From: Deltaproteobacteria bacterium
Lineage (GTDB): Bacteria; Desulfobacterota; WTBG01; CAIYCZ01; CAIRTM01
Direction: 5' to 3'
DNA length: 37,737 bases
Assembly: GCA_024276465.1 (NCBI GenBank)
Contig: JAJRXD010000044.1
Location: forward strand, 1-37,737
Positions 1 to 37,737 of the stretch are shown here, in pieces. The stretch's first letter is position 1. Each line of letters opens with the position of its first letter. The notes under the pieces are model-generated. The model was not told the DNA's origin. It saw only the letters and a list, made by a program, of their open reading frames with translations, and made no database searches. The position numbers and the translations under genes were made by a program.

Positions 1-296
1 CCTGCGGCTTCCCGGCAAAGAGCATCTTCTGCAGCGGGTCCAAAAACTCGCCACGGCACAAAGGCCGTGCCTCAAACAGTTTGGACCCTTCATCTGCAGA
101 AAGACACTCATTGCCGGCTGCGGTGCAATGGGTTTAAAAAACACTTTACCACTTGGCAATTCAGGGTTATTACTGCCATTATTGCCTTTAGTGAGATTTG
201 ATGCCTTTTTTCGGGGAAACTCCTGAAAAATAACAGCTGAAATTAACAAATATAACATTTTACACAATTCCTCCCCCCTGGTTTTTTCATTTTTAT
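1..296. other. Left-edge region with no confident gene
   Basis: No gene can be supported here. On the minus strand a frame opens at an ATG at 258-256, preceded by a GGAGGA-like sequence, and runs off the left edge. Its composition becomes unprotein-like toward the edge. A second minus-strand frame over roughly 1-125 reads better (for example GSKLFEARPLCRGEF) but has no start in view. This could be the frameshifted end of a gene lying to the left, or non-coding. A small hairpin (CACGGC/GCCGTG, 52-69) lies inside. Confidence 0.25.
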
Positions 297-326
297 TTGA
301 CACTTAAGCTTTTTTCACCCTATACT
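297..326 (+). promoter_or_regulatory. Sigma-70-like promoter upstream of fumC
   Basis: A consensus -35 TTGACA (297-302) and a -10 TATACT (321-326) are separated by 18 bases. Transcription would start near 333, giving a leader of almost 190 bases that contains the inverted repeat at 381-465 before fumC starts at 521. This rests on sequence match only. Confidence 0.5.
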
Positions 327-380
327 CATACAGTTACTTAGATAATATGAACGGAAAAGTCCATTAATCACTCTTTTCCT

Positions 381-465
381 GTCATTGCGAGGGAGGCACG
401 ACAGAAGCAATCTCCTGGAAACAAAGAGATTGCTTCGTCGTTCGTTCCTCACTCCTCGCAATGAC
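381..465. repeat. Dispersed inverted-repeat element in the fumC leader
   Basis: An imperfect palindrome of about 85 bases is bounded by GTCATTGCGAG (381-391) and its exact complement CTCGCAATGAC (455-465), with inner arms AAGCAATCTC and GAGATTGCTT. Sequences of this kind are widespread REP/MITE-like elements in bacterial genomes. Transcribed, it would fold into one long hairpin. An ATG at 461 inside the right arm is in frame with fumC but is a by-product of the repeat, not the gene start. Confidence 0.75.
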
Positions 466-520
466 AACCCGGAATCAGGACTTTTCGTTCAGGCACTACT
501 TAAAAAAATCAGGAAATTTT

Positions 521-1912
521 ATGAAATATAGAATTGAATATGACAGTATAGGCAAAGTAAAGGTACCTTCTGACAAGTATTATGGTGCACAAACCCAAAG
601 GTCTTTTCAGAACTTTAAAATCGGCAAAGAAAAAATACCTGATGAAATTATCAGGGCATTTGCTTTTATAAAAAAAGCTGCTGCTATTACCAATTATGAT
701 CTTGGACTTTTGCAGAAAAAGAAAAAAAATTTAATTATCCTGGTTTGCGATGAAATACTTGAAGGGAAATTAAATGACCACTTTCCATTGGCAGTCTGGC
801 AATCCGGTTCAGGGACGCACACAAACATGAATGTAAATGAAGTTGTTTCAAACAGAGCTATTGAGATAGCAGGTGGAAAATTAGGATCAAAGGACCCTGT
901 TCACCCAAATGATGATGTAAACAAATCTCAGAGTTCTAATGATGCTTTTCCCACAGCAATGTCAATTTCTGCAGTAATTTCAATAGAAGACAGGTTGCTG
1001 CCGGCTCTGAAAAATCTGAAGCATGCATTAGCAAAAAAATCTGAAGAATTTAAACTGCTGATTAAAATCGGCAGAACACATTTAATGGATGCTGTGCCCC
1101 TCACTCTTGGCCAGGAATTTTCCGGATATGTAAGCCAGCTTGAACACGGCATCAGGGCAGTTAAAAATTCATTGCGCCATCTGAGAGAGATAGCCCTGGG
1201 CGGTTCGGCAGTAGGAACAGGGCTTAACACCAAAAAAGGTTATGCTGAAAAGGTTGCTGCCGTGATTTCAGAATTAACCTGCCACAAGTTTGTAACTGCA
1301 CCGAATAAATTTGAAGCACTTGCTGCCCATGATGATATTGTTGAATCTTCAGGTGCTGTAAAAACAGTTGCAGTGTCTTTAATGAAAATTGCAAATGACA
1401 TAAGATGGCTTGCTTCCGGCCCAATATGCGGCATAGGCGAAATCACTATTCCTGCAAATGAGCCTGGCTCTTCCATAATGCCTGGCAAAACAAATCCAAC
1501 ACAATCAGAAGCCATGACAATGGTATGCACACAGGTAATAGGAAATGATACCACCATTAATATGGCCGGCTCTTCAGGGAACTTTGAACTGAATGTTTTT
1601 AAGCCGGTTATGATATATAATCTGCTGCAATCAATAAACAATTTAGCTGATGCTGCTGAGTCGTTTAATATCAATATGGTTGCCGGAATAGAGCCAAATC
1701 AGGATAAAATAGAATACCATCTTTCTAACTCTCTGATGCTGGCAGCTGCTCTTAATCCGGTTATAGGGTATGATAATGCAGCTAAAATAGCAAAAAAGGC
1801 TCTCCTGGACAACAGCACCCTGAAGGAAGCTGCTGTTAAGCTTGGACTGTTAACATCTGAGAAATTTGACGAAATAGTAAAACCTGAAAAGATGATCAGG
1901 CCGGAAGAGTGA
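521..1912 (+). CDS. fumC: Fumarate hydratase, class II (fumarase C)
   Basis: Interconverts fumarate and (S)-malate in the cytoplasm. The 463-residue length is typical of oxygen-stable, iron-independent class II fumarases. Seen in the sequence: [13 protein letters not shown] near residue 100, [10 protein letters not shown] near 140, and the superfamily signature [11 protein letters not shown] at 316-326, which carries the catalytic serine loop. The start at 521 is chosen because AGGA sits about six bases upstream and [13 protein letters not shown] matches the usual N-terminus. The in-frame ATG at 461 lies inside a dispersed repeat. The gene converges on the aldolase gene with about 50 bases between them. 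With SdhABC and malate dehydrogenase it completes the succinate to oxaloacetate segment. Aspartase is a relative, but the GSGT and SS-loop residues favour fumarase. Confidence 0.95.
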
Positions 1913-1962
1913 ATCAGTCCCCCTGCCCCTGTTTTTTGACGTTTCCCTTCTGCTGCCTTTAC

Positions 1963-2934
1963 TCATGCAATATCCACATCATCCAGCCGTGTTGATTCCA
2001 GAAAAAAATCATAAGCATTATTTTTTTTCTTTTTGTTTGACCTCAGCTTCATAGCGTCTCTTGGATGCTGGTTCAAGCTGCCGCTTATGCCATAAATATC
2101 GTTAAATCCCCACTCTATCTGTTTCCTGAGAGGCACAAATACTTCCTGTATAACCTTGTAGACAGGCTTCACATCAAACTTGGGATTCTTGAGAAAATTC
2201 AGCAGCAGTTCCAGATTACAGTTTCCTGCACCCCTGCCTATACCATTAATTGTGGCATCCAGAAGATTCACCCCATCAATAATTGCCTGCTGAGTATTTG
2301 AGAAACCCAGCTGCTGATTATTATGGCCATGAAACCCTATCTCCTTGTTGGGAGCATATTTGCGATACAAGTTCAGGTAATAGGTAATCTGCTCAGAATA
2401 AAAAGCCCCGAAACTGTCAACCAGATACAAAAAATCAACTTCTTTAGCTGCGTTCACCTGCTCAAGCGCTTCAATCAAATCACTTTCAATGGCTGCAGAT
2501 ACAGCCATGATATTTATTGTTGTCATATAACCCAGGTCTTTGGACCGTTTCGCAAGATCAATCCCTTTATCTATGTCCGGCACATAGCATGCTGTCCTGA
2601 TCATGTCTACCGGGCTCTGTTCTCTGGGTCTTAATTTTGTAACATCAACACGGCCAACATCAAACATTGCAGCAACAAGAGGGGGGCTCTCACACTCATA
2701 TGAGTCAATAATGCGTTTTATATCATCATCATCACAAAAGTTCCATAGCCCGTACTTTTCATGGGTATATTCATCACTTTCTGCAAGCTTTTTCCCAAAC
2801 TCAATAATATCAACCCCTGAGTCACAGATTGTCCTGTACACAGCCTTAACAAAATCATCTGTAAACTGATAATTGTTAATTAATCCACCATCACGTATGG
2901 TACAATCCAAAACTTTAATCTCTTTTCTGTACAT
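1963..2934 (-). CDS. DRE-TIM metallolyase superfamily aldolase (HMG-CoA lyase / 4-hydroxy-2-oxovalerate aldolase-like)
   Basis: A 323-residue TIM-barrel aldolase of the HMGL-like superfamily, whose members make or break C-C bonds next to a carboxyl or keto group using a divalent metal. The N-terminal motif LDCTIRDGG (D10, R14, D15) corresponds to the DRE motif. GFHGHNN near residue 200 supplies metal-binding histidines, and GIGRGAGNCNLE near 235 is the usual C-terminal signature. The start is the ATG at 2934, eight bases after AAGGAG; a TTG two codons earlier is too close to that site. It is the last gene of the apparent sdh-Rieske-cytochrome b operon, about 35 bases after the small membrane protein gene. 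Substrate unknown: citramalate, isopropylmalate or aldol-type chemistry are all possible. Confidence 0.75.
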   Translation of the reverse strand: MYRKEIKVLDCTIRDGGLINNYQFTDDFVKAVYRTICDSGVDIIEFGKKLAESDEYTHEKYGLWNFCDDDDIKRIIDSYECESPPLVAAMFDVGRVDVTKLRPREQSPVDMIRTACYVPDIDKGIDLAKRSKDLGYMTTINIMAVSAAIESDLIEALEQVNAAKEVDFLYLVDSFGAFYSEQITYYLNLYRKYAPNKEIGFHGHNNQQLGFSNTQQAIIDGVNLLDATINGIGRGAGNCNLELLLNFLKNPKFDVKPVYKVIQEVFVPLRKQIEWGFNDIYGISGSLNQHPRDAMKLRSNKKKKNNAYDFFLESTRLDDVDIA

Positions 2935-2969
2935 TACCAACTCTCCTTAAATAAAATTGCTGAAAAGGT

Positions 2970-3305
2970 TCATTCCAGTTTGTTAGTACCTGAATAGTAA
3001 CCTTTCCAATAAAGCTTTTCATCATCTCTTGCCTGAATGCGCACCAGAAATATTACAAGTAAAATCAACAGCCACAACACAGCAAGACCATAAATCCTCT
3101 TGTTTGTCAGCTTCCTTGCGTTTTCAACATCAGACAGGGATAAACCAGCCGGGGGTTCATATCCCTCTTCTTTTATTTCTGTAACAGCTATGGTCATTGC
3201 ATCTTCCGGCTCCTGACACAAAAGCTCAGGAACCTTAAAAACTGAAAAACAAAGGAAGAATATCCCACATGCCATTACAGGTTTGACTGTTTTTAAATAA
3301 TTCAT
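2970..3305 (-). CDS. Small two-helix membrane protein of the Rieske/cytochrome b operon
   Basis: I do not recognise a family. The 111-residue protein has an N-terminal hydrophobic stretch (about residues 10-29, signal or anchor), a polar middle with the run EPEDAMTIAVTEIKEEGYEPP, and a strong transmembrane helix at about 72-91 (YGLAVLWLLILLVIFLV) followed by a charged tail. There is no CxxCH haem motif and no cysteine cluster. The ATG at 3305 is preferred to the TTG just before it. It lies 18 bases after the cytochrome b gene on the same strand, so an accessory subunit or assembly factor of that complex is the likeliest role. This is inferred from context only. Confidence 0.6.
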   Translation of the reverse strand: MNYLKTVKPVMACGIFFLCFSVFKVPELLCQEPEDAMTIAVTEIKEEGYEPPAGLSLSDVENARKLTNKRIYGLAVLWLLILLVIFLVRIQARDDEKLYWKGYYSGTNKLE

Positions 3306-3323
3306 CAATTTTTCATCCCCTGC

Positions 3324-4400
3324 TCACAAAAAATATCCAACTGCCGTTAAAGCAAGAAAAGCCAGCAGGCTGATTACACCCACCATAGTAAAAAAAGGAC
3401 TTAATTCATTTCGCTGTGCTTTCCTGTTAAAAAATGGAACAAGTGTTATAAAACCTGCAACAAGCATAAGTCCAACTATTCCCGCAATCTCACCCTCAAT
3501 ACTAAACAGATAAGTAGGCATCCATTTAAGAATCTGGTAGACCCAGAGGAAAAACCAGTCCGGCTTCACCCCTTCCGGCGCTGGTTTTAAGTAATCTATT
3601 TCCTGTCCAAGTTCCGAAGGAATCAGGACCGCCAGAGTAACAAGCACACCAAACAAAATCAGGCAGTTAACCAGATCATGCAACAGAAGGTGGGGAAACA
3701 TGGGTTTGGCAATTGCTTTTTCTTTTTTTAACGCTGTCTTTTTCTCAACAGACAGAGGTACACTCATTCCATGAACCTGGACAAGGACAACATGGACAAA
3801 CAAAACTGCCATCAGGCAAAGAGGAAGTATCCCAACATGCAGAGCAAAAAAACGGTTTAAAGTCTGTGGCCCGACCATTTCCCCACCCCTCAGAAATCCG
3901 ACAACATACTGCCCGACAACCGGCATTGTGCCGGGCATATCCGTGCCGACATTCAGGGCAAAAAATGAGCGTTCATCAAAGGGCAAAGTATATCCACTGT
4001 ACCCAAGGAATAAAACAACCATGAACATTGCCATACCGGTAAGCCATGTCAGCTCCCTTGGGCGCCGGTATGCTTTGAGAAGAAATGTTGAGAAAAAGTG
4101 GATAAAAGCAATTGCTATCATCAGGTTACTGGCCCAGTGGTGAACTGACCGAATCAGCCACCCGTATGGAATTTTTACCATTATTTCCGTAATGCTCCTG
4201 TAAGCTGCGTCCGCAGACGGCTTATAGTAAAAAAGAAGAAGGGGGCCTGTTACAACCTGGATAAAAAACAGAAACAGCAACATCCCGCCCATATAATACC
4301 AGACAGAATGCCGGTGTACCGGCACCATTTTTTTTCGGGCAAGACCGAGAATTGTATCCATCCCGATCCGTTCATTTATTTCCTTTTTTAAATCAATCAT
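3324..4400 (-). CDS. Cytochrome b of a bc/b6f-type quinol oxidoreductase (fused b6 + subunit IV form)
   Basis: The 358-residue integral membrane protein would carry two b haems and the quinol sites. Haem ligand pairs appear as H87 (in RSVHHWASN) with H101, and H188 (in RFFALHVG) with H203. The second pair has 14 intervening residues, as in b6-type proteins rather than mitochondrial cytochrome b. The quinol-oxidation motif PEWY is PDWF here (280-283, in KPDWFFLWVYQILKWMP), a variant family associated with menaquinone users. About eight hydrophobic helices are visible, so the N-terminal and C-terminal cytochrome b parts are fused. It follows the Rieske gene by about 55 bases. The ribosome site is weak. 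No cytochrome c1 or f gene is in the operon. Confidence 0.93.
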   Translation of the reverse strand: MIDLKKEINERIGMDTILGLARKKMVPVHRHSVWYYMGGMLLFLFFIQVVTGPLLLFYYKPSADAAYRSITEIMVKIPYGWLIRSVHHWASNLMIAIAFIHFFSTFLLKAYRRPRELTWLTGMAMFMVVLFLGYSGYTLPFDERSFFALNVGTDMPGTMPVVGQYVVGFLRGGEMVGPQTLNRFFALHVGILPLCLMAVLFVHVVLVQVHGMSVPLSVEKKTALKKEKAIAKPMFPHLLLHDLVNCLILFGVLVTLAVLIPSELGQEIDYLKPAPEGVKPDWFFLWVYQILKWMPTYLFSIEGEIAGIVGLMLVAGFITLVPFFNRKAQRNELSPFFTMVGVISLLAFLALTAVGYFL

Positions 4401-4455
4401 TTCTGTTTTTAAAATTTAAAGCTGTTTGCCTTGTATCAATTTTCCCCGAACAGCA

Positions 4456-4923
4456 CTATCCTTTGCTTTTCCGGCCACCCTGGTATGAAATAATCATCCC
4501 ATCTTCCTGCCTTTCCATGCCAAAGCTCAAAAGGGGTGATGGTGGGGGACCTGCAATGTTTACACCTTTATCGTCAAAATATCCCTTATGGCAGGCACAG
4601 TAAAATTTCCTGGATTCAGGCTCATACTGAACCGTGCAGTCCAGATGTGTACACTTTGCAGAAAACGCCCGAAGTTCACCCCTCTCTGTCTTCAACAGTA
4701 TCCCCGGCAAATGGCCATACTCAAAGTAACGGGCACTGTTGGGGGCTATTGCCTCAACATCGGACATGGCAACTTTTACTGCTCCTGGCAATGGGATTTT
4801 TTCCCTGTGAAAAAGAAACCTCACTACAGGATTCAGCACATAAGCCACAAGCATAGAAAGCCCTCCTAAAACAGACCCGATAAAAAACTTTCTCCTGGAC
4901 AGAAGTGATTCCCTAAGCCTCAT
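4456..4923 (-). CDS. Rieske [2Fe-2S] protein of the quinol oxidoreductase
   Basis: The 155-residue protein transfers electrons from the quinol site of cytochrome b. Box I is CTHLDC (C91, H93, C96) and box II is CACHKG (C109, C111, H112). Together these give the two cysteine and two histidine cluster ligands plus the disulfide pair. The N-terminus has a twin-arginine-like SRRKFF followed by a hydrophobic helix (about 13-32) that would anchor it in the membrane. A GPPPSPL loop, typical of Rieske proteins, follows at 125-131. Its ATG overlaps the sdhB stop codon (ATGA, 4920-4923), so translation is probably coupled to the succinate dehydrogenase genes, which is an unusual pairing. Confidence 0.95.
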   Translation of the reverse strand: MRLRESLLSRRKFFIGSVLGGLSMLVAYVLNPVVRFLFHREKIPLPGAVKVAMSDVEAIAPNSARYFEYGHLPGILLKTERGELRAFSAKCTHLDCTVQYEPESRKFYCACHKGYFDDKGVNIAGPPPSPLLSFGMERQEDGMIISYQGGRKSKG

Positions 4924-5687
4924 TTTTGATCCTGTTTCAATAAATGGAAAAACTTTTTAAACCTGTAAACAACCAGCTTTCTTCTCAGCGCCTCTATCGT
5001 ATCAGTGGGGCGTATATCCTTGGGGCATGCATCTATACACCGGAATATAGTATGACAGGCCCAGAGCCCCTGCGGACTGTTCACCTTTTCTAAAAACTTT
5101 GCCCCCCGGCGATCCCTTGAGTCTGACATAAAACGAAACAGCTTTGCAATCGCAGCCGGCCCCAGATAGTTTTCTTCAAAACCCAGCACCGGACAGGAAC
5201 CATAACAGCATGCACAAAGAATACAGTTTATATATGGATCAAGTTTTCTGACTTCATCCGGAGACTGCAGGTATTCCTTCTCTGGTGTATCTTCTTCGTT
5301 CACATGGAGCCAGGGTTCAACCCGAAGGTAAGCATCCCAAAACGGCTTCATGTCAACAACCATATCTTTTATAATATCCATATTAGGAAGAGGTTCTATA
5401 AGCACCTGATCACCAGTCAGTGCCATAAGCTGCGTTCGGCACGCAAGCACCGGGGCACCATTGACAAGCATGCCGCAGGAACCGCAGACTGCACTTCGGC
5501 AGGAGAACCGGAAAGCAATACTGTCATCCATGGTTTCCTGTATATGCAGCAATGCCTCCAGAACCGTGGTTCCCCTTGGAAAACCACTTATAAAAGTATC
5601 GTAATATGGTTCCCTGTCAACGTCAGGATTAAAACGAAATATCTTGAATGTGTACTGATTGTCAGTATTGCCGTTCTTTTGGCTCAT
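4920..5687 (-). CDS. sdhB: Succinate dehydrogenase / fumarate reductase iron-sulfur subunit
   Basis: The 255-residue subunit carries electrons from the flavin to the quinone site. N-terminal ferredoxin domain: FSCRSAVCGSCG with C63, C68, C71 and later C83 for [2Fe-2S]. C-terminal domain: CILCACCYGSCP (C155, C158, C161, C165) and CHTIFRCIDACPK (C211, C217, C221) for [4Fe-4S] and [3Fe-4S]. This cysteine pattern resembles the proteobacterial SdhB type. The start codon lies 26 bases inside the end of sdhA, with GGAG about ten bases upstream, and the stop overlaps the Rieske start. Direction of use (succinate oxidation or fumarate reduction) cannot be decided from sequence. Confidence 0.95.
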   Translation of the reverse strand: MSQKNGNTDNQYTFKIFRFNPDVDREPYYDTFISGFPRGTTVLEALLHIQETMDDSIAFRFSCRSAVCGSCGMLVNGAPVLACRTQLMALTGDQVLIEPLPNMDIIKDMVVDMKPFWDAYLRVEPWLHVNEEDTPEKEYLQSPDEVRKLDPYINCILCACCYGSCPVLGFEENYLGPAAIAKLFRFMSDSRDRRGAKFLEKVNSPQGLWACHTIFRCIDACPKDIRPTDTIEALRRKLVVYRFKKFFHLLKQDQK

Positions 5688-7362
5688 AATCGGTTATCTC
5701 CACATCCGTATACCTGAAAACCGGCCCATCCTGCGAACAAACAGCCATTGTATGCTTAAGCCAGTTTTTATCATCACGGACCGGAAAGTCGGTTCGCCAG
5801 TGTGCTCCGCGACACTCCTCCCGTGCGATTGCTCCTGCCACAATTAATTCAGCCATTTCCAGCATTCCTTTAAGTTCAAGAACATTCATAAGCCCGGGAT
5901 TGTAACGCCGTGTTGTTATGTTCTGTATGGCAACCTTGCAGTAGCGTTCCTGCAGCTCCCTGATTTTAGAATATGCTTCTTCCAGGGTATTCTTTTCCCT
6001 GAAAACTCCGCACTTGTGAAAAACGGTTTCCCGCATTTCAGTCAGAATGCCACCCGGAGTCTCCCCTTTGCTCTCCCGTGAAAAAATTTCCTGTATTGAT
6101 TTTTCCTGCCTTTTAAACGCAGAATGAAGGATTTTAGCGTCAGGGCTTTCCGCACCTGAGTCAAGGTATTCCTTAACAGCCTCTCCTGCCAGCTTGCCAA
6201 AAACCGTGGTGTCAAGCAGGGAATTACCACCAAGCCGGTTTGCACCGTGTACTGATACGCAGGCACACTCACCTGCGGCAAACAGTCCTTTCACATTTGT
6301 TGCCCCTTTAACGTCTGTGGCAATTCCTCCCATGGAATAGTGCTGCCCGGGCTGCACAGGTATTGGTTCATCAATGGGTTCTATTCCGGCAAAATCAATT
6401 GCAATCTCCCTGATTCCGGGAAGTCTTTCCACTATTTTTTCTCTGCCCAGATGCCGCAGATCAAGATGCACATATTCATCGTTAAACCCCCGGCCCTCAT
6501 TAATCTCTGTCTGAATGCTTCTGGCAACTATGTCCCTTGGCGCAAGTTCCATGGCTGAAGACGCATATTTCTCCATAAACCGTTCGCCCCTGTTATTAAC
6601 AAGGTATCCGCCTTCACCGCGTGCTCCCTCGCTCATCAGTATATTAGTGCCGTATAATGTTGTGGGATGAAACTGCACAAACTCCATATCTTCAATCGGC
6701 ACTCCTGCCTCATAGGCAAGAGCAATGCCGGAGCCGGTGTTAATGAGCGCATTGCTGCTTCTGGAAAATATGCGCCCGTATCCTCCGGTTGCCAGAACAA
6801 CAGTCTTTGCCCCGAACACCTCAACTTTTCCGGTTGCAAGCTCCATAGCCACAACACCATGAATCCGGTCGTTTTCTACGGCCAGAGAAAGCACAAACCA
6901 CTCCTCAAGAAACCTTACACCCAGCTCTACTGCCTTCTCATACAGGGTGTGAAGCGCCATGTGGCCGGTACGGTCAGATGCATAGCAGCACCTGGGATAC
7001 CCTGCACCTCCGAAAGGTCGCTGGGCAATCCGGCCGTCTTCCAGCCGGCTCCATGGGCATCCAAAATGCTCCAGTTCATAGACAAGCCCTGGCGCCTCTT
7101 CACACATAACCTTAACAGCAGGCTGGTCTGCAAGATAATCACTTCCTTTAACAGTGTCAAAAGCATGTTTTTCTGTTGTGTCATCCTTTGACCCTTCAAC
7201 ATTTGCCAGAGCAGCGTTCATTCCTCCCTGGGCTGCAACTGAATGGGAGCGCACAGGATGGACCTTTGTTAAAACAGCTGTATCATATTTTTGAGATACC
7301 CCGACAGCAGCCCTCAGCCCTGCCAGTCCGGCACCTATTACCAGTACATCATGGCTAATCAT
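5662..7362 (-). CDS. sdhA: Succinate dehydrogenase / fumarate reductase flavoprotein subunit
   Basis: The 566-residue catalytic subunit interconverts succinate and fumarate. The FAD-binding GAGLAGLRAA is at 10-19, and the histidine for covalent FAD is H40 in RSHSVAAQGGMN. Active-site residues match the family: H232 (FVQFHPTTLYG), E245 (SEGARGEGG), R276 (ELAPRDIVAR), H341 (QHYSMGG) and R376 (HGANRLGGNSLLD). The C-terminal domain is complete and ends in an arginine- and tyrosine-rich tail overlapping sdhB by 26 bases. It follows sdhC by about 50 bases. The ribosome site is weak, so the ATG at 7362 rests on the conserved beginning ISHDVLVIGAG. Confidence 0.96.
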   Translation of the reverse strand: MISHDVLVIGAGLAGLRAAVGVSQKYDTAVLTKVHPVRSHSVAAQGGMNAALANVEGSKDDTTEKHAFDTVKGSDYLADQPAVKVMCEEAPGLVYELEHFGCPWSRLEDGRIAQRPFGGAGYPRCCYASDRTGHMALHTLYEKAVELGVRFLEEWFVLSLAVENDRIHGVVAMELATGKVEVFGAKTVVLATGGYGRIFSRSSNALINTGSGIALAYEAGVPIEDMEFVQFHPTTLYGTNILMSEGARGEGGYLVNNRGERFMEKYASSAMELAPRDIVARSIQTEINEGRGFNDEYVHLDLRHLGREKIVERLPGIREIAIDFAGIEPIDEPIPVQPGQHYSMGGIATDVKGATNVKGLFAAGECACVSVHGANRLGGNSLLDTTVFGKLAGEAVKEYLDSGAESPDAKILHSAFKRQEKSIQEIFSRESKGETPGGILTEMRETVFHKCGVFREKNTLEEAYSKIRELQERYCKVAIQNITTRRYNPGLMNVLELKGMLEMAELIVAGAIAREECRGAHWRTDFPVRDDKNWLKHTMAVCSQDGPVFRYTDVEITDYEPKERQY

Positions 7363-7411
7363 AAAATTTATCTTATACTTTCAATTCAGTTCACTACTGT
7401 CAGATTGCAGC

Positions 7412-7720
7412 CTACTTAAGCAACCACTGGAAACAGACAAAAACATAAACTATAATCCCAAGAGCGGAAAATCCCCAGAAAAGCTCCTTTTCTTTTTTCA
7501 CGCCAAGATCAACAAGGCATGTCCTCAGCCCGTAAAGACTGTGATAAATGAAAAGAAAAATGACAACCATATCCACATACAGGTTGCTGTGAAGCCCGGT
7601 CCAGTAGGGAACCACATCTTCTCCCATGGCTCCTGCAACTCCGAATCCACTGTACATCTTAAACCCGATAAGCAAAATCAGAACCAAACCGCTGATCCGG
7701 TGAAACACCCACACAAACAT
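7412..7720 (-). CDS. sdhC: Succinate dehydrogenase / fumarate reductase membrane anchor (cytochrome b556-like)
   Basis: A 102-residue protein with three hydrophobic helices (about 9-25, 48-66, 82-100). It carries family hallmarks: HRISGL at 7-12 and YHSLYGLRTCLVDLG at 59-73, with H44 and H60 as candidate haem ligands. It is the only membrane subunit in the operon and is short. Either a partner anchor is encoded elsewhere or this is a minimal anchor. The start at 7720 follows AGGG with about seven bases spacing. It is the first gene of the minus-strand operon, just downstream of a possible promoter. Confidence 0.85.
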   Translation of the reverse strand: MFVWVFHRISGLVLILLIGFKMYSGFGVAGAMGEDVVPYWTGLHSNLYVDMVVIFLFIYHSLYGLRTCLVDLGVKKEKELFWGFSALGIIVYVFVCFQWLLK

Positions 7721-7767
7721 ATTTAAGCCCTCCGGATATTCATAAAATAAGAAATTAAAAATATGTG

Positions 7768-7796
7768 ATATTAATAAAAAAAGGATTGAATTGCAA
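7768..7796 (-). promoter_or_regulatory. Possible promoter of the sdhCAB-Rieske-cytochrome b operon
   Basis: Reading the minus strand, TTGCAA (7796-7791) is followed after 17 bases by TAATAT (7773-7768), about 48 bases before the sdhC start. The surrounding sequence is AT-rich, so a chance match is possible. Confidence 0.3.
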
Positions 7797-7836
7797 GATC
7801 TTTGTGGAAATCTGCCATTATGTTCATGACAAATCT

Positions 7837-8050
7837 TTAAGACATGTTTTTCTCATATAAATCTCTCAGCAGTTCATTTCCCTGCAGATATTCAAAAGTG
7901 ATGTCCTGTATTAAGCTCCTTGTGTTATGATCATCCTTGAATTCAATCCAATGCAGTTTTCATACAATCAGTCACCCATTTTAAATAATACGGAATCTGT
8001 TTTGAATTTATGTGACACTGCTTCTTTAAAAAATGTTTAAATTTCTCCAT
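7837..8050 (-). pseudogene. Decayed reading frames, N-terminal part integrase-like
   Basis: A minus-strand ATG at 8050 has a good ribosome site (GAGGAG, nine bases upstream). It encodes 35 residues, including KQIPYYLKWVTDC, before a TGA at 7943-7945. This resembles the N-terminal core-binding part of integron/phage tyrosine recombinases. A second frame, shifted by one base, continues from about 7944 to a TAA at 7837 with SLIQDITFEYLQGNELLRDL, which I do not recognise. The good ribosome site and short broken frames suggest a gene relic. The integrase reading is tentative. Confidence 0.4.
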
Positions 8051-8384
8051 AAATAATCACTCCTCATACTTATACAAAATCTATATAAGGTACCTTTTAT
8101 ATGCTTATTATAGAAAACATCTGCTGTTTTTCTTTTAATTTGCCATTGATTCCTCAAAATTTCAACTGAATAAAATGGCCCTGTTGCTAATTATATTATT
8201 TAATCTTATGACAATTGCAAATATTTTAACTTGTTTAAATAATTAATTATATGTTATTTTAATTATATTGACATATTTTCAAAAAATTGTAAGCAGGAAA
8301 ATAACAACAAGAGTTTATCTAATGTATGAGTTATGTATGTATAAACAAACATCATGAATATAGATAGAACGCGGAGCCTATAAA
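8051..8384. other. AT-rich intergenic stretch
   Basis: Very AT-rich sequence with no reading frame of note. It marks the left border of the accessory island. It probably holds the promoter for the reading frame at 8385, but several TATAAT-like matches occur and none stands out. Confidence 0.4.
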
Positions 8385-8618
8385 ATGCATGAAAGAACCC
8401 TTCTCGCATCAGTTGTATTGTTCAAGGAACTGTATGACAGCGACAAAGACATTTATGATGTAATTGCAGAGTTTATAAAGGCTGCCATGATCTTTGAAAA
8501 TAAGTGGGCCTTTAACACAACGGATGCGACCCAGCTTCTTTCAAGTGGTTTTGGTTTAACCATAGCTGGGGGTTTTTCTCCCCCACCCATCCCTTACACG
8601 AAACCCTTCAATAGATAA
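8385..8618 (+). pseudogene. Truncated N-terminal domain of an unrecognised protein, first gene of the helicase module
   Basis: The 77-residue frame has a ribosome site (CGGAG about nine bases before the ATG). The first 60 residues look like a real, mostly helical domain (LASVVLFKELYDSDKDIY, then FIKAAMIFENKWAFNTTDAT). After GFGLTI the sequence turns into AGGFSPPPIPYTKPFNR, which is encoded by a GGGGG/CCCCC hairpin and does not look like continuing protein. I infer that a longer gene lost its 3' part. It ends 12 bases before the helicase start, so it was probably the first cistron of the module. Function not known; a winged-helix-like regulator is only a guess. Confidence 0.5.
8567..8585. repeat. 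G/C-run hairpin at the truncation point
   Basis: TGGGGG (8567-8572) and CCCCCA (8580-8585) form a six-base stem around a T-rich loop. It lies exactly where the upstream reading frame stops looking like protein, so it may mark a deletion or insertion scar. It has no following T-run and is unlikely to be a terminator. Confidence 0.45.
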
Positions 8619-8630
8619 TGTACCAGACCT

Positions 8631-10916
8631 ATGAACACTGAGTTTTGTAACGATAAAGTTCCTTTCTCAACTGGAGATTGGGTGATTGACAAAAACAATC
8701 CTGGGCAGCCGGGTCAATATACCGGGAATTGTCGTTATGCTGGGCCTCACATAATGCTTCAGTTGTCTTTTCCTGGTGGAAACTCCACTTATCGTCCGCT
8801 TAACTGCCTGGAATCCATGCAGCAAACTTTCACAGAAACAATAGAAGATCGTTTAAGGAAAGGACATTTCGGGAAAATCAAGGACCTGCAAAGGCTTATT
8901 ACTTATGAAAAACTCAAGGGCGTTCTCCATGAAGTTATATATTCAATGGAGGCTGCTCAGATTGATTTCTACCCGTACCAGTTTAAACCCGTTCTCAAGT
9001 TCATCAATTCACCCACCGAACGACTTATCATAGCTGATGAGGTCGGTCTCGGTAAAACGATTGAATCCGCACTTATTTGGATTGAATTGCAGGCCAGACG
9101 ACAGGCAAAAAGGTTGCTCGTAGTTTGTCCGAAAATTCTAGCTGACAAATGGCGTGATGAATTACGGACTAAATTTCTTATCGATGCTAGAATTGTTGAT
9201 TTTTCCGATTTTAAAAAAGAAATCAACTACCTCACGGACGAAGGGCCAGAGCACTCCTTTGCATTAATCGCCACTTATACTGGCCTCCGTCCCCCAAAAG
9301 CCGAACTTCGGTTTCTTGATGAAGAACCTGATGATCAGACACAAAGCTCTCCAAAGACGAATCTTTTGCGGGAATTGCGCCATTGGACACAGGGCTTTGA
9401 TCCCATAGATCTCGTAATATTCGATGAGGCACACTATATGCGAAATCCGGCAACTACAACATTTCATCTCGGGGAAAGCCTTGCTGAAATTGCCGGCGCG
9501 GTACTATGTGTATCAGCAACGCCTGTAAATAACAGCAATGTTGATTTGCATAGTTTGTTACGCCTGACCGATGAAAGTTTTTTTGAGACACAGGGGATGT
9601 TTGAGGAACTTTTGGAAGTCAACCGGCCCACGGTTCAGGCCGGAAATGCATTATCCCAAACCCCTTTGGACAGATCGCTGCTGGAATTGGCAGTAGAGGG
9701 AATGAGCTCAAGTCCCTTCATCAAAAAATCTCCCTTATTTAAACAATTTTTGGAAAAACTGGAAAATTTGAATCCTGCTGATAAGGTACAACTTGCCAAA
9801 TGCCAAGACCTTGCAGAAAAACTGAATCTATTGGGCAGCTATGTCAATCGTACACGCCGGGTTCAGGTAAAAGAAAACAGACCGCTTCGTGATCCAATGG
9901 TTTTGCCTGTGGTTTACTCTAAAGAAGAAATGCAACTATATCAGAGCATTCTTCAGATTGTCCGTGCCAGGTGCCGCAAAGACAATCGGCCTTTCCATAT
10001 CTTTCAGATTCTTGGACTTCAACTCAGGGCTTCGAGCTGTCTGCCTGCGCTGGTTAAAGAAATACGTGATGGTCGGTTGGGGAATCCTGAAGATCTCTTT
10101 TGCGAAGCCATGGGCGAAGAGATATCTGACGGTTTGGATGGCAATAGCCCGGGAGATGAAATGAGCGGGATGGACTTCGAAAGGCTACTCGATTATGACT
10201 TTGAAAAGAATGACAGTAAGTATGCACAGTTGAGACGGATGTTGATGGAACTTGTTCCAAAGGAAAAGGCCGTCATTTTTGCATATTATCGTCCAACTCT
10301 TGCATATCTGAAACGTCGCCTTACAGAAGAGGGAATCACTGTAACTGTGATTCACGGAGGTATCCCAAATGAACATCGATGGGAAGAAATCGAACGCTTT
10401 GGAAATCCGAGAGGACCTCGTATTCTTCTTTCCTCCGAGGTGGGTAGCGAAGGCATTGACTTACAGTTCTGCCGGGTAATGGTAAATTATGACTTGCCAT
10501 GGAATCCAATGCGTGTTGAGCAGCGCATTGGACGTATTGACCGTGTGGGTCAAAAAGCGGATAGACTTTCCATTGTTAACTTCAAGGTACGCAATACCAT
10601 TGAAGAACGGCTTTACGATAGGCTTCACGCCAAACTCGAACATTTTGCTAATAGTTTGGGAGATCTTGAGGCGGTGATCGGAAATGAAATACAACATCTT
10701 ACAATTGAGTTGCTGAGCAAAGAATTGACATCCCAGCAAGAAAACCAACTTATGGAACAATCCGAGTTAGTAATTGAGGGGCGACTGCTTCAAATTCAGT
10801 CATTAGAAGAATCAGGCGATGCACTTATCGCACTTTCAGACTATGTGCAGCGTAAAATTGAGGAAGATCGAGAAAAGGCCGCTACCTTCAACCCGAGGAA
10901 CTTGAGGATTACTTGA
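8631..10916 (+). CDS. SNF2/RapA-type superfamily 2 helicase, N-terminal 5/6 of a frameshifted gene
   Basis: A 761-residue ATP-dependent DNA translocase or remodeller. Motifs in order: Q-like YPYQFKPV (114-121), Walker A DEVGLGKT (136-143), Walker B DEAH (265-268), motif III SATP (295-298), helicase C domain from about 540, and the arginine-finger motif QRIGRIDRVGQ (about 631-641). The last residues (AATFNPRNLRIT) do not fit. The -1 frame over the same bases reads GRYLQPEELEDYL and continues smoothly into the next reading frame. So this is most simply one gene of about 1,045 residues broken by loss of one A in GAAAAGG (10872-10878). SNF2 proteins of this type occur in restriction, DISARM-like and other defence loci. 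The ribosome site is weak. Confidence 0.85.
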   Translation: MNTEFCNDKVPFSTGDWVIDKNNPGQPGQYTGNCRYAGPHIMLQLSFPGGNSTYRPLNCLESMQQTFTETIEDRLRKGHFGKIKDLQRLITYEKLKGVLHEVIYSMEAAQIDFYPYQFKPVLKFINSPTERLIIADEVGLGKTIESALIWIELQARRQAKRLLVVCPKILADKWRDELRTKFLIDARIVDFSDFKKEINYLTDEGPEHSFALIATYTGLRPPKAELRFLDEEPDDQTQSSPKTNLLRELRHWTQGFDPIDLVIFDEAHYMRNPATTTFHLGESLAEIAGAVLCVSATPVNNSNVDLHSLLRLTDESFFETQGMFEELLEVNRPTVQAGNALSQTPLDRSLLELAVEGMSSSPFIKKSPLFKQFLEKLENLNPADKVQLAKCQDLAEKLNLLGSYVNRTRRVQVKENRPLRDPMVLPVVYSKEEMQLYQSILQIVRARCRKDNRPFHIFQILGLQLRASSCLPALVKEIRDGRLGNPEDLFCEAMGEEISDGLDGNSPGDEMSGMDFERLLDYDFEKNDSKYAQLRRMLMELVPKEKAVIFAYYRPTLAYLKRRLTEEGITVTVIHGGIPNEHRWEEIERFGNPRGPRILLSSEVGSEGIDLQFCRVMVNYDLPWNPMRVEQRIGRIDRVGQKADRLSIVNFKVRNTIEERLYDRLHAKLEHFANSLGDLEAVIGNEIQHLTIELLSKELTSQQENQLMEQSELVIEGRLLQIQSLEESGDALIALSDYVQRKIEEDREKAATFNPRNLRIT

Positions 10917-11776
10917 CAGACTTTTTCGATCGGGAATTTCAAGGCTGCGAACTCAATCACAATACACCGGTTGACGGATGCCTTATGATCCGCCTGAATA
11001 GTGAGGCACATTTTTCACTTTCCAACTTTATTAATGACGATAGGTCTCTCAGCGCACGTCCCTTTCGACAAAAAGAATTTAATATAACTTTCAAACGTGA
11101 AGTTCGCCAGCGACTCCCTTTGAACCAACAAAGATATGTCCATTTCATCAATCACCTTTCTCCTCTTATCCGCTGGATCACAAAAACCAACAAAGATAGA
11201 GCACACAGTTTTTTTGATGTGTCAGCGATTCGTATCGAACATCCTTCACTGCCTCCCGGAGATTATTGTTTCCGTATTGAACGATGGAAACTGCGAGGAC
11301 TTTCAAACCGTGAAATGCTTGCATATGGCATAGGGAATTTATTGGAAGGTTCAATTTACCCCGAAGATAAATCCGAGGTGATTTTTCAGCACCTTTTGCG
11401 TAAAGGAAAGGATTGGGATTACGTAGATTGTGACAAAGCGGCTCTACTTCGTACTCACAGTGTCTTGGAAAAGGATTTAGCTGAGCGTTTTAATACAGCC
11501 GTGAGCGATTTCGAAGCAGAAAACGAAACAGCCTATCAGATCAAGATGCAGAGAGTTAGAAGTATGTTTAACCGTCGCATTAAACAGGACGAACAGCGCA
11601 TTCGCACTTTGCGAGAGTCAGGGCGTAATATCCGAATGATTCGTCCGGCTGAGGGGCGACTTCAAGCAGGTATCAAGAACAAAGAACAGCGACTCCGTGA
11701 ATTGGGAGAGAAGGCCAAAATTGATATGGAACAAGCACAAGTGGCAGCAGGACTATTCCGTATTACAAATATTTAG
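10913..11776 (+). CDS. C-terminal domain of the frameshifted SNF2-type helicase
   Basis: The 287-residue frame starts nominally at TTG 10913, overlapping the upstream stop, but it is open back to about 10862 without a start codon. It begins EELEDYLTDFFDREFQGCEL, has a beta-rich middle (FNITFKREVRQRLP, GDYCFRIERWKL) and ends in a long charged coiled coil (QDEQRIRTLRESGRNIRMI, KNKEQRLRELGEKAKID). Such a coiled-coil tail is typical at the end of RapA/SNF2-like helicases, which supports its being the missing C-terminus rather than a separate gene. Alternatives are translational coupling at TTGA or -1 frameshifting on the A-run. The Hsp70-like gene follows 22 bases later. Confidence 0.75.
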   Translation: MTDFFDREFQGCELNHNTPVDGCLMIRLNSEAHFSLSNFINDDRSLSARPFRQKEFNITFKREVRQRLPLNQQRYVHFINHLSPLIRWITKTNKDRAHSFFDVSAIRIEHPSLPPGDYCFRIERWKLRGLSNREMLAYGIGNLLEGSIYPEDKSEVIFQHLLRKGKDWDYVDCDKAALLRTHSVLEKDLAERFNTAVSDFEAENETAYQIKMQRVRSMFNRRIKQDEQRIRTLRESGRNIRMIRPAEGRLQAGIKNKEQRLRELGEKAKIDMEQAQVAAGLFRITNI

Positions 11777-11798
11777 TGTGAGAAGGGAGTAAGCCCTT

Positions 11799-13268
11799 AT
11801 GAGCGCCCCATGGAAATTGTTTCGGAATTTGAAGAAAAAATTATTTGGCAAAACACCTCCTAAACCGGATGCAATACCAAAAACACCTTCTGCACCACCA
11901 AAAACAACCCCTCAAATTACAGATTCAAGTCCGTCCCTTCAGGAAAGAAAAGATCCATATTTTATTCAGATCGGTTTTGATTTTGGCACCTCTTATTCAA
12001 AGTGTATTTGCCGCGATGTTATGACAAACAAAGCATGGGTTTACATTGATCCACAGTCTCAAGAGCAGGAGCTGCCATTTCTAATTCCAAGCGCTTTGGC
12101 TATGGGAAACAATAAAATATTTCACATTCAGGATTCTAATATTCACTATCCTGAAAACGGTTTATATCATCTGAAAACCGCTCTGGTGCTGGCAGCAAAC
12201 AGGCAATTGTCCAATCCTTCGCTTGTTGCATACCGCAATGCAATCAAGCAAAACGATGCTAACAGGTTATCCGAATTCGTTGCGGGGTGCGGTGTGTATT
12301 TTTTGGCAGGCGTACTTGGTCAAGTTCGCGATCAGATTCGGGAACGTTTTCCAGGCTTTGGGTCTCTCCCGAAAGACTACATGGCGATAAATCTGGCAAT
12401 CCCTGTTGAAGATGCTCAACATCCAGAAATAAACAAACTTTACAGTCGAATAATTAGTGATGCCTGGGAATTCGCTGATCAACTCTCCGGGCACCCACCA
12501 GTTTCTCTGGCAGATTTGCAATCTCTAAGAAGGAAAAATATCACTACCAATGGACCCTGCTTTATTTATCCTGAAGTAAGCGCAAATGTTCAAGGCTTTG
12601 TTCGTTCTCGTGCTTCAAGTCCAGGCATCTACCTGTTGTCCGATACAGGAGGAAGTACAGTGGATCAGAGTGTTTTCATTTTTATGCGCCAAAACAATGA
12701 AGAGCATTTGACCTACCTTGCAGGTAGAGTGTTACCTCTTGGATCAAGCAGGATCGAGTGCCGAGCAGCAGAAAAATGCGGGAAGACAGATTGCATGTTT
12801 CTTGAGGATTTGAGGGAGAAAAAGGAAAGAGGAGAAGACGTTTCTGAATTGAGAGAAGCAAAATACTGGATCTCCAAAGAACTGAACTTGGAGACTGAAT
12901 GCACGATCGCTTTATCTAAAGGTAAGCTTTTTAGAAAGGAACAATTAAATAGTATTAAGGTCATCTTTGGGGGAGGTGGGTATTGCAAATACCCATACAA
13001 AACTGCCGTGATGAAACCCTTTTCCGGACAGCTTTTTAGCGAGGCTTTACATCCTGATGTTATTGGTATGCCGGTTCCCAGTGATTTAGAGCTCAAAGGC
13101 CACGAAGCTAAATGGATGCGGCGGCTTAATGTGGCTTATGGATTATCTTTCGAGAAAAATGAACTTGTGCCATTTACCTATCCCAGCGATGTGAGCGATC
13201 CAAAACCTGATGAAATTTCACGGCCACTTAAGCCAACTAATCATGCTCCAACCAAGGATGAATGTTAA
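11799..13268 (+). CDS. Hsp70/actin-fold (ASKHA) ATPase associated with the helicase
   Basis: The 489-residue protein has the three nucleotide-binding motifs of the Hsp70/actin superfamily: phosphate-1 IGFDFGTSYSK (58-68), phosphate-2 DTGGST (282-287) and adenosine FGGGG (390-394). A conserved RRLNVAYGL lies near the end. It has no Hsp70-type C-terminal peptide-binding domain. The first 15 residues form a basic amphipathic stretch (WKLFRNLKKKLFGK), followed by a proline/threonine-rich linker to about residue 50, so the ATPase may be tethered. A strong ribosome site (AAGGGAG) precedes the ATG. It is the last gene of the module and lies 22 bases after the helicase C-terminal part. Role unknown; coupling with a helicase suggests defence or DNA maintenance. 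Confidence 0.75.
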   Translation: MSAPWKLFRNLKKKLFGKTPPKPDAIPKTPSAPPKTTPQITDSSPSLQERKDPYFIQIGFDFGTSYSKCICRDVMTNKAWVYIDPQSQEQELPFLIPSALAMGNNKIFHIQDSNIHYPENGLYHLKTALVLAANRQLSNPSLVAYRNAIKQNDANRLSEFVAGCGVYFLAGVLGQVRDQIRERFPGFGSLPKDYMAINLAIPVEDAQHPEINKLYSRIISDAWEFADQLSGHPPVSLADLQSLRRKNITTNGPCFIYPEVSANVQGFVRSRASSPGIYLLSDTGGSTVDQSVFIFMRQNNEEHLTYLAGRVLPLGSSRIECRAAEKCGKTDCMFLEDLREKKERGEDVSELREAKYWISKELNLETECTIALSKGKLFRKEQLNSIKVIFGGGGYCKYPYKTAVMKPFSGQLFSEALHPDVIGMPVPSDLELKGHEAKWMRRLNVAYGLSFEKNELVPFTYPSDVSDPKPDEISRPLKPTNHAPTKDEC

Positions 13269-13287
13269 AAACTCAGTAGTGTCCCAA

Positions 13288-13303
13288 CGTTTTTTAAAAA
13301 ACG
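13288..13303. repeat. Perfect 16-base palindrome after the Hsp70-like gene
   Basis: CGTTTTTTAAAAAACG is a perfect palindrome 20 bases after the stop codon. It could act as a weak bidirectional terminator or a protein-binding site, but it is not GC-rich. The rest of the gap to the malate dehydrogenase gene holds only a 25-codon frame (from 13332) that I cannot assign. Confidence 0.4.
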
Positions 13304-13452
13304 CAAAAACGGTTTAAATATTACGGCAGAAATGGTGTCACATCTTGACGGGTTGTTGCCCAAAAGCCTGCTCAAGTTGCAATTTGATCTGACAGAGACA
13401 ACTTTATAAATAATTTCCAAATATTTTCTTCGGGGATTTTGAATGGTTTTTT

Positions 13453-14379
13453 TTAGATCTGCATAACCTTTGTCACCTTCCTGACAGCATCCGCTGATTT
13501 TTTAAGTGCCGATGCCTCATCAGGGGTTAACTTTATCTCCATTATCTGCTCAATGCCGTTTTTGCCTAATTTGACAGGCACCCCTACCACAGCTCCATCA
13601 ATACCATACTCACCTTCAAGCAGGGTTGCGCAGGGCAGTATCTTTTTCCTGTCCAGAATTATTGCATCTACCATTTGTGCCACTGCAATGCCAGGCGCAT
13701 AAAATGCGCTGCCGGTTTTCAGCAGGGCTACTATCTCGGCCCCGCCATTCACAGTGCGACTAACAAGACTGTCAATTTTTTCTTTTGGGAGAAGCTCTGA
13801 AACAGGAATGCCGCCAACAGTACAAAGCCGTGTAACAGGAACCATTGTATCGCCGTGGCCTCCCAGAACGCAGGCAAACACATCCTCAACCGAGACATCA
13901 AGCTCCCGGGCTATAAAAGTTCGAAACCTGGCACTGTCCAGGACACCTGACTGCCCAAAGACCCTGAACCTTGAAAACCTGCTCACATGGAGCGCCATCT
14001 GCGTCATGGCATCAAGGGGATTGCATACAACAATTATGATACATTCAGGTGAATAGCGGACAACATTCTGCGTTACCTCCCGCACTATCTTCATGTTGGT
14101 AAGAACCAGATCATCACGGCTCATGCCGGGTTTTCTTGGAATACCGGATGTTATTACAACAATATCAGACTCTGCTGTATCTTCATAGGAGTTCGTCCCA
14201 ATAATTCTGGCATCCGAACTGATGATGGGGGCAGCTTCAAGCATGTCAAGCCCCTTGCCCTGGGGAAGCCCGTCAACAATATCTACCAGTACAACATCAG
14301 CATAGCCTTTGCCGGCAATCCCGAAAGCACATGTTGCACCAACATTCCCGGCGCCGATTACAGAAACTTTGCTTCGCAT
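13453..14379 (-). CDS. mdh: Malate dehydrogenase (LDH-like type)
   Basis: Oxidises malate to oxaloacetate with NAD+. The protein is 308 residues from the chosen start. The nucleotide-binding motif is [10 protein letters not shown] at the N-terminus, the mobile-loop segment [11 protein letters not shown] carries the arginines that select malate over lactate, and the catalytic histidine lies in GGHGDTM. The start at 14379 is preferred because CGGAG lies seven bases before it; the in-frame ATG at 14400 has no ribosome site and abuts a repeat element. A 226-base repeat separates it from the acyl-CoA ligase gene, so it may have its own promoter. It converges on the helicase module. Confidence 0.94.
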
Positions 14380-14400
14380 AAAAATCTCCGGATTTATCAT

Positions 14401-14626
14401 TATCTAAATTGAACGATTCTAAAAAAACATGATACCGCAAAACCCGCTGTGTCGGGATTAGTGTAACAGCACCCCCCTATTTCCCCCCTTACCAAGGGGG
14501 GATGAAAGGGGGGTTGGTGAAGCGTAATGCTTACCTCGGAGACAGACATGGATGTCTGCCTAAAATGAGTGAAAAGCTGTTGCCGGGAGACTGCCTGCAA
14601 TATGAAAAATCGCTCGATTAGGTTAT
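14401..14626. repeat. MITE-like dispersed repeat, copy 1
   Basis: Ends are imperfect inverted repeats (CTAAATTGAACGATT near 14404, complementary to AATCGCTCGATTAGG near 14609). Inside are TTAGTGTAACAGC (14458-14470), a cytosine/guanine-run hairpin (14471-14513), GGTGAAGCGTAATGCTTACC (14516-14535) and the palindrome CAGACATGGATGTCTG (14543-14558). The same blocks occur in reverse order at 32085-32310. It sits between mdh and the acyl-CoA ligase gene, probably inserted into an older operon. It encodes no protein. Confidence 0.7.
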
Positions 14627-14633
14627 ACAAAAA

Positions 14634-16223
14634 TCATTTTACTTCCATGGCAGCTGTTTCTTCCTTCTTCAGGATGTTTTTCTGGATTTTGCCTATGGAT
14701 GTTCTTGGAAAATCATCCTTAAACTTCACAAAACTCGGGACCTTAAACTTTGCCAGTTTCTCCGCGCACCAGTCAATAATCTCCTGTTCTTCACAGGTCT
14801 CCCCTGGTTTAAGGATAATAACAGCCATAACAGCCTCATCACGGATAGGATCAGGAACGCCAATTACAGCAACCTCTTTTACCTTTGGGTGCAGGCTTAC
14901 AACATATTCAACCTCTGTTGCAGCCACATTTTCCCCTCCCCTTTTGATCATATCTTTCTTTCTGTCAACAAAGTGAAAGTATCCGTCTTCATCCATGTAC
15001 GCATTATCCCCTGTATACAGCCACCCATCTCTGATTGTTTCCGCTGTTGCTTCAGGATTATTATAATATCCTTTCATTAAGGTTCTGCCTGGCACTCCCT
15101 TCACAACTATCTCTCCCACTGTTCCAGCAGGAACATCGTTTCCGTTTTCATCAATAATTTTAATTGCATTCTCCATCCGCGGCATACCAATACAGTTTCT
15201 CTTCAGTACTCCGTCTATGGGGTTCACAGTAGTTGCACCCAGTGTCTCGGTCATGCCCCACAGATCGCACAGCTTCACGTTAAACCTGGTCTCAAACTCA
15301 ACCCATGTTTCATCAGGAATCGCTATGGCATACATAACAATACGAAAATTGTTTTCCCCGTCAAGCTCTGCTGGCGGCTGGTTTAAAATCATCTTTAGTG
15401 TGGCTGCCACCAGGCTGGTTGTTGTTGCCCTGTGCCGGCGTGCCTGATCCATATACCTGGATGCGCTGAACTGTTCAGCCATTATCAGAGTGGCACCGGC
15501 TGTCAGTGTCGGCATTACAGATATAAACTGTCCGTTTACATGAAAAAGAGGAAGTACAATAAAATGACGGTCCTCTGGAACTACCTTCCAGGCCTGGGCG
15601 CCAAAAATTCCTGAAAAAACCGCATTAGCATGTGTCAGCTGAACAGCCTTGGGCCGGGACGTAGTGCCTGAGGTAAACAGCCACATCAGGTCATCCTCGA
15701 CATCCATCTCTACCTCAGGCAACTCTGTGGTCGTATCCCTTAACAGGTCTGCAAATATTGTTGTATCAGGATAAAGCTTCCGGCTGGGATAGCGTGGTGA
15801 TGTTCTGGCTAAAAAAATATGCTTAACATTTTTACATTTTCCAAGAAGACCATTAAACATCTCCATATAGTTGGGCTCAGTTATAACAGCAACTGATTCA
15901 GAAAATTCAAGATAATATTCCATTTCAAAGGCGCCTGCAAGAACATTTGTAGGTATCATAACAGCGCCGATTTTTGCGCAGGCAAACCATGAAAACAGAT
16001 ATTCAGGGGAATTCAGCATGTGCACAGTTACCTTATCACCTTTTTTGATCCCCTTGCTGAGAAGAACATTAGCATACTTGTTTATCATCTGGTCAAGCTG
16101 AGCATAAGTGTACCGGATTACGCTGCCCTCCCGGTCCTCAAAGACAAGACACTCTTTGTCAGCAAACTGTCTTGCCTTAAGCTCTATCACATCCCTAACG
16201 TTTTTAGTCCCAATTACGTCCAT
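14634..16223 (-). CDS. AMP-forming acyl-CoA ligase (ANL superfamily, CaiC-like)
   Basis: Activates a carboxylic acid with ATP and CoA through an acyl-adenylate. The 529-residue length is standard. P-loop TSGTTSRPKAVQLTH lies near residue 185, WGMTETLG near 325, GWLYTGDNAYMDEDG near 410, the hinge DRKKDMIKRGGENV near 430, and the catalytic lysine in PRTSIGKIQKN near the C-terminus. The start at 16223 follows GGGAGG with seven bases spacing; an in-frame ATG at 16238 overlaps that site. Residues resemble crotonobetaine/carnitine and other CaiC-type ligases, but substrate cannot be read from the sequence. Its setting suggests a short-chain or dicarboxylic acid. It is divergent from maeB. Confidence 0.88.
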   Translation of the reverse strand: MDVIGTKNVRDVIELKARQFADKECLVFEDREGSVIRYTYAQLDQMINKYANVLLSKGIKKGDKVTVHMLNSPEYLFSWFACAKIGAVMIPTNVLAGAFEMEYYLEFSESVAVITEPNYMEMFNGLLGKCKNVKHIFLARTSPRYPSRKLYPDTTIFADLLRDTTTELPEVEMDVEDDLMWLFTSGTTSRPKAVQLTHANAVFSGIFGAQAWKVVPEDRHFIVLPLFHVNGQFISVMPTLTAGATLIMAEQFSASRYMDQARRHRATTTSLVAATLKMILNQPPAELDGENNFRIVMYAIAIPDETWVEFETRFNVKLCDLWGMTETLGATTVNPIDGVLKRNCIGMPRMENAIKIIDENGNDVPAGTVGEIVVKGVPGRTLMKGYYNNPEATAETIRDGWLYTGDNAYMDEDGYFHFVDRKKDMIKRGGENVAATEVEYVVSLHPKVKEVAVIGVPDPIRDEAVMAVIILKPGETCEEQEIIDWCAEKLAKFKVPSFVKFKDDFPRTSIGKIQKNILKKEETAAMEVK

Positions 16224-16267
16224 CTGACTTCCTCCCATTGTGAATGTATAAAAATAAAAGTAAAATA

Positions 16268-16296
16268 TTGAACAAACCAGTAAAAAAAAATATAAT
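16268..16296 (+). promoter_or_regulatory. Promoter for maeB
   Basis: TTGAAC (16268-16273), a 17-base spacer and a perfect TATAAT (16291-16296) point toward maeB, whose start lies about 150 bases downstream. It overlaps the minus-strand promoter for the acyl-CoA ligase. Confidence 0.5.
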
Positions 16297-16315
16297 TATA
16301 TAAAATGAATGTCAA
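16287..16315 (-). promoter_or_regulatory. Promoter for the acyl-CoA ligase gene
   Basis: On the minus strand a consensus TTGACA (16315-16310), a 17-base spacer and TATTTT (16292-16287) point toward the ligase start at 16223. It overlaps the maeB promoter, so the two directions may compete for polymerase. Confidence 0.45.
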
Positions 16316-16444
16316 GATTTTTTGATCCGGGTGTTTTTTCCAGTAAAATTCATGATTAGAAAAAGCAACAAAAATGAGGTGTTAGACAATTTTTCAGCTC
16401 TTTTTATTAAATACGCTCAATCACAATATTCATGGAGGCATTAA

Positions 16445-18694
16445 ATGAACATAAGCAAAGAAAATGCCCTGAGGTATCACGAAGAAGGACGCCCGGGTAA
16501 AATCGAGGTTGTTCCCACCAAACCCACTAACAGCCAGCTTGACTTGTCTCTGGCATACTCCCCTGGCGTAGCTGCGCCGGTTCTTGAAATTGCCGAAAAC
16601 CAGGATAAGGTTTATCGCTATACTGCCAAAAGCAACCTTGTTGCTGTAATTTCCAATGGCAGCGCAATTTTAGGGCTTGGGAACAGGGGACCCCTGGCAG
16701 CCAAACCTGTCATGGAGGGCAAAGGAGTGCTTTTCAAACGTTTCGCTGATATAGATGTTTTTGACATTGAAGTGGACTCTGCTGACCCACAGGAGATAAT
16801 AAACGTGGTGCGAGCCATAGCTCCCACGTTTGGAGGCATTAATCTTGAAGATATAAAAGCCCCTGAGTGTTTCATCATAGAGCAAAAGCTTAAAGAAATT
16901 CTTGACATCCCGGTCTTTCATGACGATCAGCACGGCACTGCCATCATAGCCACCGCAGGTCTGATTAATGCTCTGGAGATAGTTGGCAAACGTATTGACA
17001 GGGTAACGGTTGCCATAAGCGGGGCAGGAGCAGCAGCAATTGCCTGTGCAGAAATGTTTGTCCTGGCTGGTGCCATGCGAGGTAACATTACAATGGTTGA
17101 TTCCTCAGGTGTAATTCACGCAGGCCGAAAATCAGGGATGAATGAATTCAAAAACAGGTTCGCTGCAGACACAGATGCGCGGACCATGGCTGATGCAATG
17201 AAGGGGGCTGATGTTTTTATAGGGTTGTCAAAAGCAGATGTAATCACCCAGGATATGGTCCGCTCCATGGCTGACCAGCCTGTAATTTTTGCCCTGGCCA
17301 ATCCAGACCCTGAAATCAGATACGAACTGGCACGAAAGGCCAGTCCAGATGCAATCATAGCCACAGGCCGCAGTGACTTCCCCAACCAGGTCAATAATGT
17401 TCTGGGATTCCCTTTTATTTTTAGAGGCGCCCTTGATGTTCAGGCACGGCAGATAAACAATGAAATGAAACTGGCTGCTGTTCATGCTCTGGCAGCCCTG
17501 GCCCATGAAGATATCCCTGACTCGGTCCTTAAAGCATATGACCTGAAAACTCTCAGGTTCGGGCCTGAATATATTCTGCCAAAACCGTTCGACCCGCGTG
17601 TGTTGCTGAGGGTAGCGCCGGCAGTTGCCAGCGCAGCAATTGAAACCAATGTTGCCCGCAGCAGGATCAATCCGGACACCTATCGCGATCAGCTTGAGGC
17701 GCGCCTTGGCAAAGCATGGGAGCTAATGCGCCATATAATAAATACGGCAATCCACAATCCCAAACGTGTTGTTTTTGGTGACGGAGAACATCCCGGCATC
17801 ATCCGGGCTGCAGCAATTCTGGAAGACGAGGGAATCGCCAGGCCCATTCTGCTTGGACGCCCTGATGTAGTCAGACAACAGTGCAAAGACCTCGGCGTTG
17901 ATTTTGAGCCGACTGTTATCGAACCACGGTCCAGCGAATATCACGATGCTTACAGCAGCGTTTTTTTTAATATGCGCAATCGCAAAGGTATGACCCTGTC
18001 AAGTGCTCAGGCCATGATGCAGCGCGACAGTTTTTTTGGGCCCATGATGGTTCAGATGGGACATGCAGATGCCTGCGTGTCAGGCTTGAACCATAACTAC
18101 CCTGAGATAATACGCCCTGCGCTCAACATCATAGGCACTGCCCCTGATGTACATAAGGTTGCCGGCATGCATATTATGATTGTACGTGAGCAGGTCTACT
18201 TTTTTGTAGACACTACAGTGAACATTGATCCCAGCGCACAGGACCTGGTTGAAATTGTAAGCATGGCAGTTAACGAAGTCAGGTATTTTGATATTGAACC
18301 ACGCGTGGCAATGCTCAGCTTCTCGAACTTTGGCAGCACCCGCCACCCCTTATCCCAAAAAATCCAGCGTGCTGTGGAAATCCTGCATGAGCGCTACCCT
18401 GATCTGGCCGTGGATGGAGAAATGAGGGCAGATATTGCCCTTGTGCCCTCAATGCTTGAAGAGTCCTATCCTTTCAGCCGTGTGCGTAACGCTAATATTC
18501 TCGTTTTCCCAAACCTGGATGCTGCAAATATTGCATACAAACTGCTCCAGAGGCTCGGGGGTGCTGAAATAATAGGGCCTGTTCTGATAGGGATGGATAA
18601 ACCCGTTCACATCCTGCCACGCGGTGCTGAAGTTCGCAACATTGTAAACATAGCTGCCCTGGCAGTAATAGAAGCACAAAAGAAAAACACTTAA
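16445..18694 (+). CDS. maeB: Malic enzyme with C-terminal phosphotransacetylase-like domain (MaeB type)
   Basis: Interconverts malate with pyruvate and CO2, usually with NADP+. The 749-residue length fits the fused MaeB family: malic enzyme N-domain (catalytic Y38 in [11 protein letters not shown]93 in [13 protein letters not shown], metal-site [10 protein letters not shown] at 157-166), NAD(P)-binding domain ([15 protein letters not shown] near 190), and a phosphotransacetylase-like domain from about 430 to the end ([16 protein letters not shown]). That domain usually has a regulatory role in this family. The start has a strong site (TGGAGG, six bases upstream). It converges on meaB with 12 bases between stops. 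It links the C4 pathway to pyruvate, supplying NADPH or C4 acids depending on direction. Confidence 0.95.
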
Positions 18695-18706
18695 CCGGAC
18701 AAAAAA

Positions 18707-19735
18707 CTACCGGGGCTGTTTTTTATATGAATTCGAACAATTGTTGCTGCCATAGATGCCTCTGTCAATTGACGAAAGCAATTCGGATGCTGCTGTTGCA
18801 GGAGATTTTGCCCCCCCCTGCACTTCTTTTGCAACCCGTTGCAGCACTGTTTTTACATCAGGGTTTTTGTAGAACCTTTCCTTAAGCCCTTCTTCCACCA
18901 GTGACCACATCCAGTCCAGAGCCTGCTTTCTCCTCCTGGTCTCCATCATGCCGCTTGTCTTCATCTTTTCCCTGTGGGCCAAAACAGTCTTCCAGATCTC
19001 ATCTATCCCTGTCTTATCTAAAGCACTGCAGGTAAGCACCACTGGTTCCCAGACCTGAAATGATGGATTAAAAAGATGCATGGCTGTTTCATAATCTTTT
19101 TTTGCCTTTTCCGCTCCTTTAATGTTGTCACCATCAGCTTTGTTAATGGCAACAGCATCAGCCAGTTCCAGAATACCTTTTTTTATTCCCTGAATTTCGT
19201 CCCCTGCACCGGAGAGCATCAGAACCAGAAAAAAATCGACCATTGATGCAACAGCAGTTTCAGACTGCCCCACACCAACTGTTTCAACTATAATCACATC
19301 AAAACCTGCTGCTTCGCAAACAAGCATGGTCTCCCTGGTTTTGCGGGTTACCCCTCCGAGCGTTCCACACGAAGGGGATGGTCTGATAAAAGCCTTTTCC
19401 TCAACAGACAGCCTTTCCATGCGTGTCTTGTCCGCCATGATGCTGCCACCGCTCTTTTTGCTGCTGGGATCAACAGCAAGTACTGCCACAGAGCTCCCCT
19501 TCCGGACAAGGTCCATGCCAAGGGTTTCAATAAAGGTGCTTTTCCCCGCACCAGGTACCCCGGTTATGCCAAGGCGCACTGCTTTGCCTGTACAGGGAAG
19601 CAGATGATCTACAATGATTCGGGCTGTCTCCTGGTGATCATGGCGGGAGCTCTCTATAATCGTAATGGTCCTGGCAATAATCTGCCTGTTCCTGTCCAGC
19701 ACACCCCTGACATAGTATTGAGGATCCAGCTTCAT
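18707..19735 (-). CDS. meaB: Methylmalonyl-CoA mutase-associated GTPase MeaB
   Basis: A G3E-family GTPase chaperone that gates adenosylcobalamin loading and protects methylmalonyl-CoA mutase. The 342-residue protein has the P-loop GVPGAGKST (59-67), VDPSSKKSGGSIMADKTRM after it, the signature ETVGVGQSE, and the base-recognition motif NKADGDN near 200. The C-terminal dimerisation arm (RRRKQALDWMWSLVEEGLKE) is present. No clear ribosome site precedes the ATG. It lies downstream of the mutase genes on the same strand but is separated from them by about 240 bases holding an inverted repeat, so it may be cotranscribed or independently expressed. Confidence 0.94.
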   Translation of the reverse strand: MKLDPQYYVRGVLDRNRQIIARTITIIESSRHDHQETARIIVDHLLPCTGKAVRLGITGVPGAGKSTFIETLGMDLVRKGSSVAVLAVDPSSKKSGGSIMADKTRMERLSVEEKAFIRPSPSCGTLGGVTRKTRETMLVCEAAGFDVIIVETVGVGQSETAVASMVDFFLVLMLSGAGDEIQGIKKGILELADAVAINKADGDNIKGAEKAKKDYETAMHLFNPSFQVWEPVVLTCSALDKTGIDEIWKTVLAHREKMKTSGMMETRRRKQALDWMWSLVEEGLKERFYKNPDVKTVLQRVAKEVQGGAKSPATAASELLSSIDRGIYGSNNCSNSYKKQPR

Positions 19736-19787
19736 CTGTTTGTTTTTAATAAATATTAACCTCGGACGGGCTGAGCTTAAGGGTTCC

Positions 19788-19926
19788 AGGGGTCAAGGAT
19801 TCAAGGGGCCGAGTGTTTTAAACAAAACTCAAATATCCACTCTGAATCATGACAAGCTTACAAAAAATGTCAAATGATGAAGTTTATTTTTAAGCATTTC
19901 ACTTGACTCCTCGACCCCTTGATTCT
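19788..19926. repeat. Imperfect inverted repeat between mutase and meaB genes
   Basis: The left arm, beginning AGGGGTCAAGGATTCAAGG (19788), and the right arm, containing TCGACCCCTTGATTC (19911-19925), are imperfect complements about 28 bases long around an AT-rich centre. It looks like a REP/MITE-type element. It is not coding and has no cobalamin-riboswitch features. Confidence 0.5.
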
Positions 19927-19973
19927 TTTCCTTCCGGTCCTTTGTCTGCGTGATTCTGCGGTTCCAAATATTT

Positions 19974-20384
19974 TTATTTTTTTCGCTCAAGCACATTCAG
20001 CACCTTGTCTGCCGAATCAGTAACAACTGTCCCGGGCCCGAAAATCCCAGCCACCCCTGCATCATAAAGAAAATCATAATCAGCATGAGGAATTATGCCC
20101 CCTACAACTACAATAATGTCTTTGCAGCCATTTGACCTCAGTTTATTTATAAGCTCAGGAACAAGGACCTTGTGCCCGGCAGCAAGGCTCGATATGCCAA
20201 CAACATGTACATCGTTTTCAACCGCCATTTTAGCTGCTTCTGCCGGGGTCTGAAACATGGGGCTGATATCCACATCAAATCCAAGGTCTGCATATGCTGA
20301 TGCAATTACTTTAAAGCCCCGGTCATGACCGTCCTGCCCCATCTTTGCAACAAGTATCCTTGGCCTTCTGCCCTCCCTCACCAT
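19974..20384 (-). CDS. Methylmalonyl-CoA mutase, B12-binding domain (separated from the catalytic domain by a stop codon)
   Basis: The 136-residue cobalamin-binding domain has the base-off signature DGHDRG (H20 ligates cobalt), then [11 protein letters not shown] and [12 protein letters not shown], which bind the nucleotide tail. Upstream of the assigned ATG the frame stays open back to the TAA of the catalytic part (20421-20423) and encodes [12 protein letters not shown]. That is the linker expected inside a fused mutase, in the same frame. The sequence [19 protein letters not shown] also matches fused MutB/Sbm-type proteins more than stand-alone small subunits. AGGAG lies 16 bases before the ATG, too far to be ideal. 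Either reinitiation gives a working split enzyme, or a point mutation has truncated it. Confidence 0.88.
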
Positions 20385-20420
20385 GAATTCATCTGTTCTT
20401 CTCCTGACAGAATCAATTTT

Positions 20421-22103
20421 TTAGCTGTCACCAAACTCTGAAGCATAGGCACCGGAAATGCACCTGCTTGCAGCAACATACCTCCCGAAAACCTTCTCCA
20501 GGGCATCTGAAATTTCACCAACCGTTGCCCTCTGCCTGACAGCCGGGATACATGCTTCAAGAAGGTTTCCGCCAGAACCTGCACAGTTTGTAATTGCTTC
20601 AAGTGCTCTCTTCACATCAGCACTATTCCGTTTTCTTTTAATTTCTTTTAACCTGGCAATCTGTTCATCACGCACTTCACCTGAAACTTCCAGAACATCA
20701 ACAGGGGTCTCTTCTTCTGTCTGATACCTGTTTACACCCACAATAATATCTTTGCCCTGATCAATCCTGGCCTGCTTCCTTGCTGCAGACTCCTCTATCT
20801 TCATCTTCGGCATCCCTGATTCTATGGCCTTTGCCATGCCGCCCAGGCCCTCAACCTCTTTCATGATCTTTTTTGCTTCCTGCACAATCGAATTTGTCAG
20901 GGACTCAATATAATAAGAACCTCCAAGAGGATCAACCACATGGCAGATTTGTGTTTCTTCCTGGATAATTATCTGGGTGTTTCTGGCAATCCTTGCAGAA
21001 AAATCCGTAGGCAGGCCAACTGCCTCGTCAAACGAGTTGGTGTGAAGTGACTGGGTTCCTCCAAGCACTGCTGAAAGACATTCAAGGGTAGTACGGACTA
21101 TATTGTTATAAGGGTCCTGCTGTGTAAGACTCCAGCCCGATGTCTGACAGTGGGTTCGCAGCATTCTGGATGTGGGTTTTTTCGGGTTAAACTGACCGAC
21201 AATTTCAGACCACAGGAAACGCGCAGCCCGCAGCATGGCAATATCCATAAAAAAGTTCATGCCAATGCCAAAGAAAAATGAGAGGCGTGGAGCAAATGTG
21301 TCAATATCCATACCTGATGCAAGTGCTGCTTTTATGTACTCAAGCCCGTCAGCCAGGGTAAATGCAGCCTGGAGTACAGAATTGGCCCCTGCTTCCATCA
21401 TGTGATAACCGCTAATGCTTACAGTATTATACCTGGGCATATGTTTAGAGCAGTAACCCATGATATCGGACACTATTCTCATGGACGGCTCAGGGGGATA
21501 AATATAAGTATTCCTTGTCAAATATTCCTTTAAAATATCATTTTGAATTGTTCCGGTCAGCTTTTCCTGCGAAACCCCCTGTTCTTCTGCTGCAACAATG
21601 TAACCTGCAAGAATGGGGAGCACAGCACCGTTCATGGTCATGGATACTGACATCATATCAAGGGGAATCTGATCAAAAAGAATCTTCATGTCTTCAACGC
21701 TGTCAACTGCAACACCTGCTTTGCCCACATCCCCTGAAACCCTTGGATGGTCGGAATCATATCCCCTGTGAGTTGCAAGATCAAAGGCCACAGAAAGCCC
21801 CTTCTGGCCGGCTGCAAGATTTCTTCTGTAGAAGTCATTGGATTCTTTTGCCGTTGAAAAACCCGCATACTGACGGATCGTCCATGGCCTTCCGGCATAC
21901 ATTGTACCTCTGACCCCCCGAACATAGGGGGCAAATCCGGGAAGTGTGTTTACAAATTCAATCTCTTCAAGGTCATCGGCTGTGTACAGGGGTTTTATCT
22001 GTATTCCTTCAGGAGTTATCCGGTTGAGCGAAGCAACATCTCTGCCCTTTAACTCCTTCTCTGCAAGTTCTGTCCATCTGTTTTTATCAGTATGCTCTGC
22101 CAT
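20421..22103 (-). CDS. Methylmalonyl-CoA mutase, catalytic (substrate-binding) domain
   Basis: Isomerises (R)-methylmalonyl-CoA and succinyl-CoA by a radical mechanism with adenosylcobalamin. The protein is about 560 residues. [16 protein letters not shown] near residue 75, [19 protein letters not shown] near 110, and YHMMEAGA (active-site histidine near 234) match the family, as does the C-terminal region [14 protein letters not shown]. The ATG at 22103 has AGGAG seven bases upstream; the ATG two codons earlier is too close. It ends at a TAA and is followed in the same frame by the linker and B12 domain. With epimerase and MeaB it forms the methylmalonyl-CoA branch. No mutA-like second subunit is present, consistent with a homodimeric or split mutase. 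Confidence 0.93.
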
Positions 22104-22272
22104 ATCCATACTCCTTTTCTTCTTTTAGGGTCCGGGTTACGTGTTCAGGGTTACCTGTTCAAACAAATATTTTTTAACCCGCAACACGCAACTCGCAACC
22201 AGTCAACCCAATTGCCTTTGTGTCTGGTTTATTGTTGTCATGATTTTTTTTATACCTTTTCCCAATCCCTTC

Positions 22273-22307
22273 GCGCATGTCGAAGATCCCGCTTGCGGGG
22301 AATGCGC
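22273..22307. repeat. GC-rich palindromic repeat between epimerase and mutase genes
   Basis: GCGCAT (22273-22278) pairs with ATGCGC (22302-22307). A nested TCCCGC/GCGGG hairpin (22287-22299) lies inside. The tail GCGCTCCTAC (22304-22313) recurs at 36954-36963 next to another palindrome, so this is a small dispersed REP-like family. The rest of the roughly 290-base gap holds no gene. Confidence 0.5.
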
Positions 22308-22391
22308 TCCTACCCCTCTTGGCCATTGCCTATTGGCTTTTTTACTGTGTGCCTTTGTGCCTCTGCCACTTTGTGCCTGATTTTTAATTCC

Positions 22392-22796
22392 TTATTGCTC
22401 CTCACACAGTTCAACCAGAACACCCCCTGTTGCTTTAGGATGCAGAAACGCTATCTTTTTGTTGCCTGCACCTTTTCTTGGCTTTTCATCAATCAGCCTT
22501 ATTCCCTTATCCTTCAGCTCTTTCAAAGCCTCTTCAATGTTTTCCACACGAAAAGCAATATGCTGTATTCCCTCGCCCCTCTTTTCCAGGTATCTGGCAA
22601 TGGGCCCGTCAGGAGCTGTGGATTCCAAAAGCTCCACCTCACTTTCTCCAACCGCAAAAAACCCTGTATTTACTTTCTGCTCTTCTATAGTCTCCTGCCC
22701 GTCAAACTCAAGTCCCATTATGTCTGTCCAGAATTTTTTACCTTCATCCATGCTTTTAACAGCAATACCCAAATGATCAATATTCAGTATTTTCAT
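22392..22796 (-). CDS. mce: Methylmalonyl-CoA epimerase
   Basis: Interconverts (R)- and (S)-methylmalonyl-CoA. The 134-residue length and two beta-alpha-beta-beta-beta units of the vicinal-oxygen-chelate fold are typical. Metal ligands are expected at H8 (NIDHLGIAV), a histidine in GIQHIAFRV and the glutamate in GVLVELCEE near the C-terminus. The KIAFLHPKATGGVLVEL end is characteristic. Its ATG overlaps the stop of the upstream duplicated protein by four bases (ATGA, 22793-22796), so the two are probably translationally coupled. The mutase gene lies downstream after a gap of about 290 bases. Confidence 0.93.
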   Translation of the reverse strand: MKILNIDHLGIAVKSMDEGKKFWTDIMGLEFDGQETIEEQKVNTGFFAVGESEVELLESTAPDGPIARYLEKRGEGIQHIAFRVENIEEALKELKDKGIRLIDEKPRKGAGNKKIAFLHPKATGGVLVELCEEQ

Positions 22797-24529
22797 TCAT
22801 CCCTCCTCTCAATTTTTTCAATTAGCTCAAAATTACATAATCTGATTTCCAGCAGGCCTTCCCTGTTTCGTATCAATTTTCCATGCAGGTTTAGTGTAAG
22901 CAGAATATGGTTTCCCTGTAAATACAGATGCTTCATTCCGCACGCTGCCAGCATTTCATCTGCTCTCTGTAAAACAGCAACATATTGTTCTTCTGTAATA
23001 TATCCCCTGCGCAGGGCATTTAACAGACTTATTCCCTTGTAATACTCACCATCCTTTACTGCAAGAAGTTCATCCAGCCCGTTCCAGAAACCCCATAATT
23101 TAATATAATCATGATCCTTCCTTAGAACAAGGTGGCCGTCCGGGGTCAAAATTGACCTGTGGCTTTGAAATCTGCTGTCATCAGCTATGTAGCTGGTTGT
23201 ATCTGTTGTAAGACCTGTCATGTAGATTGCCCGTGGATAGACTGTGGGAATACCTTTTCTGCTCAGTTCCAAAGCCAGTGCAAATTCTTCAAAAGGGCTG
23301 TTATATCCATAATTAATTATTTCCTCGCCCTGTTCACCAGCAGATGGTTCGGGCTTTTCACCTACCCTTGATATCTTCCATACAATGTTTATAGCATCCT
23401 TTGTTTTTGTATAATATCTGTCATCTGTTCGTGAAATTTTCTTTCTTGGGGTTTTTCTCCATCTTTCAGGCTGAAAATAATCAAAAAGGTCAGGATCTTT
23501 TCCAACAACCCACAACATTCCGCTGGTACTTTCCGTTAAACCCCAGACATAATCAACACCCATTATATTCATCGGCAGCAAATGCTTCGGCCATGTTTCC
23601 ATATTGTGCTCCTGAAACCTGTCCCTCTGTTTTGATAAATACTTTTTCCGCCTTAATGTCTTTACTTCCCTTTCATGTTCCCGGGTTCTTTCAAGAAGCT
23701 CAAAATCAACAAGAGCATATGGTATCTCATTTTTCCTGTTTTTCAGTATTGTCCTGTTTGGCTTCAGGCGGACAATAAAGTGGACTGGTTTCTGATCCAG
23801 CACCCTGAATCCTTTTTTTTTAAGAACATTTATAACATTTCTGGTAAAAACTTTCAGTTTTTCATGCGATATTCCTGCTTTTTCAAAAGCATCAACAGCA
23901 TTCAAACCTTTTACCCATTTATATATAAGGATATACTGGCGCAGAATATCTATCTCTACTCCGGGGTGTTTTGCTATCTTGCTCATAATTTTATGCCTTG
24001 AGCGGCCCGTCTGCCAAAGCTGCAGCCTTTCAGGTGGCACATATATGCCCAGGGGCTTCTGAAGCATGATTTTTATATCTTTGGGACCATAACTGTTGGT
24101 GCGAAGTTCTTCAACAAGGGAAAACTCTTCAAAAGGACTGTTGAATTCTGCATTAATTACATCTTCAATTATTTTTGTTTCAAGGGGAACATCCTGGCCG
24201 ACACGACACCATTTTACTACCAGGTCAACACTCTTTCCATCAGTTATCTTCGTGGGAACTTTATAGATAGTGCTTGTGCCAGTCAGTTTTTCCCTGTGCT
24301 CCTTAAACCATTTTTTTGCGTACCAGTTTTCAGGCCTCAGATTATTAAGAAAAGGAAGGCCGTGAGTTGTTACATAAAGGTCTCCTCCGTCACCGGTTTT
24401 TAAATGAATGTACTCAACATTCAAAAATCTGGTAAAAGTTGTATCAGGATAAGTTTTTAAGTACGGTTCCCAGCAGTCAATCCAGTTTGTTTTTTGATTA
24501 ACACCCGGAACAGCATTATTAACAGCCAA
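22793..24529 (-). CDS. Unrecognised protein with two tandem, possibly kinase-like halves
   Basis: Not a family I can name. The 578 residues are an internal duplication. VVKWCRVG (104-111) matches IVWKISRVG (382-390). FNSPFEEFSLVEELR (129-143) matches YNSPFEEFALALELS (409-423). VDFELLER (274-281) matches CNFELIEK (565-572). In each half a lysine in a beta-strand, then an FEEF helix, then a DFE or NFE motif about 150 residues on, recall the VAIK lysine, helix-C glutamate and DFG of protein-kinase folds. The second half has N in place of the D. The start is a TTG at 24529 with AGGTG six bases upstream. It overlaps the epimerase start by four bases, so a link with methylmalonyl-CoA metabolism or its control is suggested. 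The kinase reading is inference. Confidence 0.55.
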   Translation of the reverse strand: MAVNNAVPGVNQKTNWIDCWEPYLKTYPDTTFTRFLNVEYIHLKTGDGGDLYVTTHGLPFLNNLRPENWYAKKWFKEHREKLTGTSTIYKVPTKITDGKSVDLVVKWCRVGQDVPLETKIIEDVINAEFNSPFEEFSLVEELRTNSYGPKDIKIMLQKPLGIYVPPERLQLWQTGRSRHKIMSKIAKHPGVEIDILRQYILIYKWVKGLNAVDAFEKAGISHEKLKVFTRNVINVLKKKGFRVLDQKPVHFIVRLKPNRTILKNRKNEIPYALVDFELLERTREHEREVKTLRRKKYLSKQRDRFQEHNMETWPKHLLPMNIMGVDYVWGLTESTSGMLWVVGKDPDLFDYFQPERWRKTPRKKISRTDDRYYTKTKDAINIVWKISRVGEKPEPSAGEQGEEIINYGYNSPFEEFALALELSRKGIPTVYPRAIYMTGLTTDTTSYIADDSRFQSHRSILTPDGHLVLRKDHDYIKLWGFWNGLDELLAVKDGEYYKGISLLNALRRGYITEEQYVAVLQRADEMLAACGMKHLYLQGNHILLTLNLHGKLIRNREGLLEIRLCNFELIEKIERRDE

Positions 24530-24701
24530 TCAACTCACCTCTTTTAAAATCTGATTTATGATTTATTTATAATTTAGAGAACCCCCGGCTGTCAAGTGTT
24601 TGGAACAGTCCCCGGGCTGTTGAACACCTCACAATTGCCAGCCCTCGGGAGCCATGAAAATTCAGGCTGAAAAAATAACTGAAAATTTTGAAAGTATTTT
24701 C

Positions 24702-24729
24702 TTGACTAAATTTATTATTGCATTATATA
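24702..24729 (+). promoter_or_regulatory. Promoter for the response regulator gene
   Basis: TTGACT (24702-24707) and TATATA (24724-24729) are 16 bases apart; TATAAA two bases later gives an 18-base spacing. The leader to the start at 25004 is about 270 bases and contains two copies of CTGCAATACAGC. No known riboswitch was recognised in it. Confidence 0.4.
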
Positions 24730-25003
24730 AAATTTGATAAAGTCGTAAAAAGTCGGGGGACTGGCGGCAAAATACAAAACTCTGGATGTAACGCACGTAA
24801 ATCTGCAGGAACCAAGCATACTTTCCTGTAAGTTGTCCTGATAGTATCGTGAGCACTGCAATACAGCAGAAGGACATCCAGCAAACTATCCCCATTAATC
24901 AGGGTTATTGCAGACAGGATGCCGCCTGCAATACAGCTTGGCTTTTTGCGAGGGCATCAACTTTTATGTTTTACAAATCAACGATTGCCTTAGGAGTAAA
25001 AAA

Positions 25004-25837
25004 ATGAGACAAATCAATGTGTTAGTTGTCGATGATGACAGTAACGTTCTGAGCACACTTTCTGAAATATTATCAGAGTTAAGAATAAGTCCCTTAACTG
25101 CTGCTGACGGGGCAGAAGCAATAGAAAAAATTAAAACCTGCAAGATAGATCTTATCATAACAGACCTCATGATGCCCAACATGGATGGATTTGAGCTGAT
25201 AAACAAAACACGTCAGATTAATGCAAATATACCAATCGCTGTGATCTCCGGACATGGAGATGTCAAAAATGTTGTTAATGCCTTAAACAGAGGTGCCTTT
25301 AATTTTGTTACAAAACCTTTTACAATTAAGGAAATAGAAAATGTTTTAAAGAAGGGTCTGAGACTCAGGGAATATTCCCTTGGCACCCACAGACTGCTTG
25401 AGGGAATAAAGAACTACTCTGAAATGGAAATACCAAGCTATCCACACCTTATACCCTCTGCAACCCTTTATGTTGTAAGGGAATGCCAGTGGCGGGGGAT
25501 TGAGGACGAAGCTGTGCTGAGCAACATATCAATCTGCATGGATGAACTTTTAAACAACGCTCTTATCCATGGGAACGATCTGGACGAAACAAAAAAAATA
25601 TTTGTCAGACTTTCATTTGAGCATGAAAAATTCACCATGAGTGTCGAGGACGAGGGGAATGGATTTGACTATAATAACCTGCTTATTGAATTTGCCGAGT
25701 TTTCCCAGACTCTTCCCAAGAAAAGAGGGCTTTTTATTGTGAATTACCTGACAGATGAAATTTCGTTTAACGAGAAAGGCAACGTGATAACCATGGTTAA
25801 AAACCTTAAACCAGAAACAGGAAGGGTGTTTCACTAA
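25004..25837 (+). CDS. Response regulator fused to an RsbW-like ATPase domain
   Basis: The 277-residue protein has an N-terminal receiver domain (about 1-122: acidic DDD at 10-12, phospho-acceptor D54 in IITDLMMPNMDG, K104 in TKPF). The C-terminal HATPase_c domain (about 150-270) is of the anti-sigma/RsbW type, with N-box DELLNNALIHGN (180-191), G1 box DEGNGFD (216-222) and KKRGLFIV (239-246). No DNA-binding output and no histidine phosphotransfer domain are present. The start at 25004 has AGGAG seven bases upstream. A partner-switching role (controlling an anti-sigma antagonist by phosphorylation) is inferred; no STAS or sigma gene is adjacent. It is divergent from the duplicated protein. 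Confidence 0.82.
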   Translation: MRQINVLVVDDDSNVLSTLSEILSELRISPLTAADGAEAIEKIKTCKIDLIITDLMMPNMDGFELINKTRQINANIPIAVISGHGDVKNVVNALNRGAFNFVTKPFTIKEIENVLKKGLRLREYSLGTHRLLEGIKNYSEMEIPSYPHLIPSATLYVVRECQWRGIEDEAVLSNISICMDELLNNALIHGNDLDETKKIFVRLSFEHEKFTMSVEDEGNGFDYNNLLIEFAEFSQTLPKKRGLFIVNYLTDEISFNEKGNVITMVKNLKPETGRVFH

Positions 25838-26096
25838 ACCTTTTCAGGGTTTTTGCCTGTTTTCACATCTGTTTGTTTGAATAATCCCTGCTCCTTTCTT
25901 CTTCTGCTATCCTTTCTAACATTTTTTAACCCTGACATTGTGCAATAGATTTCTACTGCCATGGACATCCTTTTTTTCTTGTAAAATCCTTTATAAAATG
26001 TTTAAAAAGTATTAGAGTTGAATAGAGCCTGAACGAAAACCCTGTTTTCAGCCGGACACTGAATAAAGATGTTGAAAGAAGAAAGGTTGTAAAATT

Positions 26097-26879
26097 ATGA
26101 AAATTGGCATAATAGGCGGGACTGGTTTTGGCAGTCCTGATATTTTAGAAGACATTGAAAAAATAAAAGTACACACTCCATATGGTGCCCCGTCTGCCAA
26201 AGCTACGACAGGAAAGTTTAAAGGCATCGAAGTTGTTGCAATACCGAGGCATGGTGAGGGCCACATCATTTCTCCATCACATGTAAATTTTCGTGCAAAC
26301 ATCTGGGCAATGAAGGAATTAGGGGTAACCCATATTTTTGCAGTGACTGCAGTTGGGTCCTTGCGGGAAGAGATAGAGCCTGGACATCTTGTGTTTCCTG
26401 ATCAGTTTATTGACAGGACAACAAAAAGGGCCTCCACTTTTTTTGAGGGCCATGAAGTCTGCCATATACCCATGTCTGAACCCTTCTGTGGAAAATTGAG
26501 GCAGCTACTTGTAAAAACAGCAGACAGGCTGTCGATCAAACATCATAATCAGGCAACAGTAGTCACCATAGAAGGACCCCGGTTCTCAACCAGGGCTGAG
26601 AGTAAAATGTTCAGGCTCTGGGGCGCTGATATAATCAATATGAGCACTGTACCAGAGGTGGTTCTTGCACGGGAGGCTGGTATATGTTATGCCACCACTG
26701 CAATGAGTACTGACTATGACTGCTGGCATGAAACTGAAGAACCTGTTACGTGGGAGCTGATCCAAAAAACCATGGAGAAAAATGTTGAAAATGTTAAGAA
26801 CCTGCTTTTTTCTGCTGTTTCTGAAATAGACTTCACCCGGTGCTCCTGCAGGGAGGCAGTTACAACCTCTAAGCTTTGA
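26097..26879 (+). CDS. mtnP: S-methyl-5'-thioadenosine phosphorylase
   Basis: Cleaves methylthioadenosine with phosphate to adenine and methylthioribose-1-phosphate. The 260-residue length is typical of the MTAP/PNP family. Phosphate and base motifs: GIIGGTGF (4-11), PRHGEGH (50-56), IEGPRFSTRAES, NMSTVPEVVLAREAG, and STDYDCWHE (D206, D208), where aspartates favour 6-aminopurines over guanosine/inosine. The next gene, apt, salvages the released adenine to AMP, which supports the assignment. The ribosome site is weak (AAAGG about nine bases upstream). Confidence 0.9.
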   Translation: MKIGIIGGTGFGSPDILEDIEKIKVHTPYGAPSAKATTGKFKGIEVVAIPRHGEGHIISPSHVNFRANIWAMKELGVTHIFAVTAVGSLREEIEPGHLVFPDQFIDRTTKRASTFFEGHEVCHIPMSEPFCGKLRQLLVKTADRLSIKHHNQATVVTIEGPRFSTRAESKMFRLWGADIINMSTVPEVVLAREAGICYATTAMSTDYDCWHETEEPVTWELIQKTMEKNVENVKNLLFSAVSEIDFTRCSCREAVTTSKL

Positions 26880-26886
26880 CGACTTT

Positions 26887-26903
26887 GTCCCGAAAATCGG
26901 GAC
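26887..26903. repeat. Hairpin between mtnP and apt
   Basis: GTCCCGA and TCGGGAC form a perfect seven-base stem with an AAA loop. A wider pair, GACGACTTT (26878-26886) and GAAGTCGTC (27011-27019), brackets the whole intergenic stretch. No T-run follows, so it is more likely a dispersed repeat or RNA-processing structure than a terminator. Confidence 0.4.
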
Positions 26904-27043
26904 ATCCTGAAGTCATTGCAGCATACGAACAAGCACGCCTTATTCCTTCGAATTTGCGCGCCCTGCATCTATGAGCTTTTTACTCTATTGCCTGATTTTT
27001 GACTTCCAACGAAGTCGTCAACTTTAAGAAAAAAAGGTGGAAT

Positions 27044-27556
27044 ATGGATCTTAAGGAAAAAATACGAAACATTCCGGATTTTCCTCAAAAGGGAATACTT
27101 TTTCGGGACATTACAACTCTCTTAAAAGACCCTGAGGCATTTGGCTGTGTGGTGGATAAATTCACGCAGCGCTACAGGGACCATCACATTGACATGGTTG
27201 CAGGTATTGAGTCAAGGGGATTTATTCTGGCTGCAGCACTGGCTTACCAGCTTGGAAAAGGGTTTATTCCTGTTCGCAAACCAGGAAAACTTCCTGCAGA
27301 AACAATTTCCGTGGAATATGCTCTTGAATACGGAACAGACAGGGTTGAGATGCATGTTGATGCTGTAAACAGTGGGGACAGGGTGTTGCTTATTGATGAT
27401 CTCCTGGCAACAGGTGGAACCATGAAAGCAGCCTGCGATCTGGTGCAACGTGCAGGAGGCCTTGTTGCAGAGTGTTCTTTCATGATAGAACTTGCAGATC
27501 TTAAGGGAAGAAAAAAAATTAAAGACTATAATATTTTTTCAATGATAGTTTATTAA
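27044..27556 (+). CDS. apt: Adenine phosphoribosyltransferase
   Basis: Converts adenine and PRPP to AMP. The 171-residue length from the chosen start is standard. IRNIPDFPQKGILFRDIT at the N-terminus and the PRPP-binding VLLIDDLLATGGT (114-126) are diagnostic, with GIESRGFILAAALA in between. The start at 27044 is used because AGGTGG is just upstream and MDLKEKIRNIPDFP matches the family beginning; an in-frame ATG-type start at 26999 would add unrelated residues. It works with mtnP in adenine salvage and lies six bases before rfaE1. Confidence 0.94.
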   Translation: MDLKEKIRNIPDFPQKGILFRDITTLLKDPEAFGCVVDKFTQRYRDHHIDMVAGIESRGFILAAALAYQLGKGFIPVRKPGKLPAETISVEYALEYGTDRVEMHVDAVNSGDRVLLIDDLLATGGTMKAACDLVQRAGGLVAECSFMIELADLKGRKKIKDYNIFSMIVY

Positions 27557-27562
27557 CAAAAA

Positions 27563-28570
27563 ATGGACAGAACAAGAATCGAACCTCTGATAGACCGGTT
27601 TTCTCAAAGCAGAATAATGGTGGTTGGAGATATAATGCTTGATGAATATGTGGGGGGAACTGTCGAACGTATATCTCCTGAGGCCCCGATCCCTGTAGTC
27701 AATCTCGCCAATTCAAAAAAACGGGATGTACGCATGGGCGGGGCTGCAAATGTTTTTAACAACCTTGTCTGCCTGGGGGGCAGGGAAATTTTCCTGTGCG
27801 GAGTTATTGGAGATGATACAAACGGCTCTCTGGTAAGGCAAAGGCTCTGTGATGCCGGAATGGAAGCAGGGGGCCTTATTGTTGATGAGACAAGACCCAC
27901 AACAGTTAAAACAAGGATTATATCCCATAATCAGCAGGTAATCAGGCTGGACAGGGAAGCAAGGACACCAATTTCTGACTCAACCAGGGCCAGAATTGTA
28001 AAGTTTATAAAAACCAGGCTGGAATCACTTGATGCAATAATATTTTCCGACTATGAAAAAGGGGTAATAACAGAACAACTGCTTGAGGATGTACTGCCCC
28101 TTGCAGTGCAGAAGAATATAATAGTTGCCGTTGATCCGAAGTTTACCAACTTCAAATATTTTAAAAATGTTTCAGTCATTGTTCCCAACAAAAAAGAGGC
28201 AAGCGGTTTTGCAAGGCATGAGATAAAAAATGACCATGACGCACTTATGGCAGCTCAATATATATTTGATAACCTTGGGTGCGAAACTGTACTTGTAAAG
28301 TTAGGGGAGCGTGGCATGCTGCTTGTTGAAAAAAACAGGTGTAATGTGTTGATTAAAACAGCTGCAGAGCAGGTTTATGATGTCACGGGTGCAGGGGATA
28401 CAGTTATCAGCACCCTCGTGCTTTCAAAAACATCGGGGGCCACCTGGGAGGATGCAGCCCGAATTGCTAATTTTGCAGCAGGCATTGTAATTCATTATAT
28501 TGGAACATCAGCTGTTAACATTGATCAGCTTAAAAGTGCAATTTTCGACAACAGATTTCCCGAACCATGA
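27563..28570 (+). CDS. rfaE1: D-glycero-beta-D-manno-heptose-7-phosphate kinase
   Basis: Phosphorylates heptose-7-phosphate at O-1 in ADP-heptose synthesis for the LPS inner core, which points to a Gram-negative envelope. The 335-residue PfkB/ribokinase fold has VVGDIMLDEYVGGTVERISPE at the N-terminus (typical of HldE kinase domains), VRMGGAANV near residue 57, and the catalytic DVTGAGDT (273-280, base D279). Only the kinase domain is present; the nucleotidyltransferase half found in fused HldE is absent. It overlaps the DUF4416 gene by four bases. Confidence 0.92.
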   Translation: MDRTRIEPLIDRFSQSRIMVVGDIMLDEYVGGTVERISPEAPIPVVNLANSKKRDVRMGGAANVFNNLVCLGGREIFLCGVIGDDTNGSLVRQRLCDAGMEAGGLIVDETRPTTVKTRIISHNQQVIRLDREARTPISDSTRARIVKFIKTRLESLDAIIFSDYEKGVITEQLLEDVLPLAVQKNIIVAVDPKFTNFKYFKNVSVIVPNKKEASGFARHEIKNDHDALMAAQYIFDNLGCETVLVKLGERGMLLVEKNRCNVLIKTAAEQVYDVTGAGDTVISTLVLSKTSGATWEDAARIANFAAGIVIHYIGTSAVNIDQLKSAIFDNRFPEP

Positions 28571-29103
28571 GCAAACCCTCCCTTCCCCAGCCTGTTAAAC
28601 TGGTGGCAAGTGTCCTGACAGGTGATACTGACATTGCCGGGCAGGTTTGTGAAAAACTGATTTCCAGGTTCGGTCAAACTGATTTCAGGAGCAACCCTCT
28701 TCCTTTCAACTTCACTGCCTATTATGAAAAGGAGATAGGCGAAAATTTGTTTCGGCACATTTTAGGTTTTGAAAAACTTATAATGCCCGAGACTTTGCCT
28801 TCAATAAAGCTTTGGACAAATGAACTGGAAAGTTTTTTTTTGCGAAAAGATGGAACAAGAAGGGTTAACATAGATCCCGGATATATCTCTTTATGCCACC
28901 TCATACTCGCTACCTGCAAAAATTTTTCGCACAGGCCATATTTGCGCGACGGGGTATATGCTGATATGACTCTGATTTTCAAGGGCAAAACATTTACACC
29001 CCTTGAATGGTCATTCCCTGATTATGCTTCAGCCAGTCATATCAATCTGCTGAACAGGATCAGGAATACTTACCATCGACAGCTGACACAGAGCAGGCAC
29101 TGA
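28567..29103 (+). CDS. DUF4416 family protein
   Basis: The 178-residue soluble protein is of a family with no established function. Recognisable features are PVKLVASVLTGD at the start, LPFNFTAYYEKEIG, the conserved NIDPGYISLCHLILATCKNFSHR near residue 100, and LEWSFPDYASASHI near the end. Members commonly sit beside yicC/remA/gmk in Desulfobacterota. Its ATG overlaps the rfaE1 stop (ATGA, 28567-28570), so the two are cotranscribed. The conserved histidines and aspartates could be a metal or active site, but this is unproven. Confidence 0.82.
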   Translation: MSKPSLPQPVKLVASVLTGDTDIAGQVCEKLISRFGQTDFRSNPLPFNFTAYYEKEIGENLFRHILGFEKLIMPETLPSIKLWTNELESFFLRKDGTRRVNIDPGYISLCHLILATCKNFSHRPYLRDGVYADMTLIFKGKTFTPLEWSFPDYASASHINLLNRIRNTYHRQLTQSRH

Positions 29104-29131
29104 AAAAACCGGAAACCAGGAGGAAATTATT

Positions 29132-30016
29132 ATGTTAAAAAGTATGACCGGGTATGGCCGGGGTGAATCGACTATTGGGGAAAAGAAGGTTATTGCTGAG
29201 GTCCGTTCAGTCAACCACCGCTTTCTTGATATTTCAGTAAAAATTTTAAGGTTGTTGCTGCCCTTAGAGGCAGATATAAAAAAGCTGGTTTCATCTTATA
29301 CATTACGCGGGAAACTGGATGTCAATATTCATGTTGAATCCTTAACAGATGGCGATCTGAATGTCCATATAAACAAGTCCATGACAAAACATATCTACAG
29401 CCTGCTTCAACAGACAACAAAAGAAACCGGTATCCCCGGAGAAATAAATCTTTCCTCACTTCTTGTTTTTAAAGATATTTTATTTGAGGAAAAGCAGGAA
29501 AATGTTGACATGGCAGATTACTGGAACCCCATTAAATCTTCTCTTGAACAGGCTCTTCAGTCAATACAACAGATGCAGGAGGCAGAGGGAGAAGAAATTT
29601 CAGATGATATAAAACAGAGACTTGAAAACATAGCAGGTGTAGCAGACGAAATAAATTTGCGTGCTTCGGAGTCTCTTGCTGAACGTCAGCAGGCTTTGAA
29701 AGAAAGAATTGAAACCCTGTGCAGGGATGTGGAGGTTGATGAGGCCAGAAAAATGCAGGAAATTGCTATCATTGCTGACAGAAGTGACGTGACAGAAGAG
29801 CTGATTCGTGCAAAAAGCCATATTAAACAGTTTATGCAGTGGCTTAGCTCTGCAGGAGAGTCTGTCGGCCGAAAACTCGATTTCCTTATTCAGGAGATCA
29901 ACAGGGAGGTAAACACCATCGGCTCTAAAGCTTCTGATGCTGAAATCTCATTAAAGGCTGTAATTATAAAAAATGAGCTGGAAAAAATAAGGGAACAGGT
30001 TCAAAATATAATGTAG
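29132..30016 (+). CDS. yicC: YicC family endoribonuclease
   Basis: The 294-residue protein begins MLKSMTGYGRGE, the hallmark of the YicC/YloC family, and ends with the conserved EINREVNTIGSKASD and KNELEKIREQVQN segments. Family members cleave RNA and affect small-RNA turnover and stationary-phase growth. A long coiled-coil middle (about 150-215) is visible, as expected. An excellent ribosome site (AGGAGGA) precedes the ATG. The order yicC-remA-gmk is the same as in many Firmicutes and Desulfobacterota. Confidence 0.92.
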   Translation: MLKSMTGYGRGESTIGEKKVIAEVRSVNHRFLDISVKILRLLLPLEADIKKLVSSYTLRGKLDVNIHVESLTDGDLNVHINKSMTKHIYSLLQQTTKETGIPGEINLSSLLVFKDILFEEKQENVDMADYWNPIKSSLEQALQSIQQMQEAEGEEISDDIKQRLENIAGVADEINLRASESLAERQQALKERIETLCRDVEVDEARKMQEIAIIADRSDVTEELIRAKSHIKQFMQWLSSAGESVGRKLDFLIQEINREVNTIGSKASDAEISLKAVIIKNELEKIREQVQNIM

Positions 30017-30056
30017 TACAAAAATTGATTCGAGCACTTTGAATAATTGTAAGTTC

Positions 30057-30098
30057 AAACAGTTTACTAAAGATTATATTTTTCGGGTTAAACTGTTT
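30057..30098. promoter_or_regulatory. Inverted repeat in the remA leader
   Basis: AAACAGTTTA (30057-30066) and TAAACTGTTT (30089-30098) are perfect ten-base complements separated by 22 bases, just upstream of the remA ribosome site. Each arm is also nearly self-palindromic. It could be an operator bound by a dimer at each arm, or an RNA hairpin. Confidence 0.45.
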
Positions 30099-30124
30099 AA
30101 ACAATATTTTTCATGGAGGTTGTG

Positions 30125-30379
30125 GTGAGTATAAAACTTTTGAATATCGGATTTGGAAATTCAGTGGTTCTGTCCAAAATCGTAGCAATTTTAACCTCTG
30201 GTTCTGCCCCTATGAAACGTTTAAAGGATGATGCAAAGGCTGCAGGAAAACTTGTTGACGCAACACAGGGTCGAAAAACCAGGTCCATTATTGTTACCGA
30301 CAGCAATCATGTAATACTTGCCGGCATTCAAGCCGAAACAATAGCATTGCGCATTAACAGCGAAGATTCTGCCCAATAA
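30125..30379 (+). CDS. remA: RemA/DUF370 family regulator
   Basis: The 84-residue protein matches RemA, a small DNA-binding protein that in Bacillus activates biofilm matrix genes. The beginning [14 protein letters not shown] and the ends [20 protein letters not shown] and QAETIALRI are diagnostic. GTG at 30125 is the likely start: GGAGG lies five bases upstream and the residue pattern then matches the family N-terminus. The ATG at 30113 overlaps that site. It lies six bases before gmk, so the two are cotranscribed. Its target here is unknown. Confidence 0.9.
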
Positions 30380-30385
30380 GCCATT

Positions 30386-31009
30386 ATGACTGCATCAGTG
30401 CCCACACATAATACAAAAAGATTGCTGTTTGTTGTTTCCGCACCTTCCGGAACCGGCAAGACATCTCTCTGCAGCAAAGCTGTCCAGGAGGTTCCAAACC
30501 TCACTTTTTCAATTTCCCATACTACACGGGCACCAAGACAGGGAGAACAGAACGGAAAAAACTACTTCTTTGTGACCAGTAAAGAGTTCAGGGATTATGT
30601 TGCCTGCAACAGGATGGCAGAGTGGACTGAAATCTACGGGAACTGCTACGGGACAACAAAGGAAACGATTCAGCAGGGATTTGAAAAAGGTTTTGATATT
30701 CTTTTTGACATTGACGAGTGGGGAGCCCGCCAGATAACCGAAGCATATCCTGATGCAGTAACTATCCTTGTACTCCCTCCATCGTTTGAAGCTTTGAAAA
30801 AGCGGCTCATCAACCGGCGTACTGACAATGAGGAAAGTGTACGTACCAGGCTGAAGAAGGCAAAAGAAGAGATAAAAAAGATGTCCTGGTACCAGTATGT
30901 TATTGTGAATGACAGCTTTAAAGAGGCTGCTGGCCATCTCAAATCCATTATTGCAGCTGAAAGATGTAAAAATAATCATGATTTTATAAAGGCTCTAATA
31001 AATGACTAA
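30386..31009 (+). CDS. gmk: Guanylate kinase
   Basis: Phosphorylates GMP to GDP. The 207-residue protein has the P-loop SAPSGTGKT (18-26), the GMP-binding SHTTRAPRQGEQNGKNYFFV segment and EIYGNCYGTTKE. The signature after these, normally DIDVQGA, reads DIDEWGARQ; the E and W are unusual but the flanking acidic and glycine residues are kept. RLINRRTDNEESVRTRL is the usual lid region. The rpoZ gene that often follows gmk is absent; repeats and rlmB follow instead. Confidence 0.93.
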   Translation: MTASVPTHNTKRLLFVVSAPSGTGKTSLCSKAVQEVPNLTFSISHTTRAPRQGEQNGKNYFFVTSKEFRDYVACNRMAEWTEIYGNCYGTTKETIQQGFEKGFDILFDIDEWGARQITEAYPDAVTILVLPPSFEALKKRLINRRTDNEESVRTRLKKAKEEIKKMSWYQYVIVNDSFKEAAGHLKSIIAAERCKNNHDFIKALIND

Positions 31010-31318
31010 AGAACAGGGACAAGGGAAGACACTTGAGTCATGTCCCGCGTAGCAATGGCAATTTTTGTTCGGACAAGTCTCGTCCGGACAAAATGTTTGC
31101 GTTGGTCTGCGTGTGTCTGTCCCGTTATACAACGAGGATCTTCGACGGTTTCAAAAAAGTGATTGTTGCTTTTCTCTGCGCTCTCCGCGTCTCGAATGAG
31201 CAATGCGAGTGGGCGGTAAAAAATACTATGAGATACGTCGCTGAATTTATGAACGAGAGTACTTAGTGTAATCATGTTTTTTTAGAACCGCTCAATTTAG
31301 GTTAAAGCCAGTAATTTT
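31010..31318. repeat. Intergenic stretch with two hairpins and a repeat end
   Basis: No gene is supported in these 309 bases. GGGACA/TGTCCC (31016-31046) and TGTTCGGAC/GTCCGGACA (31066-31090) can form hairpins without a T-run on the coding strand. At 31271-31306, TCATGTT, TTTAGAACCGCTCAA and TTAGGTTAAA match the outer end of the MITE-like repeats at 14401 and 32085, so a partial copy lies here. An open plus-strand frame at 31033-31266 has repeat-derived composition and is rejected. Confidence 0.5.
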
Positions 31319-32068
31319 ATGACAATTACCATATTCGGCATACATCCTGTTCTTGAAGCAATTAAAAAACGGCCCCGGTCTTTTCACAGGATTTTCCTGT
31401 CCAGTAAAAACAAAGAAGGGGCAATAAAACATATTGCCTCTTTTGCTGAAAAATCCAACATAAAACTGTATCATGAAACAACAAAAAATATTTCCCGTCT
31501 GTCAGGTGTTGATCAGCATCAGGGGATCGTGGCAGAAGTTGATCCTTTCCCGTTATTAGATCTTAAAACCCTCATTTCAAAACAGAAAAAGGGAGGGAAG
31601 ACGGCTTTTCTCCTTGTACTGGACTCCCTGCAGGACCCTCATAACTTCGGATCACTGATTCGCAGTGCACTTTGCAGCGGTGTCCAGGCAGTTATCTTTC
31701 CGAAGGACAGAGCAGCCGGCCTGACAGGAACTGTTGCAAAGTCTTCCTCCGGTGCAATTGAACACATGCCTCTTTGCAGAGTCGTCAACCTTGCATCTGC
31801 TCTTGACATGCTTAAGCAGGAAGGTATATGGGTTGTCGGGACAACTCCGGCCCCTGTAAAAACCATTTATGAATTTGACTTTAATCTTGATATGGCACTT
31901 GTTATAGGCAGTGAGGAGAAGGGGTTAAGACCGTTAATTATGAAAAAATGTGACTATTGCCTTTCAATTCCCGTAAAGAGTCAACTCAGTTCCCTTAATG
32001 CCTCAGTTGCAGGAGCTGTTGTTATGTTTGAAGCCATGAGACAGAGGCAGTACGCAGGAAAGAGATAA
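31319..32068 (+). CDS. rlmB: 23S rRNA (guanosine-2'-O)-methyltransferase RlmB-like, SpoU/TrmH family
   Basis: The 249-residue SPOUT methyltransferase has an N-terminal ribosomal-RNA-binding domain (about 4-75, FGIHPVLEAI) and the knotted C-terminal domain with motif 1 DPHNFGSLIRSA (N109, R115), motif 2 IGSEEKGLRP near 200, and motif 3 LSIPVKSQLSSLNASVA near 225. The RlmB-type N-domain favours 23S G2251 methylation, though TrmH-like relatives with other targets share these motifs. The ribosome site is weak. It is separated from gmk by a repeat-rich gap. Confidence 0.85.
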   Translation: MTITIFGIHPVLEAIKKRPRSFHRIFLSSKNKEGAIKHIASFAEKSNIKLYHETTKNISRLSGVDQHQGIVAEVDPFPLLDLKTLISKQKKGGKTAFLLVLDSLQDPHNFGSLIRSALCSGVQAVIFPKDRAAGLTGTVAKSSSGAIEHMPLCRVVNLASALDMLKQEGIWVVGTTPAPVKTIYEFDFNLDMALVIGSEEKGLRPLIMKKCDYCLSIPVKSQLSSLNASVAGAVVMFEAMRQRQYAGKR

Positions 32069-32084
32069 CAGCAGTTAAAAGGCA

Positions 32085-32310
32085 GTGCCTTTAATTAAAA
32101 CCTAAGCTGAACAATTAAAAGATAAAGACAGCTTAGTGTAACAGCATATCACTCATTCTCAGCAGACATCCATGTCTGCCTGCGAGGTAAGCATTACGCT
32201 TCACCATCCAGGTGATGCTATTGTAATGCTTAAATCCGTTCAATACTGTTACACTAAGCTGTTGTTTGTAGCTTCATGTTCTTTAGAATTGCTCAAATCA
32301 GGTAAAAATT
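32085..32310. repeat. MITE-like dispersed repeat, copy 2
   Basis: Core inverted repeats CAGCTTAGTGTAACAG (32129-32144) and CTGTTACACTAAGCTG (32246-32261) are perfect 16-base complements. Outer arms (AACCTAAGCTGAACAATTAAAAG near 32098 against the complement near 32283) extend the element to about 226 bases. Inside lie the palindrome GCAGACATCCATGTCTGC (32162-32179) and CGAGGTAAGCATTACGCTTC, which recur inverted at 14516-14558. It encodes nothing and follows rlmB. Confidence 0.75.
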
Positions 32311-32390
32311 AAACCTGTCGTGATCTACAACGTCGATTCAAAACCGCAGAATATCGAACAGGGGATATCCAATGTCGAAGGTAGTTTTTT

Positions 32391-32432
32391 AACCCGGATA
32401 TTACAGTAGACACGTACTGCAATATCTGGGTT
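32391..32432. repeat. Long imperfect hairpin upstream of the propeller gene
   Basis: AACCCGGATATTACAGTA (32391-32408) and TACTGCAATATCTGGGTT (32415-32432) form an 18-base stem with one G-U pair and one mismatch around a six-base loop. It is a candidate transcribed structure or repeat unit. A CCCCCAAAAAAA tract follows closely (32446-32459). Preceding bases (32349-32380) have the tandem ATATCGAAC/ATGTCGAAG pattern seen in dispersed repeats. Confidence 0.5.
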
Positions 32433-32543
32433 GCCCCCGGGAACTTCCCCCAAAAAAATAAGCAGGTCATCCTATTGAACAGAGATCAGAAAATATATTA
32501 ACATAAGGACCTCATTTGGTTTAACCTTAAAAAAGGGGGCTTT

Positions 32544-34226
32544 ATGAAAAAATTCTTTTTATCCACTGTCTTATTCTCCTGTATCTTTTTCAATGCAGCT
32601 TCATGCCAGAGCGAATCATACTGGGCAAAAACCTACGGGGGAGTTAACACAGAAACTGCTTACGCTATACAGCAGACTGCTGATAGCGGGTTTATTGTAG
32701 CAGGAAGCACCAGTTCATTCGGGACAGAAGGTGACTGCTGGGTCATAAAGCTTGACAATAACGGCAATGTATCATGGGAAAAAACCTACGGGGGGAGCAA
32801 TGCTGACCTTGTCCAGTCAATACAGCAGACCACTGATGGCTGCTATGTTATGGCTGGCCGAACATATTCATTTGGCAGTGGTAATGGTGACGTGTGGGTG
32901 TTGAAACTGGGCAGCAGCGGTTCCGTAATCTGGCAGAAAACCTACGGTGGAAACAGTGAAGATATAAGCTATTTCATCCAGCAGACAACTGACGGAGGTT
33001 ATATTGTTGCCGGCATAACCAGGTCTTATGGAGCTGGAAACTGGGATTATCTGATATTAAAACTTGATGAATATGGCGACGTCAGCTGGCAGAAAACTTA
33101 TGGGAAAAACGGATCTGACGTGGCACGGATGATACGGCAGACAACTGACGGGGGCTACATAGTGGCTGGTTATACCAGGTCCTCTGGGGCCGGTTCTTAT
33201 GATTACTGGCTGTTAAAGCTTGACAGTACCGGCAACACTGCCTGGCAGAAAACCTATGGCGGCAATAGTGATGACTATTCTTACTCTATCAGGCAGACCA
33301 CGGATGGTGGTTATATTGTTGCTGGTGAAACCAGGTCCTTTGGGGCCGGGAACAGTGATTTCTGGGTTCTGAAGTTAGACAGTAACGGTAATGTAACCTG
33401 GCAGAAAACTTACGGTGGCAGTAGTGAGGATTTCACATATTCCATCTGGCAGACAATTGATGGAGATTATGTTGCTGGAGGTTTCACACAATCTTTCGGG
33501 GCAGGTTCATATGATTACTGGGTTTTGAAACTGGACGACAACGGCAATATAGTCTGGCAGAAAACTTACGGGCTAAGCAATAATGAGGGTGTCCTCTCCA
33601 TCCAGCAGACTGCTGACAAGGGCTATATTGTGGCTGGACCGATGCGTATATCCAGCGCTTCTGACGCTGATTTCGGGGTGTTAAAAATTGACGGGTCTGG
33701 AGATATTCCATCCTGTAATCTGATTGGTTCAAGCAATGCAGTTCTGTCCGGTTTAACTGTTTCCGGGATAAACACGAATGTAACAGGTCAAGTATCACAT
33801 CTCGATGTGATCGACACAGTCATAACTTCACAAGACAGTTCAGCCGAAGTTGCCATTATTTGTGAAAAAATTACCTTAATCGAACTTTCATCATTTAATG
33901 CATACCCATCCAACAAAGAGGTCCTCATTAAATGGGTTACTGAATCGGAAACCGACAATGCAGGCTTCAACCTGTATCGCTGCGCATCAAGGGAGGAGGA
34001 ATATATTAAAATAAATGATTGCTTAATCCCTGCATCAGGCTCCCCAACAGAGGGCTCTTTTTATGAGATTGTGGATGAAGATGTGGAAAACAGAAAGACC
34101 TACTGCTACAAACTGGAGGATATAGACATAAACGGCAAATCAACTTTGCATGAACCAGTGTGCGCAACCCCCCGGTTTATTTTTGATGGCTTCACAAATC
34201 CCGCCAGGCGTGACAGGGTACGGTAA
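32544..34226 (+). CDS. Secreted protein with seven WQKTYGG-type repeats (beta-propeller-like) and a C-terminal Fn3-like domain
   Basis: The 560-residue protein starts with a signal peptide (KKFFLSTVLFSCIFFNAASC). The cysteine could be lipidated but the lipobox is weak. Seven repeats of about 52 residues follow (about 27-385), each with W-x-KTYGG, QQTxDGGYIVAG, and DYWVLKLDxxGN. Seven units suggest a seven-bladed propeller. A beta-rich stretch with IELSSFNAYPSNKEVLIKW and GFNLYRC near 445-490 resembles an Fn3-type domain. It ends abruptly at FTNPARRDRVR, just before antitoxin relics, so the C-terminus (often a sorting signal) may have been lost. Ligand unknown. AAGGGGGC precedes the ATG. Confidence 0.75.
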   Translation: MKKFFLSTVLFSCIFFNAASCQSESYWAKTYGGVNTETAYAIQQTADSGFIVAGSTSSFGTEGDCWVIKLDNNGNVSWEKTYGGSNADLVQSIQQTTDGCYVMAGRTYSFGSGNGDVWVLKLGSSGSVIWQKTYGGNSEDISYFIQQTTDGGYIVAGITRSYGAGNWDYLILKLDEYGDVSWQKTYGKNGSDVARMIRQTTDGGYIVAGYTRSSGAGSYDYWLLKLDSTGNTAWQKTYGGNSDDYSYSIRQTTDGGYIVAGETRSFGAGNSDFWVLKLDSNGNVTWQKTYGGSSEDFTYSIWQTIDGDYVAGGFTQSFGAGSYDYWVLKLDDNGNIVWQKTYGLSNNEGVLSIQQTADKGYIVAGPMRISSASDADFGVLKIDGSGDIPSCNLIGSSNAVLSGLTVSGINTNVTGQVSHLDVIDTVITSQDSSAEVAIICEKITLIELSSFNAYPSNKEVLIKWVTESETDNAGFNLYRCASREEEYIKINDCLIPASGSPTEGSFYEIVDEDVENRKTYCYKLEDIDINGKSTLHEPVCATPRFIFDGFTNPARRDRVR

Positions 34227-34256
34227 GTACGCCTCTGGAACATCCCGACAGAGGCG

Positions 34257-34394
34257 GGGATTCCTGAAAAATTTGCTCGCCTTGAATTTGAATTGGCTGA
34301 AAAGATTTGCAAGGATCTTGATATTGCTTTTAAGAGGTAAAAGATGAAATACAGAGCTGTTGTTAAAAAATCAGGCAAGGCCCAGCAAAGCTAA
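34257..34394 (+). pseudogene. Antitoxin-like relics (HicB-type N-terminus and a preceding fragment)
   Basis: A frame ending at TAA 34338-34340 reads GIPEKFARLEFELAEKICKD, which looks like the tail of a small protein. Four bases later an ATG (34344) with AGAGG upstream starts MKYRAVVKKSGK, as in HicB-like antitoxins, but stops after 16 codons at 34392. The truncation coincides with the left arm of an attC-like hairpin. I infer a decayed cassette or TA pair. Family assignment of such short pieces is tentative. Confidence 0.4.
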
Positions 34395-34439
34395 TTCAGC
34401 CGACACAAAAAGCTACACGGCTGATTAGTAACGTTATGC
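34384..34439 (+). repeat. attC-like recombination site, degenerate
   Basis: CTAATTCAGCCG (34391-34402) and CGGCTGATTAG (34418-34428) form a stem with one extrahelical base, then AAC and GTTATGC (34433-34439), which is one base off the integron R' core GTTRRRY. The left core site is not clear. Structure and position (directly before a toxin-antitoxin pair) suggest an integron cassette border. Confidence 0.35.
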
Positions 34440-34452
34440 CTCAAAAAACAAC

Positions 34453-34487
34453 TTGACAGGTCGATATAATGTACGGTATAATGTACG
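34453..34487 (+). promoter_or_regulatory. Promoter and operator of the toxin-antitoxin pair
   Basis: A consensus TTGACA (34453-34458) and TATAAT (34477-34482) are 18 bases apart. TATAATGTACG occurs twice in direct repeat, at 34465-34475 and 34477-34487, overlapping the spacer and -10. Such repeats over the core promoter suit autorepression by the antitoxin-toxin complex, as is usual for these systems. Confidence 0.6.
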
Positions 34488-34510
34488 TAAAAATAACAAA
34501 GAGGTGCATT

Positions 34511-34792
34511 GTGCAAAGACTGAAAATTGATCAAGACATTCGTCCTATGTCAGAATTCCGAACGGGAATTGCTTCTTTTCTAAAACAAGTACATGACACA
34601 AAAAGGCCCTTAGTCATTACCCAGCACGGTAAAGGGGTAGCTGTACTGCTTGATGTTGCAGAATATGAAGCTATGCAAGAAAAAATCGAGTTATTAGAGG
34701 ACGTACAAATTTCCATAGCACAAATTGATGCAGGGGCTGGTATTGAACATAATAAAGCCAAAGCATCAATTTTAAGCCGGACTGGAAAATGA
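34511..34792 (+). CDS. Phd/YefM-family antitoxin
   Basis: The 93-residue antitoxin uses GTG at 34511, with GAGGTG about four bases upstream. In-frame ATGs further up fall in the promoter. The family pattern is visible: IRPMSEFRTGIASFLKQV, then RPLVITQHGKGVAVLLDVAEYEAM (33-55), which forms the DNA-binding fold. The acidic C-terminus (about 56-93) would wrap around the toxin. It overlaps the toxin start by four bases (ATGA), the normal arrangement. It probably represses its own promoter through the TATAATGTACG repeats. Confidence 0.88.
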   Translation: MQRLKIDQDIRPMSEFRTGIASFLKQVHDTKRPLVITQHGKGVAVLLDVAEYEAMQEKIELLEDVQISIAQIDAGAGIEHNKAKASILSRTGK

Positions 34793-35085
34793 AAATCATA
34801 TGGTCACCTCTCGCAATAGACAGGACAACAGAAATTGCAGAATATATCACTCAAGACAATCCTTCGGCTGCTACAAAATGGGTAAAAACCCTGTTTGATA
34901 AGGTTCAACTACTAAAATCATCGCCAAAGAGTGGTAGGATAGTTCCAGAAACACAAAGAGATGACATTCGCGAATTGATTTATGGGAATTATAGAATCAT
35001 TTACAGAGCAGAAAAGAACAAAATATCTGTACTCACTGTTCGTCATGGCAAGCAAATTCTGCCACTGGAAGAAATACAGACCTAA
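34789..35085 (+). CDS. ParE/RelE-superfamily toxin
   Basis: The 98-residue toxin has the superfamily pattern: WSPLAIDRTTEIAEYI, a helix pair with NPSAATKWVKTLFDKVQ, then SPKSGRIVPE, IRELIYGNYRIIYRAE and VLTVRHGKQILP. GNYRIIY and the C-terminal VRHG resemble ParE and YafQ/RelE proteins, so the target (gyrase or ribosome-bound mRNA) cannot be settled. It overlaps the antitoxin by four bases. Its stop codon lies in an attC-like site, as in integron cassettes. Confidence 0.87.
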   Translation: MKIIWSPLAIDRTTEIAEYITQDNPSAATKWVKTLFDKVQLLKSSPKSGRIVPETQRDDIRELIYGNYRIIYRAEKNKISVLTVRHGKQILPLEEIQT

Positions 35086-35142
35086 CAAATAAGGACAGGT
35101 TGTGTGAGCGGAGCGAACCATGGCCTTATCCGGTTGTTGAAC
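35080..35142 (+). repeat. attC-like recombination site after the toxin gene
   Basis: ACCTAAC (35080-35086) fits the integron R'' core RYYYAAC exactly, and GTTGAAC (35136-35142) fits R' GTTRRRY exactly. Between them AACAA/TTGTT, ATAAGG/CCTTAT and CAGGTT/AACC-A-TG arms form an imperfect hairpin with an unpaired base and a loop at 35102-35115. The 63-base length is within the attC range. Folding was judged by eye. Confidence 0.5.
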
Positions 35143-35264
35143 AAGCCCGGCAAATTTGTATATTACTGCTTCTATATTTTGTTTTTTCGCTTGCAGTTCT
35201 GTAAATACAGGCCCCGCGGATTCTGGACAGACTCTCTATAGTTAATACTCTATTAGTCTGTTTT

Positions 35265-36809
35265 TCACAGCGCCACGGGACACCCTGTCCTGTTATACTG
35301 GTTTTTCATTATAAGCAGATCAAACATATCAACAATGCCGTCATCATTACAGTCTGCATCACAGGGACAGTCAGTTCTGTTATAGTCATTCTTAATGGTA
35401 AGAAGGTCAAGGATATCTACCTTAGTGTCGTTATCACTGTCAGCGTAGCATTCGCAGGCATCGCCAATGCCATTGGCATTATGGTCTTCTTGTCCCAATT
35501 GGCAGACTTCCCCAGCTTCACATGTGCTGTTATCTGAACAGATAACTCCTGTTCCCATGGGGACACCGCTTATTGTCTTTACACAGGTGCCTGAAGTTGC
35601 GCTGTTTGGAGTGTAGGGACAGTTGTCTTCGTCTAATAAAGGGCAGATATTACCTGGAAACCCTGGATTACCGTAACCATCACCATCTGTGTCTGTACAG
35701 TTGTCACACATATCTCCTGTCCCATCATCGTCAGAGTCGTTTTGAGCGGGGTTATTCAAATCCGGACAGTTATCACATGCATCTCCAACAGTATCATTGT
35801 CAAAGTCCTCCTGGTTCATGCTGCAAAATCCGCCTGTGCCACAAGCAGCATTGTCTATGCATTTATCTTCCATGTTACTGCCTGCTGTGCATGTCCCATT
35901 GTCAGGGCCGTTTGGTGTATATGGGCAGTTATCCACAGGATCATTAATACCATCACCATCTGAATCAGTGCATTCTTCTAAAGTATAGGGGTTGGGGTCG
36001 TACCCTATGAATATACCAGGGTTATTCTCTTCGATTAACGGCAAAAGGTTATAGGCCTCGCAGTTCAAGGGATTTTCATACAGTAATAACAGCCTCAGAT
36101 TTGTCTTCCCGGCTAACGCTGATATGTCGCTGATCTGATTAACGTACATCCACAGATGTGTCAGATTCGTCAGCCCTGCTAAGGCTGTGATGTCGCTGAC
36201 CTGAGTATTGCTCAGCCTCAGATCTATCAGATTTGTCATCCCGGCTAACACTGAGATATCACTGACCTGAGTATCGCTCAGCCTCAGATCTATCAGATTC
36301 GTCAACCCGGCTAAGGCTGTGATATCGCTGACAGGATTGTTTCCCAGATTCAGAACCGTCAGATTCGTCAACCCCGATAATACTGAAATGTCACTGACTT
36401 GATTGCCGTACAGAGACAGATCCGTCATATTCGTCAGCCCGGCTAAGGCTGTGATGTCGCTGACTTGATTGTTTCCCAGATTCAGAACCGTCAGATTCGT
36501 CAACCCCGATAATACTGAAATGTCACTGATCTGTTTGCCGAACAGAAACAGTTCCGTCAGATTCGTGGCATACTCGATACCTGTAAGGTCTGCAATTCCA
36601 ATATACATATATTGTGAGATGATGAGAGAGGTCAGAGAAAGCATGTCAGTTGGTGTAGGGTCGGAAATTCCAAGTTCGCTCTCTACAGCAGCCTTAAAGT
36701 TCGCATCTGGGAAATAGACAGGGTCTTCGGCCATGGCTGATTGTGAAAATACCAATAAACAAAATAAACCCAATGCACTCACTACCGCTTTTGTAAACAA
36801 TTTAGTCAT
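35265..36809 (-). CDS. Secreted leucine-rich-repeat protein with thrombospondin-3-like and dockerin-like repeats
   Basis: The 514-residue protein has a signal peptide (cleavage after QSAMA, about residue 27). About seven internalin-type 22-residue LRRs follow (about 80-250: LTNLTVLNLGNNQVSDITAL and variants). Next is a calcium-binding thrombospondin type 3-like region (DSDGDGINDPVDNCPYTPN, DNDTVGDACDNCPD, about 280-450). Last come two dockerin-like duplicated loops (DSDNDTKVDILDLLTIKNDY and DCNDDGIVDMFDLLIMKNQY) at the C-terminus. A strong ribosome site (AGGAGGG) precedes the ATG. The combination suggests a cell-surface or secreted adhesion/scaffold protein needing calcium. No cohesin partner is in the window. 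Confidence 0.82.
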   Translation of the reverse strand: MTKLFTKAVVSALGLFCLLVFSQSAMAEDPVYFPDANFKAAVESELGISDPTPTDMLSLTSLIISQYMYIGIADLTGIEYATNLTELFLFGKQISDISVLSGLTNLTVLNLGNNQVSDITALAGLTNMTDLSLYGNQVSDISVLSGLTNLTVLNLGNNPVSDITALAGLTNLIDLRLSDTQVSDISVLAGMTNLIDLRLSNTQVSDITALAGLTNLTHLWMYVNQISDISALAGKTNLRLLLLYENPLNCEAYNLLPLIEENNPGIFIGYDPNPYTLEECTDSDGDGINDPVDNCPYTPNGPDNGTCTAGSNMEDKCIDNAACGTGGFCSMNQEDFDNDTVGDACDNCPDLNNPAQNDSDDDGTGDMCDNCTDTDGDGYGNPGFPGNICPLLDEDNCPYTPNSATSGTCVKTISGVPMGTGVICSDNSTCEAGEVCQLGQEDHNANGIGDACECYADSDNDTKVDILDLLTIKNDYNRTDCPCDADCNDDGIVDMFDLLIMKNQYNRTGCPVAL

Positions 36810-37498
36810 AATAACGCCCTCCTCATGAAATTATTATATTATCTAATTAGTAGCCAAACGAAAACACTGTTTTTTTGTTAGCGACGTCTGTAGGTGCCAG
36901 CTTTAACCGTTAAAAACAGACCGGATATTGCCTATATAATATCGCGCCTTAAGGCGCTCCTACAGAAAATTATTTTTCGGATTCCAACCTGAATATTTTT
37001 ATTCACTAATAACAGGAAAGAATTTCCCCGCATCTCTCTACTGTCATTTCGAATGAGCCACGATAAATCGGGAAGAAATCTTCCTGTTAGATCTAAAATT
37101 TTTCCCTTTGGAGAGTCTGTCTCAGCATGAATGAGAAGGGCAGCTGTCCCGCTTGCAGGGCGTAACATATTGAAATTGCTTGGGCCCAAAGGCGCAAACT
37201 AAAGTTTGCGGCTACCAAAATCATTTTTTGGCACTGTCTCTTGATCAAAACGACATTTGTCAGTCATTTTATCTGTGACAGGACTCTACACGCCTATTTT
37301 TATTGTATCCGATTGCTAATTTTTATGAAGTTATAAAAGATATGTAAATGCCTTTGCCATTACAGCAAATCAGCATAAATTTTTACGAGAAGTGTAACCA
37401 TGGTGTTGCCAGATAAAATCAACATTCTTTGATATAAATCAACTTAACCTGTAAAATTTTCAATGTCAAGGAGTTACTTGATAAATATAAGTGCTTTT
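36810..37498. repeat. Intergenic region with dispersed palindromes
   Basis: No gene is supported in these 689 bases. It holds the perfect palindrome GCGCCTTAAGGCGC (36944-36957) followed by CTCCTAC. It also holds a CTGTCATTTCGAATGAGCC-type repeat near 37044 and the hairpin CGCAAACT/AGTTTGCG (37193-37210). A TATAAT on the minus strand (36838-36833) lies close before the LRR gene and may be its -10 box, though no good -35 is seen. Confidence 0.5.
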
Positions 37499-37735
37499 TT
37501 ATTTGTTCCCGTTTATCACCCGTAAAGCCTCGGCAGCAATGGCCCTTAGTAACGGATACTCGTCCTGTAAGGCATTGGTCAGGCTTTCAATATCCTCTTC
37601 CTCAATAAATATCAGGGTCATCCTTGCTGACCACTGCAGTTTTTCATTACTTATGCCCGGGAAAAGCTTTAAAAAATGATTTTCAAGCTCAGTTTTATCT
37701 GGAGGTTTAGCTTTTGCTGGAATAGATTCCATCAT
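37499..37735 (-). CDS. HEAT-like repeat protein, C-terminal part at the window edge
   Basis: A 78-residue frame from an ATG at 37735 may extend beyond the window; the codon before that ATG is cut by the edge. The C-terminal DIESLTNALQDEYPLLRAIA and AEALRVI form a helical pair like a HEAT/PBS-lyase repeat. The N-terminal half (TELENHFLKLFPGISNEKLQ) is helical too. Function unknown. Downstream lies only the repeat-rich gap to the LRR gene. Confidence 0.5.
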   Translation of the reverse strand: MMESIPAKAKPPDKTELENHFLKLFPGISNEKLQWSARMTLIFIEEEDIESLTNALQDEYPLLRAIAAEALRVINGNK

Positions 37736-37737
37736 AG

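Follow-up and report, generated by a model that had tools for sequence, protein, structure and literature searches.

A SNF2/RapA-type helicase gene and a gene for an Hsp70-like ATPase, found side by side in a Deltaproteobacteria draft genome of 181 contigs, form an apparently obligate pair that recurs across bacteria and whose linkage to defence is well supported. The locus lies in a 37,737-nucleotide stretch of one contig, hereafter the window, and its features are collected in Table 1. On balance, and with moderate confidence, we favour the reading that the pair is a mobile accessory two-gene module for DNA-targeting defence, in which the Hsp70-like ATPase would be the nucleotide-controlled subunit of a SNF2 translocase.

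Table 1. Features of the helicase–Hsp70-like locus and its surroundings in the window
Feature	Position	Strand	Basis or remark
FumC-type gene	461-1912		identified by eye; some but not all relatives have homologues
Possible tyrosine-recombinase N-terminal relic, with stops	7821-8055	-	translation read by eye
77-aa ORF left over from an unrelated gene of ~690 aa (its first ~60 codons)	8385-8618	+	40% identity over residues 3-60 to a 690-aa protein in L037
SNF2/RapA-type helicase gene (DrmD-like)	8631-11776	+	one gene of ~1,046 codons, split into two ORFs
Walker A motif DEVGLGKT	9036-9059	+	nearly all motif residues invariant in helicase alignment
DEAH box of helicase	9423-9434	+	motif reading; helicase alignment
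Helicase motif VI QRIGRIDRVGQ	10521-10553	+	motif reading; helicase alignment
Frameshift site, AAAAGG run with one base fewer than in relatives	10870-10880 (near 10,873-10,878)	+	pairwise alignments with L017, L020 and L029
Hsp70-like ATPase gene, 489 aa, intact, nucleotide-binding domain only	11799-13268	+	AlphaFold model; Hsp70-fold PDB matches
Phosphate-1 motif IGFDFGT	11970-11990	+	D61, G63 and T64 invariant among relatives; aligns with DnaK IGIDLGT
Phosphate-2 motif DTGGSTVD	12642-12665	+	relatives' alignment; DnaK alignment
Adenosine motif FGGGG	12966-12980	+	relatives' alignment; DnaK alignment
C-terminal tail KDEC, last four residues	13254-13265	+	KD[E/Q/D/V]C in most close relatives

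The pairing, which a first-pass annotation had proposed from the window, proved real and recurrent. Counting loci with both genes present, with duplicate contigs removed and the window included, the helicase and Hsp70-like genes are adjacent on the same strand in 24 of 24 distinct loci. Fifteen loci came from the genome scan with an Hsp70-like alignment, and whole-genome and plasmid searches added more. Every searched Hsp70-like relative with intact upstream DNA adjoins the same helicase, the two genes usually overlapping or lying at most 43 bases apart (gaps mostly -8 to +43 bases), with the reverse gene order only in Leptolyngbya. Homologues lying mostly apart from each other, or belonging to a housekeeping pathway, were not seen. 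In a phylum sample of 395 genomes the Hsp70-like gene is patchy (8/395), and all six genomes with the C-terminal part of the helicase, the window's own included, also carry the Hsp70-like gene. Pairwise distances of the two proteins are strongly correlated over 22 loci (Mantel r = 0.97, with 0 of 2000 permutations as high), and the correlation is 0.88 in the close set; the most distant partners, from Aminobacter and Sphingobium, are related by profile E-values only (~1e-25 and ~1e-18).

The records span at least eight phyla, under the labels Desulfobacterota/Deltaproteobacteria, Planctomycetota, Acidobacteriota, Hydrogenedentota, Nitrospirota, Verrucomicrobiota, Cyanobacteriota and Alphaproteobacteria, and the pair occurs on several plasmids. 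Two loci, L018 and L019, apparently represent the same contig in genomes labelled Chloroflexi and Deltaproteobacteria from one lake project, so that one of the two genomes was probably binned wrongly. Exceptions to the adjacency have visible causes: in G214, IS21-type transposase genes lie ahead of an Hsp70-like gene truncated at its 5' end and no helicase is present, and only terminal fragments remain in G093. In G140 (L015/L027), the Hsp70-like gene is split by an IS630-type transposase-like gene on the opposite strand. Carriage of the pair by phages is unsupported by our searches: the Hsp70-like protein had no match in phage records or viral contigs, and the C-terminal part of the helicase was unmatched in viral contigs. 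Among virome sequences, three helicases at ~30% identity lack an Hsp70-like gene in the sequence available, and the sole complete one, at 1,207 aa, looks HmaA-sized rather than like a member of the pair's clade.

In the window, both genes lie on the forward strand between succinate dehydrogenase (sdh)/cytochrome genes and mdh, which are on the opposite strand, with AT-rich DNA at the left border (GC ~0.32 at 7,501-8,500); the AT-rich border and central-metabolism surroundings originally described are thus confirmed. The pair is missing from all family relatives examined. Two relatives of the same family have ~1.1-1.2 kb between sdhC and mdh, encoding the alpha subunit of class I fumarase, and the window's island (7720-13453) occupies this same interval. 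Since class I fumarase (PF05681) is present in 8/8 family relatives and absent from the window's genome, which carries a FumC-type gene, the data suggest a gene replacement at the insertion site, with the island in the place of the class I fumarase gene and the FumC-type gene present instead.

The helicase belongs to the SNF2 ATPase superfamily by its SNF2 and Helicase_C domains, with Walker A, DEAH box and motif VI. The first-pass annotation was right in calling a SNF2-type helicase gene (E = 5e-179), but the gene is not a single open frame in the window. An ORF of 761 aa (8631-10916) is followed by one of 287 aa in another frame (10913-11776). The first matches residues 2-741 of the 1040-residue PADLOC model PDLC02623 (E 5.1e-179) and the second residues 749-1011 of the same model (E 4.1e-17), and the helicase of intact relatives is a single ORF of ~1,006-1,087 aa. 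The 287-aa ORF was therefore rejected as an independent gene and assigned to the helicase as its 3' third. With the gene taken as one unit, the originally reported arrangement of three same-strand genes with gaps of 12 and 22 bases holds. The coding signature remains strong in the 3' part of the helicase, with codon-position identities of 0.76/0.83/0.40 against L017, and the frameshift is therefore either recent or an assembly error. Programmed -1 frameshifting is unlikely, as the relatives are in frame and no standard slippery heptamer was seen by reading. The window copy is damaged, as the first-pass annotation held, and probably non-functional, barring an assembly error or a bypass of the shift. 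The structure model of the helicase is modest (pLDDT 70.6, pTM 0.42). RapA is its best PDB match by sequence profile (3.5e-37) and the top structural match of the predicted model along nearly the full length (2.3e-27).

The partner gene is intact, and its likeness to Hsp70 is clear from the fold search but barely visible in sequence. The window's protein matched nothing in the Pfam, NCBIfam and PADLOC families searched, four members of the family tested against Pfam (including PF00012) were unmatched at E <= 0.01-1, and a PDB sequence search with the family profile was empty. The AlphaFold model is confident (pLDDT 82.9), and its best PDB matches are DnaK/Hsp70 nucleotide-binding domains (E ~1e-10), with structural alignments at Z 25-27 over ~310-330 residues and an rmsd of 3.2-3.9; in VIA-align, among the matches listed, all are Hsp70-family. 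At the sequence level the relationship is faint: a profile built from the family scores DnaK at E 0.036, and hhalign against the genome's own DnaK gives E = 0.0015, with the phosphate-1, lysine and phosphate-2 motifs (IGFDFGT, LYHLK and DTGGSTVD) in register. The catalytic glutamate could be E259 or a residue one or two positions away. Only ~33 low-confidence residues follow the ATPase domain, ending in KDEC, in agreement with the initial description of an ATPase without a substrate domain. As judged from the model, the protein has the Hsp70 ATPase-domain fold and is not an Hsp70 chaperone, because the substrate-binding domain and lid are absent.

The third proposed component, the ORF at 8385, does not belong to the unit. 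Upstream of the pair, relatives carry genes for HsdR, BrxA, an LmuB-like protein, a restriction enzyme, a reverse transcriptase and others; because a homologue of the ORF precedes the helicase in no relative, it is not a module part and is the remnant of a different island gene. A Pfam search with the 77-aa product was unmatched. Its 690-aa homologue lies in another genome of the phylum, 2 kb from a GajA gene (Gabija). This 690-aa family (L037:5401-7470) has a conserved N-terminal helical domain, a coiled coil and a membrane-like C-terminus, and PADLOC has no model for it.

The loci fall mostly in defence islands, with enrichment judged by eye from the listed neighbours. Defence genes beside the pair were assigned by profile or annotation, and those at L018, L024 and L027, which are type I restriction–modification (R-M) genes, by similarity to these. 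HsdR also neighbours the pair at L029 and L031. At L024 the order is HsdM-HsdS-[pair]-HsdR, with a similar arrangement at L031. BREX genes are represented at L012/L022 (PglXI, Ppl, PglZ and BrxA), a BsuBI/PstI-type R-M system at L017 (an N6-methylase and a BsuBI/PstI enzyme), and DISARM genes at G282 (DrmA and DrmB a few kb away, with NERD-UvrD and a C5 methylase). Further neighbours are a UG19 reverse transcriptase (L020), an Eco57I/DrmMI-like methylase and an LmuB-like gene (L021), a methylase (L030), CRISPR I-D (L057), and Hachiman, AbiEii and restriction genes (L073). At L025, the gene for HmaA of the Hma system is distinct from the pair and lies 1.7 kb downstream of it. No clear defence gene was found in the flanking sequence examined at L023, L026, L028, L070 and the window.

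Three loci have unusual surroundings. On Sphingobium plasmids (L074:13930-17977) two genes with weak similarity to ZacA and ZacB of Azaca come after the pair, which may make this a four-gene variant. In an Akkermansia-labelled genome (L032:3056-5437), the pair comes after a UvrD-like gene and a gene for another Hsp70-domain protein, which carries a TPR repeat. At L071:1-2681, kinase, PP2C-like and vWA genes resembling, by eye, a TerY-type triad lie ~6 kb from the pair.

From the pairing, co-inheritance, folds, motifs and neighbourhoods, which are direct observations on the pair, we infer a physical complex, DNA translocation, the direction of help and the role of the ATPase. The first gene would encode a RapA-type SNF2 dsDNA translocase. 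The second would supply an Hsp70-fold ATPase cut down to the nucleotide-binding domain, produced together with the helicase and probably part of one complex with it. Since the pair has no recognisable nuclease and lies beside type I R-M, BREX and DISARM-like genes, systems that distinguish foreign from modified DNA, the motor most likely travels on foreign DNA, remodelling proteins there or stripping them off; its targets could be phage proteins, transcription complexes or the restriction complex. Such stripping would help the neighbouring defence system, and the Hsp70-like subunit could act as a nucleotide-dependent switch for assembly or release.

The main rival to this accessory reading is that the two genes act by themselves against phages or plasmids and only happen to cluster with other systems in islands; such a stand-alone system could, for instance, block phage transcription or replication by RapA-like remodelling. 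The partner system varies from locus to locus and the pair is the sole constant, so a stand-alone role is possible; at L023, L028 and L072, moreover, no classical nuclease system adjoining the pair was seen in the sequence examined. However, no nuclease or known toxic effector is recognisable in the two genes, and at several loci, L024 and L031 among them, the pair is embedded in or abuts R-M genes. We regard a stand-alone system as a possible but rather unlikely explanation.

Another reading takes the helicase as a DISARM DrmD that is divergent and has an additional subunit, and the window copy as the leftover of a decayed DISARM locus. The helicase does resemble DrmD (PADLOC PDLC02623; NCBIfam NF038317) in SNF2 helicase length and order and in island context, PDLC02623 matches it end to end, and G282 has the DISARM genes described above. 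Against this, its scores of 322-469 bits (321.9 for the window, 342-469 for intact relatives) do not reach the NCBIfam DrmD equivalog cut-off of 610. No DrmA-DrmB(-DrmC) core was found in the window flanks, and near the pair DrmA and DrmB were recognised only at G282 among the loci examined. DUF1998 (MZB) matches in pair-bearing genomes lie, where their position could be told, on other contigs or far off, the only one in the window's genome being on another contig (C16). The pair differs from DISARM in its constant partner, an Hsp70-like ATPase, and in the DISARM core genes being unseen at most loci. Because those core genes are absent and the cut-off is unreached, the pair is, by these tests, not a DISARM member, though PDLC02623 would label it so, and descent from a decayed DISARM locus appears improbable. 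All helicases examined that have PDLC02623 as their best match pair with an Hsp70-like gene, and DISARM calls resting on this helicase alone may therefore be wrong. This branch of defence SNF2 helicases, which pipelines annotate as DrmD, has a partner that appears to be obligate.

A housekeeping or plasmid-maintenance unit unrelated to defence, for example in RNA-polymerase recycling or DNA repair, would fit the RapA similarity and the several plasmid occurrences, yet it is very improbable given the very patchy distribution, the absence from all same-family relatives examined and the mostly defence-related neighbours.

Under the favoured accessory reading, other known systems share parts of the pair. 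RapA, the SNF2 ATPase that recycles RNA polymerase, is close in profile and fold, but the pair's helicase scores about 145-177 bits against a RapA equivalog cut-off of 576 and differs in being patchy, island-borne and paired with an Hsp70-like protein. BrxHI/BrxHII of BREX and HmaA of Hma are related SNF2 helicases, to which the pair's helicase scores far lower than to PDLC02623; PglZ and PglX/BrxX of BREX are not in the window flanks and were found only at the L012/L022 relative.

On the Hsp70 side, our literature searches on Hsp70, SNF2 and phage defence yielded little beyond the CoCoNuT papers. CnuD proteins are Hsp70-like ATPases of CoCoNuT, McrBC systems, with nucleotide- and substrate-binding domains (PMC11090510). 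They are alike in being Hsp70-like ATPases in restriction-type defence, but the pair has the nucleotide-binding domain only and a SNF2 partner; no McrB-type GTPase or McrC-type partner was seen in the window flanks or, in PADLOC scans, among the neighbours. Two Hsp70-like members weakly match the phosphate-2 region of the PADLOC candidate PDC-M61B (E 9e-6 and 4e-4) over ~40-60 residues only, and the other members tested were unmatched; no publication describing PDC-M61B was found. A 2025 YprA paper (PMC12458937) does not mention Hsp70. We found no published name for the pair in PMC, and a named system may exist in literature beyond the reach of that search, such as subscription papers and bioRxiv.

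Eukaryotic SWI/SNF and INO80 join a SNF2 motor to actin-related-protein modules, nucleotide-binding subunits of the actin/Hsp70 superfamily. Tentatively, and as one doubtful extension of the accessory reading, the pair may be an undescribed motor-plus-ASKHA machine, a SNF2 translocase with an obligate regulatory stand-alone Hsp70 ATPase domain, which would be a functional counterpart of these chromatin-remodeller modules and a plug-in for many DNA-targeting immune systems, hidden under the DISARM label. If the partner controls the motor, the pair would place a bacterial SNF2 ATPase under an Hsp70/actin-fold nucleotide switch. The comparison is one of analogy only: both combine a SNF2 motor with a nucleotide-binding subunit, which is of the actin family in the eukaryotic modules and of the Hsp70 family in the pair.
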